Positions 1-64,000 of a stretch of 64,000 nt of DNA are shown here, piece after piece. Source of the DNA: Planctomycetia bacterium (lineage in GTDB: Bacteria > Planctomycetota > Phycisphaerae > Phycisphaerales > SM1A02); the NCBI GenBank assembly GCA_005787685.1, contig SYAC01000004.1, forward strand, positions 62,001-126,000. The letters run 5' to 3'. Position 1 is the stretch's first letter; every line of letters starts with the position of its first letter. The notes below the pieces were generated by a model. It was not told the origin of the DNA. It did no database searches and saw only the letters and a program-made list of their open reading frames with translations. A program made the position numbers and the translations under genes.

Positions 1-216
1 AGTTTGATTTTTGGTTGGCACTGGCACGGCCATAGGCGGCTGATTGGCGGTCGGAGTTTGGGGAGTGGTTGACCCTGGAATGGCCTTTGATTTCAGTGGC
101 GCCACGGTCGGTATCTGTGCGTTCATTTGTTGCGCGGCGAAAGCCTGAGCCGTCACTACAAATACCACAGCAGCAAGCATGAATTTGGTGGTTTCGATTC
201 GTAAAATGTGAGCCAT
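1..216 (-). CDS. Secreted protein at the end of the Bat operon (partial, N-terminus only)
   Basis: Only the first 72 codons are in the window; the gene runs off the left edge. The ATG shares one base with the stop of batB (TAATG), so it is the next gene of the moxR/Bat operon. The product starts with a signal peptide (hydrophobic stretch ending AQAFAAQ) followed by a Pro/Thr/Gln-rich low-complexity stretch. In Bat operons of other bacteria this place is usually taken by a TPR protein (BatC/BatE) or BatD; neither domain can be seen in the visible part, so the function stays open. An Ala-X-Ala-like cleavage site is visible near residue 28. Confidence 0.7.
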   Translation of the reverse strand, partial: MAHILRIETTKFMLAAVVFVVTAQAFAAQQMNAQIPTVAPLKSKAIPGSTTPQTPTANQPPMAVPVPTKNQT

Positions 217-1259
217 TAAGATTGTCCCCCTTTTACTTGGTTTTTTCCACGGCTGTCGCAAATCAAACTTTCACTGAGCAACAATACAAGGGCCGCTGCG
301 GCAAACCATTGAAAGCGTGGAGTTTGTCTACGAACAACCATTTCTTCTTGCTCGGCGCGCTCCAAATTGCCAATGCTGTCCGTGTACACCTGCGCCATGT
401 CAAGTTGCGCCGTGCCAGCGGGAATAAACGCGCCGCCGCCAGCCACAGCCACATCGCGCAGGGCAGCGTCGTTCATCTTGGTCCAAACTTCCTGGCCCTC
501 GTGCACCAACCAACGCGTTGTTTGCGCGCCTTCGGTCACTGGAATACGCGCGCCATCACGCGAATCGCCAATGCCCACCGTAAAAATACGAATTCCATTT
601 TCGGTGAAAGCTTTGGCGGCGGCCGCACTAGGCATGCTTTCCATATCTTCACCATCGCTCAGCACAATGATCACTTTCGCGCCCTTACTTTCAACGGGAA
701 AGCTATTCGCCGCCAAACGAATGGCGTCACCAAGCAGTGTGCCGCCACGCGTGGCCGCCTTGGGTTCCAAATCAGTCACGGCTTGACGAAACGCCGCGTA
801 GTTCAATGTCAGGGGAACGCGTAGCGCGGGGGCGCCCGCAAAATCAACCAGAGCCACGCGGTCGCCACCCAGCGCTTCGCTGGCATCAATAGCGAATTGT
901 TTTGCGCGCTCAAGCCGGCTTGGAGTCGCATCGTTCGCAAGCATGCTGCGACTGACATCGATTACAAATACCACATCAAGTCCGCGTTGCTGCACTTGTT
1001 CCACTTGCATTCCCCAACGCGGATCCATTAATGCCAGAGTGAGTGCGATCATGCCCATCGCACCAAGAAACAAGCGAAACCAACCACGCGCTAGATTTAA
1101 ATTTGGAATGAGCTGTTGCAACAAGGGCCACTCGGCGATGCGTTGAAGCAGAGCGCGGCGCTTGCGCAAGCCAAAGAAAGCCATCAACACGATGAAGCCC
1201 ACGAGCCACAACCATGACATCGCCCAAGGTTGCGCAAATTGAAATGACCCGCTGTTCAT
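216..1259 (-). CDS. batB: BatB-like von Willebrand factor A membrane protein
   Basis: Membrane-anchored VWA protein of 347 residues. Two N-terminal membrane segments (about residues 14-31 and 61-79) are followed by a VWA domain with an intact MIDAS: D101-V-S-R-S, a Thr in RGGTLLGDA, and an Asp in VLSDGEDM. A last membrane helix lies near the C-terminus. The frame is open further upstream, but the ATG at 1259 is preferred because it gives the expected start just after the batA stop at 1270, with an AGG-rich upstream stretch. Bat proteins are thought to form a periplasm-facing complex with MoxR-type chaperones; their precise role is unknown. Gene order with batA, DUF58 and moxR supports the call. 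Confidence 0.88.
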   Translation of the reverse strand: MNSGSFQFAQPWAMSWLWLVGFIVLMAFFGLRKRRALLQRIAEWPLLQQLIPNLNLARGWFRLFLGAMGMIALTLALMDPRWGMQVEQVQQRGLDVVFVIDVSRSMLANDATPSRLERAKQFAIDASEALGGDRVALVDFAGAPALRVPLTLNYAAFRQAVTDLEPKAATRGGTLLGDAIRLAANSFPVESKGAKVIIVLSDGEDMESMPSAAAAKAFTENGIRIFTVGIGDSRDGARIPVTEGAQTTRWLVHEGQEVWTKMNDAALRDVAVAGGGAFIPAGTAQLDMAQVYTDSIGNLERAEQEEMVVRRQTPRFQWFAAAALVLLLSESLICDSRGKNQVKGGQS

Positions 1260-1269
1260 GAATGCAACC

Positions 1270-2361
1270 TCATGGCAATGTCCTGAATTTGGTGTGCGAC
1301 AATAAAAGTTCTCCTGCAATCAAGATCATGACCAGACTTAATAATGATGGCCAAGAGATTCCACCCAAGCGCAACCCTTCCAGTGCTAAATCTTTGGACA
1401 GAATGGTGCGCTTTTGTTCCGTGACTGTTTTTTCTAATTCATCAATACGCCCGTAGATATTTTCCAAACTCTTGGTGTCCGTCGCGCGGAAATATTGTCC
1501 GCCAGTCGTGGTTGCCATTTTGGTGAGCAAGGCCTCGTCAATATTCACACGTTGCTTGACCATTTGTGTTCCAAAGGGAGTCTGGACGGGCATAAGCGCC
1601 ATGCCGCGCGTGCCCATACCAATGGTGTACATGCGTATTCCCAATGATTTACATAGGTCTGCGGCGGTCATGGGATCGATATCACCAGCGTTATTTTCGC
1701 CGTCGGTCAGCAACACAAGCACTTTACTTTTGATGCGATTGGCGCCATTTCTATTTTTCCCATCTGTGGCGTCGCGTAACTTTTCGGCACCCAACGCAAC
1801 CGCGTCGCCAATAGCCGTTCCATCGTCGCCAACGGAAGGGTCGGCGTGCTTCATGTCCTTCAATCCGGCGAGCAGCCACTCATGATCCATGGTCAGCGGA
1901 CTAATGCTGTCGGCAAAGCGCGCGAAAGAGACAAGTCCAACCAAGTCATCTTTACGACCGGGTAAATTCGCGCCGCCGTCAACAAATCGATCCACCACAT
2001 CTTTCATGGCGCTTAAGCGATCGACAGACTTTCCATTGCTGGTGAAGTCCATGGCCAACATAGAGCTTGATCGATCAACAACAAGTTCAATGGCAACGCC
2101 GTCTGTCAGCGTGGAAGTTTGCTCATTGATTCGAACTGGTCGTGCCAGGCACACAATCAAAAGCGCCAATGCTGCCGCTCGAAGCGCGTATGGAAGCCAG
2201 CGCAATTGAGCGGCGGTTCCAGCCCCGGCCATCTTGGCGCGCTTGACAACACTGAAGGTCATGGCGGGTTGGCTTGCCCGGCGCCATACGCGCCAAAATG
2301 CCGCGAAAACCAGCGGCAAAAGCAGCAACATCCAAGCCTCGCTGAACTCAAAGCGATTCAT
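1270..2361 (-). CDS. batA: BatA-like von Willebrand factor A membrane protein
   Basis: 363 residues. Two membrane segments at the N-terminus (about 10-26 and 57-73), a VWA domain with MIDAS residues D96-R-S-S-S, a Thr in DGTAIGDA and an Asp in LLTDGENNAG, and a C-terminal membrane helix (WPSLLSLVMILIAGELLL). The start codon overlaps the stop of the upstream lipoprotein gene by four bases (ATGA), so translation is probably coupled. The MIDAS is complete, so metal-dependent ligand binding is expected. Paralogue of the next gene (batB); the pair is typical of Bat operons. Confidence 0.9.
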   Translation of the reverse strand: MNRFEFSEAWMLLLLPLVFAAFWRVWRRASQPAMTFSVVKRAKMAGAGTAAQLRWLPYALRAAALALLIVCLARPVRINEQTSTLTDGVAIELVVDRSSSMLAMDFTSNGKSVDRLSAMKDVVDRFVDGGANLPGRKDDLVGLVSFARFADSISPLTMDHEWLLAGLKDMKHADPSVGDDGTAIGDAVALGAEKLRDATDGKNRNGANRIKSKVLVLLTDGENNAGDIDPMTAADLCKSLGIRMYTIGMGTRGMALMPVQTPFGTQMVKQRVNIDEALLTKMATTTGGQYFRATDTKSLENIYGRIDELEKTVTEQKRTILSKDLALEGLRLGGISWPSLLSLVMILIAGELLLSHTKFRTLP

Positions 2362-3362
2362 GGTCGGACCTCTTGCGTGGCCGTGGTTTCACTCTCCGAT
2401 TCATGATTCAAATGCACGGGTGCGGACTCGAGCACAAATCCACGCGCCGCGTCAAGCCCGCGTTCGCATTCATTTGGTCCGGGGCGCTGCGCTGCGTACT
2501 TCACCATGTCGGCGGCGCGCAAAAATGAAGCGAGCAAACGTTGATGATCATCCATAATTTGTGGATGATGACGTGCGACGGCTAAAAATTCCTTCGTGGT
2601 CTGATCGGGAGCGTGTATGCCAAAGCGTCCCTCGACATAATGACGCACCGCATCTGATAGCAAGATATAGAAGTCAAGCACCAACCCCTTGCTGGGCAAT
2701 TCTTTCGCGGCCAATTCATTCAACTCGCGTAACGCACGTTCATGCGGAGCCTCCAGAATGACAGGTTCCATGGGTCGATGAAACCACAATCGATAGGCCC
2801 CGATCGCCAAGACCGCCACCAAGATGCACGCTCCAATAATCCACGCCCATTGTGTTTCAAGTGGAACACCCACTGGCCCCTTGATATCCCGAAATGCGTT
2901 CGGATTAAATTGACCTTCAAGTCGCGATTGAACTGTAATAAAGAGCGGTGGACTTTTCAGCGTACTTTCCTTGCCTGCGCCGTCGCGCACCACAACTTCA
3001 AATGGTGGGACCTCCACCTTTTCACCGCTCTCAAAAGTGACCAAGGTTATTTGCTCCGCAAGGCGATCGGGAAACGCTGGATTTTTAGGAAGTGGAGCGC
3101 TGGAGCGAACTTCAAATGTGCCAATATTTTTACTAAAATTTGGCATATTCACGCTGGTGTCCACGGAGCGGTCAACTTCAAGCACCACCGCCAACGGGTC
3201 GCCCACACGAATTTCACTATTCGGCGTGGAAACGCGCAACGTCACTCCCGACTCGGTGGTTTGCACACTCAGAGGTTTGGGCGCGTTTGCGGCCTCATTT
3301 TTTTGGCAATTGGCCAGCGCGCTCAACAGCGCCAGCATGTACCCGACATGGCGAAATTTCAT
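2358..3362 (-). CDS. DUF4381-like lipoprotein of the Bat operon
   Basis: 334 residues. An N-terminal signal ends in a lipobox-like ALANC, so the protein is probably a lipoprotein. The periplasmic part (about 30-165) looks like an immunoglobulin/BatD-type beta domain (VRSSAPLPKNPAF and a VVVRDG strand). One membrane helix follows (WAWIIGACILVAVLAIGAYRLWF), then a cytoplasmic helical domain with HERALRELNEL and the DAVRHYVEGRFGI pattern seen in DUF4381-type proteins of these operons. It overlaps both neighbours by four bases (ATGA at each end). The role is inferred from the operon: a membrane partner linking MoxR/DUF58 to the VWA proteins. Confidence 0.72.
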   Translation of the reverse strand: MKFRHVGYMLALLSALANCQKNEAANAPKPLSVQTTESGVTLRVSTPNSEIRVGDPLAVVLEVDRSVDTSVNMPNFSKNIGTFEVRSSAPLPKNPAFPDRLAEQITLVTFESGEKVEVPPFEVVVRDGAGKESTLKSPPLFITVQSRLEGQFNPNAFRDIKGPVGVPLETQWAWIIGACILVAVLAIGAYRLWFHRPMEPVILEAPHERALRELNELAAKELPSKGLVLDFYILLSDAVRHYVEGRFGIHAPDQTTKEFLAVARHHPQIMDDHQRLLASFLRAADMVKYAAQRPGPNECERGLDAARGFVLESAPVHLNHESESETTATQEVRP

Positions 3363-4240
3363 CTGGCCCTCCGCGATTCGCGGCGGCGAAAAACTTCCGT
3401 GAGCGGCTTCACAAAATCTCCGCCGGTTTCCACCTCAACCGGGTCCATTTTTAAACGCATAAAAGTTTGTTGTAATTGAAACCGATCCTGCGCCGCCTGG
3501 TTGGCAAACCGCGCGCGCACGCCGCGATTGGATGTGTCCATGAGAAAGCGCTCGCCAGTTTCCGGGTCTTGAACCTCCAGCAACCCAACATTGGGTAGAC
3601 TTTGTTCGCAGCGATCACATATGACGACGGGAATGCAATCGTGCCGCCGCCTGGCGATGGCCATGGATCGCTCCCATGCCGTGTCTTGAAAGTCACTGAT
3701 TACAAATAGCACGCTGCGTTTACGCACAATGCCCAGCACTTCATCAATCGCGCCGGTGATGTTGGTGCCCTTTCCCTTGGCTTCAAGCGCCAGCAACTCA
3801 CGCACAATGCGCAAGACATGTCGCGTTCCCTTGCGCGGGGGAACAAATCGTTCTATGCGATCGGTGAATGCCAAAAGTCCAACTTTATCCCCATTGCGGA
3901 TAGCGCTAAATGCCAATGTGGCCGCAATTTCAGCCACCATTTCGCGCTTGAGCGTTCCATTGGTGCCAAAATTTTGGCTGGCTGAAAGATCCACCGCCAA
4001 CATGACGGTGAGCTCGCGCTCCTCCTTAAATATTTTTATGTGCGGACTGCCCACACGCGCGCTGACATTCCAATCAATGGAGCGAATGTCGTCGCCCACA
4101 ATGTATGGACGCACTTCTTCAAACTCAATTCCACGTCCGCGAAACGCGGAGTGATAATTGCCGGAAAGCACCTCGCTGGTGATGCGGCTGGTTCGAATTT
4201 GAATTCGGCGCACTTTGCGAATGAGTTCGGTTGCATTCAT
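3359..4240 (-). CDS. DUF58 domain protein
   Basis: 293 residues, cytosolic. The DUF58 hallmark is clear: RPYIVGDDIRSIDWNVSAR near residue 45, followed by KEERELTVMLAVDLSAS. The second half has a VWA-like fold with RKRSVLFVISDFQD. DUF58 proteins nearly always follow moxR, and are taken to be MoxR clients or adaptors. It lies 28 bp downstream of moxR and overlaps the next gene by ATGA. The MIDAS-like motif is D-L-S-A-S, close to the DxSxS of true VWA domains. Confidence 0.92.
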   Translation of the reverse strand: MNATELIRKVRRIQIRTSRITSEVLSGNYHSAFRGRGIEFEEVRPYIVGDDIRSIDWNVSARVGSPHIKIFKEERELTVMLAVDLSASQNFGTNGTLKREMVAEIAATLAFSAIRNGDKVGLLAFTDRIERFVPPRKGTRHVLRIVRELLALEAKGKGTNITGAIDEVLGIVRKRSVLFVISDFQDTAWERSMAIARRRHDCIPVVICDRCEQSLPNVGLLEVQDPETGERFLMDTSNRGVRARFANQAAQDRFQLQQTFMRLKMDPVEVETGGDFVKPLTEVFRRRESRRAR

Positions 4241-4268
4241 GATCTTTTACCATTCAGATTCAAGATCA

Positions 4269-5270
4269 TCAAGGAACGGGAACATGTTCCAAGAGCATCT
4301 TCACAATATCATCGCTGGTTTTTTCCAAAGCTTCCGCTTCGTAGCTCAGACCAATGCGGTGGCGCAGCACATCCAGCGCAACATCCTTCACATCCTGCGG
4401 CGTGACATACCCACGACCATCTAGGAACGCCTTGGCACGGCTGGTAATAGTGAGCGCGATCGTGGCGCGCGGACTAGCGCCATATTGAATTAAGTCCTTC
4501 GCTGGAATCTTCACGCTGCCGGGATCGCGCGTGGCCACCACCAAATTCACAATGTAATCCTTGATGCGATCATCAATGAAAATGTTGTCCACAATCTCAC
4601 GCGCGGTGGCTATGTCCTCGGGTTTAAGAACTGGACGAATGCTGGTGGTCGTTGTGGTGCGCGCCATGCGGTCCAAAATTTGGCGCTCCTCCTTGGGGGA
4701 AGGGTATTTCACCACTAATTTCAGCATGAAACGGTCTACTTGCGCCTCTGGCAGACTGTATGTTCCTTCTTGCTCAATTGGATTTTGCGTGGCTAAAACC
4801 AAAAATGGATCGGCCATGGGAAAGGTTTCGCTGCCAATGGTGACTTGCCGTTCTTGCATGGCCTCAAGCAGGGCGCTTTGCACTTTGGCGGGCGCGCGAT
4901 TAATTTCATCGGCCAAAATAATATTGGAGAAGATAGGACCTTTCTTCACCACAAAGTCGCCGGTGTTGGCGCGGTAAATTAATGTTCCAATCAAGTCCGC
5001 TGGCAGCAAATCGGGCGTGAATTGAATGCGTTGAAAATCGGTTTGAATGGCCTTGGCAAGCGTGCTGACGGCGGTGGTCTTGGCCAAGCCAGGAACGCCC
5101 TCGATTAAAATATGTCCATTGCCTAAGAGACCAATCACCAAGCCTTCAAGCAGGTCGTGCTGACCCACGACAACTCTTTGCATTTCGCCAATCAGGGCTT
5201 GAAATGGTTTAGCGGCGATCGCAACTTGGCGTTCAATTTCTTGAATATCGGTATTGTTTGTTTGATTCAT
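4269..5270 (-). CDS. moxR: MoxR family AAA+ ATPase
   Basis: 333-residue AAA_3 ATPase. Walker A is GVPGLAKT (residues 58-65), Walker B is IILADEINRAP, and sensor 1 lies in VLATQNPIEQEG. The PEAQVDRFMLK segment (arginine-finger region) and the C-terminal lid with ASPRATIAL are typical of MoxR. First gene of the operon; it is read away from the hydroxyacid dehydrogenase, with 174 bp between the two starts. MoxR proteins act as chaperones in assembly of metal or VWA protein complexes; the target here is probably the Bat proteins encoded downstream. Confidence 0.95.
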   Translation of the reverse strand: MNQTNNTDIQEIERQVAIAAKPFQALIGEMQRVVVGQHDLLEGLVIGLLGNGHILIEGVPGLAKTTAVSTLAKAIQTDFQRIQFTPDLLPADLIGTLIYRANTGDFVVKKGPIFSNIILADEINRAPAKVQSALLEAMQERQVTIGSETFPMADPFLVLATQNPIEQEGTYSLPEAQVDRFMLKLVVKYPSPKEERQILDRMARTTTTTSIRPVLKPEDIATAREIVDNIFIDDRIKDYIVNLVVATRDPGSVKIPAKDLIQYGASPRATIALTITSRAKAFLDGRGYVTPQDVKDVALDVLRHRIGLSYEAEALEKTSDDIVKMLLEHVPVP

Positions 5271-5444
5271 GATGTAGTTCTCTGTTTTGAGTGGGGTGAG
5301 TTACGACGGTCTCTGAGAGCGGTTCGCGAAATTTAAGTGCTTCATTGTGACAATTATTTCAAATTTTTGGTGTGGCATAATTCTGCGTATGCAATCAATT
5401 TACCGACTGTGTGCCGTTTACTTTCAACCGCTACATTTGAATCT

Positions 5445-6341
5445 ATGACAGCCGCAAACACCCCGATAGCTTGGATTGGTTTGGGCATTATGGGTACTTC
5501 CATGGCCGGTCATTTACTGGATGCGGGTCACCCAGTGATTGTGCATACCAGGACCAAGTCGCGCGCTGATTCGCTTTTGGCCCGTGGAGCGACTTGGGCC
5601 GATTCATGTGAACAAGCCGCTGACAAAGCTGATTTTGTTTTTTCTATGGTTGGCATGCCCGCCGAAGTGCAGGAAGTGTTCCTAGGAGCGAACGGAATTC
5701 TGAGCGCAAAAAATTCGCCGCGCGTGATTGTGAACATGTCCACCAGTTCGCCAACGCTTGACCGCAAGATTGCCAAGATGGCAGCGGCCCAAGGAATTAG
5801 TTTTCTTGACGCTCCGGTTTCTGGCGGCGACTTGGGCGCGCGCAACGCAAGTTTATCCATCATGGTTGGTGGTGAAGCATGGGCGCTTTCGCAAGTGATG
5901 GCGTGCTTTGAGCGTATGGGAAAAACAATCGTTCATCATGGCGATGTTGGTAGCGGACAACTTTGCAAAGTGGTGAATCAATTGTTGGTGGGGGCCAACA
6001 TGGTCGCTGCCGCGGAGGCTTTGACGTTGAGCAAGGAAACCGGACTTGATTCTTGGAAGATGTTGGAAAGCGTGGGTGGGGGCGCGGCAAGTTCGTGGAC
6101 CCTTACAAATCTGGTTCCGCGCATGTTGCGGGATGATTGGGACACCGGTTTTTCACTGGCATATTTGGCCAAAGACCTGAAAATTGCCATGGAAACCTGT
6201 CAGGAATTAGGCCTGCAATTGCCTGGGTTAGCCCTTTCTCAGCGTCTTTACGCCCGTTTGGATGAATTGGGCCATGGTGCCCATGGAACCCAGGCGCTGT
6301 TGAAGTTGTGGAAGCAGGCGGATGCATCGCTTTCGCAGTGA
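5445..6341 (+). CDS. NAD-dependent beta-hydroxyacid dehydrogenase (3-hydroxyisobutyrate dehydrogenase family)
   Basis: 298 residues from the ATG at 5445. The open frame extends 36 codons upstream, but those residues do not match the family, whose proteins begin just before the Rossmann motif. The motif here is WIGLGIMG (10-17). Substrate loop DAPVSGGD lies at 122-129 and the catalytic Lys is K175 in GQLCKVVNQ. The family includes 3-hydroxyisobutyrate dehydrogenase, tartronate semialdehyde reductase and glyoxylate/succinic semialdehyde reductases; the substrate cannot be chosen from sequence alone. No pathway partner sits next to it. Confidence 0.9.
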   Translation: MTAANTPIAWIGLGIMGTSMAGHLLDAGHPVIVHTRTKSRADSLLARGATWADSCEQAADKADFVFSMVGMPAEVQEVFLGANGILSAKNSPRVIVNMSTSSPTLDRKIAKMAAAQGISFLDAPVSGGDLGARNASLSIMVGGEAWALSQVMACFERMGKTIVHHGDVGSGQLCKVVNQLLVGANMVAAAEALTLSKETGLDSWKMLESVGGGAASSWTLTNLVPRMLRDDWDTGFSLAYLAKDLKIAMETCQELGLQLPGLALSQRLYARLDELGHGAHGTQALLKLWKQADASLSQ

Positions 6342-6418
6342 TTGCCGCCACTTGGCGAAAATGAACTTTTTGGCTACATTTTGTGGCTCGCCGCATTCTG
6401 CGGCACTCAGGAGATTTC

Positions 6419-6748
6419 ATGGCCACCGCAACAGCTTCATTCAAACCCGGAACAAAAGTCACTTTCAAGGTCATTAAGATGCCCGCCGCTGAAAGCGTGC
6501 GCAAGACCATCTTCCGTCTTATGCGCATGGAAACCCGCGTGCAAAGGGCGTTGGATTTGCTCGCCAAGCGCCGCGCCAAGACCGACAATAAACACAACCA
6601 GCGTGGTGGTCGCACATGGATCAGCCGCAAGACCGCCAGCCGCGTGGTGGTGTTGAAGCCAGGAGTTTCATTCACTATTTCCTACACCAACCAGCTTGCA
6701 CCAGATATTCGCAGTGTGCAAAAGTATCTCCAGCAAACATCGAAATAA
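6419..6748 (+). CDS. Small basic protein of unknown function
   Basis: 109 residues, rich in Lys and Arg. The ATG at 6419 follows a good ribosome binding site (CAGGAG) and gives MATATASFKPG. The centre (FRLMRMETRVQRALDLLAKR) is an amphipathic, strongly basic helix; the second half looks like beta strands (ASRVVVLKPG, SFTISYT). No family is recognised. Its basic character would suit nucleic-acid or ribosome binding, but this is only a guess. It sits 77 bp after the dehydrogenase and is followed by an intrinsic terminator at 6775-6796. Confidence 0.75.
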   Translation: MATATASFKPGTKVTFKVIKMPAAESVRKTIFRLMRMETRVQRALDLLAKRRAKTDNKHNQRGGRTWISRKTASRVVVLKPGVSFTISYTNQLAPDIRSVQKYLQQTSK

Positions 6749-6774
6749 ATTGAATCGAAAGAAAAATAAAACAG

Positions 6775-6796
6775 CGCGTCGCAAGACGCGTTTTTT
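6775..6796 (+). terminator. Intrinsic terminator after the small basic protein gene
   Basis: A CGCGTC stem, GCAA loop and GACGCG stem are followed by six T. The hairpin sits between two converging genes; preceding A residues could make it weakly bidirectional. Confidence 0.85.
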
Positions 6797-6806
6797 ATTT
6801 GGGGTG

Positions 6807-7553
6807 TCAGCGGCTTAAAATAGCGTTGCGAATGGGAACAAGCACGCTGGGAATAACGCGCTCTTCTGCCAGACGTTCGGCGTGTCCCGCCAACGCGGCC
6901 ATGGCGGAGGGCAAATCTTCTAGTTTGATAATGGGCGAGGTGCGACGCACGGTCAGGAACACACTGATGGGCTCGCTGGGAAATCGCAGGGGGGTCATGT
7001 CCGCCCCTTTGGTGCGGCTTTTAATTTCCACAAACGCCTGTACTCCCTCTTCTTGGTCTAGTGAAAAGCCAAAGAATGGCTGGACATCCGAGGGCACATC
7101 ACGGTCTTTTTCCAGAAGACCGCCCAGTGGGCTGTCTGCAAGCAGTGCGTCAAAAATAATCGCATCGCGGTTGCCCTCGGCCTCAAAATCAAAGCCAAAA
7201 ACAAGCTCTAGATTGTCAATATCCAGCGGGCGAATTGATAAAAACCACGGGGCCGTTTCCAGCACAAGCCGATGGAGTCGATAGGCGTCGCTGAGATTGG
7301 CGGGATTCACCGAGCCGCTACGCAAACTTGTTTGACGCAGCGCCACCCATGCATAATTTCGCTGATCGTCCTCGGCGCTCTCCAGCGAAATTTCATGGTC
7401 GTAGCGTTTCAGTTCTTGCAGCGACGGTATGCCCACGCGCAAGCGGTCAAACAATTCCAGCACCGACTCGCGGCCCCATGGCAAATCCATTTTCATGGTC
7501 AACTTTTGGTTGACATAAAAGTCGCGACACACATTATGAAAGGAATCGGTCAT
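6807..7553 (-). CDS. Conserved-looking protein of unknown function
   Basis: 248 residues, no signal peptide or membrane segment. Mixed alpha/beta composition with many acidic residues (LVFGFDFEAEGNRDAIIF, GFSLDQEEGVQAFVEIK). No family recognised. It is the last gene of a minus-strand group with a HAD phosphatase, sucC and terC. It starts 24 bp after the HAD stop at 7578, so co-transcription is likely. The start ATG at 7553 gives MTDSFHNV. Confidence 0.75.
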   Translation of the reverse strand: MTDSFHNVCRDFYVNQKLTMKMDLPWGRESVLELFDRLRVGIPSLQELKRYDHEISLESAEDDQRNYAWVALRQTSLRSGSVNPANLSDAYRLHRLVLETAPWFLSIRPLDIDNLELVFGFDFEAEGNRDAIIFDALLADSPLGGLLEKDRDVPSDVQPFFGFSLDQEEGVQAFVEIKSRTKGADMTPLRFPSEPISVFLTVRRTSPIIKLEDLPSAMAALAGHAERLAEERVIPSVLVPIRNAILSR

Positions 7554-7577
7554 AGGGCAACGCAGTGTACGAAAGCC

Positions 7578-8270
7578 TTAGCGATGGTGTTGCAGCAACC
7601 AGCGCACAATGGGTTCCACTGGCGAAAGCGACGCTACCACCAAATCCGCGCCACATGCCGTGAGTTGTTCCACGGTGAATTGACCTGTGGCCACCGCCAA
7701 GCACAAACATCCATTGTGGTGGGCGCAATCCACATCATGTGGTGTGTCCCCGATAATGATCACGCGCTCGCGCTCAATATCACGGCCATGTTTTTCGCGG
7801 TAACGACGCAACGCAATGGGTGGAAGATCGCGTCGCGTCATGCCCTCTCCTGCGAAGGCGTTCACTTGGAAATGTTCTGGACGCAATCCCGCAAATTCCA
7901 CTTTCAACCGGCCTGTGGCGGGATAATTTCCAGTGAGCAGACCAAGTTCAACATTGGGCTCTTTCGCCAGGCGTTCGACCAATTCCGCGACGCCCTGAAA
8001 GGCTTTCACGGTGTTTTGAGTTTGCAATCGCTTGGCCAAGTGACGCTGGTATGTTTCGCGAAAGACCTCGTGTGAATCTGCGTCGTCAGATACTTCGTGG
8101 CGGCGCACCATGTCCTGCCAAATCAAGGTGTCCAAGCGGCCGGCAATGTCTATGCCATCAAAGGAAAATGTCTTGCCAATATGCAACTCCTCAAAGGCGT
8201 CCACCATGGCGTGCATGCCAGCGTGCTGGCTTTGTAACAGCGTTCCATCAATGTCAAATAGAATAAGCAT
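7578..8270 (-). CDS. HAD-superfamily phosphatase (PGP/beta-PGM-like)
   Basis: 230 residues. Motif I is LFDIDGT (catalytic Asp6, acid/base Asp8), motif II is GLLTGNY, and motif IV is IIIGDTPHDVDCA. A helical cap of type C1 lies between motif I and II (HAGMHAMVDAFEELHI onward). This build is typical of phosphoglycolate phosphatase-like HAD enzymes acting on small phosphate esters; the substrate cannot be told. It lies between sucC and an unknown gene on the same strand. Confidence 0.9.
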   Translation of the reverse strand: MLILFDIDGTLLQSQHAGMHAMVDAFEELHIGKTFSFDGIDIAGRLDTLIWQDMVRRHEVSDDADSHEVFRETYQRHLAKRLQTQNTVKAFQGVAELVERLAKEPNVELGLLTGNYPATGRLKVEFAGLRPEHFQVNAFAGEGMTRRDLPPIALRRYREKHGRDIERERVIIIGDTPHDVDCAHHNGCLCLAVATGQFTVEQLTACGADLVVASLSPVEPIVRWLLQHHR

Positions 8271-8318
8271 GGGTGAATTCCTAAAAAATATGGTCGCGTC
8301 AAAGAGTGATTATGCAAT

Positions 8319-9515
8319 TTACTTTGTTGCCGCCACAATCTTTTGAGCGGCATCCGTCAAATCCGCGGCGGTTTGCATCATTGGAATTTCATTCTTGGCG
8401 GCCTCCAGCAGCTTGTGCGCCGCATGCACATTGGTGCCCTCCAAACGCACCACCAGCGGCACTTGAAATCCAACAGTTTTTGCCGCACAAATAATGGCAT
8501 TTGCAATCCGGTCGCACTGCATGATGCCGCCAAAGATATTCACCAGGATTCCCCTCACGCGCGTATCGGAAATGATAATTCGAAAGGCTTCCGTGACCGC
8601 CTCTTGGGTCGCGCTGCCTCCCACATCCAAAAAGTTGGCGGGTTCGCCGCCATGCAATTTAATGATGTCCATCGTGCTCATGGCCAGGCCAGCGCCATTG
8701 ACCAGGCAACCAATCGATCCATCAAGCGCCACATAGTTCAGACCAAATTCATTGGCTTTGATCTCGGCCGGAATTTCCTCTTGCGCGTCAAACAGCGCGG
8801 CCACCGCGGGTTGGCGAAAGAGCGCGTTGTCATCAAAAGTGAACTTGGCGTCAATGGCCATCACGCATCCGTCGGTATTTTTCGCGTCCGGCGCCGTGAG
8901 GACCAATGGATTGATCTCAGCCATGGTGGCGTCTTTTTCCACGAACACCTTGGCCAACTTCAACAGCGCGTCGGTGGCTTGGGAAAGAGCTTTGCCCTTG
9001 AAACCCAAGGAAAACGCCACTTTTCGAGCCATGTACGGATGCAATCCTAATTGCGAATCAAGCGGCTGTTTCAAAATCGCTTCAGGGCGAGTTTGGGCAA
9101 CATGCTCAATCTCCACGCCACCTTCGGCGCTGGCGATCAAGATGTTGCGACGCGTGGCGCGGTCGGTGAGTACGGCCACATAAAATTCTTTTTGAATATC
9201 AACGCCCGCGGCCACAAGCAACCGGCGAACTTGCAAACCCTCCGGCGGAGTCTGTGGACTCTGCATACGGTTGCTCAACATGAACTCTGCCGCGGTTCTG
9301 ACCTCCTGAATGTTCTTGCACACTTTCACAAAGCCAGCCTTGCCGCGTCCACCGGCGTGCACTTGTGCCTTCACCACCGCGATTGCATGACCGCAAGAAA
9401 ATATATTCGTGGCCTGCGCAACGGCCTCATGAACCGTGAGCGCCACGCCACCACTGGGAACAAGAACGCCTGCATTGGCCAGCATTTCTCGGGCTTGAAA
9501 TTCATGAACTCGCAT
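8319..9515 (-). CDS. sucC: Succinyl-CoA ligase beta subunit
   Basis: 398 residues from the ATG at 9515; the frame is open further upstream but MRVHEFQAREMLANAGV is the classic N-terminus. An ATP-grasp domain (GGRGKAGFVKV; NPLVLT) is followed by a CoA-ligase domain with NGAGLAMSTMDIIKLHGG and LVNIFGGIMQCD, the segment that meets the alpha subunit active site. With SucD it turns succinyl-CoA and NDP into succinate, CoA and NTP in the TCA cycle. No sucD lies beside it: the next genes are a HAD phosphatase downstream and terC upstream, with 25 bp between terC and sucC. Confidence 0.95.
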   Translation of the reverse strand: MRVHEFQAREMLANAGVLVPSGGVALTVHEAVAQATNIFSCGHAIAVVKAQVHAGGRGKAGFVKVCKNIQEVRTAAEFMLSNRMQSPQTPPEGLQVRRLLVAAGVDIQKEFYVAVLTDRATRRNILIASAEGGVEIEHVAQTRPEAILKQPLDSQLGLHPYMARKVAFSLGFKGKALSQATDALLKLAKVFVEKDATMAEINPLVLTAPDAKNTDGCVMAIDAKFTFDDNALFRQPAVAALFDAQEEIPAEIKANEFGLNYVALDGSIGCLVNGAGLAMSTMDIIKLHGGEPANFLDVGGSATQEAVTEAFRIIISDTRVRGILVNIFGGIMQCDRIANAIICAAKTVGFQVPLVVRLEGTNVHAAHKLLEAAKNEIPMMQTAADLTDAAQKIVAATK

Positions 9516-9540
9516 TGGGCAATTGTAACTCCAGCAAGCG

Positions 9541-10611
9541 CTAGTGCATGGGAGTGGGGGTCGTTGGTTTCCTCTGGGGAAATAGCACACTGCCAACCAT
9601 TCCCGCGGTGATGACCCCCAAGACAATGATCAAACTCCAATGAATCGCAAGCATTGGAGAGGCAAACCACCAACTCCAGACCATTTTAACTCCTACAAAT
9701 GCCAGGACAATTCCGAGCGCGGGCTTGAGCAAGTAGAAACGGTCAATGACATTGGCCAACAAAAAATACATGGCGCGTAAGCCAAGAATGGCCGCGACAT
9801 TGGAGGTAATGGCAACGATCGGCTCCTTGGTAATGGCCAGCACCGCGGGCACGCTGTCCACGGCAAAAATGACATCGGTCACTTCAACCACCACCAACGC
9901 TGCGAACATGGGCGTGGCCACCCAGCGGTTATTGATGCGGCTAAAAAAGTGCGTGCCGTTGAACTGATTTGTGAGCGGTATAAGTTTGCGTAATATTTTA
10001 TAACCAATGCTGTGCGACGGATCACTATGGTCATGTTGTGAGGCGGTCCAAATTAACTTGCTGCCCGTGCCGATTAAAAATGCGCCTAAAATTCCCGCCA
10101 GCCATTCAAAGCGGTGGATTAGTTCAATACCCGCCGTGATAAAGACAATGCGCATGATGACCGCGCCCAGGATGCCCCAAAAGAGAACGCGATATTGAAG
10201 TCCAGCTGGAACCGCGAAGTGCCTAAATATAATCACGAATACAAACAAATTGTCAATGCTGAGCGAAAGTTCTATAAGGTAACTTGCCAACCATTGCAAA
10301 CCAATTTCCGTGGCGGCGCTGCTTGGAGAGACTGTGCCATCTTTTTTCACAAACTCGCTGCCAGTCAACACGCTTGGATCGGCTTCAAGCCAGCCCTTGC
10401 ATATCCACCAAAAGAAGACATTAAACACCAAGGCCAGCAAGGTCCAAGCAAGCACGCTCTTCAAGGCTGACTGCCAGTGGATGGTTTTTGTGTTGCGGTG
10501 AAGAACCCCGAGATCCAGCGCAAGGAGCGCCGCGACGCCTACAAAAAAAAGCGTTATGAAATCGGAATAGTTGGTCAGCGGAAAGATATGTGAGACAGTA
10601 GCTAGCAGCAT
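9541..10611 (-). CDS. TerC/Alx family integral membrane protein
   Basis: 356 residues with about nine predicted membrane segments. It shows the TerC pattern: LDLGVLHR near the N-terminus, LSIDNLFVFVIIF with the conserved Asp-Asn in the membrane, and VVVEVTDVIFAVDSVPAVLAI. These acidic residues in membrane helices are thought to bind metal ions. Alx/TerC proteins are linked to manganese export, tellurite resistance and metallation of exported proteins. First gene of the minus-strand group terC-sucC-HAD-unknown. I looked for a yybP-ykoY manganese riboswitch upstream and could not support one. Confidence 0.92.
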   Translation of the reverse strand: MLLATVSHIFPLTNYSDFITLFFVGVAALLALDLGVLHRNTKTIHWQSALKSVLAWTLLALVFNVFFWWICKGWLEADPSVLTGSEFVKKDGTVSPSSAATEIGLQWLASYLIELSLSIDNLFVFVIIFRHFAVPAGLQYRVLFWGILGAVIMRIVFITAGIELIHRFEWLAGILGAFLIGTGSKLIWTASQHDHSDPSHSIGYKILRKLIPLTNQFNGTHFFSRINNRWVATPMFAALVVVEVTDVIFAVDSVPAVLAITKEPIVAITSNVAAILGLRAMYFLLANVIDRFYLLKPALGIVLAFVGVKMVWSWWFASPMLAIHWSLIIVLGVITAGMVGSVLFPQRKPTTPTPMH

Positions 10612-10810
10612 GATTGTGTGCGCTAGGGTGGCGCATAAAGATAAATCATTTTAACCAAGGTTGATTGGAGCGGGGATAAGAGGACTTGCATTCCGTAAAG
10701 TTTATGGGAGTCACCCCAACGGACCAGATTTTACCCTAATTTGTTGCATACTTTGCAATGCGCCATCGCTTAGCCTCGCTACACTGCTTGTTCACGAATA
10801 ATGGTGCCTT

Positions 10811-10900
10811 GGACAGATGGCCGAGTGGCTGAAGGCGCTGGTTTGCTAAACCGGTGTACAGGGTAATTCTTGTACCGCGGGTTCGAATCCCGCTCTGTCC
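10811..10900 (+). tRNA. tRNA-Ser (GCT anticodon)
   Basis: 90-nt class II tRNA with a long variable arm. The 7-bp acceptor GGACAGA/TCTGTCC, the anticodon loop TTGCTAA (anticodon GCT, reads AGC/AGU) and the T-loop GTTCGAATC are all clear. CCA is not encoded. The base after the acceptor is T, whereas most tRNA-Ser have a G discriminator. Confidence 0.96.
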
Positions 10901-11326
10901 TTTTGAATTGTGGTCGGCGAATATGTGCGAAACAGGTGATGCAGAGAATCAAGTTCAAAGTACTTTGATCAAAGTGGGGGTGCGATAGATAAAGTATTGA
11001 GGAAAATCTTGCTTCGATACCTTTGAGGCACAGTGAAAGGTTCTCATCCTTGCGCCATTGAGTGGCTAGTTTGCACCGCCTTCAATTACAACGCCTTGAA
11101 CATCACGAAGCCAAATCACGAGATGAAGATTGATTGCCGGCAATTTGATTTCTACATACGCCGAGCAATTTGATCATCAAGAGGTGGGCACTGCCTGAGT
11201 GAATCGCATTGTGAGTAGGCTCGTTCAGGCCTTGAGCAAGTTGAGTGCACCCAGATTGGTGATTTTTACAAATTGTTCCAGGGCGCAATGATCAATTATT
11301 GAACGATTGAAATATGAGGCGTGACC
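10901..11326. other. Non-coding gap between tRNA-Ser and the subtilase gene
   Basis: About 425 bp with no supportable gene on either strand. There is a short palindrome CAAAGTACTTTG near 10956. Short open frames exist but show no ribosome binding site or family likeness. No clear terminator for the subtilase gene is seen in it. Confidence 0.5.
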
Positions 11327-14300
11327 TTATTCACCCCTGTCAAGGGGCGGATTCATTTGAATGAAGATCTGATCCCAGAAAGCTCGGTATGGACCAATGA
11401 CACCAAATCCGAATGTGAGGAAGCGCGTGTACAACACATTTTGCGAACCCTCGCTCACGACAAAATCTTGCGGATTGAAGCCAGTCGACGACAAGACCTG
11501 GTTTAAATTTGGAATGCCGGTGGTTTGAGGAGCCAATCCATTGATAAAACCAAAGTTGAGATAGATCCAACGATTGGCCCGGCGGTTGTAAGCGTACATG
11601 ATTCCTAAGGCTTGTCCCTGACTGGTGTCCCCCCCCCCATTCGTCGAGGATCCGCCAGACACCATGCCGTATCCCTGAATACGGACATCATTGAGTAGAG
11701 AAATGTCATCAATAAGAAGTTGCGAACGAACTTGAATGTCGGTTGCGAGTCCCGTGGAAACATATTGAAGTGATGGTCCGTACCCAGCGCCGCTGCTTCC
11801 CCGACCTTTTTGCTGCGCTTGGATTTGTAAAAATTTGTTATTGAGTGTTCCAAGGGCGAATTTATTGCCACTGATTCGCGTTCCCGTGATTACTTGCACA
11901 TCAAATGGAGATCCACCTGGATAGGACTCATTTATAAATACATTTTCCAAACACACATTTGCCAACGGAAACCCGCCAACATTGTGATTGGTGCTTGGTT
12001 GCGGCTGAATATCACCATTTGCGACAACGAATGGATCATCGCTAACAGTTGATGGAAGCGGGACACCAGGTTCAAATCCGCATTGCGGAATCACGCTTCC
12101 CAAGAAGGCCCCAGTTGGATTGCCTTGCGAGTTTGTGGCTCTATTATTGAGAATGTTTCGGATTCGATCTGTTCCGATACTCCCACCAAAGACTTGCTCT
12201 GAGAATCCGTTTAAAGCACCGATCAATCCCGCGATCATGGAGCATGCGCCGCTGGTTTGGCCAAAGTTGGCTTGGTAATTTTGCTGGGGAGTGGCGGGGA
12301 CACCAGTTGTTGCGTCATTGAACAAAGTACCTTCACCCAAAGTGCAAATGGCGGTTCCCCAACCCGCCACATCAACACCGCCGGCACCAATGGTCTCCGA
12401 CCAATTACTACTACGGAAGCGGCAGTATTCAACGCCAGGGTATGGGGTTCCACCGGCAAATAAACTATTTGCGGAGCCGAAGGGCACGGGGGTTTGTCGG
12501 CCTGGCCACACTGCTCCCACGGTGATTGCGATTGGTTCTTCGACCTCTTGCACTATAAACCCACCATTGCCGGCAGGAATTACAACGGTCGTTCCTAATG
12601 AATCAATCACGTTAAATAACTGATTCACAAACGGATCGCTTGCCAATGTGAATCCTGCGCCATACTCCAACGGGACACACAAGACATCGCCGTCAGTGAA
12701 TTGTTCGCCTGCTGAAACCAAGGCCGAGACAAGGCGACCGCCTTGCGCCAGGGTGACTGCGGGAAAAAATGTGGCTTGTGCGAGCGGCAGTAACCCAGTC
12801 ATTCCATAGCCGTTGTCGGCAGCCACAAGAACGCCCAAGACCGCCGTGCCGTGATCAGGATTAATAATCGTGGAAGTTCCTGGAGCAGGAACAACAATAG
12901 TTTGACCTGCTTCAACGGTGACTTGTCCTAGAAGATCTACATGGTCAATAATGGCCGAGTAGTCAATCACGCCAATTTGAGTGAGATTTCCAAGAATACA
13001 GGTTGAGTCAACTCCAATACCAGTTGTAAAGGCTTCCATACCCGCGATATCAATTCCACCTCCTGAAAAACCGCTATTGATAAAATCGTAGGTTTGATCT
13101 AATGGCAGTGGTATAGTTATTGGCGTAGCTGTACCAGTTCCAGTGCCGACTGCAGTGGCAACAAAGATTGTCCCGATCACTCCGATGTCGGCTCCAACGG
13201 CTATCCAATTCGTGGTTCCGAGGGTCGTAATGGAGTAGGCTTGTCCAATGTTGATGTCTGGAGCAGTTACCGCCGCAGGCGCAATTTGTGCAAATGTGTT
13301 TGATACGGGTGAAATTCCAGGCATGGCATTCGCGGTTGCAATACCGGTTCCTGTGATGGCGCCAGGCGCTGTTGTGCAAGTAAATATGACACCAACATTG
13401 TTGCTAGAAGCTCCGTAATTGGTCCAAATGGTGGTTCCAACTGTTTGAATTGTGTAACTTAAACCCAATTTCAAATCGGCTTCGGGGGTTATTGACCCAC
13501 TTGCAATGAGTGTAAGTTGACTGTTGTATTCAGAAGTTGTCAGAACATTTGGCAATTTGGTTCGAAACAAGGCCAAGTTTCTGGCGCGAAATGGCTCAGT
13601 CGATGTGGCAATAGGTACAGGGTCAAAGTTTGGAATGCCTCGAAAGGGGGGCACCGGCGTCCACGACGAGGTGGCTGTGGATGTGATAGCGCCACTTTGA
13701 CACAGTGTGGGATTAGTCCTTGCTGAGTTGACGCATGCCGCATCCCAACCATTAGAGCAACATGAAGAATCGTTCACGCACACATACACGCAACATGGAG
13801 TGGTGTAGCAACCGGGGATGGTTGATTGTGTTGCATCAAAGCAATCATGGGAAAATGTGAAAGGAAAAGATTTGAAAGCGTTGTCAAATTCCGCATTACC
13901 GGCATTGGCTGCGTTGGTTGGATCAATTGCCCAAAGAAATTCTCCGCCTTCAAAGAATTGCGAGGAAGCCGAAGGGATTCCAAGCCTGAGTCCGTTACAA
14001 GCTGGAACCCCACTAAATGAATTAAAAAAAGCATTGGATGAGTTTGGAAGTATTTGCTTGAGAAAACAATATCCAAAATTAGACCCAGTTTGTCCCACGG
14101 GTATTTGGGCAACTGGGGGAGGTGGTGCTTTAAAACCCCAAGGTCGAATTCCGTCGCCATTGCCAATGTCAGTATATTTTACAATGCCAAGGGTTCCAAA
14201 GACATTGTTTAGAGCGGGTCCTCGCAAGGTGAAGCATGCGTCATATACTTGGGCGTCTTCAAATGCATAGTTTTGAGGGGCATCCAAAGACATGACATAG

Positions 14301-15592
14301 CAATTTTGGGTGGCTAAATCAACTTGAAGCATGCCTATGTCAAAACTAATATTGTTGTAAGGAGTCGGCGAACCGATGGTTTTGGGGCAGTATATATTTG
14401 CGAGTGTGGCGCAAGTGCTGTCCCAACCTGAGGATTGTTCAAGATCAACGCAATTAACAAATCCAAGCGTTTCGGATAAATAACCGGCGCACACATTATC
14501 TCTGCACCCGTATTGGCAATCGGAGGTGGAGGTAAATCCAATTGGGGGATTAGTACACCTAGCGGCTGCGTTGCAGTTTGGGGTGCAATCCCAACGCGCA
14601 GTTGGGGGCACAACTGGGGCGGTATAGGTAACACAATTGGCCGTTGTGTAAGGGAAAGAAGTTCCGTACCCAGCCCAACGAGATGGACGACTGCAACCAA
14701 TGGCTCCCACTCCACCAGTCAAACTGGATGCTGCAGAGCCAACCACAAAGATCGGTCCAGGAGGGAGGCAGGGAATTGTGTTGCCGTTCGCGTCTGTGAT
14801 GGTTTGACAATTGAGGCCAATATCGGCACCTTCGTTTGCAGGTCCCTTTTGTAAGCTTAAATCTACATCTGGGCAGCCTTCCTGCGCTGGAATGGGCAGG
14901 TAATCAACTTGGGCAAATTCGACGCAATCAAGTTCGTTAAAGGCTTCGGCTGCGGAAGTCAACGCGGAAGGAGTCACGGTGACATACATGTACCCCGCCA
15001 AATCTGGCTGGGCTTTGCGACTTCTTGCGGCGGCTCTTTTTTCCAAATCGGACAGTTGTTGCGTAGTTTTATTTATGGCTGGTTGAACTGTGCCACCAAA
15101 TCGATCAAGCAGAGCAATGGCTGGAGCAATTGGATTTTTGGCAAATGCTGCGGCGCTATTGCCAGCGGCGATCGCCGCGCGGGTCGATGCGCAAGTAAGC
15201 ATGTTGCCAGCCAACCCAGCGCTACATCGAACTAGTAATTCATCCTTGAATTTCACGGCAATTCTGCCGGAACGAATGGCCAAGTTCGCGCCACCCGCGG
15301 ACAAGACGGCATCCATGGAATCTGGACCGGTTGTTTTTAATTTATTAGCAAGCTGACGGGGGGCAACAACAATGTCGTAATCATTTTCGTTTGGAATTTG
15401 GTTATTGTTGGTTGCCAATCCAGGCACCTTGTTTGATTGCTTTGGGGTGATTAGATCGGCGCCCTTGTTGGAGCTGGTGTTGGAATTTGAAGTGGCGCTG
15501 GTTGCAGCGCCTGCTCCGGAGGCGGGTTGGTTGACCACAGTCAAAGTAACGAGCAGTACGAACAAAGCGAGGGAGCTAGACAGGCGAAACAT
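11327..15592 (-). CDS. Very large secreted subtilisin-like protease (S8) with Cys-rich modules
   Basis: 1421 residues from the ATG at 15592, which opens a clear signal peptide (MFRLSSSLALFVLLVTLTVV). The open frame runs 50 codons further up, but the signal peptide fixes this start. Catalytic residues of an S8 domain are visible: D877 (GVIDYS), H914 (NPDHGTAVLG), oxyanion N1009 (IPAGNGG) and S1114 (QTSGACSMIAG). Before it lie about 800 residues with two Cys-rich segments ending in GWDSTCATLA and SCCSNGWDAACVNSA, a module seen in secreted planctomycete and myxobacterial proteins. Two copies of a SxTTxGTTxW..GA.....G..F..T...TGTGTA repeat sit just before the protease domain. Likely an extracellular or cell-surface protease. 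It carries an in-frame run of ten G near the C-terminus. Confidence 0.88.
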   Translation of the reverse strand: MFRLSSSLALFVLLVTLTVVNQPASGAGAATSATSNSNTSSNKGADLITPKQSNKVPGLATNNNQIPNENDYDIVVAPRQLANKLKTTGPDSMDAVLSAGGANLAIRSGRIAVKFKDELLVRCSAGLAGNMLTCASTRAAIAAGNSAAAFAKNPIAPAIALLDRFGGTVQPAINKTTQQLSDLEKRAAARSRKAQPDLAGYMYVTVTPSALTSAAEAFNELDCVEFAQVDYLPIPAQEGCPDVDLSLQKGPANEGADIGLNCQTITDANGNTIPCLPPGPIFVVGSAASSLTGGVGAIGCSRPSRWAGYGTSFPYTTANCVTYTAPVVPPTARWDCTPNCNAAARCTNPPIGFTSTSDCQYGCRDNVCAGYLSETLGFVNCVDLEQSSGWDSTCATLANIYCPKTIGSPTPYNNISFDIGMLQVDLATQNCYVMSLDAPQNYAFEDAQVYDACFTLRGPALNNVFGTLGIVKYTDIGNGDGIRPWGFKAPPPPVAQIPVGQTGSNFGYCFLKQILPNSSNAFFNSFSGVPACNGLRLGIPSASSQFFEGGEFLWAIDPTNAANAGNAEFDNAFKSFPFTFSHDCFDATQSTIPGCYTTPCCVYVCVNDSSCCSNGWDAACVNSARTNPTLCQSGAITSTATSSWTPVPPFRGIPNFDPVPIATSTEPFRARNLALFRTKLPNVLTTSEYNSQLTLIASGSITPEADLKLGLSYTIQTVGTTIWTNYGASSNNVGVIFTCTTAPGAITGTGIATANAMPGISPVSNTFAQIAPAAVTAPDINIGQAYSITTLGTTNWIAVGADIGVIGTIFVATAVGTGTGTATPITIPLPLDQTYDFINSGFSGGGIDIAGMEAFTTGIGVDSTCILGNLTQIGVIDYSAIIDHVDLLGQVTVEAGQTIVVPAPGTSTIINPDHGTAVLGVLVAADNGYGMTGLLPLAQATFFPAVTLAQGGRLVSALVSAGEQFTDGDVLCVPLEYGAGFTLASDPFVNQLFNVIDSLGTTVVIPAGNGGFIVQEVEEPIAITVGAVWPGRQTPVPFGSANSLFAGGTPYPGVEYCRFRSSNWSETIGAGGVDVAGWGTAICTLGEGTLFNDATTGVPATPQQNYQANFGQTSGACSMIAGLIGALNGFSEQVFGGSIGTDRIRNILNNRATNSQGNPTGAFLGSVIPQCGFEPGVPLPSTVSDDPFVVANGDIQPQPSTNHNVGGFPLANVCLENVFINESYPGGSPFDVQVITGTRISGNKFALGTLNNKFLQIQAQQKGRGSSGAGYGPSLQYVSTGLATDIQVRSQLLIDDISLLNDVRIQGYGMVSGGSSTNGGGDTSQGQALGIMYAYNRRANRWIYLNFGFINGLAPQTTGIPNLNQVLSSTGFNPQDFVVSEGSQNVLYTRFLTFGFGVIGPYRAFWDQIFIQMNPPLDRGE
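11629..11638. repeat. Homopolymeric C10/G10 tract in the subtilase gene
   Basis: Ten consecutive C on the plus strand read as three Gly codons near the C-terminus of the protease. Tracts this long are prone to slipped-strand errors, in vivo or in sequencing. Confidence 0.9.
13125..13470 (-). repeat. Two copies of a Thr/Gly-rich repeat of phage-protein type inside the subtilase
   Basis: Two consecutive protein repeats of about 45 residues, one at about 13335-13470 and one at about 13125-13258. Both read Y-x-I-x-T-x-GTT-x-W, then GA, then G-x-I-F-x-x-T and end in TGTG-x-A-T-A or GTGTGTAT. The same pattern occurs, from memory, in structural and tail proteins of marine phages and in metagenomic adhesins. 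Confidence 0.7.
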
Positions 15593-15821
15593 TGAAGGGG
15601 GTCTCCAAGAAAGGAAAAACCATAACAACCAAATAACGCAGGCGTAGTTGCGAATTGCTAATACACCATTCCGTGCAAAGGTACCCGCTAGTTCCAGAAT
15701 CCTCAAGGATTTGGAAATATGAATTCCCTGGATTTCGTGCATTAAAGATCAAGAAACAAGTCTAGGCGCCTGGCGCAAAAGGCGATCTTTCAAATGAGTG
15801 GGGGGGATAGTAAAAAGTGCT

Positions 15822-17180
15822 TTATCCTGCCGTTTGAGTTGTGTTTTTAAGCACGCGTTGACCAATATCGTGGCGAAAAAAAGCGCCTTGAAAGTGAATT
15901 TCACCCGCCGCTTGAGTGGCCAAAGTGCTGGCCTGAAGTAAATCCACGGCCACTGCGGTGACTCCCATGACGCGCCCGCCCGCGGTTACGGGAAGGCCGC
16001 CAGTGCCAGTGGCAGTTCCAGCGTGAAAACAAATCACTTTTTGATTTGTGGTGCCTAGATTTTGAGCGGCATCAATGCCCGAAATGGAATCCCCAACGCG
16101 GGGCTTTGCGGGATAGCCCTGCGCGCACACCACGACGCAGCAACTCGTGCCGCTTTCAAAGGAGAAATTGGCTTGATCAAGTTGACCAGAGGCGGTGAGC
16201 CACAGGGTTTCAAGAAGGTCGCCCTTCCAACGCGCCATGAGCGATTGAGTTTCGGGGTCGCCAAAGCGGCAATTGAACTCTAGAACTTTGGGACCGCCGT
16301 GGGTTAAAATAATTCCCGCAAATAGCACGCCACGGAAATCAATATCCTCGCGGCGCAAGGCGTCAAGTGTTGGCACAAAGACATCGCGCTCAATCATGCG
16401 TAGCACGGGGTTGGTTGCCAGCGGAGTTGGTGAGTACGCGCCCATACCGCCGGTGTTGGGACCGATGTCGCCATCGCCAACTTGCTTGTGATCTTGACAC
16501 GCGTCCAGCATCCACATTGTTGTTCCATCCACCAACGCAAGCACACTAATTTCTTGGCCGTGCAATCGCTCTTCAATCACAATGGTTGAGCCTGCTTCGC
16601 CATGCGCATTTTGTTGAAGCGCCGCGGTGGCCGCGGCGATGGCTTCTTGTTTGTTGGCGCATACGGTCACGCCCTTGCCGGCGCACAGTCCAGTGGCTTT
16701 GACAACCAATGGATCTTCGCGGCTTTGAATATAGTTCAGCGCCGCGTCTAATTGCGAGAATGAACGGCCTTCCGCCATAGGAACTCCGGCTGAGCGCAAC
16801 ACTTGCTTGCACCACGCCTTGTCCCATTCCAATTGAGAGGCGGATTTTGTTGGACCAAACACAAGTCGATGGGGTGGGTCGTGATATTCATCCGCGAAAC
16901 CCGCAGCGAGTAGCGTTTCTGGACCAACCACCACAAGATGAATGGATTCTTTTTCCAGAAATCTTTTGAAGTGGAATTTATTTTTTGGATCAAGACTTTG
17001 CGGGCATGCTTGTCCCAACGCAAGCAATCCCGCGTTGGCTTTAGGGTCAACCCATAATTTACCCAAGCGGGGGCTTTGTTTTAATTTCCAGGCCAAGGCA
17101 TGTTCCCGACCACCAGAGCCGGCGATAAAAACATTGCACTTGGCTGGGCAGGGAAGCGGGTTGGATTTAGATTTGCTCAT
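15822..17180 (-). CDS. purD: Phosphoribosylamine-glycine ligase
   Basis: 452 residues from the ATG at 17180; upstream open codons are not family-like. The N-terminal motif VFIAGSGGREHALAWKL is diagnostic, followed by an ATP-grasp domain (VVKATGLCAGKGV), the EERLHGQEISVLALVDG segment, GGMGAYSPTP, and the VLEFNCRFGDPETQ metal/active-site stretch. The enzyme makes GAR from phosphoribosylamine, glycine and ATP, the second step of de novo purine synthesis. It stands alone, without purH or purM nearby, and is read away from the secreted protein gene at 17322. Confidence 0.96.
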   Translation of the reverse strand: MSKSKSNPLPCPAKCNVFIAGSGGREHALAWKLKQSPRLGKLWVDPKANAGLLALGQACPQSLDPKNKFHFKRFLEKESIHLVVVGPETLLAAGFADEYHDPPHRLVFGPTKSASQLEWDKAWCKQVLRSAGVPMAEGRSFSQLDAALNYIQSREDPLVVKATGLCAGKGVTVCANKQEAIAAATAALQQNAHGEAGSTIVIEERLHGQEISVLALVDGTTMWMLDACQDHKQVGDGDIGPNTGGMGAYSPTPLATNPVLRMIERDVFVPTLDALRREDIDFRGVLFAGIILTHGGPKVLEFNCRFGDPETQSLMARWKGDLLETLWLTASGQLDQANFSFESGTSCCVVVCAQGYPAKPRVGDSISGIDAAQNLGTTNQKVICFHAGTATGTGGLPVTAGGRVMGVTAVAVDLLQASTLATQAAGEIHFQGAFFRHDIGQRVLKNTTQTAG

Positions 17181-17321
17181 AATTGATTTGATCGGCGCGC
17201 AAGTCTTGAAATTACTCCAAGCGCACTGCGCAACAAGGTCAAGGGGTACAAGTTTAGCGACCATCGGCTTGATCGTGCGAGGGTGGTTATGCTTTGTGTT
17301 CTTGCAAACCGAGACCCCCCT

Positions 17322-18908
17322 ATGCCCATTCGATTTCCACTTTGTATTGTTCTTGTGTTGAACGCCGTCTTTTATACGGTTGTATTCGCGCAAGATTCGA
17401 CTGAGGAAACTCCGCAAACACCTGCGGATGTCGCTCCACCCGAGCCCGAAGCGAAGCCGCTGCCAAAGCCAACCCCAGCAAAGAAGGCGCCAAGCGCGAC
17501 CGATGTGAAAAATAAAGAAGCCGCTGCCAAAACAAAAAATCTTCAGTCGCTGAAGGAGTTGAATTTATTTTGGAAGAGCGTCAGTGAAAAGAATCGCAGC
17601 GCCTCTTTGATATTTCCAGCATGGATAGCCGCCACACCAATGCCCTCCGTCGTCGCGCCGTCGCCAGAAAATATTTGGCCAGGTATGGAAGGATTTGCAG
17701 ATTGGAAAAAATGGGTGGTGGCAAATCCAGCTTTGCGAGACGCCATTGTGAAATCGCAGATGTGTTTTGTGATTGGCATTCCATATGGGCAAGAGGGGCT
17801 TGACGCAAAGTGGAAAGCCAAGGGAATCTCGGCTACGCCTGGTTCCGCGCCTGGCGAAGCCGCGTTTGGATACCTCAATGCCATGCGAGGGTTGGCCGCC
17901 TATGCCACGATCTGCATGTATGTTGACGCGGAGAATAAAAAGTTTGACGCGGCTTTCGATATCTCGCTTGCCATGCTGCGCGTGTTGCGTCAAGTGAGTG
18001 AGCAACGCATGGAGGCCGAGAAATTATTTGGCATGACCATGATGTCGCGCTTGTTAGAAGCCAACCGCGTATTTATGGCGGCCAACATTGAAACATTGCC
18101 AGTGGCAACGCTGCAGCGCGTGGCCCTGAAGGGATACGCATTTATTAAGCCCGGCGACAATGAGCGACTGAAGCGCTTGGAGTTGCCAGAGGGGGATCGC
18201 GTGATTCTGACCGAGTCCATGCAGAACGCCTTCGATGAGGCGGGGCAACCCAACGAGGCGTACTTTGCAGATGAATTTGGCGAGATTCAATCCATCAATG
18301 CGCCGCTGACCAGATTTGGAGCGGCCGCGCGGTGGCGTCAATTGGCCACTGTGCACGGACCGTTGGTGGCCAGCCAGGAAAAGTTGGTCGCCATTTATGA
18401 CGACTGGTGGCGACGATGGAGAATGCGTTTCTACGATCCAATTTTGGACAGCCCGACGCAATTTTCAAAATTGAATCAGAGCAAATATGCCTTGGTGACT
18501 TTATTCGTGGAAAATTTGCAGCAAGTGTTCGATGCCCGATTGCGCTTGATTGCGGAGATTGATGGCGCAGCGATGTCGGCGGCGTTGTGCGGATTTTATA
18601 TTGACAGCACCAAGCAGTGGCCGCGGGATTTGGCGTCGGCGTTTCCCATTTATGGAATGCGGCGCATGAATTTTGATCCATTTGATAAGAACTATGGGAA
18701 TTTGAATTACCGAAATCTTGGCGACAAATCGCAGCCGCTTGAAACAGCGTGGGGCCAGGTGCAAGTCACGGGAGCGGTGTTGTGGTCGGTTGGACCGGAC
18801 CATGAGGATGATGGATTTGACGCGCACGATCCGGCGGACGGCACGGGTGATCTGGTGTTTTGGCCACCGCCAAGATTTTTGGCGCGTCAAGCTGGCTTAC
18901 TTAAATAA
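17322..18908 (+). CDS. Secreted protein of unknown function
   Basis: 528 residues. The ATG at 17322 opens a signal peptide (MPIRFPLCIVLVLNAVFYTVV, cut after FAQ). A low-complexity Pro/Lys/Glu linker (about 27-62) follows, then a long helical domain and a short C-terminal part (GQVQVTGAVLWSVGPDHEDDG). The last part, with QPLETAWGQVQ and VLWSVGPDHEDDG near a GDLVFWPP tail, resembles the end of type II secretion G-like or planctomycete DUF1559-like proteins, but the match is loose. Thirty bases separate it from trxB on the same strand, so it may be co-transcribed. Function unknown. Confidence 0.72.
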   Translation: MPIRFPLCIVLVLNAVFYTVVFAQDSTEETPQTPADVAPPEPEAKPLPKPTPAKKAPSATDVKNKEAAAKTKNLQSLKELNLFWKSVSEKNRSASLIFPAWIAATPMPSVVAPSPENIWPGMEGFADWKKWVVANPALRDAIVKSQMCFVIGIPYGQEGLDAKWKAKGISATPGSAPGEAAFGYLNAMRGLAAYATICMYVDAENKKFDAAFDISLAMLRVLRQVSEQRMEAEKLFGMTMMSRLLEANRVFMAANIETLPVATLQRVALKGYAFIKPGDNERLKRLELPEGDRVILTESMQNAFDEAGQPNEAYFADEFGEIQSINAPLTRFGAAARWRQLATVHGPLVASQEKLVAIYDDWWRRWRMRFYDPILDSPTQFSKLNQSKYALVTLFVENLQQVFDARLRLIAEIDGAAMSAALCGFYIDSTKQWPRDLASAFPIYGMRRMNFDPFDKNYGNLNYRNLGDKSQPLETAWGQVQVTGAVLWSVGPDHEDDGFDAHDPADGTGDLVFWPPPRFLARQAGLLK

Positions 18909-18938
18909 GAATGGGACTTCAATGAGAAATGCAAGACA

Positions 18939-19919
18939 ATGAGTGAATCAAATGTTGAAAAAGTGGTGATTATTGGCAGCGGTCCCGCTGGTTGGACCGC
19001 GGCCATTTACGCCGCCCGCGCCAACTTAGCGCCACGCTGCATTATTGGCGTGCCCCGCACCGACCCCGCGCCCGTGTTACCGGGTGGGCAGTTAATGTTG
19101 ACGACGGAAGTTGAAAATTACCCAGGATTTCCCCACGGAATTCAAGGCCCTGAAATGATGCAAAAATTTCGCGAACAGGCGGAGCGATTTGGCACCAAGA
19201 TTTCTGAGGCCGATGTTGTGAAGTGCGATTTCTCCAAACGCCCTTTCAAACTTGAGTTGAGCGAGGGAGCGCCCGTGTTGGCGCACAGCGTGATCTTGTC
19301 TACGGGCGCCACGGCAAATTGGATCGGTCTGAAAAATGAAATGCGACTGGCCATGAGCGGCGGTGGCGTCAGCGCGTGCGCCGTGTGCGATGGCGCGTTG
19401 CCGGCGTATCGCAATCAACCATTGGCGGTGGTTGGTGGTGGCGACAGCGCCATGGAGGAGGCCAGCTACTTGCTGAAGTTCGCCAGCCATGTGCACATGA
19501 TCATTCGCCGCGATACATTGCGCGCCAGCAAGGCCATGCAAGCGCGCTTGCTAGGCAATCCCAAAGTCACCATGCACTGGTTCACGGTGGTTGCGGATGT
19601 GCTTGGCCAAGACAAAATAGAGGGGTTGCTGTTGGAAGATGTTCGCACCAAGGAACGGCGTAATTTGCCTGTCAAAGGCTTGTTTTTGGCTATTGGGCAT
19701 TCCCCAGCCACCAAGTTTTTACAAGGCACGGCGGTGGAGCTTGATGAGAAGGGCTATGTAAAATTACGCAACCGCGATAGTCGAACCAATATAGAAGGTG
19801 TGTTCGCAGCGGGCGATGTGGCCGACGCGCACTATCGACAGGCCATCACGGCGGCGGGCATGGGTTGCGCGGCGGCACTTGATAGTGAACGCTGGCTTGC
19901 CACGCAAGGCGTGCACTAA
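18939..19919 (+). CDS. trxB: Thioredoxin-disulfide reductase
   Basis: 326-residue low-molecular-weight flavoenzyme. FAD site IIGSGPAGWTAAIYAARANL-type motif at 11-30, redox-active C147-A-V-C150-D, NADPH motif VVGGGDSAMEEA at 164-175, and C-terminal FAD motif GVFAAGDVADAHYRQAITAAG. It passes electrons from NADPH to thioredoxin in the cytosol. The active-site CAVC differs slightly from the common CATC. It follows the secreted protein gene by 30 bp and ends at a shared terminator with aspS. Confidence 0.95.
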   Translation: MSESNVEKVVIIGSGPAGWTAAIYAARANLAPRCIIGVPRTDPAPVLPGGQLMLTTEVENYPGFPHGIQGPEMMQKFREQAERFGTKISEADVVKCDFSKRPFKLELSEGAPVLAHSVILSTGATANWIGLKNEMRLAMSGGGVSACAVCDGALPAYRNQPLAVVGGGDSAMEEASYLLKFASHVHMIIRRDTLRASKAMQARLLGNPKVTMHWFTVVADVLGQDKIEGLLLEDVRTKERRNLPVKGLFLAIGHSPATKFLQGTAVELDEKGYVKLRNRDSRTNIEGVFAAGDVADAHYRQAITAAGMGCAAALDSERWLATQGVH

Positions 19920-19951
19920 TTGGATTGCGATTGATTTGGAGGAAATAAAAA

Positions 19952-19986
19952 GACGCGCGAAGAAATTTCTGTGCGCGTCCTTTTAT
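19952..19986. terminator. Intrinsic terminator between trxB and aspS
   Basis: GACGCGC (19952-19958) pairs with GCGCGTC (19973-19979) over a 14-nt loop and is followed by a T-rich run; A-rich sequence precedes it, so it can serve both converging genes. Confidence 0.8.
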
Positions 19987-20001
19987 TTTTTTGTGGTGAA
20001 A

Positions 20002-21804
20002 CTAGGCTTGCGCTTTTTGCGTGACGGCGCGGCGTACATGCAACTCCTTGAGTTGCTCGTCGTCCACCGGCCCAGGCGCGTCGATCATGAGGTCGCCACC
20101 AGACTGCGTCTTTGGAAAGGCGATCACGTCGCGGATATTATTGGTGTCGCACAAATGCATGACCAAGCGGTCAAGACCAAACGCCATGCCGCCATGAGGC
20201 GGCGCTCCGTGACGAAGCGCGCTGAGCAGGAATCCAAACTTGCGATCCGCGTCTTCTTGCGTCAGGCCGATCAGCTTGAACACTTTCTCCTGCACATCGG
20301 TTCGGTGAATGCGAATAGAGCCGCCGGCAATTTCACTGCCGTTGAGAACCATGTCGTAACCGGCGCTCACACAGGTGCCAGGGTCGCTTTCTAAAAGGTC
20401 AAATTGATCAGGATTTGGGCTAGTAAATGGATGGTGCATGGCCACCCAACGCTGGCCTTCCTCGTCAAAATCAAACATGGGGAAATCAATCACCCACAAG
20501 AAATTCCACATGCCCGCGGGAACAGCCTTGAGATCGTCGGCTACTTTCAGGCGCAGTTCACCCGCGGCCTTGACGGCAATTTCCCAGTGGTCGGCCACCA
20601 TGAGAATGGTGTCGCCAGGTTGCGCGTTCAGCGCGGCTTTGAACTCCGCGGCAATGGGTTCCACAAATTTTGCAATGCCAGTTTCAAAAGTTCCAGTGGC
20701 GGAAACTTTTGTCACAGCCACGCCGCCAGCCTTAAACGCCTTCACAAAATCCGCGTAGGTGTCGGTCATCTTGCGCGTGAGTTGGCCTAGCGAAGCGGGC
20801 ACAACAATAGCTTTTACGCAACCGTTTTTTCCAAGACGGGACTTGGCAAGCGCCTCGTCAAAAACTTTGAAGCCGCACTTGGCTGCGATCGCGCTGATGT
20901 CGTGTAGCTCTAGGCCAAAGCGCGTGTCTGGTTTGTCGCTGCCAAAACGGTTCATGGCATCAATCCATGTCATGCGCGCAATGGTTGGAATAGTCACGCC
21001 CAGCATTTCCTTCCACAAGCCTTGCACAAATCCGCTCATGACATCCATGACATCGCTGCGGTCCACAAAGCTTAATTCAAGGTCAATTTGGCTGAATTCC
21101 GCCTGGCGATCGGCGCGTGGATCCTCGTCGCGCAAGCAGCGGCAAATTTGAAAGTAGCGTTCGCAACCGGCCACCATGAGAATTTGCTTGAACAGCTGCG
21201 GGCTTTGTGGAAGCGCGTACCAGTCACCCGGATGCAGGCGTGATGGCACCAGAAAATCGCGCGCTCCCTCGGGGGTGCTCTTGATTAGAAGTGGAGTTTC
21301 AATTTCCGTGAAGCGCTGGCTGGAAAAATACTGGCGCGTGAATTGCAACACGCGGTGTCGCTCGCGCAGAATTTTTTGCATGGATGGGCGGCGCAAATCC
21401 AAGTAGCGATACTTCAGGCGAATTTCCTCATTGATCTTTGGCGCATCATGGTCGTCGGGAAGGATGGGCAAATCAATCGCCTTATTGAAGACTTCAATCT
21501 CCGCGGCAAGAAGTTCAACCTCACCAGTGGCTAGTTTCAGATTTGGATCGCCCGCGCGCTTGCGCAGCAATCCTTTGACGGCAATGCAATCCTCGCGGCG
21601 CAAACCACGCGCGGCGGCGACAACATGCGGCGGGGCGTCCTCTAAATTACACACCACTTGGCACAGGCCGTCGCGGTCGCGAAGATCTAAAAACACCAAT
21701 CCCTTGCCTTGATCTCGATAGGTGTTCACCCATCCGCAAAGTGTGACTGTGTTGCCAGCGTGGTTGGCGCGAGGTTCTCCGCAGGTGTGTGTTCTTTTAA
21801 GCAT
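20002..21804 (-). CDS. aspS: Aspartyl-tRNA synthetase
   Basis: 600 residues, class II, bacterial type with a GAD insertion. Start at 21804 gives MLKRTHTCGEPR, right for the family; upstream open codons are not. OB-fold anticodon domain with GWVNTYRDQGKGLVFLDLRD, motif 2 CLRDEDPRADRQAEFSQIDL, motif 3 GGMAFGLDRLVM. At the site that tells Asp-only (Leu) from Asp/Asn (His) enzymes there is a Gln, with one extra residue in the loop, so the specificity class cannot be read. It is read towards trxB and away from lpxB, whose start lies 80 bp away. Confidence 0.96.
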   Translation of the reverse strand: MLKRTHTCGEPRANHAGNTVTLCGWVNTYRDQGKGLVFLDLRDRDGLCQVVCNLEDAPPHVVAAARGLRREDCIAVKGLLRKRAGDPNLKLATGEVELLAAEIEVFNKAIDLPILPDDHDAPKINEEIRLKYRYLDLRRPSMQKILRERHRVLQFTRQYFSSQRFTEIETPLLIKSTPEGARDFLVPSRLHPGDWYALPQSPQLFKQILMVAGCERYFQICRCLRDEDPRADRQAEFSQIDLELSFVDRSDVMDVMSGFVQGLWKEMLGVTIPTIARMTWIDAMNRFGSDKPDTRFGLELHDISAIAAKCGFKVFDEALAKSRLGKNGCVKAIVVPASLGQLTRKMTDTYADFVKAFKAGGVAVTKVSATGTFETGIAKFVEPIAAEFKAALNAQPGDTILMVADHWEIAVKAAGELRLKVADDLKAVPAGMWNFLWVIDFPMFDFDEEGQRWVAMHHPFTSPNPDQFDLLESDPGTCVSAGYDMVLNGSEIAGGSIRIHRTDVQEKVFKLIGLTQEDADRKFGFLLSALRHGAPPHGGMAFGLDRLVMHLCDTNNIRDVIAFPKTQSGGDLMIDAPGPVDDEQLKELHVRRAVTQKAQA

Positions 21805-21884
21805 GGGTGGTTTCCGTGTCGGGAGGCGAAGGGTACTTGAAATGACGAATCGGGTATGGTTTGCTTGTGAACGGCGCAAACGAT

Positions 21885-23051
21885 ATGAAAGATCACTTAT
21901 CCGCGAAAGCCACCGTGCTGTTCACCGCGTTCGAGCCGTCGGGGGACGCGCATGCCGCGCCAGTGATCGCGGCGTTGAAGACCATGGCGCCTGAAATAGA
22001 AATTGTCGCGTGGGGAGGACCGCAGATGGAGCGCGCCGGCGCCACCATGATCGAGCGCACCGCCGACGATGGCTCAATGGGATTGTCGGCGTTGTCAAAA
22101 ATTTCTTCGGTAAGAAAAACTCAGGCCGCCATTCGCCGATGGGCGTTGGCCCGTCGTGTGAATGTGCATGTGCCCGTTGATTCGCCGGCGGCGAACTTTG
22201 CCATTGCTCAATTCATGAAAGCGCGCGGAGTGCGCGTGTGCCATTTGGTGGCGCCACAATTGTGGGCATGGGGACCTTGGCGCTTGAACAAGTTGCGCCG
22301 CTGCACCGATTTGGTTCTGTGTTTGCTGCCCTTTGAGCAAGAGTGGTTTCGCACGCGGCGCGTGCCCGCGAAGTTTATTGGGCACCCCGTGATCAATCGC
22401 ATTTTGGATCAGACCAGCATGGATGCGCAAGCCAAGGAGTTGCCCCCTGGTTCGCCCAAAGTGTTGCTGCTTCCGGGCAGCCGCAGCAGCGAGGTGAAAC
22501 GCAACCTGTCCTTGCTGTTGCAAGTGTTCAGTGATATGCAGCACAATCATCGCCGAGCGCTTGCGATTATCGTGACGGCCAACCACTCCCTAGAAAAGTT
22601 GGTCCGCAATCTTGTGCCAACATTGCCCCCCGGCGTGTTGTTGATGACGGGCAAACTGGACGCGTCAATTTCATGGTGCGATATTGCGTTATGCGTCAGT
22701 GGCACGGTGAGTTTGGATGTGCTGCGTCAAGCCAAACCCATGGTGGGCATGTATCGAACGGGCTTATTGTCGGTGATTGGCGGCAACCTGATGCTGTCCA
22801 TGCCCAATCGATTGCTTCCCAACATTTTGGCGGGTCGGCGCATGGTGCCAGAGTTTGTGCCGTGCCTTGGGCGCGCTGGTCCTATTAGCGCCGCAGTGGA
22901 GAACTTGCTGGCGGATCAATCCCGGCTGCGTGAAACTGCCAACGCTTTACGCACTCTTTTGCCTGCATTTCAGGGAAAATCACCTGATCGAGAGGCGGCT
23001 CAAGCCATCCTTGCCTTTGCCTCTGGGCGCAACCCAATGGACAACACGTGA
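21885..23051 (+). CDS. lpxB: Lipid-A-disaccharide synthase
   Basis: 388 residues, glycosyltransferase family 19. The frame can be opened by a TTG at 21861, but the ATG at 21885 is a better start (MKDHLSAKATVLFTA). Family signs: FEPSGDAHAAPVIAAL, VAPQLWAWGPWRLNKLRR, LLPFEQEWF, GHPVINRI, LLLPGSRSSEVKRNLSLLL and CVSGTVSLDVL. It joins UDP-diacylglucosamine and lipid X at the inner membrane in lipid A synthesis, which points to an LPS-bearing outer membrane. The typical SGD and GNP motifs are partly changed (no clear GNP), so it is somewhat divergent. Other lpx genes are not in the window. Confidence 0.9.
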   Translation: MKDHLSAKATVLFTAFEPSGDAHAAPVIAALKTMAPEIEIVAWGGPQMERAGATMIERTADDGSMGLSALSKISSVRKTQAAIRRWALARRVNVHVPVDSPAANFAIAQFMKARGVRVCHLVAPQLWAWGPWRLNKLRRCTDLVLCLLPFEQEWFRTRRVPAKFIGHPVINRILDQTSMDAQAKELPPGSPKVLLLPGSRSSEVKRNLSLLLQVFSDMQHNHRRALAIIVTANHSLEKLVRNLVPTLPPGVLLMTGKLDASISWCDIALCVSGTVSLDVLRQAKPMVGMYRTGLLSVIGGNLMLSMPNRLLPNILAGRRMVPEFVPCLGRAGPISAAVENLLADQSRLRETANALRTLLPAFQGKSPDREAAQAILAFASGRNPMDNT

Positions 23052-23161
23052 GCGCGATCGGCCGTCTTGTTCAGTCGAGTGTGAATTGATGCACGCTATG
23101 CAGAAAACTCACAGAGCCTCTATTATTGAAAGCGTATCTCACACTTGAAAAGGAATATCGT

Positions 23162-24379
23162 ATGTTAAAAAATCTCACCGCCGTATGTGTACTTGCAGTT
23201 TCCAGCGCGACACTTTTCAGCGCGATCGCTTGGGCGCAAGAAACGCCAGGGGAAACGAAGAAGCTTAAAATTATTTCCAGCCTTCCACTGACCGGCAGCG
23301 CCAACGCGCAGACCACATCGGTGATCAACGGTATTCGCATGGCCATTGATGAAGTCAACGGTAAAGTCGGGGACTACACCATTGAGTATGAAGCACTCGA
23401 TGACGCTAGTCCACAACGCGGCAACTGGGACCCGGCGGTGGAGGCGCAGAATGCCAACAAAGCTTCGCGTGATTTGAGTGTGGTTGGCTACATTGGCACC
23501 TACAACTCCGGCGCCAGCAAAATCAGCATGCCCATCTTGAACAAGGCGGGATTGGTCATGATCAGTCCAGGCAACACATATCCAGGTCTGACTAAGCCTG
23601 GAACTGGCGAGGCGAATGAGCCAAAAATCTACCGCCCTACCGGCAAAATTAATTATTTCCGCGTGGTGCCAACCGATGATTTGCAAGGTGTGGTCGCGGC
23701 GGAATGGGCCCAATCCATGGGAGTTCAGAAGGTATTTATTTTGGATGATCGCGAGCTTTACGGCAAAGGTATTGCCGATGTTTTTGAGAAGCGCTCCAAG
23801 GAATTGGGTATACAAGTGCTTGGACGCGAGGGAGTGGATCCAAAGGCGACCAACTTCAAGGCGCTGGCCACCAAGATCAAGGCTGTCACTCCAGACTTGG
23901 TGTACTACGGTGGAACCACCCAAACCAACGCGGGTCAAATTGCAAAGGATCTTCGCACGGCCAATGCCACGCCAAGTTTCATGGTGCCCGACGGATGTTT
24001 TGAAAATGCATTCATTGAGGCCGCGGGCGACGCCAATGTCAACGGCAGCGCATACATCACCTTTGGCGGACTTCCAGCGGATCAACTCACAGGTCGTGGC
24101 GCGGAGTTCCGCGACTTGTACACAAAGAAGTATGGACAAGAACCCGAGGCCTATGCGGCGTACGGCTATGAGGCCTGCAAGGTGTTGCTCGAGGCCATGG
24201 CCCGAGCCAAGACCAAGGACCGCGCGGGCATTTTGCAAGCTGTGGCGGAAACCAGGGATTTTGAAGGGGTTTTAGGCAAATGGAGCTTTGACGCCAACGG
24301 CGACACCACCAACAAGGTGATGAGTGGGAACACTGTGGAAAATGGTAAGTTTAAATTTGTCAAAGTGCTTGGAAAATAA
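23162..24379 (+). CDS. livJ: Branched-chain amino-acid ABC transporter, substrate-binding protein
   Basis: 405 residues. The ATG at 23162 follows AAAGGAA and opens a signal peptide ending SAIAWAQ. Periplasmic-binding fold type I (LivK/LivJ family): IISSLPLTGSANAQTTSVINGIRMAIDEVNG, then VVGYIGTYNSGASKISMPILNKAGLVMISPGNT, and VFILDDRELYGKGIADVFEK. It captures the substrate in the periplasm and hands it to LivHM. First gene of the livJHMGF operon; the next start follows 21 bp after its stop. Branched-chain amino acids are the default guess, but the family also binds urea, amides and aromatic acids. Confidence 0.92.
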   Translation: MLKNLTAVCVLAVSSATLFSAIAWAQETPGETKKLKIISSLPLTGSANAQTTSVINGIRMAIDEVNGKVGDYTIEYEALDDASPQRGNWDPAVEAQNANKASRDLSVVGYIGTYNSGASKISMPILNKAGLVMISPGNTYPGLTKPGTGEANEPKIYRPTGKINYFRVVPTDDLQGVVAAEWAQSMGVQKVFILDDRELYGKGIADVFEKRSKELGIQVLGREGVDPKATNFKALATKIKAVTPDLVYYGGTTQTNAGQIAKDLRTANATPSFMVPDGCFENAFIEAAGDANVNGSAYITFGGLPADQLTGRGAEFRDLYTKKYGQEPEAYAAYGYEACKVLLEAMARAKTKDRAGILQAVAETRDFEGVLGKWSFDANGDTTNKVMSGNTVENGKFKFVKVLGK

Positions 24380-24400
24380 ACACTCGGGACCATTGCAAAA

Positions 24401-25444
24401 ATGAATCTTGCCACACAAGGATTTCTTGGTGAATATTTCCTTGGCATGACCATGGCCCAAGCCACGCTTGTTGAAAATGTAGCCATGGGTTGGGGCCATG
24501 TTCTGTCGCAACAATTGATCACGGGTGTCTCCAATGGAATGATCATCGCGCTGATTGCGATTGGCTACACCATGGTGTATGGAATTATTGAACTGATTAA
24601 TTTTGCGCATGGAGATTTGTGCACGCTGGGATCGTTCTTAGCGCTGACCCTGGTGGGGGCGTTGGGCATGGAGGCGTGGGCAGGTCTTGGCGGGACGGCG
24701 GCAGTGGTGACGCTGTTGATCAGCGCAGCACTATTTTGCGCGGTCTTGAACTGGTCCATTGACCGCGTGGCGTACCGTCCGTTGCGGGGCAAGCCCAAAC
24801 TTGCGCTGCTTGTGAGCGCCATTGGATGCTCCTTTATTTTAATAAATATTGCGCTGTTTTGGGGGGGTTTGCCCATGGAGGTCTTTGGCGGCGGGAAAGC
24901 GGCGGCGGCTCCCAAGGATTTTCCATCGCTCATCTCAAACGAAAATTTGCTGGGCGCACATTCCGCAATCACCGTGACATGGCGTGATCTCTTTGTGGTG
25001 ATGGTCACCATTCCATTGATGATTGGCTTGACATGGTTGGTGAAATCAACGCGCTTGGGCAAGGCAATGCGCGCCGTGGCGCAGAATCCAACCGCCGCCG
25101 CGCTGATGGGCATTGATGTGAATCGCGTCATTGGCTCCACCTTTCTCATTGGCGGAGCGCTCGGTGGATTCGCCAGTGTGATCTACGCGCTTTACAACAA
25201 CACGATTTCATTTCAGATGGGCTACCGCACTGGCATGGACGCATTCACCGCGGCGGTGCTGGGTGGCATTGGAAGTTTGCCAGGTGCGGTGGTGGGCGGA
25301 ATTGTGATTGGCTTGGTGCGCGCGCTGAGTGATGGCTACATTGAAGCGCGCTGGACCAACTCGGTGGTTTTCGCAATTCTTATTTTGACGCTTGTGTTTC
25401 GGCCCAGCGGAATTTTGGGAGCCAAACTCCGGGAGAAAGTTTGA
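24401..25444 (+). CDS. livH: Branched-chain amino-acid ABC transporter permease LivH
   Basis: 347 residues with about eight or nine membrane helices. Family patterns: TVGVSNGMIIALIAIGYTMVYGIIELINFAHG type stretch near residue 50, RPLRGKPKLALLVSAIG, and the coupling segment AVAQNPTAAALMGIDVNRV followed by LGGIGSLPGAVVGG. A few N-terminal residues before the first helix are extra, so an internal ATG (codon 16 or 18) may be the true start. The stop overlaps the livM start by one base (TGATG). Confidence 0.93.
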   Translation: MNLATQGFLGEYFLGMTMAQATLVENVAMGWGHVLSQQLITGVSNGMIIALIAIGYTMVYGIIELINFAHGDLCTLGSFLALTLVGALGMEAWAGLGGTAAVVTLLISAALFCAVLNWSIDRVAYRPLRGKPKLALLVSAIGCSFILINIALFWGGLPMEVFGGGKAAAAPKDFPSLISNENLLGAHSAITVTWRDLFVVMVTIPLMIGLTWLVKSTRLGKAMRAVAQNPTAAALMGIDVNRVIGSTFLIGGALGGFASVIYALYNNTISFQMGYRTGMDAFTAAVLGGIGSLPGAVVGGIVIGLVRALSDGYIEARWTNSVVFAILILTLVFRPSGILGAKLREKV

Positions 25445-26526
25445 TGAGCGCCACGCCCGTTTGGAAAAAATTCATGCGCATTGATGTTGCGCTGTTGATC
25501 CTGGCGTGCTTGTTGGCGTTGGTGAATCGGCGACTTGGATTGGAAATGGTCGATCCCATGCGCGGCGTCATGGTGTTCGCAATCTTGGCGCTTGGCTTGA
25601 ACATTGTCACGGGTTTCACAGGGCTTTTGCACTTGGGAATGGCCGCATTTATGGCTATTGGCGCCTATGCGTTCGCCATAAGCAGTTGCGATATTTATCC
25701 CTTTCAACTTGGATTTTGGTGGGGAATTCTATTCACGGCGATTGTTGGCGCGTTCGCGGGGGTGTTGCTTGGCGCGCCCACGCTGGGTTTACGGGGCGAC
25801 TATTTAGCCATTGTCACGCTGGGCTTTGGCGAGATCACGCAAGATGTATTGAAAAATATGGATGTCATTACAAAAGGTACGCAAGGTATTAATCCATTGC
25901 CTGCGCCATATGTTCCATGGTGGAGCGACGGGGGATTGATCATATTTGAATTCGCGAGCGATCAAGAACTTCCTTGGTACTGGTTGTTTCTTGGATTTGT
26001 GGTGGTCGCGGTTGTGGTATGCAGAAATTTGGAGCGCAGCCGCACGGGTCGATCATGGCTGGCGGTGCGAGAGGATCAACTTGCGGCGCAGTGCATGGGC
26101 ATGGCACCAGTGCCAGTGAAGATGATCGCCTTTGCCACTGGCGCAGCGCTGGCGGCAGTGGCTGGTGGACTATGGGCGAGCATGTACTCCAGCACTGGCG
26201 AGCCAGGCAATTATGATTTTCAAATCAGCATCTTGGCGCTGTGCATTGTCATTGTTGGTGGAATGGGTTCTATCAACGGAGTGTTGGTTGGCTCAATCGC
26301 CATGATTGGGATTGCAAACATTGCGTTACCCAAGATTGCCGGAGCCATGCAAAACGCGGGTTGGATTGTTTCGGGCAGCGTATTTGGCAGCCCGAACAAC
26401 TGGAAATACCTTGTATTTGGCTTGGTTTTAGTGCTCATGATGCGCTTTCGTCCAGATGGATTGCTGCCCGCAAAGTTGTCTTTGGTGAGCGCCAAAAAGA
26501 AAAATCAAGTGGAGTCAACTCCATGA
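25444..26526 (+). CDS. livM: Branched-chain amino-acid ABC transporter permease LivM
   Basis: 360 residues. Typical LivM segments: FAILALGLNIVTGFTGLLHLG, the cytoplasmic coupling region GRSWLAVREDQLAAQCMGM with the EAA-like helix, and GGMGSINGVLVGSI. It forms the membrane channel with LivH. The start overlaps the livH stop, and its own stop overlaps the livG start (ATGA). C-terminal MRFRPDGLLP is a family trademark. Confidence 0.93.
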   Translation: MSATPVWKKFMRIDVALLILACLLALVNRRLGLEMVDPMRGVMVFAILALGLNIVTGFTGLLHLGMAAFMAIGAYAFAISSCDIYPFQLGFWWGILFTAIVGAFAGVLLGAPTLGLRGDYLAIVTLGFGEITQDVLKNMDVITKGTQGINPLPAPYVPWWSDGGLIIFEFASDQELPWYWLFLGFVVVAVVVCRNLERSRTGRSWLAVREDQLAAQCMGMAPVPVKMIAFATGAALAAVAGGLWASMYSSTGEPGNYDFQISILALCIVIVGGMGSINGVLVGSIAMIGIANIALPKIAGAMQNAGWIVSGSVFGSPNNWKYLVFGLVLVLMMRFRPDGLLPAKLSLVSAKKKNQVESTP

Positions 26527-27581
26527 GCGTTGTGCCCGCAATAACAAATCCAATTTTGGAAGTGGACGGCGTCACCATGCGCTTTGGCGGTTTGGTGGCC
26601 AACGATCGTGTTTCATTTCAAGTCAAGCGTGGCGAGGTGTTCGCGTTGATCGGTCCCAATGGCGCTGGCAAGTCCACGCTGTTCAATGCCATCACGGGCG
26701 TGCATCAAGCCACCGAAGGACGCGTGCGATTTGAAGGCAAGGAAATTCGCCGCGATTGGAGTCGCGCTACTTTCGCGCGCATGATCTTGAGTGGATTTAT
26801 GTTGGCGGCATTGTTCACGATTCCAATTCGCGCCACCGTGTTGTGGAAAGATGTCATTGTGGCCAATTACATTTATGAGGAGCCCTTTCCCATTGCGCAA
26901 GCATTGCGCTGCGTTGTACCGAGCTTGCGCAGCATTGGCTTTGAGTCCGTGGCATTGCTGGCGCTGGTTGGTTTCGTGGTGGGGGCAGGCGCATACACCA
27001 CGCTGTGGTGGCGCGCGCGGCGCACTCCGGATTTGATTGCACGCGCTGGCATGGGGCGGACATTTCAAAACATTCGCTTGTTTGGCGAGTTGAGCGTGAT
27101 TGAAAATGTGTTGGTGGGAATGCACGCCAAATTGCATTGCGGATTCTTAGCAAATATGTTGCGTTTGCCGCGTTTTTATAAGGAAAATGCGCTGGCGCAT
27201 GAGAAGGCGCTGCGGTTGCTGGAATTTGTGGGACTGCAAGCGCGCGCTGGCGAGGCCGCTAGAAATTTGCCGTACGGGTTGCAGCGGCGCCTGGAAATTG
27301 CGCGCGCGCTGGCGGGCGAGCCGCGTATTTTGTTGCTGGATGAACCCGCGGCGGGCATGAATCCAACCGAAACGGTCACGCTGATGGAATTAATCCGCAG
27401 CATCCGCGACTCCGGCGTGACCGTGTTGTTGATCGAGCACCACATGCGAGTGGTCATGGGTGTCAGTAACCGTATTTGCGTGTTGAACTTTGGAAAGCAA
27501 ATCGCGCAGGGAAGTCCCGAACAAATCCGCAATGATCCAGCTTGCATTGAGGCCTATTTGGGCAAGGAAGAAATCGGTTGA
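26523..27581 (+). CDS. livG: Branched-chain amino-acid ABC transporter ATPase LivG with a membrane-like insertion
   Basis: 352 residues; LivG proteins are usually about 255. Walker A GPNGAGKS is at 44-51, the Q-loop Gln is Q182 (GRTFQNIRLF), the signature region is NLPYGLQRRLEIARALA (249-265), Walker B ILLLDEP is 269-275 and the H-loop His is at 306-307. Between the first beta subdomain (EGKEI, 71-75) and the Q-loop there is an extra stretch of about 95 residues with two strongly hydrophobic segments (about 85-104 and 142-163) joined by a loop of roughly 38 residues. All catalytic motifs are intact and the frame is open. Start is the ATGA overlap with livM; the frame is also open upstream inside livM but that part is in the wrong frame for coding. 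Confidence 0.9.
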   Translation: MSVVPAITNPILEVDGVTMRFGGLVANDRVSFQVKRGEVFALIGPNGAGKSTLFNAITGVHQATEGRVRFEGKEIRRDWSRATFARMILSGFMLAALFTIPIRATVLWKDVIVANYIYEEPFPIAQALRCVVPSLRSIGFESVALLALVGFVVGAGAYTTLWWRARRTPDLIARAGMGRTFQNIRLFGELSVIENVLVGMHAKLHCGFLANMLRLPRFYKENALAHEKALRLLEFVGLQARAGEAARNLPYGLQRRLEIARALAGEPRILLLDEPAAGMNPTETVTLMELIRSIRDSGVTVLLIEHHMRVVMGVSNRICVLNFGKQIAQGSPEQIRNDPACIEAYLGKEEIG

Positions 27582-28306
27582 GCAATAATTCCCAGCCAAT
27601 TCTTCTAAGTGTGAATGGCGTATGCGCTGGCTATGGACCATCCGATGTGCTTCATCAGGTTTCCCTTGAAGTGCGTCAGCGCGAAATTGTCACGCTGATT
27701 GGCGCCAATGGTGCAGGTAAAAGCACCACATTAATGACCATATCGCGCATCCAGCCCTTGCGCGCGGGCGTGATTGCATTCGCGGGGCACGACTTGGCGA
27801 ACACGCCGCCCGATCAAGTTGTGGCGCTTGGTCTGGCGCAGGTGCCGGAAGGTCGGCGAATTTTTCCTCGGTTGAGCGTGCGCGAAAATCTGGAGATGGG
27901 TGGATTCCTGCGCCGCGATACGGCGGCCATGGCCCGCGACTTGGAGCGCGTGTACGCGCTATTTCCAATTTTAAAAGATCGCGATCGCCAGCACGGCGGA
28001 ACATTGTCCGGTGGTGAGCAACAAATGCTGGCCATTGGACGCGCGCTCATGAGTGAGCCGCGTATGTTGATGATGGATGAGCCAAGCATGGGCATTGCGC
28101 CCATTTTGGTATTGCGGATTTTCCAAGCCATTCAACAATTGCGCGACGAGGGCATGACGATTTTATTGGTGGAGCAAAATGCGCGTGCGGCGTTGCGCTT
28201 TGCCGATCGTGGCTATGTCATGGAGACCGGGGCGATCACCTTGTCTGGCTTGGGCCGCGAGTTGCTGGATGATCGCCGCGTGCAAGAGGCCTATTTAGGC
28301 GACTAG
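27578..28306 (+). CDS. livF: Branched-chain amino-acid ABC transporter ATPase LivF
   Basis: 242 residues, normal family length. Walker A GANGAGKS, LivF pattern ALGLAQVPEGRRIFPRLSVRENLEMG, signature LSGGEQQMLAIGRAL, Walker B MLMMDEPSMG and H-loop LVEQNARAAL. The start is a TTG that overlaps the livG stop by four bases (TTGA), the same coupling style as the rest of the operon. Pairs with LivG to power LivHM. In contrast to LivG it has no insertion. Confidence 0.94.
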   Translation: MSNNSQPILLSVNGVCAGYGPSDVLHQVSLEVRQREIVTLIGANGAGKSTTLMTISRIQPLRAGVIAFAGHDLANTPPDQVVALGLAQVPEGRRIFPRLSVRENLEMGGFLRRDTAAMARDLERVYALFPILKDRDRQHGGTLSGGEQQMLAIGRALMSEPRMLMMDEPSMGIAPILVLRIFQAIQQLRDEGMTILLVEQNARAALRFADRGYVMETGAITLSGLGRELLDDRRVQEAYLGD

Positions 28307-28414
28307 CGGGCGCGCGTGAAAGCCGTCGCATAATGCATGAAATATGGGGTTGCAACGCTATTTTGTTCGAAGACGCAGGGTAGTTACCATCTGTGTTGGA
28401 GAATTTGCTAACCG

Positions 28415-29389
28415 ATGCGCGAGTACAAACTTAGAAACGATTTGGAGCGCGCCGTCATAGATGGCTTTGCGCTTCCGCTTGGAATTGCGCCCATTAATTT
28501 GCCGAGTCCAACCCAGGGCTACACGCTTGAGTTCCACGAGGGCGAGGAAGGCGACCCAGACACATTCTCATTTCACATTGTCACCAGCCACGATCGCATG
28601 CTTGGTCTGGTGCGCGAGGCGCTAGGGTTGCTGCCCGAGCACGTTACGCCAATTATGGAAGTTGGAAGTCGCGACGCGTACCGCAGCGTGGATGTGTTCA
28701 TGGGCCGCGAGCCGATTTCGTTTGAGTCTTTCCTGGAAATTTGGGAGGGCTTTGAGCCTGTCATCATGGAGGACGCCAGTATCGGGGTTGGCGCCAACGC
28801 CGAGGAGCCGTTTGTTGAAGTGTTCCTGGATTCGTGGAAGGGATTGTTGATCCATGTTGCAGCCGACAACAAGGAGACGGTGGAGCGTATGTTGCGCCGC
28901 CATTCGCTACGCGAAGTGGAGGAGACTTGGCCAGATTCGCTGGATGAGGTGTTGTCGCCGCCCTCGCATGTACGCGATGTGCTTGCGATTGAGGATGATC
29001 AAAGCCCAGATTTAGACGAAGTGCTATTGCAAGTGCGTGAATGTTGGGGGCTTGAGCTAGATGTGGACCCCGACACCAATGTGGACGAGACTGGCCGAGA
29101 GTTGGGCAGCACGCTGTGGCATTCCATAGCGGTATGTCTGGATCTGAATACCGATGATTCAAGTGATCATCCCTCTGGCGGCTACATCACATTTTGGATG
29201 ACGGCCAAAAATACGGCGGAAGTGGAGCGCTTGGCGCGCGAGCGTTTGCAAACCGAAAATCGCTGGCTTCTGCAGAGTTTTTACACGCTTGATCGCGTGG
29301 CCTTTGATGAGCGACCGGAGTCCTTGGACCATCTGCCCATGAAGGGCAGAAAATCCGAGGTGCATTTGGTTGAAGAAGATCCCTGGTGA
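28415..29389 (+). CDS. Acidic protein of unknown function
   Basis: 324 residues, strongly acidic, no signal peptide or membrane helix. Several stretches look like diverged copies of one alpha/beta unit: TFSFHIVTSHDRMLGLVREALG, GLLIHVAADNKETVERMLRRH and YITFWMTAKNTAEVERLARERL each pair a strand with a helix. No family is recognised. It stands alone between livF and the oppositely oriented nadD. ATG at 28415 follows a 108-bp gap. Its stop codon lies inside a 12-bp triple repeat. Confidence 0.75.
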   Translation: MREYKLRNDLERAVIDGFALPLGIAPINLPSPTQGYTLEFHEGEEGDPDTFSFHIVTSHDRMLGLVREALGLLPEHVTPIMEVGSRDAYRSVDVFMGREPISFESFLEIWEGFEPVIMEDASIGVGANAEEPFVEVFLDSWKGLLIHVAADNKETVERMLRRHSLREVEETWPDSLDEVLSPPSHVRDVLAIEDDQSPDLDEVLLQVRECWGLELDVDPDTNVDETGRELGSTLWHSIAVCLDLNTDDSSDHPSGGYITFWMTAKNTAEVERLARERLQTENRWLLQSFYTLDRVAFDERPESLDHLPMKGRKSEVHLVEEDPW

Positions 29390-29420
29390 TATGGCCGGTG
29401 ATATGGCCGGTGATATGGCC
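29385..29420. repeat. 12-bp tandem repeat, three copies, across a stop codon
   Basis: Three exact copies of GGTGATATGGCC in a row, then a decayed fourth (TGGGATATG). The first copy holds the TGA stop of the upstream gene. Confidence 0.9.
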
Positions 29421-29440
29421 TGGGATATGCGCGCCTTTAC

Positions 29441-30061
29441 TCACACATACAATTTGTGTTGACTGATATACGCCAGCACCCGCGGATCAATCAGCGCATG
29501 ATCACTCGCGGCGCCCGCCACAATGTTGGCGCGTAGTTGCGTGCTGGATTCCGCCTCGGCCCGCACTTGAAGAATCCACGGGCGCCACATGTTAGCGGTG
29601 GCGCTGTCGTGGCGCGCGGCAATGTGTTGTAAAAGTTCCGCCGCGTTCAACGGAGCGCGCGGTACCACCACTGGCGTGGCAAGCGCAAGAATGCCTTGTG
29701 GATCTTTCCATGAATAAAAGTTCAGCGCTTGATCGCCGCCAAGCAGCAGAAATAGGTGTGCGCTTGGAAATTGCGCGCGCAAATTATGCAGTGTGTCAAC
29801 GGTGTAACTGGATCCACCGCGCGCAATCTCTTGCGTATCAATAACCGCCCGTGGCTCATTGTGAAAGGCGATGCGCAACATGGCCTCGCGGTGGTGGGCA
29901 GCGGTGGGCGGCTGATCTTGGCGTTGTGGATTTGTATGTGCGGGAATAACGCGAATCTCATCGGCCCCAATAGCCGCCGCGGCTTGTTGAGCCAATAAAA
30001 AGTGGCGCCGATGGGGGGGGTTAAATGAACCGCCAAACACAAGCACTTTGCGCGTGCTCAT
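29441..30061 (-). CDS. nadD: Nicotinate-nucleotide adenylyltransferase
   Basis: 206 residues. The nucleotidyltransferase signature GGSFNPPHRRH is at the N-terminus and the C-terminal SSTQLR matches the conserved ISSTxIR. LLLGGDQALNFYSW corresponds to the conserved G-x-D in the active site. It turns NaMN and ATP into NaAD in NAD synthesis. The start overlaps the stop of the upstream nucleosidase gene by four bases (30058-30061). A run of eight C encodes part of the signature, and the frame is intact there. Confidence 0.93.
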   Translation of the reverse strand: MSTRKVLVFGGSFNPPHRRHFLLAQQAAAAIGADEIRVIPAHTNPQRQDQPPTAAHHREAMLRIAFHNEPRAVIDTQEIARGGSSYTVDTLHNLRAQFPSAHLFLLLGGDQALNFYSWKDPQGILALATPVVVPRAPLNAAELLQHIAARHDSATANMWRPWILQVRAEAESSTQLRANIVAGAASDHALIDPRVLAYISQHKLYV

Positions 30062-30771
30062 GAAGGCAACTCCGTCAATGCGCGTTCGACAATGTCGCAG
30101 GCATTGTTCATGGCCAAAGTTGACATTCGCCCTAGATGTCGCAGCGATGGAATTTCCCAGGGATGTGTGGCCACATGCAGCGCAATGGCCATGGGGCGCG
30201 GTGCCCCCGCGGCGTTGACAAAGTTGAACACGCCAGGTGGAAGTTGCGTGTCAATATCGTCGCTCACGCCTCGAATAATCAGCCATCGCCAACCGGCTTG
30301 CGCGCAGACGCGCGCGAAGTACGCCGACTCCATATCCACCATGTCGCAAGAAAATTGTCGGGCGGTTTGCGCTTTGATCTGGGTATCGGCCAATAAAACA
30401 TCGGCGCAAAAAAGCGGCAGCGCCAAGGCTTTCGTATGCGTGTCAACGCAAGCCAAATCCTGTGACGCAGGCGGGGGCGCGTTCACCCCTATTGGCATCC
30501 ATGGCGCGGGTATCACAACGCCATTGGGCGCGGTCACATGCGAAGCGACATAGGCCTGACCCAATTGCGCGCGCGCGCTTAATCCACCTGCAAGACCGCA
30601 TAAAATGACATTTGTGCCAGCGCCAAATTCCTTGGCCAATGCGCCCAACTCTTTCGCGCAATATTTACCAACGCCAATGGTGCGGATGACGCAGCGGTTG
30701 CCCAAGCGCTTGATGGCAATGTTGCTTTCAAATTGCATGGCGCACAACATCAATGGGGTGGGCATGTCCAT
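30058..30771 (-). CDS. Nucleosidase/phosphorylase of the MTA/SAH nucleosidase type
   Basis: 237 residues from the ATG at 30771 (MDMPTPLMLCAMQFE); an in-frame ATG at 30822 would add 17 residues that look unlike the family. The PNP_UDP_1 fold is indicated by LCGLAGGLS (phosphate or water loop), DMESAYFARVCAQAG (ribose-binding Glu region) and IIRGVSDDID with the catalytic Asp. MTA/SAH nucleosidases, futalosine hydrolase and the hopanoid-linked HpnG all fit this outline. Translationally coupled to nadD, which might hint at nucleotide salvage. Substrate not assigned. Confidence 0.82.
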   Translation of the reverse strand: MDMPTPLMLCAMQFESNIAIKRLGNRCVIRTIGVGKYCAKELGALAKEFGAGTNVILCGLAGGLSARAQLGQAYVASHVTAPNGVVIPAPWMPIGVNAPPPASQDLACVDTHTKALALPLFCADVLLADTQIKAQTARQFSCDMVDMESAYFARVCAQAGWRWLIIRGVSDDIDTQLPPGVFNFVNAAGAPRPMAIALHVATHPWEIPSLRHLGRMSTLAMNNACDIVERALTELPS

Positions 30772-31001
30772 TACGGTATCCGATCTCGTGCGCGCCGCGT
30801 GCGCGGTCCCTATTGGGCGCATGCATTATGAAGGCATGAAATGAATCCACTCAATGGGAGAAGGAAATCGCGCCGGTTTGGAATGTTGGACGCACGCCCC
30901 ATTTCATGGCATTACCAAGCGATTTGTGGCGGTGAACTTGCTCGCTATACTCTTTGCGCTACTGCATTGATCCGTGAATTTGTTTGTATTGGCGCTTGTT
31001 T

Positions 31002-31076
31002 GGCCCCATCGTCTAGCCCGGTTTAGGACATATCCCTCTCACGGATGGAACAGGGGTTCGAATCCCCTTGGGGTCA
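31002..31076 (+). tRNA. tRNA-Glu (CTC anticodon)
   Basis: 75 nt. Acceptor GGCCCCA/TGGGGTC with one G-U pair, anticodon loop CTCTCAC (anticodon CTC), T-loop GTTCGAATC, discriminator A. CCA is not encoded. Confidence 0.95.
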
Positions 31077-31145
31077 CTTTCACTTGATGGCTCGCAAGAG
31101 TCGTTCGACGATTTCTTCTGTTTGCTCTATATTTAGGCGCTCGCC

Positions 31146-31220
31146 GGCCCCATCGTCTAGCCTGGCTTAGGACACCACCCTTTCAAGGTGGCTACAGGGG
31201 TTCAAATCCCCTTGGGGTCA
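31146..31220 (+). tRNA. tRNA-Glu (TTC anticodon)
   Basis: 75 nt. Same acceptor as the neighbouring tRNA-Glu, anticodon stem CCACC/GGTGG with loop CTTTCAA (anticodon TTC), T-loop GTTCAAATC, discriminator A. A TATATT box near 31125 suggests it may have its own promoter. Confidence 0.95.
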
Positions 31221-31279
31221 CTTCTTCACTTGCGGATTGAGTGTTTATAATTCCATAACACCGGCAAACTGTTGCGTGC

Positions 31280-33097
31280 ATGACAATCAACGCAATTCAA
31301 ATGGCAGAAAAAATAAAACCATTTCGCATTCGCCCACCGCGGGCAATCATTACAAACTTCTTTTGGCCAATCATCCGCATCATCACGGGAATCCACCGCG
31401 TAGAAAATGTGGTGGAGAAGTCCCACCAAATTCTTGGCGCGGGAACATTGATTGACGCGTTGAATCGCGCCACTGGCATGCGCACGATTTGCTCGGCAGA
31501 GGATCGCGAACGCATACCAAAAACTGGGGCGCTGTTGGTGGTGGCGAATCACCCAATGGGCGCGCCAGATACGCAGGTCATTACGACGCTGATGGATTCG
31601 GTTCGAAGCGATGTGAAATTTATAGCCAATGAACTGTTGTGCCAAATTCCCGTGGTCGCCGAGCGCTCGCTTGGTGTAAAAATTATTGGTAAGTCATATT
31701 TGAACTCCAACATGAGCCCCTTGCGCGAGGCATTGCGTTGGCTTGCCAATGGGGGATGCCTGTGCGTGTTTCCATCAGGTGAAGTGAGCCACTCCACATG
31801 GGGTCGTTGGCGCGCAGTCGACGCACTTTGGAAAACGCATACCGCCAAGTTGGCGCGCATCACGCAGTCCGCCGTATTGCCGGTGTTTATCGAGGGGCGA
31901 AATCCATGGTGGTTTCAGTTGGCGGGGTTGATCCATCCAATGCTGCGCACTGTGTTGTTGGCGCACTGCTATCCATTGCAGTTTGGGAAAAAAATCGCGG
32001 TGGCGGTGGGCACCCCAATCGAAGCCAGTGAAGTTGCGAACTATCAAGGCGATGACGAATTGATTGGATATTTTCGTCTGCGAACCTATCTCTTGCGCGC
32101 GCGGTTGGATGAAAAATCCACAAATACCGCAGCGATTGCCTACTCAACGCCGTTGCTGGAACGGCCCCAGTACGCGCCGGAGGAATTGGCCGCGGAAATT
32201 TCTGGCTTGCCGCAATCGGATTTGTTGCTCAAGCAAGGCGATTGCGAAGTGTGGTGCACGCAAAGTGAAAAAATTCCGCTGAACATGCTTGAAATTGGGC
32301 GCTTGCGCGAGGAGGCCTTCCGCGCCGTAGGCGAAGGTTCAGGCAAAGCCATTGATATTGATCGCTTTGACCGCTACTACCGGCAATTGCTGGTGTGGAA
32401 CACGCGCACGCAAGAAGTCATGGGCGGCTATCGAATGGGGTTGACCGATGAAATTCTCGCCGCGCACGGAATTGATGGCATGTACACCAGCACACTGTTT
32501 GAGTATTCGCCAAACATGTTGAAGTCGCTTGGTCCAGCGATTGAGCTGGGAAGAAGTTGGGTGGCGCGCGCGCACCAAAGAAAGCCACTGCCGTTGTTGC
32601 TTCTGTGGCGCGGCATTGCGCGCTTTGTGCTGCTGCGGCCGCAGTACGCAATTTTGCTTGGTCCCGTCAGCATTTCCGACGCCTATCAAAGCATGTCCAA
32701 GCGGCTCATTATGGCGTTTTTAAAAACGCACCACGCCATCGATCGATTTGCCAAGGATGTGAAGCCTAAAAAGCCGCCAACGATGGAGCCGTTTTTGGAT
32801 TGGGACCCCGCGCACACGCACGCGGCAGTCCGCAATGTGAGTGATGTGGATCGACTGATTCAAGAAGTGGAGGCAGAGGGCCGCAAAATGCCGGTGTTGT
32901 TGCGGCAATATTTGAAGTTGGACGCGCGGTTGATCGCCTTCAATGTCGACCCAGAATTTGGCAATGTGGTGGATGGACTGATGTTCATGGATTTGCGCAA
33001 CATTTCCCCGCGAATTCAGGATTATTACTTTGGCCACGAGCAGGCTAATCAATTTCGCGCGTATCACGCACGCGCCAGCGCGCCGATTGCTTCTTGA
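31280..33097 (+). CDS. Bifunctional acyltransferase: PlsC-like domain fused to GNAT-like N-acyltransferase (OlsF type)
   Basis: 605 residues. The N-terminal half is a lysophospholipid-type acyltransferase: NHPMGAPD (H91 and D97) and the FPSGEVS glycerol-phosphate motif (164-170). The C-terminal half (about 325-500) resembles the OlsB-type GNAT fold: GRLREEAFRAVGEGSGKAID, then YRQLLVWNTRTQEVMGGYRMG, MYTSTLFEYSP and ELGRSWV. Such fusions (OlsF) make ornithine lipids: the GNAT part adds a fatty acid to the amino group, the PlsC part to the hydroxyl. Related fusions may make other aminolipids. A final 100 residues (LDARLIAFNVDPEFGNVVDGL) look like part of the same acyltransferase family. ATG at 31280; an ATG 21 bases later is possible. 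Confidence 0.82.
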   Translation: MTINAIQMAEKIKPFRIRPPRAIITNFFWPIIRIITGIHRVENVVEKSHQILGAGTLIDALNRATGMRTICSAEDRERIPKTGALLVVANHPMGAPDTQVITTLMDSVRSDVKFIANELLCQIPVVAERSLGVKIIGKSYLNSNMSPLREALRWLANGGCLCVFPSGEVSHSTWGRWRAVDALWKTHTAKLARITQSAVLPVFIEGRNPWWFQLAGLIHPMLRTVLLAHCYPLQFGKKIAVAVGTPIEASEVANYQGDDELIGYFRLRTYLLRARLDEKSTNTAAIAYSTPLLERPQYAPEELAAEISGLPQSDLLLKQGDCEVWCTQSEKIPLNMLEIGRLREEAFRAVGEGSGKAIDIDRFDRYYRQLLVWNTRTQEVMGGYRMGLTDEILAAHGIDGMYTSTLFEYSPNMLKSLGPAIELGRSWVARAHQRKPLPLLLLWRGIARFVLLRPQYAILLGPVSISDAYQSMSKRLIMAFLKTHHAIDRFAKDVKPKKPPTMEPFLDWDPAHTHAAVRNVSDVDRLIQEVEAEGRKMPVLLRQYLKLDARLIAFNVDPEFGNVVDGLMFMDLRNISPRIQDYYFGHEQANQFRAYHARASAPIAS

Positions 33098-33218
33098 ACC
33101 CGCGCTACAAACTGGTGGCTTGCTTGCCCACTGGTTCAACAACTTCGTGGACCGCGGACTGGCAGCGACTTTGAAATAGCCACTTGCCGAATTGAGCGCA
33201 AGGGGCGAGTATGCGCCA

Positions 33219-34382
33219 ATGCAATCGATCTCCGTGCAAAGCGCGCAGGGCAATTACGACATCCATGTTGGCGACGCGTTATTGCAAAGGGTGGGGGCGA
33301 CGATTGCGCAAAAGATGCCAAAGGCCCGCGTGGCGATGTTGGTGGTCGATCAAGCCGTGGCGCACACATGGGCGCGCGAAGTGGAGGCCTCGCTTGCCGC
33401 GGCGGGCTTACGCGTGGTCACGCATGTTGTGCATGCCAGCGAGGACAATAAATCCACAGCGCAAGTTGAAAATTTATGGCAGTGCATGCTTGCCCAGCGC
33501 GTGCAGCGCGGCGATGTGCTGTGCGCCATGGGCGGCGGAATTGTGGGCGATATGGCTGCTTTTGCGGCAGGCACTTACATGCGCGGCATTGCCACGGTCA
33601 TGATTCCAACCACGCTGCTTGCCATGGTGGACGCCGCAATTGGGGGCAAGAGCGCGGTCAATCTTGCAATGCCTAGCCCTGCACTTGATACAAGTTTCCA
33701 AAGTGGCGGCGGGCAAGGCTTGCCGCAAATCTCGCGTCAATACTTGGCCAAAAATATGGCGGGAATAATTTGCGCGCCCGCCTGGGTGGTCAGCGATGTT
33801 CGGACGCTCTCCACGCTCTCCACGCGTGAGTTTCGCTGCGGTCTTGCCGAGTGTTTCAAGCATGCGCTGCTTGCGGATGAACCCATGTTGGGGTGGTTGC
33901 AAACCCATAGCCAAGGATTGCGCGCCATGGATCCAGCGCGACTAATAGAACTTGTCCATCGATCAGCATGCGTAAAGGCCGCGATTGTTTCGCGTGACGA
34001 GCGGGAGCAGGGCGAGCGCGCGCACTTGAACTTGGGGCACACCTTCGCCCACGCCATTGAATCCATGTTGCATGAACAGGTTCATCACGGCGAGGCGGTT
34101 TCCATGGGGTTGGTTGCCATGGCGGCGGCCAGTCAGGCGGCGGGTTGGTGGCCAGAGGCCAATTTTTTCCACATTTCCAAGCGGCTGGCTGACTTGGAAT
34201 TGCCCATCAAGTTGCCATGCGCGGTGGATCGTGTTCAGCTTCAAAATGCCATGAAACGAGATAAAAAAGGGCAATCTGGAGCCGTTCGCTTGGTGCTTCT
34301 CAAGGGAGTTGGCTGTCCTGGGGTGCTGGATGCGGCAAGTGAGCAGGTGATCAACGCCGGCCTTGACGCGATTGGCGCATAA
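33219..34382 (+). CDS. aroB: 3-dehydroquinate synthase
   Basis: 387 residues. Start ATG 33219 (MQSISVQS); the frame is open upstream from a TTG. NAD and metal motifs: MGGGIVGDMAAFAAGTYMRGI, PTTLLAMVDAAIGGKSAVNL, LAECFKHALLAD, and metal-binding NLGHTFAHAIES and HHGEAVSMGLV. It turns DAHP into dehydroquinate in the shikimate pathway. After VNLAM there is an extra stretch of about 20 residues (from PSPALDTSF to QISRQYLA) before the segment KNMAGIICAP that replaces the usual GKNLIGAFHQP, so the active-site lid differs from the standard enzyme. Alone in the window among shikimate genes. Confidence 0.93.
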   Translation: MQSISVQSAQGNYDIHVGDALLQRVGATIAQKMPKARVAMLVVDQAVAHTWAREVEASLAAAGLRVVTHVVHASEDNKSTAQVENLWQCMLAQRVQRGDVLCAMGGGIVGDMAAFAAGTYMRGIATVMIPTTLLAMVDAAIGGKSAVNLAMPSPALDTSFQSGGGQGLPQISRQYLAKNMAGIICAPAWVVSDVRTLSTLSTREFRCGLAECFKHALLADEPMLGWLQTHSQGLRAMDPARLIELVHRSACVKAAIVSRDEREQGERAHLNLGHTFAHAIESMLHEQVHHGEAVSMGLVAMAAASQAAGWWPEANFFHISKRLADLELPIKLPCAVDRVQLQNAMKRDKKGQSGAVRLVLLKGVGCPGVLDAASEQVINAGLDAIGA

Positions 34383-34565
34383 GCCAAACAGTCCGGTGAT
34401 AGTTGGAATTCCATGCGGCTTTCATCCAAAGAACTCTGAATAACTTTGGAAGAACTTGGCCACAATCAACCGATAAATCAGGGCATGTCGGCGGAGCCGG
34501 AGGCTTCAAAGGCGTGCAACCCTCGGCCTGGGTTTGGCTGACTTTCTTGAAACGACCTCAGCAGG

Positions 34566-35564
34566 ATGCGTAGCGTCGCAATTGTGAATCAAAAAGGTGG
34601 CTGTGGCAAAACCACAACCGCTATCAATTTGGCCGCAACGCTGGCGGCAAAAGATCGCCGCACGCTTCTTGTGGACATGGATCCGCAAGGTCATTGCGGA
34701 ATTGGTCTTGGTGTTCCAGAAGATCGCATTGAACAAGGCTTGGCCGAGGCGCTATTGGCCGATCCGCCTGGCGGCGCGGACCCCGACGCGATGCTGTGGG
34801 AGGTTGCAAAAAATTTACGCTTGGCCCCAAGCACTCTTTCTCTTGCGGGCCTGGAAGCCGCGCGTGGTGGTCTGGCACATTTGTCCGACCGCGACGCGCG
34901 GCTATCAATATTTCTTGATCGTGTGGCGGATCGATTTGATTGGTGCGTGATTGATTGTCCGCCAACCATTGGACTGCTCACCTTCAACGCCTTGCGCGCC
35001 GCGGATGAAGCGATTATCCCCGTGGAAACTGGCTTCTTTTCACTCAAAGGAAGCGAACGCCAAGCTGCCGCCATTGGGGCCATGTCCGCGCGTCTTGAGC
35101 GTGATTTGCCGCTGCGTATTTTGCCAACCCTGCATAGACCCAACGCCAAGTTGGCCACCGATTTGTTGGCGGCCATTGAGCGTCGTCATGGAATGCTCAC
35201 CATGCCGTTGGTGATTCGTGAACATGAATCGTTGCGCGAGGCCGCCGGATTTGGCCAGCCCATTACCGAGTACGCGCCTGGCTCAGAGGCGTGTCGGGAT
35301 TTTATTGCGTTGGTGGATTGGCTTGACGCGAACCCCGTAGCATGCACGCGTAGAAAATTAAATGTGCTGATCGCCGCACGCGCCGAACTTGCCCAAGATG
35401 ACGCCGCGCCCGCCAACACGGCTGCTACCAGTGGTGAACGCATGGCGGATTTGCTGGCGCGCATTCGCCAACAAGCCGGCGCGCCTATTGCGCCACTGTC
35501 ATCAGCCACCGCGGTTCAAAGCGTTTCGGACGGGGAATCTTCCATTCGTGGAGAGCAAAAGTGA
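34566..35564 (+). CDS. parA: ParA/Soj family ATPase
   Basis: 332 residues. Deviant Walker A K10-G-G-C-G-K-T-T, A' motif LLVDMDPQGH and B motif WCVIDCPPTIGLL are clear. It may segregate the chromosome or place protein clusters along the nucleoid. A C-terminal tail of about 70 residues (AQDDAAPANTAATSGERMADLLARI) is longer than in typical Soj. No parB is next to it; instead a GTG-started gene overlaps its stop by four bases. The gene stands 183 bp after aroB. Confidence 0.9.
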   Translation: MRSVAIVNQKGGCGKTTTAINLAATLAAKDRRTLLVDMDPQGHCGIGLGVPEDRIEQGLAEALLADPPGGADPDAMLWEVAKNLRLAPSTLSLAGLEAARGGLAHLSDRDARLSIFLDRVADRFDWCVIDCPPTIGLLTFNALRAADEAIIPVETGFFSLKGSERQAAAIGAMSARLERDLPLRILPTLHRPNAKLATDLLAAIERRHGMLTMPLVIREHESLREAAGFGQPITEYAPGSEACRDFIALVDWLDANPVACTRRKLNVLIAARAELAQDDAAPANTAATSGERMADLLARIRQQAGAPIAPLSSATAVQSVSDGESSIRGEQK

Positions 35565-36805
35565 GCGAATTTGACGAGAGATTTGATCGTTTGACCTCGC
35601 TCTTTTTGGGTGACACGGGGGCCAGTGATTCCGGTCTGCCGCGCTACGAAAAAGTGAAAAAAGTGCCACCGCGTGAAACTTTGATCACGCCATTGCTTGC
35701 TGGAAATTTACCGGTGATGGCGCATCCATGGCTCACGCATGTCGCGGCCCGTTTGCGGGAGGGTCCGGCCGCGTTACTGCGCGTCAGTCCTGATGGCATT
35801 CAGTGCTCGCTGCTTGAGACCAAAGGTTGCGCTGAAAGCGAGGACCAGGATTTTGCAAAGTGGTTGTTACGCGCCGCGACCATGGTGCGGCATTGGTTTG
35901 TTACGCCCGCAAGCGCGCAGGGCGCGGAAGAAATTGCGGTCATGGATATTGAGGAAGTCGTCATTGCCTCTGGCGGCGACGAGGCCGCCACCGCAGCCGC
36001 GTATGAACTGGTGCAACGGGTTGTTCAATGCGCGCGCAAAAATAATCGCGTGCCACCACTGACTCCCATCGCACTGGTGGGTTGTTCCAATGAATCAGCC
36101 ACCAAGGCCATTGTCACAATTTCAACTGCGGCGCAAGCGTTTTTGCAGCATCCTGTTCCGTTGGCTGGAACCTATCCACGGCTTGAACGCACCCAAGTTG
36201 CGCGACAGGGATTTTTCCCAGGCGGATTTTCCATGGCGGAAATTTTTGAGGCCATTCGCGCCGCGGAAGCCACCGTAGATGGAAGCCGAAACGCGCACAT
36301 TCGAGCGGTGAATCAGGCAGCGGCGCCACCTTCAAAGCCAACATCAACAAAGAGCTCGGTCCCAACACCGGGCGTCATTCCCGCAACGCACGCAGGCGCC
36401 GAGTCCCGCGACTTTGCCAAGCAACCACTGCAAGTACAAATGCGACCAGGCTCATACGCCGCAATTCTTTCCGGCTTATGGCCCATTGCGTTGCGTTATC
36501 CAAATAACGATCTAATTGAATTCGCCACAGACAACTCTGGGCACTTGCATGTCATTGCCCCCGTGGAGCAGGCCGCATCCATTCGCCAAGCAGCCGCATG
36601 GGTGCAGCGCAATGCGTCCCTGATACGCCTTGGATTTCCTGGACTTGCCGCGGATCCGCTTCCCATTGTGGAGCGAATTATTTTTACCGACGCCACGCAA
36701 GCCGTGGACTGGCATCACTGCGGCGTGCGGCTTGACTTGGTGATTCGCGCGCAAGACAAGTTCATGCATGTCTGCTTGAACAATGAGCGCACATTGAAGC
36801 CTTAA
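35561..36805 (+). CDS. Unknown protein coupled to parA
   Basis: 414 residues, cytosolic. Starts with GTG inside the parA stop (GTGA), so it is probably translated with ParA and acts with it. The N-terminal 240 residues form one alpha/beta-like domain (LVQRVVQCARKNNR, IALVGCSNESATKAIV); a Pro/Ser/Thr-rich linker follows (about 258-290); the C-terminal 120 residues form a second domain (AAILSGLWPIALRYPNNDLIEF ... HLHVIAPVEQAASIRQAAAWV). No ParB helix-turn-helix or CTPase motif (GxxRxxA) is seen. The C-terminal part may be a repeat-like alpha/beta unit. Function unknown; ParA adaptor is an inference from coupling. Confidence 0.78.
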   Translation: MSEFDERFDRLTSLFLGDTGASDSGLPRYEKVKKVPPRETLITPLLAGNLPVMAHPWLTHVAARLREGPAALLRVSPDGIQCSLLETKGCAESEDQDFAKWLLRAATMVRHWFVTPASAQGAEEIAVMDIEEVVIASGGDEAATAAAYELVQRVVQCARKNNRVPPLTPIALVGCSNESATKAIVTISTAAQAFLQHPVPLAGTYPRLERTQVARQGFFPGGFSMAEIFEAIRAAEATVDGSRNAHIRAVNQAAAPPSKPTSTKSSVPTPGVIPATHAGAESRDFAKQPLQVQMRPGSYAAILSGLWPIALRYPNNDLIEFATDNSGHLHVIAPVEQAASIRQAAAWVQRNASLIRLGFPGLAADPLPIVERIIFTDATQAVDWHHCGVRLDLVIRAQDKFMHVCLNNERTLKP

Positions 36806-36888
36806 GTGTGTCCACGGCGACATGATGGTGTTTGGCGGCGCAAAAGGGAGGCGCGCGTGTCGTTACACGGTTAAAAAATATTCACGCG

Positions 36889-37887
36889 TCAGATGTTGGT
36901 CAGCGAAGCGCGCAATACGCGCAGCCAATTTTCACTACGAAATCCAGCGATTTCATGCGCGGACAAGCCCGCCTGCGTGAGCGCGCTTTCAATCGTTGGC
37001 AGATCTTCGGGGCGTTGTGCGCCCACTGGACAGTCGTTGGGTGTGAAGCCACCATCAAAGTCGCTGCCCAGTGCGATGCACTCGGCGCCGCCAACTTCAC
37101 GGACATGCTTGATGTGTCGCACCACGTCATCCATGCTTGCTATGCGGTCATTGGCTAAAAACTTTCCATACAAATTCAATCCACACACGCCCTTGCGCGC
37201 GGCAATGGCGCGAATTGTTTCATCGGTGAGATGACGCTCATTGCCAGGCACAAGACCGCGGCAATTGGAATGACTTGCCACAATGGGGCTTTTGGCCAAT
37301 GTGATCACTTGCGCGCACGATTCATCGGACAAATGCGAAAGATCATGAATCATGCCAACGTGATCCAGGGCTTGGATCATTTTCTTTCCGGCCGCGGTCA
37401 ATGGTCCCGGCGCCGCATTACCACCCGCGTAGCGCGAACCCTTTGCCCACGTCAAGCCAACCATGCGCACGCCTTGATCAAACCACCACTTGGCGCGCTC
37501 TGGCGACTCGATTGGATCGGCGCCCTCCATTAAGATCACTACGCGAATTGGTCCAGGCGATTGCCAATTCATCAAATCGGACTGCGTGCGCACAATGCGG
37601 ATCACACCGCGCGATTCCAGGCCTTGATACAAACGCAATTGCAACCGTGCCGCGCGCGCCGCGGTTTCCACATCGTCCACATTGGTGTAGCCCCAAGCTT
37701 CATTGCAACCCATTTCTGTGAACAGCGTTGCAAAGACAATTTTGCATGTACCAGCCTGCAGCGCTGGGAAATTCACTCCAAATCGCGCGGGGTCTGGCGA
37801 TGGTGACTCAAGATCAATGCCCTGCATGGCTAGATAAGCCAAATCTAGATGGCCGTCGATGCGTTGATTACTCAAGGTATTGTGCAT
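36889..37887 (-). CDS. Membrane dipeptidase-like metallohydrolase (peptidase M19)
   Basis: 332 residues from the ATG at 37887 (MHNTLSNQRIDGHLDLAYLAM). The M19 pattern is present: DGHLD near the N-terminus (first metal His and Asp), FATLFTEM with an acidic bridge residue near 60-70, IHDLSHLSDE, IVASHSNCRGLVPGNERHLTDE with the two His, and LGSDFDGG. The family cleaves dipeptides such as L-D dipeptides in a zinc-dependent TIM barrel. No signal peptide is visible, so a cytosolic enzyme is expected, perhaps recycling cell-wall or general dipeptides. Read away from the DUF2752 gene. Confidence 0.88.
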   Translation of the reverse strand: MHNTLSNQRIDGHLDLAYLAMQGIDLESPSPDPARFGVNFPALQAGTCKIVFATLFTEMGCNEAWGYTNVDDVETAARAARLQLRLYQGLESRGVIRIVRTQSDLMNWQSPGPIRVVILMEGADPIESPERAKWWFDQGVRMVGLTWAKGSRYAGGNAAPGPLTAAGKKMIQALDHVGMIHDLSHLSDESCAQVITLAKSPIVASHSNCRGLVPGNERHLTDETIRAIAARKGVCGLNLYGKFLANDRIASMDDVVRHIKHVREVGGAECIALGSDFDGGFTPNDCPVGAQRPEDLPTIESALTQAGLSAHEIAGFRSENWLRVLRASLTNI

Positions 37888-37954
37888 GGGGGTATTCTGC
37901 CGAGTTGGGTGCACGGTGTCTAGCCTATGGCCACTGTAGATACACTCTTGGGTC

Positions 37955-38398
37955 ATGTCCGAAGTTGCCCCAATCCATGCATCGACCCGCGGCTTGACAT
38001 TATTGTTGGCGCTGGTCCTAGTGGCGCCGCTGATTGTCGCCGCCACGCTCACGCCCGACGCGCGCGGACTTGGAACGCATCAACAACTTGGCTTGCCCGT
38101 GTGCTCATGGCCGGCAGCGCTTGGCATTCCATGCCCAAGTTGCGGCATGACCACCGCCTTTGCCTACGTCGTGCGCGCGGAATTTGCGGCGGGGTTTAGG
38201 GCTCAGCCCTTGGGCGCGTTGCTGGCCATTGCCGCCGCGGTTGGCTGCGTTGTTGCCTTGGGTGTGTCTTTGACTGGTTATCAATTCCAACGATTGTTTG
38301 ATCCGTTCTTGAACAAGTGGGGCTTGGGCGCGGGCGTCATGTTTTTTTTCGCGGCGTGGCTGTGGAAGTTGACAAGTATGTGGGAAGGGATGAAATGA
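37955..38398 (+). CDS. DUF2752 membrane protein
   Basis: 147 residues, three membrane helices. The DUF2752 motif is clear: CSWPAALGIPCPSCGMTTAFAYVVR (three Cys in PxxxxGxPCPxCGxTTA). The start at 37955 follows a 67-bp gap from the oppositely read dipeptidase. The stop shares bases with the next start (ATGA at 38395). Role unknown; the family is common in planctomycetes, Bacteroidetes and actinobacteria. First gene of a four-gene operon. Confidence 0.88.
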   Translation: MSEVAPIHASTRGLTLLLALVLVAPLIVAATLTPDARGLGTHQQLGLPVCSWPAALGIPCPSCGMTTAFAYVVRAEFAAGFRAQPLGALLAIAAAVGCVVALGVSLTGYQFQRLFDPFLNKWGLGAGVMFFFAAWLWKLTSMWEGMK

Positions 38399-39081
38399 GT
38401 TTCAAACGCGCACGACGACTTGGCTGGACCGCTGGCATTGCCTTTAGTGGAGCCATTGTGCTTGGATTCGTCGCAAGTTGCCAAGTAGTTGGTGTGGCGT
38501 CCGTCATTGGACAAAATATTGAGCGCGACAAAAAGATTGAAGTCCTTGCCAAGTACGCTGGACTGGACAACAAGCGCGTTGCCGTTCTTGTGAAGGCCGA
38601 CATGGGAACGGTCTATGAGCATCCGACGGCTGTTCCAAATATTTCCGTCAATTTGGCGCAACGCCTGCAGGAAAATGTTCCCGGCATAAAAATGATGAAT
38701 CCGATCCTGTGTTTGAATTACCAACATCAAACCCCCAATTGGTCCGCGCAGCCCTTGGGTCAAGTGGCGGAGGAATTGGATGTGGATCGCCTTGTCATTA
38801 TCGATCTGTACGAATATCGATTGAATCCGCAGGGAAATCGCTTTCTATGGGATGGTGTTGCCGCGGGAAATGTGGGCGTGGCCGAGCGCGACGGTCTTGA
38901 TGCTGATCAAACGGTTGATCAGTGGAATGTCTCCGCGCAGTTTCCTTTAGACGCTGGAGTGACGCGCGAGTCCATGCCAATCACGCTGGTGCAAAACGGC
39001 CTACTCTCGGCGTTTGTGCGCAACGCTGCGTGGGTGTTCTTTGACCACATCGAAGACAAGTATCCCGACACGAAAAAATAA
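38395..39081 (+). CDS. Predicted lipoprotein of unknown function
   Basis: 228 residues from the ATG at 38395, overlapping the DUF2752 stop. Lipobox FVASC ends the signal peptide, so Cys at about residue 29 is probably lipidated. The body (KRVAVLVKADMGTVYEHPTAVP ... LDVDRLVIIDLYEYRLNPQG) has the alternation seen in FlgO/CsgG-like lipoproteins that build on a nucleotide-binding-like fold; this is a loose likeness. Followed after one base by a second lipoprotein gene. Confidence 0.75.
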   Translation: MSFKRARRLGWTAGIAFSGAIVLGFVASCQVVGVASVIGQNIERDKKIEVLAKYAGLDNKRVAVLVKADMGTVYEHPTAVPNISVNLAQRLQENVPGIKMMNPILCLNYQHQTPNWSAQPLGQVAEELDVDRLVIIDLYEYRLNPQGNRFLWDGVAAGNVGVAERDGLDADQTVDQWNVSAQFPLDAGVTRESMPITLVQNGLLSAFVRNAAWVFFDHIEDKYPDTKK

Positions 39082-39082
39082 A

Positions 39083-39760
39083 ATGAAATCGATCTTCAAA
39101 CATCGCTGTATGACATTGCTGCATTCAAGCGCGGGCTTGCTGTTGCTTCTTTGCGGGTGCAACTACATTGTTCCAGCCGCCTACATTATTGATGGTCCGC
39201 CCTCCATTGACGCGAAATATGATTTGCCGGACAAAAAGACCGTGGTCTTTGTGGATGACCGCACAAACCTCTTAAGTCGAACACAACTGCGCGCCGTCAT
39301 TGGCGACAAGGTCGCCGCGGATTTAATGAAAAAAGGTTTGGTCACGGAAACCATCGCCACCCGTGACGCCATAGCCTTGGCCCGCAAAGATGAGACCGTC
39401 GACAAACCCATGCCAATTAGCGAGATTGGCCAGCGCGTTGGTGCGGACATGATTATTTATGTGCAAATTCGTGATTTTAAACTGGCGCAACCAGGTGGCG
39501 ACGCGCTGCCCTCGGCGCTGGCCTCGGTGAAAGTGATCGATGTGCCGGGCCGCTCGCGCATGTTTCCGGCGCCAAGCGAAATTACGGGGGAGCCAGTTGC
39601 CACCGACATGCGCCAAGTCAGCGCCGACTTGTATCAAAGCACCTCAGGTCGCAGGCAGGTTGAGGACTTGCTTGCGGCGGAAATTGGCTCCGAAGTCGCA
39701 AAATTATTTTACAAGCATGAACGAAAAGAGCTTGGCAAGAATTTAGGTGTTCGCAAGTGA
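39083..39760 (+). CDS. Predicted lipoprotein of unknown function (second of pair)
   Basis: 225 residues. Start ATG at 39083, one base after the previous stop. Signal peptide with lipobox LLLCGC. The body shares traits with its neighbour: KKTVVFVDDRTN, TQLRAVIGDKVAADLMKKGLV and GADMIIYVQIRDF, a pattern like the assembly lipoproteins of secretion pores. The pair may be paralogues. Its stop overlaps the GTG start of the glycosyltransferase gene (GTGA). Confidence 0.75.
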   Translation: MKSIFKHRCMTLLHSSAGLLLLLCGCNYIVPAAYIIDGPPSIDAKYDLPDKKTVVFVDDRTNLLSRTQLRAVIGDKVAADLMKKGLVTETIATRDAIALARKDETVDKPMPISEIGQRVGADMIIYVQIRDFKLAQPGGDALPSALASVKVIDVPGRSRMFPAPSEITGEPVATDMRQVSADLYQSTSGRRQVEDLLAAEIGSEVAKLFYKHERKELGKNLGVRK

Positions 39761-40914
39761 GTTTGGTGCCACGGATTGTTTGCGTGACGGATCCGTGTGG
39801 TCCGGGCGCGGGCACCGCAATGCTTGCCGCATGTGCGCAGGCCGTGCGCGCGCTTGAGGCTAGGGTTGGAATAGGCCATGTTGAAGTTGGTGTGCTTGGC
39901 ACACCTTTGGCCACGCAGCTTGCACGGGCGTGCGGTCTTGCGCCCGCGTGGCGAATTCCGTTGCCATGCGCGAATCTACGGCTTGCGCAACCCGCGTTGT
40001 CGCGGTTAATGGATCATCCAACGCCCAGCGTTGTGGTGGCGTGGGGAGCGCGCGCGGCGCAGTTGGTTTCACACTCCATGCGCGACACTCCTTTGGTGGT
40101 GATCATGGATACCCCATTTGAATCTCACAGGGTTTTTCACGCTGAATTCGCTGAACTTTTGTGCTTTGGAGATGCCATGGCCGATCGTGCATGCGCATTG
40201 GGTTGGCTTCCAATTCGTATTCGATCCATTCTTTCAGCCATGCCGCCGTGGCAGCAAGATCCTGCGTGTGATCGCAATTCACTGCGTAGAAAATGGGGCG
40301 CGACAAATGAAGATGTTGTTCTTGGAGTGTTGCCCGTGTCCGGCGATGGCGCCGACGCCTTGTTTGCGTTTCATGCCATGGGGCGATTTGTATTTGCCGG
40401 GTATGGCGCGCGCGTGATTCTTCATCCACATATGAAAAACGCACATGCGGTTCGATCCATCGCCCGCAAATTGGATCTGAATGATCGAGTGTATTTTGAT
40501 TCATCGATTGAATGCCCGTGGAAATTATGCGCTGCGGTCGATCTCTGGTGTTCATTGACAAGCGGCAATCTGGACGAAACTGCGTTGCATCATTCAAGCG
40601 CGGCGGCTTTGGGCGCGCCCCTTATTGCGCAAAGTGGAAGTTTGGCCGCGGCCGCAATTGATCACCTAGTGGATGGAAGAGTTGCCGGCGAAGGCGTGAA
40701 TGCATTCGCGTTTGAATGTATACAAGCCGCGAAAAATCCCGCTTCGTTGGCGGCCATGACCAGCGCGGCGCGCGTGAAGTATGCAAAGCAAAATGTTCGC
40801 GACGGATTCACGCTTGCCATTGTGGAGGGCATTCAACGTGTCTGTCCAGAGGCATTGCGCGCGGCGCCAACTGATGCACCGGCGGATATGAAATTGGCCG
40901 CGGCGTCGACATAA
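39757..40914 (+). CDS. Glycosyltransferase-like protein (GT-B fold, divergent)
   Basis: 385 residues. Starts with GTG overlapping the lipoprotein stop. Two Rossmann-like halves: IVCVTDPCGPGAGTAMLAA at the start, and in the second half GVLPVSGDGADALFAF, GYGARVILHPHM, RVYFDSSIECPWKLCAAVDLW and an acidic ETALHHSSAAALGAPLIAQ, all like the C-terminal half of GT4 enzymes (the E-x7-E region is changed). Donor and acceptor unknown. The last 82 bp overlap the 3' end of the CsrA fusion gene on the other strand. Confidence 0.7.
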   Translation: MSLVPRIVCVTDPCGPGAGTAMLAACAQAVRALEARVGIGHVEVGVLGTPLATQLARACGLAPAWRIPLPCANLRLAQPALSRLMDHPTPSVVVAWGARAAQLVSHSMRDTPLVVIMDTPFESHRVFHAEFAELLCFGDAMADRACALGWLPIRIRSILSAMPPWQQDPACDRNSLRRKWGATNEDVVLGVLPVSGDGADALFAFHAMGRFVFAGYGARVILHPHMKNAHAVRSIARKLDLNDRVYFDSSIECPWKLCAAVDLWCSLTSGNLDETALHHSSAAALGAPLIAQSGSLAAAAIDHLVDGRVAGEGVNAFAFECIQAAKNPASLAAMTSAARVKYAKQNVRDGFTLAIVEGIQRVCPEALRAAPTDAPADMKLAAAST

Positions 40915-42188
40915 AGGGATTTCAGCAGCGAGGCGGGCAAGTGTTGTCCGCGCAATCGCGGCGCGTCCATGGCGCTAAAGCGCTTGGGATCAACCATGGC
41001 AAGGTCGGGATCGGCAATTGGACTTTCACCATCAAACCTACTTTCCCACAGTGTTCGCAAGGCCCAGTAGCGGCTGGCGTAGAGATCAAACGCGTCCTCG
41101 GGACGACTTGCTTTGGCGGCCATTTCACTTTTAGACTCGCCCGCGATCATGTGTTCGTCGGTGGTGACAATGTCGCTTCCAAAAAGAATGCGTCCGCGAA
41201 ATCGCTCAAGAAAATTTTGAACCGCACCTGCTGGATGTTTTGAAATTTCCCGCAGTATCCATTTTGTGGCGCTGGTGTCCAAAAATAAATTGGGATGGCG
41301 ATCTAAAAGCCCGGTGAGAAAGTTCAAATCCTCTGGCCATCCACCCATGTGCGCCGCCAACCAGGGCGCGGTGAATCGGTCAAGTAATCTTTCAAGTGGA
41401 AGATATTGCGCGGACTTGGTTCCGTAGCGCGCGGCATCGCTATAGCGCGTTTGAAACCAAGTGTCGGGGTCGGCGATGTGCACCATGAGCGACATGCCCA
41501 ACTTCGTGGCCATGTCCATGGCGGCAATTCGTATGGGCGCGTCCAATTCAAACATGGTTGCATCCCCGGCTTCGATGGCATAATCAACGCTGCGCGGTGC
41601 CGCCCAAATTTTGCAAAGCCGCGAACCCAGTTCGTGATATTGACCAATACGCTCCAAAAATCCGGCGCCAAGTGCATACTTGCGATCTTTGGAGGCGAAA
41701 TCTGGAACCGCGATCAAGCGCAGTCGATCACCTAACTCCGCGCGCACGGCGGGCACTTGTTCCAAATAAGTCATGGACCAAATCGAACCAATGCCGAACA
41801 AGTCCATGGCCTCGCGCAAAATGGCGCTGGCGCGCCCACCGTTGACGTGTGAATGCGCGTCGGTGATGGCGAAGGGCAACTTTGGGAATTGGGCGCCAAG
41901 CGCGCGGTAATCCCACCCAAATCGATTGGATGGATTCACTTTTTGCGGTGACGACAATGGGGTTGAAGCGGGGGGACTTTGTCCGTCAATCGGATTGCCG
42001 TCCTTGCCAGGTTGATTTGAATTAATTTGATCGGCCACTTCGCGCCTGTTGACCGGAATCTCTCGCGAAAAATCAAATGCAAGGCGAACCCTGTCACCTT
42101 TGATTGAACTCACGCGAACAATTCCCAGCGGCGCAGCGGGGTCACCAATCACAACTTCTTCACCTTCTCGACGGGTAAATGCCAGCAT
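40833..42188 (-). CDS. CsrA RNA-binding domain fused to a TIM-barrel amidohydrolase
   Basis: 451 residues in one open frame. Residues 1-56 are a CsrA/RsmA domain: MLAFTRREGEEVVIGD, then GDRVRLAFDFSREIPVNRREV. Arg6, Arg7, Gly9, Glu10 and Arg48 (equivalent to R44 of E. coli CsrA) are kept; Leu4 is Phe. A Pro/Ser/Gly/Asn-rich linker (57-88) leads to an amidohydrolase_2-type barrel (about 103-430): D110-A-H-S-H114 metal pair, H237 (VHIADPDTW), H280 (AAHMGGWPED) and D339 (LFGSDI). The start at 42188 is chosen because CsrA begins at its first Met; a 21-codon extension is possible but unlike CsrA. A hairpin array with five CsrA-type motifs lies just upstream. Substrate and RNA targets are unknown. 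Confidence 0.9.
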   Translation of the reverse strand: MLAFTRREGEEVVIGDPAAPLGIVRVSSIKGDRVRLAFDFSREIPVNRREVADQINSNQPGKDGNPIDGQSPPASTPLSSPQKVNPSNRFGWDYRALGAQFPKLPFAITDAHSHVNGGRASAILREAMDLFGIGSIWSMTYLEQVPAVRAELGDRLRLIAVPDFASKDRKYALGAGFLERIGQYHELGSRLCKIWAAPRSVDYAIEAGDATMFELDAPIRIAAMDMATKLGMSLMVHIADPDTWFQTRYSDAARYGTKSAQYLPLERLLDRFTAPWLAAHMGGWPEDLNFLTGLLDRHPNLFLDTSATKWILREISKHPAGAVQNFLERFRGRILFGSDIVTTDEHMIAGESKSEMAAKASRPEDAFDLYASRYWALRTLWESRFDGESPIADPDLAMVDPKRFSAMDAPRLRGQHLPASLLKSLYVDAAANFISAGASVGAARNASGQTR

Positions 42189-42338
42189 TGAGTGGGACCG
42201 CCTTGCCTTGTGACTATCTCGCCGCGGTGCTCCAAGCCTCCGCGAATCCATGCGATGAAGTCAACTTCATGCGAATTTACAGACGATCAGTCTACCCAAG
42301 GCAATCCCAAAGCCCAAACCAGGCAATTTGTATAAAAA

Positions 42339-42369
42339 CGCCCCCGTACCGGGTCACGGTACGGGGGCG
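42339..42369 (-). terminator. Intrinsic terminator of the candidate CsrB-like RNA
   Basis: A perfect 13-bp stem (CGCCCCCGTACCG with its complement) around a 5-nt loop, followed on the minus strand by TTTTTATA. It ends transcripts coming from mraZ and the hairpin array, before the CsrA fusion gene. Confidence 0.93.
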
Positions 42370-42573
42370 ACGACGGATAGAACCCCAAATTCAGGGTTCC
42401 AGAGTCCTTGCCGCCATCCTTGGCGGGTCAAACCCTTCTCAACGAGCCGTCCTTGGCTCGTTTGTTCGGTTCGAATGGTCTCCACTTCGCCGTCCTTGAC
42501 GCAAGTGGAGGTGACCATTCGTTGCTCTCCCGCGTTGGGCCATCCTTGGCATCAACGCAAGTTCTGAATCAAA

Positions 42574-42592
42574 CCGCCGCGCACTGCGGCGG
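42574..42592 (-). terminator. GC-rich hairpin just after mraZ (possible terminator)
   Basis: A 7-bp CCGCCGC/GCGGCGG stem with a 5-nt loop, 20 bp after the mraZ stop. On the minus strand it is followed by TTTGATT, a poor T-run, so it may be only a weak terminator or the first stem of the RNA. Confidence 0.45.
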
Positions 42593-42611
42593 ATTTAATA
42601 TTTTCCAAAAA

Positions 42612-43076
42612 TCAATTCGAATTTCTATTTCGCATTGTTTCGCGGGCTCGTCGCAAAATGTCCGCGGCGGCCGGCTCAAGTCGTTCACGCTCTTCCTTCC
42701 ATTTGTCGCTGGTGCACAATTCCAAATGATCTCGAACCCCAAGAATGATTATATTTCCCGTCAATTTGTAGCGTTGCAGCATTCGATCCGGAATGCGCAC
42801 TCGACCCGCCTTGTCGAGCGGACAACGCGAGGACTGGCTGTAGATCAAACGCTCGGAATCCTGAATGTCCTCGTCGCTCACCAAGGAACCACCAAATTTG
42901 TTGGACAATTCCGAAAAAGTTTTTTCCGGCCACAGGCACAGAAAATCGTTGGATCCAGGCGCTGAAATAAACACCGCATCCACACCCTCGTTGGGAAAGC
43001 AATTGCGTAGCTCGGATGGAATAGCCAGGCGTTGTTTCGCATCGAGTGAATGTTCGAATTCGCCTAGGAAGAGCAT
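42612..43076 (-). CDS. mraZ: MraZ transcription factor (orphan)
   Basis: 154 residues, normal length. Start ATG at 43076 gives MLFLGEFEHSLDAKQRLAIP. Two SpoVT/AbrB-like halves are visible: LDAKQRLAIPSELR (11-24) and CPLDKAGRVRIPDRML, each with the D-x-x-x-R motif. MraZ is a ring-shaped DNA-binding protein that represses the dcw (division and cell-wall) operon. No dcw genes (rsmH, ftsL, ftsI, mur) follow; the next element is the hairpin array and then the CsrA fusion gene. Planctomycetes lack a standard ftsZ-based dcw cluster, which fits an orphan copy. An MraZ operator lies 26 bp upstream. Confidence 0.95.
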   Translation of the reverse strand: MLFLGEFEHSLDAKQRLAIPSELRNCFPNEGVDAVFISAPGSNDFLCLWPEKTFSELSNKFGGSLVSDEDIQDSERLIYSQSSRCPLDKAGRVRIPDRMLQRYKLTGNIIILGVRDHLELCTSDKWKEERERLEPAAADILRRARETMRNRNSN

Positions 43077-43101
43077 TTTGCACCTGTAAAGAGTGTAACT
43101 T

Positions 43102-43131
43102 CTATTTCCCACTTTGCAACACTTTGCCCCA
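43102..43131 (-). promoter_or_regulatory. MraZ operator (three 10-bp direct repeats)
   Basis: On the minus strand the repeats read TGGGGCAAAG, TGTTGCAAAG and TGGGAAATAG at exact 10-bp spacing. Known MraZ sites are TGGGN boxes set 10 bp apart; here the middle box is weaker (TGTTG). The site sits 26 bp before the mraZ start, so autoregulation is expected. Confidence 0.85.
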
Positions 43132-43257
43132 CTTCTTCTTCAAAATGTCTAAATTTTTTGATTTCGAACAAGTACAAGCCCCACATACAAGCGTCCTATA
43201 TTTATATAAATACTTGTAAATTATGGATTTAGGCTAGTAATATTATTTTTTTGAGAT

Positions 43258-43848
43258 ATGGTGTTATTGATGTCTTCAAGAAGTGATTGGGCTCCAATTG
43301 ATCGCAGTGTCATTGGTGATCTTCTGGATCAAATTCCAAGTGGAGTTTTTCTGTTAACTGGCGCCTTTGGCGACATGCGCGGTGCGGCGTTGGTGCGCTG
43401 GGTGCAACAGGTCGCGTCGCAACCACCCATGCTTGTCATTGCGATTGAAAAAGGGCAACCACTGAGTCCCATCATTCGCGATTCGCGCGGCTTTGCGTTG
43501 TGCTTGATCGAAGCCAATGATCCCGTATGTACGCGACTGTTTCGACAAATTCCCGAACACACGCAAGACCCAATGATTTCCATTCCGTGCATGAAGACGC
43601 CATCGGGCGCGCCGGTTCCACTGCGCGCGACAGCTTGGTTTGATTGTGAAATTATGCGCCACTTTGATATTGAAGCGGATCACGAGGTTTACATTGGGTG
43701 CATTCACCATGCGGGGCGCAATGAGGCGTTACCCGTGGCGTCTAACCGACGCGTGGCAAAAAAACGCGTGGCACCAAATCCAAAGAACAAAGCCGCGGCT
43801 TCGCGCATTGCAAGCGGCGTGAAATCGCGCCCTCGGCGCGCGCGCTAA
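43258..43848 (+). CDS. Flavin reductase-like protein with a basic tail
   Basis: 196 residues. The flavin-reductase split-barrel pattern is visible: IPSGVFLLTGAFGDMRGAALVRWVQQVASQPPMLVIAIEKG, then SPIIRDSRGFALCLIEAND. In this family the N-terminal half binds FMN and the enzyme reduces flavin or transfers electrons to a partner. The last 35 residues are almost all Lys, Arg, Ala, Pro, Asn and Ser (RRVAKKRV onward), like histone-tail or ribosome-binding tails. The first ATG (43258) or the one four codons later may be used. Divergent from mraZ. Confidence 0.78.
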   Translation: MVLLMSSRSDWAPIDRSVIGDLLDQIPSGVFLLTGAFGDMRGAALVRWVQQVASQPPMLVIAIEKGQPLSPIIRDSRGFALCLIEANDPVCTRLFRQIPEHTQDPMISIPCMKTPSGAPVPLRATAWFDCEIMRHFDIEADHEVYIGCIHHAGRNEALPVASNRRVAKKRVAPNPKNKAAASRIASGVKSRPRRAR

Positions 43849-44046
43849 TGCGGCCGCGCATTTGAAATCCGCGCCTGGATTGCGCACAGAGCGCTTTCAA
43901 ATCCCGCGCATTCAAATCAGAATGTTGATGTGAGATCAATGCGTCGCGCCTCAGGCGGCAAAGGTGGGCAAACATTTCAATCCTTGACCGCAAGGCGCGC
44001 TGGTTGCTGACTGTTGATGCCTGGCGTTGTTCGTTAGACTTGTGGT

Positions 44047-45507
44047 ATGAAATCATGGTCATGTGATTGCGCTCGAAATACCTTGGGTAACGCGCTTGGC
44101 ATGGCCGTGCTTGCCTGCGTGTTGCAAGCGTGCGCGGTTTCAGCGGGAAAAGATCCACTCAAATCATTGTCCAATCCAGGCTCCTTGCCCGTGGTGCAAG
44201 AGGCGGCAATGGAGAAACTGGATGAGGCGCCAACGCCCGAGTACATTTCCGCGCTCAAGCGCATCATGTGGCAACCGGGGTTCTCGGAATCAACGCGCAT
44301 GGCCGCGTTTGATCGCTTGGTGAAATTGGATGAGCCTGGCTTAAAGGAAATTCTGCGGCTGCAATTGCCAAAGTTAATGGCGTTGTCTTGGCGGCGCACA
44401 TTGTGCGAACTCATTGTCACGCATCAATGGACGGATATGACGCCAACGCTTGTGCGAGCGTGGAGTGTTCCCATGGCGGCATGGATAGAGCACGATAAGG
44501 ATCGACCTGAACGAATTGCCATTGAACAACTCAATGGCAAGAATGAACTGACGGATGTGTTGGTGAAGATGCTGATTGAGTCGAATCCCATCACGGAGGC
44601 GAATCTGCGTTTGCGCTGCTGGGAGATGTTGCAGAAAATTGGGCAGCGGGAGCGCTTGGTGAAGTTACTCGCGGACGCGTCAGTCAAGCCCGAGGATCGG
44701 TTGCTTTCTGATTTGCGCAGTTGCGCTGGCGAGCTTGGAATTGTGCCAACCACCATGGAGGAGATTTTGTGGCTGCAATCGTTGCTTGCAACTAAAAATA
44801 TTGCATTTTGGGCGCAAGCCAAAGCGGCCACCATGCAGCTGCCGCCAGATGTGCGCGCCAAGTTGGAAATTCGTGAGTTACCTATCGCGGTGGCTGTGTC
44901 CACATTCAAGCCAGAATTGCTCGCCAAATCGCCAGCCGAGTTGTATCAACTTGTGCAGGCGCGCCGTGAAGCCAATGGCTCGCGCGTGGTCAGTCCAAGC
45001 TTTGAGGGCTTTGGTGGCGACTACACCGAAAATTTATACGAGATGCGCAACAAACTTTCATGGGGCGATTTGGCATCCATGGCTATTGCCATGGAAATCT
45101 TCGACTTGCCCAATGTGCGTCAGGACATGTTTGACCTTGCCGATCGCGACATGGCCGATCGCGACACGGAATATGGCGGCGTGATTCGTATCACATCCGA
45201 TGGCAAGCCCGCGATCGAGGAAATGAAACCACGCGTTCAAGGAAATGATTTGCGCTATGAGGCTTCACAAAAAATGTTCGACAAAGCCTACACCGGTTTG
45301 TTTCATTTTCATTTGCATTGTCAGAGTTACGACAACAAGCAATACGCCGGTCCGCATTTGGGCGATTTCGCCTACGCCGAAAGCACGCGCGCTAATTGTC
45401 TAGTTTTCAGCTTTGTTTCCCGCAAGGAATTGAATGTCGATTTTTATCGCCACGGTCCAATGGTGGTTGATTTGGGTTGTATTGCGCGTCCAGGGAAGGG
45501 TGGCTGA
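44047..45507 (+). CDS. Lipoprotein of unknown function with HEAT-like helices and a C-terminal catalytic-looking domain
   Basis: 486 residues. Signal peptide with lipobox LQAC (Cys29). Residues 50-320 are mostly helical (ISALKRIMWQPGF, STRMAAFDRLVKL, GLKEILRLQL), like HEAT repeats. The last 90 residues differ: LFHFHLHCQSYDNKQYAGPHLGDFAYAESTRANCLVFSFVSR, with a HxHxHC cluster, a GPxxxDxAYA stretch and an NCL. This layout recalls JAB/DUF4329-like metal or deamidase domains, but the likeness is weak. It overlaps no gene; dapF starts three bases after its stop, so the two are probably co-transcribed. Confidence 0.72.
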   Translation: MKSWSCDCARNTLGNALGMAVLACVLQACAVSAGKDPLKSLSNPGSLPVVQEAAMEKLDEAPTPEYISALKRIMWQPGFSESTRMAAFDRLVKLDEPGLKEILRLQLPKLMALSWRRTLCELIVTHQWTDMTPTLVRAWSVPMAAWIEHDKDRPERIAIEQLNGKNELTDVLVKMLIESNPITEANLRLRCWEMLQKIGQRERLVKLLADASVKPEDRLLSDLRSCAGELGIVPTTMEEILWLQSLLATKNIAFWAQAKAATMQLPPDVRAKLEIRELPIAVAVSTFKPELLAKSPAELYQLVQARREANGSRVVSPSFEGFGGDYTENLYEMRNKLSWGDLASMAIAMEIFDLPNVRQDMFDLADRDMADRDTEYGGVIRITSDGKPAIEEMKPRVQGNDLRYEASQKMFDKAYTGLFHFHLHCQSYDNKQYAGPHLGDFAYAESTRANCLVFSFVSRKELNVDFYRHGPMVVDLGCIARPGKGG

Positions 45508-45509
45508 CC

Positions 45510-46430
45510 ATGCAATTCACCAAGATGCATGGACTAGAAAATGATTACATCTACATTGACACATTCACTCAGTGCGTCCCCGATCCGGTCGCCCTGTCCA
45601 GGGTGGTCAGCGATCGCTACGCGGGTATTGGTAGCGATGGATTAATTTTAATTGGCGCCCCTGACGCCAGCGCCATGGCCGATGTGCGCATGCGTATGTT
45701 CAACGCCGATGGTTCTGAGGCGCAAATGTGCGGCAACGGAATTCGCTGCGTGGCAAAGTTCGCCATCGAGCGCCACTTGGCCAGCCGCAATCCACTGCGC
45801 GTACAAACCGGCCGCGGGACTTTAAATGTGTCGTGGAGCGCGGACGCCCAGGGACAGGTGCAGGAAGTATCCGTCGACATGGGGTTGCCAATTTTAGAAA
45901 TGGCAAAAATACCAGCAAAAATTGAGGGTTTTTCGCCTCAGGACCAGGTAATTGGCGCGCCGCTGTCCGCAATGTGGTGGTCGTTTGACACGGATTCATC
46001 TTGGAAACAGGCGTGCGGCTATGAAGCTCAGGTGTCGCTTGTGAGCATGGGAAATCCACACGCTATTTTTTGGTGCAACGATGTATCACAAGTGCCGCTT
46101 GCAAGGATTGGCGCAATGATTGAAAAGCACGCGTCATTTCCCCAGCGTGTCAACGCACACTTTGCGCAGCGCGACTCGTCGAAGCGTGTGATTATGCGCA
46201 CATGGGAGCGTGGAAGCGGAATCACCCGGGCCTGCGGCACCGGAGCGTGCGCGGTGTTGGTGGCGGGTGTGCTTGAAAAAAAGTTGGACAATAATTGCGA
46301 GCTCGTGTTGCTAGGCGGCGCTTTGCGCGGGGAGTGGGCGGGTCTTGGACATTCGGTCATCATGAGTGGTCCCGCGGTTGAAGTCTGCCACGGAACCATA
46401 TCCAAGCAGTTGCTGGAGAAAGCCAAGTAA
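45510..46430 (+). CDS. dapF: Diaminopimelate epimerase
   Basis: 306 residues. ATG at 45510 gives MQFTKMHGLENDYIYID, the classic start. The two catalytic Cys are in MCGNGIRC (C74) and ACGTGACA, and GNPHAIFW is the conserved central motif. It turns LL- into meso-diaminopimelate, needed for lysine and peptidoglycan. About 30 residues longer than typical, with an insert near WWSFDTDSSWKQ. The next gene starts at the base after its stop. Confidence 0.95.
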   Translation: MQFTKMHGLENDYIYIDTFTQCVPDPVALSRVVSDRYAGIGSDGLILIGAPDASAMADVRMRMFNADGSEAQMCGNGIRCVAKFAIERHLASRNPLRVQTGRGTLNVSWSADAQGQVQEVSVDMGLPILEMAKIPAKIEGFSPQDQVIGAPLSAMWWSFDTDSSWKQACGYEAQVSLVSMGNPHAIFWCNDVSQVPLARIGAMIEKHASFPQRVNAHFAQRDSSKRVIMRTWERGSGITRACGTGACAVLVAGVLEKKLDNNCELVLLGGALRGEWAGLGHSVIMSGPAVEVCHGTISKQLLEKAK

Positions 46431-47657
46431 ATGCCTTTGAAATCCATTGAAAATCAAATCGTCCACTTTGTGCAAGCCCAGCAATCCGCCATGGAAAGTC
46501 GCTTGGCTGACATGGTCGCCATAGCCTCGGGATGTGATCACGCTGCGGGCATGAATTCCATGCGCGCCTTGCTTGGCGCACGATTGCAATCCATGGGCGC
46601 ACACGTGGAGGAACTTGCACCGGCGGCGCGTCCCGCGTGGGTCACCTGCAATGACAACGCTGAAATAGGTTCACCCACCTTGGTGGCAAGACAAGTGAAA
46701 GGTCGCGTTGGTCCCACGCTGTTGATCGCTGGACACATGGACACGGTGCATGATCCCAACGGAGACTTTCAAAAACTTTCTCGCATGGATCATGGGCGCG
46801 CCACGGGTCCAGGCGCGGCCGACATGAAGGGCGGACTTGAATTGGCGTTGACGGCTTTGGAGGCGCTTGAAAAGTATGCGCCGCAGGTACGCTGGATTTT
46901 CATGATCAACGCCGACGAGGAGACTGGCAGCTTCCGCTCCGCGGCGCACTTGGCGAACATTGCCAAGGAGTGCGACGCGGGATTTATTTTGGAGCCAGCG
47001 CTGCCCAATGGGGGACTGGTGGTGGAGCGTCCTGGCAGCGGGCAATTTATGATTGATGTGGTTGGACGCGCCGCGCATTCAGGGCGCGATTTTGCCAATG
47101 GCATTAGCGCCGTGAACGCCCTTGCTCAAAGCATTCTGAAAGCCGCGGGCCTGAGCGATGTGGCGCGCCAACGCATTGTGAATATTGGTCCATTGCAAGG
47201 TGGCCAGGCCACGAACATTGTGGCTGATCACGCTCGTGCTTGGGGCAATATTCGATTTTCCAGCGACAGCGAGGGCGCCCACCTTGGGGGCGCGATTGCG
47301 GCGTTGGCAAGCGGTGACAACCAGAATTTGCCCCGTATTACCGTTGAAATGGCCATGAATCGTCCGCCCAAACCATGCACCGCGCTGGTGCAGGCGTTGG
47401 CCGACAGCGCCCTGGCGGTTGGGCACGACATGGGCTTGCAACTGACAACTGGAAAGACTGGCGGCGTGAGCGACGCGAATTTAATTCAAGCCGCGGGAGT
47501 GCCATGTTTGGATGGCTTGGGTGTGCGTGGCGGCAATCTTCATCGCAAGGATGAGTTCATTGAGCTTGAAAGTTTGTCCGAGCGATCCACGCTCTTGGCG
47601 CTGCTGCTGTTGAGAGTGTCCACGGATGCAGGCAAAAAATTGCAACACACTTTGTAG
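46431..47657 (+). CDS. M20 family metallopeptidase (glutamate carboxypeptidase type)
   Basis: 408 residues. M20 motifs: GHMDTVH (H102, D104), GPGAADMKGG with the bridging Asp, NADEETGS with the catalytic and metal Glu pair, and a distal GNLHRKDEF His. The segment VERPGSGQFMIDVVGRAAHSG marks the start of the dimerisation domain, as in carboxypeptidase G2 and DapE/ArgE relatives. It directly follows dapF, so a role in the diaminopimelate/lysine or cell-wall amino-acid pathway is possible, though DapE identity is not supported strongly. Confidence 0.88.
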   Translation: MPLKSIENQIVHFVQAQQSAMESRLADMVAIASGCDHAAGMNSMRALLGARLQSMGAHVEELAPAARPAWVTCNDNAEIGSPTLVARQVKGRVGPTLLIAGHMDTVHDPNGDFQKLSRMDHGRATGPGAADMKGGLELALTALEALEKYAPQVRWIFMINADEETGSFRSAAHLANIAKECDAGFILEPALPNGGLVVERPGSGQFMIDVVGRAAHSGRDFANGISAVNALAQSILKAAGLSDVARQRIVNIGPLQGGQATNIVADHARAWGNIRFSSDSEGAHLGGAIAALASGDNQNLPRITVEMAMNRPPKPCTALVQALADSALAVGHDMGLQLTTGKTGGVSDANLIQAAGVPCLDGLGVRGGNLHRKDEFIELESLSERSTLLALLLLRVSTDAGKKLQHTL

Positions 47658-47707
47658 TAACCCGCGGCTTTCGCGTGGCGCATTTCAAATGAATACGCCC
47701 GCTCCTT

Positions 47708-47730
47708 TGGCGCAGGTTTTGCCTGCGCCA
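47708..47730. terminator. Hairpin between two converging genes
   Basis: TGGCGCAGG pairs with CCTGCGCCA (9 bp) over TTTTG. There is no clear T-run after it, so it is only a likely terminator for the M20 peptidase gene and the DegT-like gene. Confidence 0.5.
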
Positions 47731-47736
47731 GTTGTG

Positions 47737-48918
47737 TCATTGACCAATATCTTTTTTCTCTTTGCGATTTGCGCCCACTCGACCGATGAGCGTGATCAGC
47801 GTTTGGCAGACATCGTCAATTTCGCGCTCGGAAATTGTTTCGTAAAAGGGAAGCGCAATGGTTCGATGGCTGAGTCGTTGCGCCAATGGGAAATCAGCGA
47901 CATCATGGTTTGTGATTTTTCGAACATGGGGTAACAGCGCCGCGCATGGCCACCAATCCGCTGCACCAATATCCAGGCGATGCATGCCGTCGATCATCTG
48001 ATCGCGGTCATCTTTGGTGAATCGATCCGAGAGTCGAATGACAAAGTTGGACCAACTCATCGTGCAATCAGAGGGCGGATTCAGCAGCAATATGTCTGAT
48101 TCTCCGCCCAAACGCTTGGTGTAAGCCTGCGCCACTTCGGCGCGCCGAGCGATGGTTTGATCAAGCCGTTGCAACTGGCTCAGTCCCAGAGCCGCATTCA
48201 TTTCTGGAAGGCGGCCGTCGTAGCCGTCACAGACATGCTCCATCTTTGTTCCCAGTTCCATGGATTGATGTGGAAAAGAAATTCGATCAACGCGTCCCTG
48301 GTGGCGCATGGCGCGGCACGCAGCCGCAAGATGATCGTCGTGCGTGACAATCATGCCGCCTTCACCCGTCGTGATTGGACGACTGGCGAAAAAACCAAAG
48401 CATGCAATGCGGCCAAAGCGTCCGACATTGTCCATGCCAAAGGTGGATCCAAGCCCCTCGGTTCCATTTTCAATCATGGGAATTTCTAGGCGCGAGCACA
48501 ATGCAATGAGCTCGGGAAAGCCGGCGGGGTTTCCAAAAGTTTCCGCCACTAACATGGCGCGGGTCTTGGGTGTGGCTTTGCTGTCGGCGGCGATCGGGTC
48601 CATGTTCATGGTGCGCGAATTGATATCCACAAAGACTGGCGTGGCGCCCACATGCAAAACGGAGTTCACATTGGCGCTGTAGGCGAAGGCGCTGACAAGC
48701 ACTTCATCACCCGGTCCAATGCCAAGCGCGCGCAATGAAATTTCAATGGCAAGCGAGCCGGAGTTCACACCAATAGCGTGCGTGCGGCGCGTTGTATGGG
48801 CCATTTGCCGCTCAAATTCAAGCAGTTTGGGGCCCATGGTTGCGAAACCAGCGCGCATGGCTTGCGAAACGGATTCGATATCGCTCGGAGTAAAATTCGG
48901 TTTGTACAGGGGAATCAA
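47737..48918 (-). CDS. DegT/DnrJ/EryC1/StrS family protein with the PLP lysine replaced
   Basis: 393 residues, sugar-aminotransferase fold. Family signs are strong: VNSGSLAIEISLRALGIGPGDEV near 51-72, AFAYSANVNSVLHVGATPVFVDI, and GFFASRPITTGEGGMIVTHDD. In active family members the last motif is F-x-x-x-K-x-I-T-T-G-E-G-G; here the Lys is Arg (R180, codon CGT). The pyridine-binding Asp in the usual V-E-D-A-A stretch also reads E-N-G (N151). Both changes point to a non-transaminating protein or a different chemistry. It starts 61 bases before the stop of the HEAT-like gene and is read in the same direction. Confidence 0.85.
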   Translation of the reverse strand: MIPLYKPNFTPSDIESVSQAMRAGFATMGPKLLEFERQMAHTTRRTHAIGVNSGSLAIEISLRALGIGPGDEVLVSAFAYSANVNSVLHVGATPVFVDINSRTMNMDPIAADSKATPKTRAMLVAETFGNPAGFPELIALCSRLEIPMIENGTEGLGSTFGMDNVGRFGRIACFGFFASRPITTGEGGMIVTHDDHLAAACRAMRHQGRVDRISFPHQSMELGTKMEHVCDGYDGRLPEMNAALGLSQLQRLDQTIARRAEVAQAYTKRLGGESDILLLNPPSDCTMSWSNFVIRLSDRFTKDDRDQMIDGMHRLDIGAADWWPCAALLPHVRKITNHDVADFPLAQRLSHRTIALPFYETISEREIDDVCQTLITLIGRVGANRKEKKDIGQ

Positions 48919-48978
48919 CTGGGTTTCTCCAGGGTTAGAAGTTGAAATCGTGAAAAATATCCAATCATGAATGTGGAA

Positions 48979-50466
48979 TTAACGGACAAGTTTTGTGATC
49001 GCGTCCTTTTCTTGGTTGGCATATTTGAGATAGAGCCACGCGGCTTGTATTTGCAAGGAATCATTCACTTTGCCGCCACCGGAGGCAATGGAGCCAAGCT
49101 CCGCTATTTCCTCGGCGGTCAGTGGAGTGAAATTTTTAGCCAATGCAAGTAGCGCCATGGACTCGCCGCGCCGTGGAAGCTTGCCACGAATGCTGCGCGC
49201 AAACGCCGCGGCGTCGGCGTTGGATGAATCGGCGACAACGGACATGATGGTCTCGACCAACTCTATATTTTTATCCATGCTCGCAAGCGTCAGTTTGAGA
49301 AGTTCGGGATGCGCTTGTGGTATGCGCAGAAGTTGCTGCACCGCCAGCAGCGTGACAATTTGATCTGCGCTGGCAAGCGATTTCCCCTTGGCGATGCGGT
49401 TGAGCGTTTCTAAAAGCAATGGAAGTGAAATGTCATTTGGCAGCGTGGCCGCCAAACTCAGCACGAATTCGCTGGTGGAGCGATTTCCATTTTCAAGCAA
49501 AGCGCCCAATGCGGCCGCTTGATTGGATGACGGGCTTCGCATGGCGACACCGGCGTTGACCATGACTTCAACCAGAGGGTCGCCATTTCGCAGCAGTTCA
49601 AAATCGCTTGCCTGGAACCCGGTCTTGCTGGAAAGCATCAATAATCCCATTTTGACAAGATTGGATTGCGTGCGGTCCGTTTTAATTTTTTCAAGAACAA
49701 TGTTCTGGCCAGTTGTTGGCGACAGACTCACCGCGGCGATGATCACGGCCGCGCGCTCGGCGCCCGTTGATTGCGCGGTGATCGCAAGCAGGGGTTCGAG
49801 CGCGGCGGTGATTCGATATTGACGCGCCGCATTCGCGAGTTGCGCAAGAAGCTCGGCTTGCTCATCTATTGGAAGGGTTGCGCACTTTTGAGTAAAGCCA
49901 AGCCAAGCATTCGTATCGGCCCGTTCCAACAGCAGCATGGATGCAAGGCCCGCCACTTCCGAGGCGTCGTCACTCGCAGCGTTGAGAAGCAGCGACTTGT
50001 CCCAAGGCTGGCCTTGTCGATGAAGTTCCGCTACCAACAAGGCGCGCTCATAATTGGTGAGATCAGGCTCCAACAAAAAACTATTCAGCGCGGCTGGCTT
50101 GAGCAAATCAAGTCCAAGCGCTTCGGTAATTAAAAGTCGACGAAGCGCGGGGTCTTTCAGTTGATTGACCTGCTGCGCATTCAAACTTTTGTCGGCGCTG
50201 ACCAAGGCCATTCCCATGAATCCATCAACTCGCAAACCAATATCTTGACTTTTGGTCAAGTATTCAAACAGGGGATTCATGGCGGGATCAGCCAGCAACC
50301 GCAACGACACCCAACGGAAATGTTGAATGCCCGTGGTGCTTGGCGACAAGGCTTTTTGAAGTTGCGTGACCGATGTTTCGTAGGGCGTTGCACGCGCGTA
50401 TTGAGCCCTGGCCACGGTCGTACAAACCAAGAGCGTGGCGACAATCAAAGTGGCCGCAGATTTCAT
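48979..50466 (-). CDS. Secreted HEAT-like repeat protein coupled to dnaA
   Basis: 495 residues from the ATG at 50466, which opens a signal peptide (MKSAATLIVATLLVCTTVARA). The rest is a regular run of helices (ITEALGLDLLKPAALNSFLL, YERALLVAELHRQG, LASMLLLERADTNAWLGF, and so on), like HEAT or ARM repeats; no catalytic motif is seen. The start overlaps the dnaA stop by four bases. That a secreted protein is coupled to a replication initiator is odd and probably reflects gene order rather than function. Confidence 0.78.
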   Translation of the reverse strand: MKSAATLIVATLLVCTTVARAQYARATPYETSVTQLQKALSPSTTGIQHFRWVSLRLLADPAMNPLFEYLTKSQDIGLRVDGFMGMALVSADKSLNAQQVNQLKDPALRRLLITEALGLDLLKPAALNSFLLEPDLTNYERALLVAELHRQGQPWDKSLLLNAASDDASEVAGLASMLLLERADTNAWLGFTQKCATLPIDEQAELLAQLANAARQYRITAALEPLLAITAQSTGAERAAVIIAAVSLSPTTGQNIVLEKIKTDRTQSNLVKMGLLMLSSKTGFQASDFELLRNGDPLVEVMVNAGVAMRSPSSNQAAALGALLENGNRSTSEFVLSLAATLPNDISLPLLLETLNRIAKGKSLASADQIVTLLAVQQLLRIPQAHPELLKLTLASMDKNIELVETIMSVVADSSNADAAAFARSIRGKLPRRGESMALLALAKNFTPLTAEEIAELGSIASGGGKVNDSLQIQAAWLYLKYANQEKDAITKLVR

Positions 50467-52046
50467 TTGGCGAGTGTATCCGCAGGGCAATCTATTTGGT
50501 GGACAGGCTTGAACTTCGAGGAGCGCATTGCCGGCAATGTGATTTCGGGGCGTGGTGGGCGTGGTGGGCGTGGCGAGTTGCGTTGATTTGTTTGTCGAAT
50601 ATTGCGCAGGGCCAAGCGCAATCGCTCGACCAACTCCACGATCATGCAATTTCCCGCCGCCGCCGCATCCACCGTGGCTTTAGTTTGCAGCAGTCTTTGG
50701 ATTCGGGTTGCGCCGTTGTGGATGACCGAATGTGAATTCCGTTTCATGGCGCGTGCGATTTCTGGAAAGCTCATGGAGGTGTGGTGGCGCGCGAGCCAGG
50801 CGATCAATGCGCGCGCAAATATGATGTGACGATGTCGGCTTTGACCGGCGACATGCGCCGTATCAAGATCCATGATCAAACACACTTGATCAATGATGTC
50901 CGCTATGCGCACAGGAGTGCGCGCGTGCGTGGCCTGCTCGCGCAGAAAAAGCGCGTCAATCATGCCGCAAGAAATAGGCCTGTGTTCAGGCGTATGCGTG
51001 CTGCATGTCGTCACTGGATTGCCGGGCTGCATTGCATTTTGCGTCATCAGCAGGGCCTGCAAAGTGGTAAACGCGCCCTCGATTTCACGGGCGCCGCTCA
51101 CGCAGTGGCACGCGATGGCGTCCACGGCCTCGTTGGACAACGTGATGCATTTTCGAAGCGCCACGGCTTTGGCCAGTGATTGTCGCAGCGCGAAATCCGG
51201 CGGGTCAATGCGCACAACCATGCCCGCAAGCATGCGGCTGATGAGCGACTTGCTGAAGCGTCCAACCAATTGGGGATGCTCATCGGAGGCGAGCACGATT
51301 TGCGATCCCGTGAGTTGCACGGCATCCAAGGTGTGTAGAAATTCGGTTTGCGTGGCGACTTTGCCCGCCAGAAAATGCACATCGTCGATTGCCAGAACAT
51401 CCACGCGCCGAACGCGCCCACGAAATGCGTCAATGGTTCCATGACGAACCGATTGAATGTATTCGTTGGTGAATTGCTCGGCCGTGATATAGCGAACGCG
51501 TTGTTGGGTGCGCGACTCCCGCCTTTTTCTGCACAAGGCTTGCAGCAGATGGGATTTTCCAACGCCGCAACTTCCGTGAATCACCAGGCAATTTCCAATG
51601 GCGTTTCCCTCGGCGAAACGGCTTGCGGCGTCAAACGCCATTCGATTGGTTGGCCCCACCACAAATTCCTCCAGGCGGCGCCAGGCTTGCGTGGGGTGCG
51701 TGCGGACCATGGGCGGCGAGTTCAGAGTGGGCGCCGCAGATGGAATGGATGTTTGCATTGAGTGCGCGGGCGCGTCCTCCAAGTGCGTCGGGCAAGTTTC
51801 GACCACGCGTAGTTCAAAGTCCTCCCGGCCAAGCGCTTCTTGCGAGACGGCGCGCAGATCGCCGCCAAAATTCTTACGGATCCAATCCGCGGCGTAGTTG
51901 CTTTGCGCCTCAACGGCAAGCTTTCCGCCCTCCACGCGCACCGAGGAGGCGCAATCAAACCACATATCCGCGCGGCGATTGCCCAACCGTTGGCTGAGCA
52001 AGCTTCGAATTCGGCTGGGCAGTTCGAATGTGCGTTCTGTGGACAC
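50463..52046 (-). CDS. dnaA: DnaA replication initiator (divergent)
   Basis: About 527 residues using a GTG start at 52046 with GGAG ten bases before it; an ATG at 52136 would add 30 residues. Domain III: LEEFVVGPTNRMAFDAA, Walker A GSCGVGKS (158-165), Walker B VLAIDDVHFLAGK, sensor/Arg region GRFSKSLISRMLAGMVVRI. Domain IV ends with SFPEIARAMKRNSHSVIHN, where the common G-G-R-D-H-T-T-V is changed to R-N-S-H-S-V, so box recognition may differ. About 70 residues follow, including a 9-bp-repeat-coded RPPRPPRP tract. It lies between a GNAT gene and a secreted protein, not beside dnaN. Confidence 0.87.
   Translation of the reverse strand: MSTERTFELPSRIRSLLSQRLGNRRADMWFDCASSVRVEGGKLAVEAQSNYAADWIRKNFGGDLRAVSQEALGREDFELRVVETCPTHLEDAPAHSMQTSIPSAAPTLNSPPMVRTHPTQAWRRLEEFVVGPTNRMAFDAASRFAEGNAIGNCLVIHGSCGVGKSHLLQALCRKRRESRTQQRVRYITAEQFTNEYIQSVRHGTIDAFRGRVRRVDVLAIDDVHFLAGKVATQTEFLHTLDAVQLTGSQIVLASDEHPQLVGRFSKSLISRMLAGMVVRIDPPDFALRQSLAKAVALRKCITLSNEAVDAIACHCVSGAREIEGAFTTLQALLMTQNAMQPGNPVTTCSTHTPEHRPISCGMIDALFLREQATHARTPVRIADIIDQVCLIMDLDTAHVAGQSRHRHIIFARALIAWLARHHTSMSFPEIARAMKRNSHSVIHNGATRIQRLLQTKATVDAAAAGNCMIVELVERLRLALRNIRQTNQRNSPRPPRPPRPEITLPAMRSSKFKPVHQIDCPADTLAK
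50549..50577. repeat. 9-bp repeat in the dnaA C-terminal tail
   Basis: Three copies of a 9-bp unit (plus-strand GTGGTGGGC-type) code for Arg-Pro-Pro on the minus strand. They lie outside the DnaA domains. Confidence 0.8.
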
Positions 52047-52098
52047 GACGGAATGGCTCCAAATACGGGGAAAGTAATGACATTTCAGCTCAAAGGCA

Positions 52099-52215
52099 CC
52101 AACCCATTCAAGGGGAACCAAGCGAGCATGGGACAACCAACCGAATTGAGTTCAGTTGTTCCCCAACCATGCTTGGCGTCATCCGTTCCAGAGCCGCGTC
52201 CAACCTTTTGGTTGG
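52099..52215. repeat. Cluster of CCAACC/GGTTGG motifs before dnaA
   Basis: CCAACC-type motifs occur at 52099-52105, 52134-52142 (doubled), 52162-52168 and 52200-52205, with the inverted GGTTGG at 52210-52215. They are spread over the first 55-170 bp before the dnaA GTG. An imperfect inverted repeat (AGCATGGGACAAC at 52126-52137 with its complement at 52155-52173) overlaps them. Standard DnaA boxes (TTATNCACA) are not seen. The stretch may be a regulatory or origin element. Confidence 0.55.
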
Positions 52216-52381
52216 TCGCAAACATTCTCGCATCCTGCGAAGTCAGAGCAGATTAGTTCGTTTTTTTTTGAATGCAAGAGGTCAATCCCAAACGAAAGTG
52301 GATGCAATCACAAAGCCTTGTATTTGTTGGAGTTCATGTGAAAAAAACTTGTGCACCGCGTTCCATGCATTCTTGTCAACA

Positions 52382-53308
52382 TCATGTGGAAGGTTTCAGA
52401 CTTGACAAAGCAAGCGCCACTCTGCGGGTCATGACGCGAAAACCTCTGGACACGTACAAGCGTAAAGCAGGGGAATTACGCTCATCTACGGCAAGCACAA
52501 TGCTGCGTTCGCAATGTTTTGCGGCAAGAAATAAAGCGTGGTCCAACAAATGCGCGCCAAACCCCTTGCCGCGTGCAAATTGCGCCAAGCCGAAGTACGC
52601 AACCTCAATGCAGTCCGCTGCGGGAGTGCGATTGACAACGCTTACCCCCGCGTTCACTCCGTTGATTTGCATGACCGTCCAAAGTTGTGGATCAAAATTA
52701 CCGCCGCGGCGGTAGCCATCTAAAATATCCTTTTCATGGCGCAGGGCGGCCAAGCCAGGGCAATCCAGCGAGTTCTCATAGGTTGCCTTGAAGAGCGCAA
52801 GCATGGCATCTTGGTCGATTGGATTTGATGAGAGAACCACGCCCTCTTTCGTAGGTGGTGGCTTGGGATTGCGCGCGTTCGCCCGCTCCATGGAAACCAA
52901 TGTGGCCAAGTTTAAAAAACCGGCTTGTTGAAGAACCGAAATTTCCAAATCATCATGTGGCTCGGCTAAATATTGAATCAGGTCAATATTCCCAACCTCA
53001 AGCGCGTGGCGTGTCATGGTTTTGACCAGGGCCACGGTGTGCGCGGCATGCTCGCGATTTTGAATTGGAGAAAGAGTTAAAGATGCGGTTTTGCCTGGAT
53101 TGCTAGACAAAAGCCCGGCTGCCACCATATATCCGCGCTGATCGACACGCTGCCATAAGTCTCGCAGGGACAACCCCTCGCGCCGTGGCGCGGCAAGAAG
53201 TCGACTGCTTTGGGCAAGCCGTTTTCCCAGTATTTTTTCCAATACCCGCAAGCGTTCTTCGGGTTGAACGGGCTGCGAAAGGGCGTCAGGTGGCGGGCTT
53301 TCACTCAC
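52382..53308 (-). CDS. GNAT family acetyltransferase with an N-terminal extra domain
   Basis: 308 residues; GTG start at 53308. The GNAT fold fills about residues 155-300: LWTVMQINGVNAGVSVVNRT, motif A FARGKGFGAHLLDHALFLAA (acetyl-CoA loop R-G-K-G-F-G) and NSPALRLYVSRGFRV. The N-terminal 150 residues are also GNAT-like (LTLSPIQNREHAAHTVALVKTMT) but lack the CoA loop, so it may be a tandem GNAT with a dead first half, as in mycothiol synthase. Acceptor unknown. It is 245 bp or more upstream of dnaA on the same strand. Confidence 0.8.
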   Translation of the reverse strand: MSESPPPDALSQPVQPEERLRVLEKILGKRLAQSSRLLAAPRREGLSLRDLWQRVDQRGYMVAAGLLSSNPGKTASLTLSPIQNREHAAHTVALVKTMTRHALEVGNIDLIQYLAEPHDDLEISVLQQAGFLNLATLVSMERANARNPKPPPTKEGVVLSSNPIDQDAMLALFKATYENSLDCPGLAALRHEKDILDGYRRGGNFDPQLWTVMQINGVNAGVSVVNRTPAADCIEVAYFGLAQFARGKGFGAHLLDHALFLAAKHCERSIVLAVDERNSPALRLYVSRGFRVMTRRVALALSSLKPST

Positions 53309-53355
53309 GTACCCAAGCCTAGCAACATTCCAAGAATCCTTGCGTATTGGTTACC

Positions 53356-53994
53356 ATGAACCAAATGCTTCACCTTGTATTTCTAGCCATGGTTGCTTTG
53401 CAGAATGACATCACGCCGGCCGCCCAACAAACGCCGCCGCCAAAGCCGCCAGCCGCGCGTACTCGCGCCATTGATCAATGGGAACTTGATTATCAAGTTG
53501 GTCCATTGCGCTTGTACAAAGATGGCGAGACGGGCGAAGCCTTTTGGTATGCCACATACACCATCGTCAATCGCACGGGTCGCGATCGCAGTATCGCACC
53601 GCAATGGAGCATTCTTGATGAAGAGGGTCGACTCTTTAACGCAGGCGAGGGAGTGTCGCGGCGCATTCAGCGCGCTGTACAAACACTGTTGGCCAATCCA
53701 TTGCATGAGGATCAATCCGCGGTCATTGGCGACATCATGACCGGCGAGGAAAATGCCAAGAGCGGTGTTGCGATTTGGAAAGTGGGGCCGGAGGCTCGGC
53801 GATTTTCTATATTGGTGTCAGGGCTTTCCAACATTAAGAAAACCTCGGATGATCCCACCACCAAGAAACCGATCGTGTTGAAGAAGACCCGACGGATTGA
53901 CTACCAAATGTCGTGCGATCGAGCCACGCTGATTGGGGAAGTCCCAATGACGCCTTCGGGTGTGGAGCAGAATCCGCGCTGGATCATGCGCTAA
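53356..53994 (+). CDS. Secreted protein of unknown function
   Basis: 212 residues. The ATG at 53356 is in a run of possible starts (a TTG three codons before). A short hydrophobic N-terminus (MLHLVFLAMVALQ) suggests a signal. A Pro/Gln/Ala linker follows, then a beta-rich domain (YQVGPLRLYKDGETGEAFWYATYTIVNRTGRD, DYQMSCDRATLIGE). Resembles other planctomycete secreted beta-sandwich proteins, but no family is named. It is followed by rpmA after 182 bp. Confidence 0.7.
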   Translation: MNQMLHLVFLAMVALQNDITPAAQQTPPPKPPAARTRAIDQWELDYQVGPLRLYKDGETGEAFWYATYTIVNRTGRDRSIAPQWSILDEEGRLFNAGEGVSRRIQRAVQTLLANPLHEDQSAVIGDIMTGEENAKSGVAIWKVGPEARRFSILVSGLSNIKKTSDDPTTKKPIVLKKTRRIDYQMSCDRATLIGEVPMTPSGVEQNPRWIMR

Positions 53995-54176
53995 GTCAAA
54001 CGGCGGTGGATATTGAATTTTCAAGCTATTTTACGGGTATTTTTGGGCGGCTGCAAAGGCTGGCCGTGGGCGACACCGGTCCGCATGCATGGCACAATGG
54101 GGCTTTGCCAAATCATAGAATTTTGTTAAACTGTCCGACTCGGAATTTATGGCAACGCATTTGAAGGAACCAAACT

Positions 54177-54419
54177 ATGGCACACAAAAAAGGTCAAGGC
54201 TCAACTGAAAACGGACGCGATTCGAACGCGCAACACTTGGGCATTAAACTCTACGGCGGTCAAGCCGCTCGAACTGGCTGCATCATCTTGCATCAGCGCG
54301 GAACCAAGTGGAAGCCAGGCAAGAATGCATTCCGCGCCAAGGACGACGCCATCATGGCGGGCGCCGATGGCAAAGTCGCTTTCCGTGGACGCTTTGTAGA
54401 CATTCTTCCGTGCAACTAA
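54177..54419 (+). CDS. rpmA: Ribosomal protein L27
   Basis: 80 residues. [28 protein letters not shown] is nearly diagnostic of L27, whose N-terminal tail reaches the peptidyl-transferase centre. GAAGGA ribosome binding site 8 bases before the ATG. The usual partner gene rplU (L21) does not lie upstream; obg is 138 bp downstream. No processing-site extension (as in Firmicutes) is present. Confidence 0.97.
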
Positions 54420-54433
54420 ATCGAACGCGCTGC

Positions 54434-54459
54434 GATGGACCACAATGATTTGGTCCATC
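54434..54459 (+). terminator. Hairpin after rpmA
   Basis: GATGGACCA pairs with TGGTCCATC (9 bp) around an 8-nt loop. The T-run that follows is delayed, so it may be an attenuator between rpmA and obg rather than a full terminator. Confidence 0.5.
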
Positions 54460-54557
54460 AGCGTGATGGACTTTTGAGTTTTCCGTCACTGTTGCCCCCC
54501 ACAGTTGTTCGCCATCGTGACCTCCATTGTTGACCCTCAGGGTCGGATTGATGAAAA

Positions 54558-55592
54558 ATGCTTGTTGATCGTGCGCAAATCATGGTGCGATCTGGCAAGG
54601 GAGGCGATGGCGCTAGCCACATGCGCCACGAGAAATCCAATCCCAAGGCTGGTCCCGATGGCGGCGACGGTGGCGATGGCGGCTCTGTGACCATTGTGAC
54701 CGACGCGCACTTGGACACGCTGCTTGCGTTTCGATATCAACGACATTTTTTTGCCACCGATGGCGAGAAGGGTTTGTCCAAAAGTTGCCACGGAGCCAAC
54801 GGTAAATCCGTGATTGTGCGCGTGCCCTGTGGCACGCTTGTGTTTGACGACACCACGGATGAATTATTGTGCGACATGGTGTTGTCCGATCAAGAGTTGG
54901 TGGTGGCCAAAGGCGGCAAAGGCGGGCTGGGCAATGAAAATTTCAAGACCAGCACGCATCAAACTCCATCGGAGTTCACGCCAGGCGAACCTTGCGTTGA
55001 GCGCATGTTGCGCTTTGAATTGAAATTGATCGCGGATGTTGGCCTGGTTGGCTTGCCCAATGCCGGCAAAAGCACAATGCTGTGCGCGTTAACGCGCGCC
55101 GAGGCCAAGATTGGCGCGTATCCATTCACCACTTTGTCGCCGCAGTTGGGAATCGCTGAGTTGCCAGGTGATCGTCGACTTGTGTTCGCAGATTTACCGG
55201 GATTGATCCAAGGCGCGGCCGAAGGCGCGGGGTTGGGACATGATTTTTTACGTCACATTGAACGCACGCGCGTGATCTTGCACTTGGTGGACATGGTTCC
55301 CAATGATGGCTCCGATCCCATTGCCAATGTGGAGTTGATCCGCAACGAGCTCGCGGTGTTCAGCGGCGAACTTGGTTCCAAGCCCGAGTTGTTGGTATTG
55401 AACAAGGTTGATTTGATTCCAGAGAGCGAGCGCGCCAAGAGAGTCATGAAGTTGTGCAACGCGTTGCGCGTGCCAACGGCGCGGCGCATGGTGGTGAGTG
55501 GCGCAACTGGTGAAGGCTTGCGCGACATGCTTGAGGCGTGTTGGAAATTAGCCGCGCATGATGTGGCGGCTCCTTGGCGCCAAATTTCTTAA
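54558..55592 (+). CDS. obg: Obg family GTPase
   Basis: 344 residues. The Gly-rich Obg fold is at the N-terminus (SGKGGDGASHMRHEK, PDGGDGGDGGSV). The GTPase domain has G1 GLPNAGKST (165-173), G3 in FADLPGLIQGAAEG, G4 NKVD and G5 SGATGEG. It binds the 50S subunit and is needed for ribosome assembly and stringent-type control. It pairs with rpmA, a classic neighbour, and ends without the C-terminal OCT domain that some Obg proteins carry. Transcribed towards the thioredoxin-like gene. Confidence 0.96.
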   Translation: MLVDRAQIMVRSGKGGDGASHMRHEKSNPKAGPDGGDGGDGGSVTIVTDAHLDTLLAFRYQRHFFATDGEKGLSKSCHGANGKSVIVRVPCGTLVFDDTTDELLCDMVLSDQELVVAKGGKGGLGNENFKTSTHQTPSEFTPGEPCVERMLRFELKLIADVGLVGLPNAGKSTMLCALTRAEAKIGAYPFTTLSPQLGIAELPGDRRLVFADLPGLIQGAAEGAGLGHDFLRHIERTRVILHLVDMVPNDGSDPIANVELIRNELAVFSGELGSKPELLVLNKVDLIPESERAKRVMKLCNALRVPTARRMVVSGATGEGLRDMLEACWKLAAHDVAAPWRQIS

Positions 55593-55647
55593 AACAACTT
55601 TGGCTTATCGCCGGGCTTCACACAACGAAGCGACATTCGGGCGCACC

Positions 55648-56211
55648 TTAATCGCCGTGCTTTTGGCGAAGGCGGCCTGAAAGACGCAGCAAAAGTTGCA
55701 CGCGCTCGAATTCATTCAGCCACTCTTGCAAGGTTTGCGCGCCTTCTTCGGCGGGCAACGCCACTCCAGGCAAGGGGCAGGTGAAACCAAGCTGCTTGCT
55801 GGCGATGGATCGGTAGCGGCTGAGCGTGCGATCGCCCAACATGGAAACAAATTCAAAATCCTCCGCCATCCACACCACCACGGGAACGCGCGCGCCGCCA
55901 CAGACTTTGGTGTGCTCTGTGAAATCTGGACGAGCATCGCGATCGATCCAACGCAAATCAATATGCGGGCTTGCCTTGGCGATAGCTTGAAGCATGGGTC
56001 CTTGCTGCGCGCAGTCGCCGCACCACACACCACTGACCACAAGCACCGGCATGTGGCGAACAAAGGATTGAAGCAGTGTTTCTTGCGAGCTGGTTAGCCG
56101 GACACTTTTTTCAACGCTGCGCCAAGAGCCGGCGCGGCCAGGATCGCTCTCCAAATAGCGGTCGTAGGGCAGTGCTTGATCAAATGCGCTTTGGAGAAGG
56201 GTTGCGTTCAT
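55648..56211 (-). CDS. Thioredoxin-fold protein
   Basis: 187 residues, no signal peptide. The active-site motif is GVWCGDCAQQGP (C64-G-D-C67), and the cis-Pro loop is VPVVVWM. The CGDC motif is like those of TlpA-type and bacterial thiol-reductase relatives that lack the standard CGPC. Around the fold there are N- and C-terminal extensions of about 45 residues each (ESDPGRAGSWRSVEKSV and EWLNEFERVQLLLRLSGRL). This resembles the thioredoxin-family proteins (thioredoxin_9 type) of unknown partner. It stands alone. Confidence 0.82.
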   Translation of the reverse strand: MNATLLQSAFDQALPYDRYLESDPGRAGSWRSVEKSVRLTSSQETLLQSFVRHMPVLVVSGVWCGDCAQQGPMLQAIAKASPHIDLRWIDRDARPDFTEHTKVCGGARVPVVVWMAEDFEFVSMLGDRTLSRYRSIASKQLGFTCPLPGVALPAEEGAQTLQEWLNEFERVQLLLRLSGRLRQKHGD

Positions 56212-56296
56212 GGTGAAAGACTATGCAAAGACTCAAAAGAGATCGAGCACGAAAGGGCGTTCGCATCTTTTGCAGGGTATTTGCACCAAACGCAAC

Positions 56297-57850
56297 TTAT
56301 TCGCCGGGAGTGGTGGCGTTGGATTTGGCGGCCACATTGGTCTTGCGGGTCCAGCGCGATGTGTCCTCTGGTGAACCCACTGCGAAGGCAAGTTTGGCTG
56401 CCGATGCCAGCAACTCCGCGCGCGTGCGGATAAGCGTGGAGCGCGCAGTGAACAGCGCGGATTCGGCGGTGAGGACATTGTTGATGTTGCTTAAGCCATT
56501 CACATAGGACTCAAATACGGAGTCGTAAGAATCTTGACTGGCCTTGAGCAGTGACTCGCCGAACGCGAATTGTTTGATGGCGGCAAGATGCACGAAGTAG
56601 GAGTCCCACACTTCGCTTGTGGCTTCAAGGCGCAATTTCTCAAGATCGGCCGCGGCCACGGCGCGGTCGGCGCGCGCTTGACGCACGGCGTTGGTGCGCT
56701 CAAACCCATCAAAAAGTAGCCAAGAACCATTCAAACCAGCGGAGTACTCGGGGCCCCAGAAATTTTGATTGGTGGTCGGATCACCTAACGATGTATTGCC
56801 GTCGTACCAAAATCGAGTTTGTCCAACCATGCCGCCAATGTTCACGATGGGCAAAAATTGAGCCTCGGCAAGTTTAATTTCGGCGTCGGCGCCACGCACG
56901 CGTTCCACTGCGGCAAGCAAATCAGGACGGCCACGAATGGAGGTGCGAATCAAGTCATCCACTTGCGCGCTCATATCTTCGGGAAGGGCGAGGCGTTGCA
57001 AACTTGTGATTTTAATTTCTGTTTCTGCGGACAAGCCCACGCGGCGCGCCAATGTGGATTGCGCGTCAAAGGTCGCGCTATTTGAGGCTTCAAGAGCGAA
57101 TTGGGCTTGCGTAAATTGTTGTTTGGCCAACAGCATTTCGGGGCGCGTGGCCAATCCAACAATCAGGCGATCTTCAACCGCTTCCAGTTGCACGCGCGCG
57201 GTCTCTAGATTTTGCTCGGCAGTTTCTTGCAACGCAATTTTCGCGTCCACGCTGAAGTAGGCGTCTTGCACTTCAAAGATGACTTTTTGAATGCTTCGGT
57301 TGAACGAATAGTTGGACGCCATCAAAGCGCGGCGCGCGGTTTCAGTTTTTGCGTCGCGGCGGCCAAAATCCACCAAAATCCAAGCCAGATTTAATGAGCC
57401 TTGCAACATTGGGCCGGTGTTTCTAAAGCGTTCAGTGTTGATGTAGCTGATCTGTTGCACATAGCCGCCAAAGCCAGAGGCGGAAAGCGTTGGCAGATAT
57501 AAACTTTCAATGCGACCAAGTTGCGCCGCGCGCGATTTCGCTTTCTGCCATTCGCCTCGGGTGGTTGGATTATTTTCCAAGGCGAATTCCACAAGTGATG
57601 GCAACGTATTGGGCCCATCTTTGGGAAGGGCTTGAAATTGTTTTTCCGCCTCAGTTTCCGCGCGGCCCTTGGCGTCTTGCGGCGTGTCGCCATTTTTTTC
57701 TAAGGACCATGGAGTCGCGGATGATTGCGAAACCAGTTTTTCAAATCGCTCCTCATTCCACGGATCGTCGCTTTGGCAGGCGTTCAATCCAACAAGCGCG
57801 CTTGTCAACAGCGTGGCGGTGCAGAGTGACTGGATAAATCGAATTTGCAT
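56297..57850 (-). CDS. TolC-like outer-membrane efflux lipoprotein
   Basis: 517 residues. Start at 57850 gives a signal peptide with lipobox LNAC (Cys25). Two outer-membrane efflux repeats are visible: ENNPTTRGEWQKAKSRAAQLGRI with VQDAYFSVDAKIALQETAEQNLETARVQLEAV, then GNTSLGDPTTNQNFWGPEYSAGLNGSWLLFDG with the LEKLRLEATSEVWDSYFVH coiled coil. The trimer forms the outer-membrane part of RND, MacAB or type I secretion pumps; no pump gene is next to it. Ends before a short gap to the thioredoxin gene, same strand. Upstream of it, on the same strand, lies mutS. Confidence 0.88.
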   Translation of the reverse strand: MQIRFIQSLCTATLLTSALVGLNACQSDDPWNEERFEKLVSQSSATPWSLEKNGDTPQDAKGRAETEAEKQFQALPKDGPNTLPSLVEFALENNPTTRGEWQKAKSRAAQLGRIESLYLPTLSASGFGGYVQQISYINTERFRNTGPMLQGSLNLAWILVDFGRRDAKTETARRALMASNYSFNRSIQKVIFEVQDAYFSVDAKIALQETAEQNLETARVQLEAVEDRLIVGLATRPEMLLAKQQFTQAQFALEASNSATFDAQSTLARRVGLSAETEIKITSLQRLALPEDMSAQVDDLIRTSIRGRPDLLAAVERVRGADAEIKLAEAQFLPIVNIGGMVGQTRFWYDGNTSLGDPTTNQNFWGPEYSAGLNGSWLLFDGFERTNAVRQARADRAVAAADLEKLRLEATSEVWDSYFVHLAAIKQFAFGESLLKASQDSYDSVFESYVNGLSNINNVLTAESALFTARSTLIRTRAELLASAAKLAFAVGSPEDTSRWTRKTNVAAKSNATTPGE

Positions 57851-57923
57851 TGGCAAGCCAATCGTAGCGTGTCGGCGTGAAATAGTCATGCGCCCATTGT
57901 CAGCGCTTGATGGATGATTGGCT

Positions 57924-60608
57924 TCACTGGCGCTCTTGCAAGGCCTTGGCATGCAGACGGCGCAGGGCGTCAAAGGCTTGCAGTGGGGTGAGTTGATTTA
58001 GATCAAGGGCTTGCAGTTCTTGCAGCGTTTCACTTGGCTTGAATGAGGTATTAGAAGGGTCTATGTCAACCGTGTGCGGATCGGTTGGGCGCAACTGCGA
58101 GAATAAATCCGGGGCGGCAGGAGTCTGCTTGGAGTTCTTACCTGCGCGCTTTATTTTTTCCGGGGCGCCAGTTTGGTTCGCCGTTTCCACGGCAAGGGAT
58201 TCCAAAATAGCCTCAGCGCGCGCCACCACATCGAGCGGCAATCCAGCCAGGCGCGCCACATGAATTCCATAACTGCGATCGGCGTGACCCGTGGTGATCT
58301 TGTGCAGGAACACAATTCCACTTTCCCATTCACGCACGGTCACATGAAGGTTCATGATGCGCGGCAGGCGATCCGCCAGCGATGTGATCTCGTGGTAGTG
58401 GGTGGCGAAAAATGTTCGGCAACCTCGGGCTGCCAGACCTTCTGCGATCGCCCATGCCAAACTTAAGCCATCCAGTGTGCTGGTGCCGCGGCCAATTTCG
58501 TCCATGACCACCAGGCTGCGCTGCGTGGCTTGGTGCAGAATGCGCGCCGCCTCCAGCATTTCAATCATGAATGTGGATTGGCCCAAATGCAATTCATCCG
58601 ACGCACCAATGCGGGTGAAGATGCGGTCAGTCATTCCAATGGTTGCGCTGTGCGCCGGCACAAAGGCCCCGGCGTGCGCCAAAATAACAATGAGCGCGTT
58701 TTGCCTGATATATGTGCTTTTTCCGGCCATGTTTGGTCCGGTGATCAGCGCAAGTGTGGGTGCGTTGGCATGCGTGGCTGGACCCAGCGTTGAACTGTTT
58801 GGAATTAATTTTCTTCCCAATGACATTTCAAGCGCGGGGTGGCGGCCATCGACAATGTCCAGCAACGGCTCGTCCACCATCGTGGGGCGCACATGATTGC
58901 GTCGCTGCGCGGTTGATGCGAATGAAGCGAGCACGTCGATGAGTGCGACGCATTCGCCCACGCGTTGAATGGAGTGGATGTGCATGGACACCTCCGCGCA
59001 GAGCTGGTTGAAAAGTTTTTGCTCGCAGTCAAGCGCGCGCCGCTCCGCGCCCAGCACTTTCACTTCAAACTCGCGCAACTCTGGCGTGATGCAGCGCTCG
59101 CCATTCTTCACGGTTTGCCGGCGCGTGAAGTCCACTGGAATTTTTCCGACATGCGAATTGGTGACCTCAATGTAGTAGCCAAAGACGCGGTTGAATCCAA
59201 CCTTCAATGTGGTGATGCCAGTTCGTTCAATCAAACCTTTTTGATAGTCCGCAAGCCAGCCATCCGCATCGCGTTGCAAGACATGGCACTCGTCCAATTC
59301 CGCGTTAAAACCGCTGCGAAACAAGCCGCCTTCACGCATGTGTGCAGGTGGCGAATCCACGCAGGCGTCCACAATTTTTTGCGCTAAGCACTTCAGCGCG
59401 CGCGCGGGTTCTTGCAGCGCGAGCCGGTCTTGATCAAAGACGCTGTCGTTTGGAAGAAGCTCGATGAGTTGCTCCGTGGCCACCACGCTGCGTCCAAGTG
59501 CCAGCAGATCGCGCGGAGTGGCTCGGCCCAGCGCCAAGCGCGCGGCAATGCGCGCAATGTCTTGCACAATGTCAAGTGTTTGCGTGATCTCATCGCGGCG
59601 GCGGGTGTCGGCCACCAATAACGCCACGCGATCATGACGGCGCATGATTTCATTTCGATCGCACGACGGGCGCACCAACCACGCGCGCGCCAACCGCCGA
59701 CCCATGGCGGTGCGCGGCGGCTCTAGGCATGCGATCAACGAGCCCTCGGTGGATTGGCTGCGCATGGTGCGCTCCACTTCCAATGAGCGCAGCGACGCCG
59801 CGTCCATGATGAGCGATTGTGAATGCTCAACTGGAAGTGGAGGTCGCAAATGCGCCAAGGCCGCGCCATTGCCCGCGGCTTGCGTCTCTATGAAATAGCG
59901 CAGCAGCGCGCCCGCGGCAGCCGTTGCGGCGCCATCATCGCTTAAGCCAAATCCGCCTAAAGCAGCCACTTTGTAATGCTTTTGCAATAATTGCGCGGCG
60001 TCGCGCACGGCAAAGTTCCACGCCGGACGCTCTTGGCAAGCCTTCACCAACGAGGTCGCATGCTCCTTGTGCGCGAAGCCTTCGGGCAGCAATAATTCAG
60101 CTGGCTCTAGGCGCGCGATCAGATCAAGCCACTCATGTGCGTCCACCGTGAACACTTCAAACGCGCCGGTCGAAAGCTCCGCCAAGGCAATACCAACATG
60201 CGCGCCGTCCGCGCTCATGGCTACAGCGGCCACGCGGTTGGCGGCGCCGGCGTCAAGCAACGCCTCATCCACCAAGGTGCCTGGAGTGACAACACGCGTG
60301 ACCGCGCGATCAACCACGCCCTTGGCGTCCTTGGCGTCTTGAATTTGTTCGCACACCGCGACGCGGAAACCCTGCTCAACCAAGCGCCGCAAATATCCCT
60401 CGGCGGCGTGGTGGGGAACGCCGGCCATGGGCACACCCTTGGTGCGCTCGGTAAGCGTTATGCCAAGCGCGCGCGACGCCGTGACGGCGTCCTCGTCAAA
60501 GAGTTCGTAAAAGTCGCCAATGCGAAAGAACAGAAGACAGCCCGGATGCTCGCGTTTGAAGCGGTCATATTGCTTCATGGCGGGTGTTTCACGGGTGGCA
60601 ATGCTCAT
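57924..60608 (-). CDS. mutS: DNA mismatch repair protein MutS
   Basis: 894 residues, slightly longer than typical. Domain I mismatch-binding motif RIGDFYELFDEDAV (residue F in the FxE-like GDFYELF), clamp and lever segments, ATPase Walker A GPNMAGKSTYIRQ, Walker B VVMDEIGRGTSTLDGL and the final helix-turn-helix STLDGLSLAWAIAEGLA with ATHYHEI. It finds mismatches and recruits MutL. The C-terminal 90 residues after the ATPase carry a Pro/Ser/Thr-rich stretch and a dimerisation-like end (LTPLQAFDALRRLHAKALQ). Start ATG 60608. Confidence 0.96.
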   Translation of the reverse strand: MSIATRETPAMKQYDRFKREHPGCLLFFRIGDFYELFDEDAVTASRALGITLTERTKGVPMAGVPHHAAEGYLRRLVEQGFRVAVCEQIQDAKDAKGVVDRAVTRVVTPGTLVDEALLDAGAANRVAAVAMSADGAHVGIALAELSTGAFEVFTVDAHEWLDLIARLEPAELLLPEGFAHKEHATSLVKACQERPAWNFAVRDAAQLLQKHYKVAALGGFGLSDDGAATAAAGALLRYFIETQAAGNGAALAHLRPPLPVEHSQSLIMDAASLRSLEVERTMRSQSTEGSLIACLEPPRTAMGRRLARAWLVRPSCDRNEIMRRHDRVALLVADTRRRDEITQTLDIVQDIARIAARLALGRATPRDLLALGRSVVATEQLIELLPNDSVFDQDRLALQEPARALKCLAQKIVDACVDSPPAHMREGGLFRSGFNAELDECHVLQRDADGWLADYQKGLIERTGITTLKVGFNRVFGYYIEVTNSHVGKIPVDFTRRQTVKNGERCITPELREFEVKVLGAERRALDCEQKLFNQLCAEVSMHIHSIQRVGECVALIDVLASFASTAQRRNHVRPTMVDEPLLDIVDGRHPALEMSLGRKLIPNSSTLGPATHANAPTLALITGPNMAGKSTYIRQNALIVILAHAGAFVPAHSATIGMTDRIFTRIGASDELHLGQSTFMIEMLEAARILHQATQRSLVVMDEIGRGTSTLDGLSLAWAIAEGLAARGCRTFFATHYHEITSLADRLPRIMNLHVTVREWESGIVFLHKITTGHADRSYGIHVARLAGLPLDVVARAEAILESLAVETANQTGAPEKIKRAGKNSKQTPAAPDLFSQLRPTDPHTVDIDPSNTSFKPSETLQELQALDLNQLTPLQAFDALRRLHAKALQERQ

Positions 60609-60660
60609 GGTTCAAGCATACGAAAGGCCGGCGAAAGTTCGGAGCGCGCATGGTGAATAA

Positions 60661-60689
60661 AAATAAAAACCCCGCTTGTGAAAGCGGGG
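60661..60689 (-). terminator. Intrinsic terminator of tRNA-Ala
   Basis: On the minus strand, CCCCGCTT and AAGCGGGG flank a 4-nt loop and lead into TTTTTATTT. It is the strongest terminator near the tRNA and separates it from mutS. Confidence 0.92.
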
Positions 60690-60697
60690 CGCAGCAA

Positions 60698-60770
60698 TGG
60701 AGTGGATGAGAATCGAACTCATAACCTCTTGAATGCGATTCAAGCGCTCTACCAATTGAGCTACCACCCC
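60698..60770 (-). tRNA. tRNA-Ala (CGC anticodon)
   Basis: 73 nt. The acceptor GGGGTGG/CCACTCC has the G3-U70 pair that marks alanine identity. Anticodon stem CTTGA/TCAAG with loop ATCGCAT gives anticodon CGC (reads GCG). Position 38 is T. T-loop GTTCGATTC, discriminator A. CCA is not encoded. Confidence 0.9.
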
Positions 60771-60865
60771 CGAAGTGCTGGTGCAAGAGGGAAAGTGTAA
60801 TCGCAGCAAGATGCAATCGCCACTCGAAACGCCACATGATTTCAAAGGGCAGTTATGCTGTTTCA

Positions 60866-61843
60866 ATGGACACATCATGGCTCTGGATCGCGTGCGGATT
60901 GATTGCCGCCGCAAGCGTGTTTGGTGGAATTTTACCCACCTTGATTCGCCTCACCCATCGGCGAATGCAGATCGCGCTTTCATTTGTCTCGGGCGTCATG
61001 CTGGGCGTAGCCTTTTTTCACATGTTGCCGCACGCCATCATGGAAATTTCCGCCTTTGGAAATTCACCTGGACAACACATGGACCACCACGCCATCAATC
61101 CAGTGATGTTGGCTGCCGCGCTTGGATTTCTCGCCATGTTTTTCTTGGAACGTTTCGCAAGTTTCCACCAGCATGATGTGGTGGAGGAGTGCGACACGCA
61201 TGACCCGAGGCATGATCATGGACACAAGCACGCACCCGCGCACGGCGTGACGTCATTGACCTGGTCGGGCGCGGCGCTGGGTCTATCTTTGCACAGTCTG
61301 TTAGAAGGTGTGGCGCTGGCTTCGAGTGTTTCGGTGGCGGCCACGCTGCATCCCGGTGCGGGGTTGGCCGGGCTTGGCACATTTCTTGTGATTGTTCTGC
61401 ACAAACCATTCGATGCCATGACGCTCACCACATTGCTGCGCGCCGGAAAATCGAGCGCCACGAAATTGCATTTGGTGAATATGTTTTTTGCATTGATTGT
61501 TCCTATTGGCGCGGCGTTATTTTTATTGAAGACTGGCGGCGCTGATCCAACATTCACCGCGTATGCGTTGGCATTCTCCGCGGGATCGTTCTTGTGCATT
61601 GCCGGAAGCGACTTGCTGCCAGAATTGCACTTTCATTCCCACGACCGCGTGCGTTTAACCTTGGCGTTAGTGCTGGGATTGGCAATCGCCTGGGGTATTG
61701 GAAATTTAGAAAGCATGTCGCACAGCGATGCCCACGATCATTCACACCAGGAAACGCCAACCGCTGTACAGCCCAACTTGCAACACACCGACCATACGCA
61801 CGATCACGCGCATGACCATTCAACAGAAAGCCACGCACCATGA
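60866..61843 (+). CDS. ZIP family metal transporter with His-rich tails
   Basis: 325 residues from the ATG at 60866, with about eight membrane helices. ZIP helix IV and V motifs: LGLSLHSLLEGVALASS and VLHKPFDAMTLTTLL (the second has H-K-P-F-D where many have H-E). Two His/Asp-rich stretches: an internal loop (HDPRHDHGHKHAPAHG) and the C-terminus (HTDHTHDHAHDHSTESH). Such tails often bind zinc. ZIP proteins bring zinc, iron or manganese into the cytosol. The stop overlaps the next start by ATGA. Confidence 0.9.
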   Translation: MDTSWLWIACGLIAAASVFGGILPTLIRLTHRRMQIALSFVSGVMLGVAFFHMLPHAIMEISAFGNSPGQHMDHHAINPVMLAAALGFLAMFFLERFASFHQHDVVEECDTHDPRHDHGHKHAPAHGVTSLTWSGAALGLSLHSLLEGVALASSVSVAATLHPGAGLAGLGTFLVIVLHKPFDAMTLTTLLRAGKSSATKLHLVNMFFALIVPIGAALFLLKTGGADPTFTAYALAFSAGSFLCIAGSDLLPELHFHSHDRVRLTLALVLGLAIAWGIGNLESMSHSDAHDHSHQETPTAVQPNLQHTDHTHDHAHDHSTESHAP

Positions 61844-62019
61844 AAATTGAAAAAGTTTTGGCCGAACTCAATCGCTTGCGGCATGATTTGGAAAAGGACC
61901 CAAAGGACATGGAGTGGTTCGCCTTGCACCACACATTTTGCTTTGTCAGTTACAAAATGGCTGAATTTCAGCGCTATTTGGATGAATCCGTGAAGCCAGG
62001 TGAATGTCCCGATGAGTGA
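61840..62019 (+). CDS. Small acidic protein coupled to the ZIP transporter
   Basis: 59 residues. The ATG lies in the overlapping ATGA at the end of the ZIP gene, so translation is almost certainly coupled. The sequence starts MKIEKVLAELNRLRHDL and ends with CPDE; a helical, acidic protein with no membrane segment. One central HHTFCF and one CPDE Cys might bind metal, but no family is recognised. It ends 114 bp before ileS. Confidence 0.6.
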   Translation: MKIEKVLAELNRLRHDLEKDPKDMEWFALHHTFCFVSYKMAEFQRYLDESVKPGECPDE

Positions 62020-62133
62020 TTTCATGTCCCCTGCAAAGCGCGCGCCGCGCCCCGCAAGTGGTCCGCGTGCAATCTAGTGCGCCCATAAAATTCACCACCC
62101 GTCCCGCGCAACACCTCTATCATCTCGCACTCC

Positions 62134-64000
62134 ATGCCTGAATATCGCGACACGCTCCAACTGCCCGCCACCGACTTCGCCATGAAGGCGAATCTTGCGC
62201 AATCCGAACCTAAGACGCTGCAACGATTCAGCGAGATGAATTTCTATGAGCGCGTGAACAGTGCGCGCGCTAACGCGCCCGTCTTTCGATTTCATGATGG
62301 ACCGCCATACGCCAACGGGCCAATCCATGTTGGCCACATGGTGAACAAGGTTCTCAAGGACATGGTGGTGCGCAGCCGTTTAATGGAGGGCATGCGCTGT
62401 CCGTACACGCCAGGTTGGGATTGCCACGGACTTCCAATTGAGCACCGTGTGCTGACGGAACTTTCCAAGAAGGGAAAGATGAAGGAGCTTGACGCGCTTG
62501 CGCCCAATGAGCGACGGGTTGCCATTCGGGCGGCGTGCGCCAGCGACGCAGTGAAGTTCATCCAAGTGCAAGCCGATGGAATGCAACGCTTGCTCACATT
62601 CGCGGATTATGCGCATCCCTATCGCACGCTTGACCAGGCCTATGAAGGCGCCACGCTGGAATTGTTTGCCACTTTGGTGGAGCAAGATATTGTGTTCCGC
62701 GAGCGAAAACCAGTGCATTGGAGCATTGCCAACCGCACGGCGTTGGCCGAGGCCGAGCTTGAATATGAGGAGCGCGAAGACCCGAGCATTTGGGTTGATT
62801 TTGAAGCCGCCGACCGCGAGGCGGTTGCCAAAGTATTTGGCGTTGAACTGGATTCAACTCCAAGCTTCATGATTTGGACAACCACCCCCTGGACGTTGCC
62901 CGCCAATCTGGCCATCGCCGTTGGCGGTGCGTACAACTATTCACTCGTTCGCATTGATGGCGGCGAGAGCATCATTGCCAGCGATCTGCTGGAAAAAGTT
63001 TCCAAGACCATTGGAGCCGAGAAGGTGGAGCGACTTGGCGAGACCACCGGCGACAAGCTTGTGGGCTTGCAGTACAGGCATCCGTTCTGTGATCGCGTGG
63101 GCAAAATAATCGGCGCCGCTCATGTGACCTTGGAAGATGGGACCGGCCTTGTGCATACCGCTCCTGGTCACGGCGAGGAGGATTGGCGCGCCGGCCGCAA
63201 GGAAGGGTTGGAAGCCTATTGCCCAGTGCGCGACAATGGAACCTACGACGATTCCGTGCCCGAGTGGTTGCGTGGCGTGTCCATTTGGGAGGCCAACAAA
63301 ACCATTCTGGAACACATCACCACAAGTGGGCACCTGGTTCACCACCTGATGTTTACCCACAGTTATCCCCATGATGGGCGCAGTAAAACCCCGGTTATTT
63401 TCCGCGCCACACAGCAGTGGTTCATCGGCGTGGACCGCAAAGCCAAGAACTCTGGGCGCACGATTCGCGAACTTGCCAGCGAAGCCGTGGAAAGCAAGAT
63501 TGAATTTATTCCAGAGTGGGGTCGCAATCGAATGCGCGGCATGATCGCATCGCGGCCAGACTGGTGCTTAAGTCGTCAGCGATCATGGGGCTTGCCAATT
63601 CCCGCGTTCAAGTTGCCCGACGGATCCACATTCATGACGCCCGCCAGCATTCGCGCCGTGGCCAAAGTGATGCGCGAGCATGGTTCCGACGCCTGGTTCA
63701 AACGCACTCCGCAAGAATTGTTGATCCACTACAACAGCGCGCAAGACGCCGCGGCTCCCAAAGATTTTGACAGCGCGAAGCTCGAAAAGTTATTTGATAT
63801 TTTTGACGTGTGGTTTGAGGCCGGCTCAAGTTGGCATTCGGTCATGCAGGAGCGCGGGCAAGGATTTCCATCCGAATTATATTTGGAAGGCAGTGATCAA
63901 CACCGCGGTTGGTTCCAACTCTCTCTGTTGTTGGCGCTGGCCAGCACGGGGCAGCCCCCGTTTCGTCGCCTGGTCACCCACGGATTTGTGGTGGACAAAG
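62134..64000 (+). CDS. ileS: Isoleucyl-tRNA synthetase (partial, 5' part)
   Basis: About 622 codons up to the window edge; the rest is outside. Class I synthetase: the HIGH motif is GPIHVGHMVNKVLKD (HVGH, residues 65-68), and the editing (CP1) domain contains WTTTPWTLPANLAIAVG and GTGLVHTAPGHGEEDW. The catalytic domain resumes with YLEGSDQHRGWFQLSLL at the end. The KMSKS loop and anticodon-binding part lie beyond the window. ATG at 62134 gives MPEYRDTLQL, usual for the family. Alone on its strand after the ZIP pair. Confidence 0.96.
   Translation, partial: MPEYRDTLQLPATDFAMKANLAQSEPKTLQRFSEMNFYERVNSARANAPVFRFHDGPPYANGPIHVGHMVNKVLKDMVVRSRLMEGMRCPYTPGWDCHGLPIEHRVLTELSKKGKMKELDALAPNERRVAIRAACASDAVKFIQVQADGMQRLLTFADYAHPYRTLDQAYEGATLELFATLVEQDIVFRERKPVHWSIANRTALAEAELEYEEREDPSIWVDFEAADREAVAKVFGVELDSTPSFMIWTTTPWTLPANLAIAVGGAYNYSLVRIDGGESIIASDLLEKVSKTIGAEKVERLGETTGDKLVGLQYRHPFCDRVGKIIGAAHVTLEDGTGLVHTAPGHGEEDWRAGRKEGLEAYCPVRDNGTYDDSVPEWLRGVSIWEANKTILEHITTSGHLVHHLMFTHSYPHDGRSKTPVIFRATQQWFIGVDRKAKNSGRTIRELASEAVESKIEFIPEWGRNRMRGMIASRPDWCLSRQRSWGLPIPAFKLPDGSTFMTPASIRAVAKVMREHGSDAWFKRTPQELLIHYNSAQDAAAPKDFDSAKLEKLFDIFDVWFEAGSSWHSVMQERGQGFPSELYLEGSDQHRGWFQLSLLLALASTGQPPFRRLVTHGFVVDK

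Follow-up and report, generated by a model that had tools for sequence, protein, structure and literature searches.

A hairpin array behind mraZ as a probable CsrA-titrating 3' UTR in the planctomycete class Phycisphaerae

The window, i.e. the whole stretch of 64,000 nucleotides from a Planctomycetia bacterium that was analysed here (contig SYAC01000004.1), carries on its minus strand a GC-rich element of about 250 nt (42331-42600) located between mraZ (42612-43112) and a gene encoding a CsrA domain (40833-42251). The mraZ coding sequence (minus strand, Pfam MraZ 57 bits) has a conserved start near 43077, and the hairpin array described below begins approximately 20 nt past its stop codon. The CsrA-domain gene, here termed csrA2 (minus strand, Pfam CsrA 39.4 bits, conserved start around 42191), continues in frame into the coding sequence of an amidohydrolase-like protein (about 390 aa). 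This fusion was observed in this genome only; in relatives csrA2 stands alone, and in those of the same genus the amidohydrolase is encoded by a separate convergent gene. The fusion may be genuine, following a recent inversion, or it may stem from the assembly.

Five CAAGGAY motifs are present on the minus strand of the element (starts at 42548, 42498, 42455, 42422 and 42410), exactly as the first-pass annotation had reported, and a further 13 occur elsewhere in the window on the same strand and 11 on the other. Folded as a single strand, the array reached -135.9 kcal/mol compared to -93.7 kcal/mol in shuffles (z = -7.95), and none of 200 shuffled sequences was as stable. The predicted fold displays four accessible AAGGAY loops before the terminator. 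Hairpin 2 (42528-42562) carries an AAGGAU hexaloop on a GCC/GGC stem with covariation in its helix and a probability of 1.00 that the GGA of motif 42548 is unpaired in the ensemble, while hairpin 3 (42473-42523) presents AAGGAC of motif 42498 at the tip of a longer arm (0.83). Hairpin 4 (42441-42462, motif 42455, 1.00) exposes an AAGGAC hexaloop on an 8-bp stem for which compensatory changes were found in the alignment of relatives, and hairpin 5 (42411-42426, motif 42422, 0.99) an AAGGAU hexaloop on CCGCC/GGCGG, supported by both fold and alignment. The fold thus bears out the earlier description of three AAGGAY hexaloops on GCC/GGC-closed stems (42548, 42455 and 42422) and of one motif capping an arm. 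The fifth motif (CAAGGAC, 42403-42410) had been described as unpaired, a claim that did not hold up: its GGA is predicted to be paired (probability unpaired 0.12) and the motif is not conserved in the genus, being kept in only part of its members. Hairpin 1 (42574-42592), the most mraZ-proximal, has no GGA in its loop in the window copy, even though its stem is kept by compensatory changes, with four pairs altered on both sides in the genus alignment. Since the loop GGA is present in the genus relatives L009, L011, L068 and L077, hairpin 1 looks like a decayed site.

Downstream of these loops, hairpin 6 (GGAACCC/GGGTTC, helix 6 of the genus alignment) is followed by a conserved ATCCGTCG box (together 42373-42400), and the element closes with a predicted intrinsic terminator of 13 perfect base pairs plus a T run (42335-42369), as had been noted before. 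The ATCCGTCG box (alignment columns 236-243) directly precedes the terminator and is conserved in the genus, and CCGTCG variants of it recur in other genera. The alignment fold pairs this box with an upstream CGAAUGG, a long-range pairing that competes with hairpin 3. When the genome was searched with a triple-motif pattern, the array was the sole multi-site locus, accompanied by one match resembling a chance match in coding sequence. Single GCCANGGAHGGC sites elsewhere in the genome were mostly located inside open reading frames, and no regulon was therefore inferred from them.

Among 60 relatives searched, the array DNA was matched in 12 other genomes, nearly all belonging to the same genus; for one of the relatives (G016) the match comprised 27 nt and lay outside the array. 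Every local stem is maintained in an alignment of 11 arrays from the genus, in which 97.5% of the cells are standard pairs and 19 of 55 pairs have changed on both sides. Pairing values of this magnitude were reached by none of 500 shuffles, and a shift of the partners by one, two or three columns left at most 50% paired. The loops behave differently from the stems. The loop of hairpin 4, for example, reads AAGGAC, AGGGAC, AGGGAA, ATGGAC or ATGGAA depending on the genome, and the rule that emerges from the relatives is an A, a free second base, GGA and then mostly A, C or T (A-N-GGA-H). In sequence terms the array loops follow the CsrA rule exactly, with a fixed A and GGA and a free second base; the CANGGANG hexaloop has been described as having high affinity for CsrA (PMC4894983). 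The contrast of varied stems and constant loops, which had been noticed inside the array, also holds between genomes, and the proposal that relatives would keep the loops fixed while the stems covary was borne out. Between genera only the loops are held in common, not the stem sequences, and hairpins from outside the genus could not be aligned.

To follow the array beyond the genus, mraZ loci were collected via protein similarity (80 loci, 53 after dereplication, Phycisphaerales). Hairpins directly follow the mraZ stop codon in almost all of the 80 loci, whatever gene comes next. The 300 nt located 3' of the stop in the 53 loci contained 217 hairpins, of which 87 have an A(N)GGA loop, compared to a mean of 1.45 (maximum 4) in dinucleotide shuffles of the same regions and to 2 of 189 hairpins on the antisense strand. 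Expressed as density, this corresponds to an average of 1.64 such hairpins in each 303-nt region versus 0.030 in the remainder of the same loci. The loop motif A.GGA was found 53 times with 0.79 expected, and permuted motifs (A.GAG, G.AGA, A.CCA) stayed near background. A chance origin of the A(N)GGA hairpins is excluded. In all array-bearing loci mraZ is the conserved neighbour. The array lies upstream of csrA2 only where mraZ is upstream as well, and most other genera either have csrA2 convergent with mraZ or lack it, the array there remaining with mraZ. The conserved partner of the array is mraZ, not csrA2.

The sequence around mraZ gives indications of the transcript to which the array belongs. 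Upstream of the gene, a likely MraZ box with GTGGGGCAAAGTGTTGCAAAGTGGG repeats at 10-nt spacing is present on the minus strand (43104-43140). Triple GTGGG/GTGTT repeats with this spacing precede mraZ in 44 of 53 loci compared to 2 in a reversed-sequence control; we take them to have the form of known MraZ boxes and, judging from the known biology of MraZ, they are presumably bound by this protein. Hairpins become abruptly more frequent at the mraZ stop codon, which in three genomes or loci (G016, G020 and L179) is itself overlapped by a hairpin, and 40 of the 53 loci have a terminator behind the array. A scan for sigma-70-like promoters, which may not fit those of Planctomycetota, gave no match between 42180 and 43300, and the genus alignment contained no conserved AT-rich promoter-like stretch. 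In the simplest reading, the array is likely to be co-transcribed with mraZ as the 3' UTR of a monocistronic mRNA that is under MraZ autoregulation. Several Phycisphaerae families beyond that of the window (L272, L261, L275, L278 and others) have a short conserved ORF (about 70-80 aa) directly after mraZ, which sometimes contains A(N)GGA hairpins.

The taxonomic range was counted with one rule, A(N)GGA-loop hairpins within 400 nt after mraZ. In the class Phycisphaerae without family f62, at least one such hairpin was present in 66 of 84 genomes and two or more in 42, with antisense counts near zero. Elsewhere in the phylum a hairpin was found in 3 of 26 genomes, which equals the antisense background level. 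Because several of these 26 genomes do have CsrA, the array at mraZ is a feature of the class rather than of the phylum. Two complete planctomycete genomes from outside the class, G106 and G083, exhibited an unusual expansion of CsrA paralogues with 17 and 9 CsrA-domain matches, respectively.

Within the class, several lineages provide natural deletions. Family f62 lacks CsrA in all six genomes sampled, four of which are less than 90% complete, and the array is absent from the same six; compared to the other class families outside the order this yields a Fisher p of 0.003 for what is probably a single loss and thus one phylogenetic event. Three genomes of 94-96% completeness (G016, G020 and G032) have lost csrA1 and fliW and kept csrA2 together with the array, and several genomes of family f61 with a single CsrA of the CsrA1 type have kept their arrays. 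Persistence of the array with only a CsrA1-type protein or only CsrA2 indicates that it goes with CsrA in general. Exceptions were found in both directions: one genome (G132, 87% complete, fragmented assembly) has an array and no CsrA match, and the class families f54, f55 and f65 have CsrA and no array.

The window genome and most of its relatives encode two CsrA paralogues, a canonical CsrA1 beside fliW and the divergent CsrA2. Compared to E. coli CsrA, CsrA2 has a short insertion and in the relatives retains the RNA-binding TRR and VHR (R44) residues; the window copy reads VNR instead of VHR and retains R44. An exclusive pairing of the array with CsrA2 was considered and rejected, as families with one CsrA1-type CsrA also have arrays. 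Judged from these distributions, the partner of the window array may be CsrA1, CsrA2 or both. The leader of csrA2 itself (e.g. in L077, L068, L011 and L067) has kept a GCGGAGGCTTGGAGCACCGC hairpin. Several genomes also have AGGAGG as the ribosome site there, near or in the loop of a small hairpin, which may be an autoregulatory site.

We consider a CsrA-titrating 3' UTR of the mraZ mRNA the best reading of these observations and a probable one. The computations themselves show that the array exists, forms a covarying structure with CsrA-type loops under selection, is linked to mraZ, is biased to the sense strand, ranges across the class and is missing from the family lacking CsrA. CsrA binding to the array is very likely, titration as its outcome is moderately likely, and a coupling to growth and division via the array is speculative. 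In the proposed mechanism, several hairpins would present A-N-GGA-H hexaloops as high-affinity CsrA sites, and several CsrA dimers would bind the array RNA, either in the whole mRNA or in a 3' fragment processed from it, and be withheld from other mRNAs. Expression of mraZ, tracking growth and division, would in this way lower free CsrA. Counted in favour of this sponge are the loops conforming to the CsrA rule, the covariation, the mraZ linkage, the overlap with the stop codon, the terminators and the MraZ boxes, together with the RNA-binding residues TRR and VHR (R44) in CsrA2 and the natural deletion experiments represented by f62, by G016, G020 and G032 and by the f61 genomes. Counted against it are that f62 amounts to a single event seen in partly incomplete genomes, that G132 has an array and no CsrA match, and that f54, f55 and f65 are array-free. 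E. coli CsrB has 22 GGA motifs. Four to five sites per RNA are few by comparison, and titration would therefore require an abundant RNA.

Other explanations start from the same array. That it is a compact, self-contained and terminator-ended unit like CsrB or RsmZ, and the sole multi-site array that the triple-motif pattern detects in the genome, would suit a CsrB-like small RNA encoded by a gene of its own, transcribed from a promoter within the last part of mraZ and placed there for historical reasons. Planctomycete promoters may deviate from the pattern used in the sigma-70 scan; on the other hand, that scan gave no match, the alignment contains no conserved AT-rich promoter-like stretch, several genera have hairpins across or right behind the mraZ stop, and the linkage to mraZ is kept across the class while the gene order beyond it changes. 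We regard such a gene as quite unlikely. Attachment of the array to csrA2 as a leader or attenuator that mediates cis autoregulation via the terminator would be suggested by the arrangement seen in the genus of the window and in four further genera sampled from the family, all of which have array and terminator immediately 5' of csrA2. Most other genera, however, have csrA2 convergent to mraZ and no array upstream of it, and families without csrA2 also bear arrays. With the array following mraZ where csrA2 is convergent or missing, this explanation is highly improbable and was rejected. The same distribution bears on the two alternatives offered by the first-pass annotation: a sponge in the 3' part of the mraZ mRNA fits the data, while an RNA tied to the adjacent csrA is true only locally and does not generalise, because csrA2 is convergent or missing in most other genera and the array stays with mraZ.

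A further possibility takes the constant company of array and mraZ as a sign of regulation in cis, with CsrA acting at the 3' UTR to govern stability or processing of the mraZ mRNA and affecting the pool of free CsrA little. CsrA keeps RNase E from cutting CsrB near the CsrB terminator (reviewed in PMC7652899), which makes a comparable protection of the 3' end plausible. Stability control would, however, not need three to seven sites maintained through stem turnover, and the sites are located far from the mraZ start, which makes direct control of translation unlikely. As the main role of the array we consider this unlikely, while a cis effect on the mraZ mRNA in addition to the sponge role is possible. 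Extended to the class as a whole, the sponge reading would describe a dual-function mraZ mRNA in Phycisphaerae, whose ancient 3' UTR acts as a CsrA antagonist that couples MraZ to global translation control, exists beside FliW and has survived the loss of either CsrA paralogue; we give this broader proposal an even chance.

Neither the window nor any of ten related loci matched an Rfam covariance model above its gathering score, the best weak match being RsmW with 15.9 bits compared to 52 required (E = 4.1), and the array is consequently not a member of the CsrB/RsmZ group by homology. The earlier label of a CsrB/RsmZ-like decoy stands for the several A(N)GGA hairpin loops and the terminator but not for relatedness to CsrB or RsmZ, while the comparative evidence gives good support to the more general idea of a CsrA decoy with several sites outside the Proteobacteria, and from it we infer the binding itself. 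CsrB/CsrC and RsmX/Y/Z likewise combine several A(N)GGA hairpin loops with an intrinsic terminator, and the expected effect is likewise CsrA sequestration. They are stand-alone genes of Gammaproteobacteria under BarA-UvrY/GacAS control, whereas the array is attached to mraZ, has fewer sites and occurs in another phylum. According to PMC4333381, Gammaproteobacteria are the only group in which CsrB-type RNA antagonists have been identified. Their presence is reported to be anti-correlated with that of FliW (PMC4894983, PMC7652899), unlike the array, which coexists with it. A link of this kind between mraZ and CsrA was not found in the open-access literature searched, where absence is no proof of absence overall. 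The case described here is a class-wide, multi-site CsrA-type array that follows one conserved gene, probably as part of its 3' UTR, beside FliW and in another phylum. If true, it would mean that RNA sponging of CsrA arose independently, and it would link MraZ, conserved but poorly understood, to CsrA. Loop-conserved, stem-variable arrays behind a fixed gene could serve as a search rule for further cases.

The closest known system in design is RsmU of Xanthomonas campestris, an RsmA-sequestering RNA processed from a 3' UTR (PMC7694677). RsmU derives from the 3' end of an unrelated mRNA, as the array probably does, and like the array it has several GGA motifs and no Rfam match; its host is a comEA-type mRNA and it is confined to the genus Xanthomonas, whereas the array follows mraZ class-wide in a different phylum with conservation of the loops only and putative binding. 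TwoAYGGAY (RF01731) and the Bacillaceae-1 RNAs are, like the array, predicted CsrA-binding hairpins outside the Gammaproteobacteria (PMC4333381), but consist of two defined hairpins in Clostridia and Bacilli and do not match the array. Titration of CsrA by a protein-coding mRNA, as proposed here for mraZ, has parallels in the flaA mRNA of Campylobacter jejuni and the fim mRNA leader of Salmonella. The flaA mRNA, itself repressed by CsrA, coexists with FliW as the array does (PMC4894983). The flaA and fim sites are few and located in the 5' leader, while those of the array are located in the probable 3' UTR.
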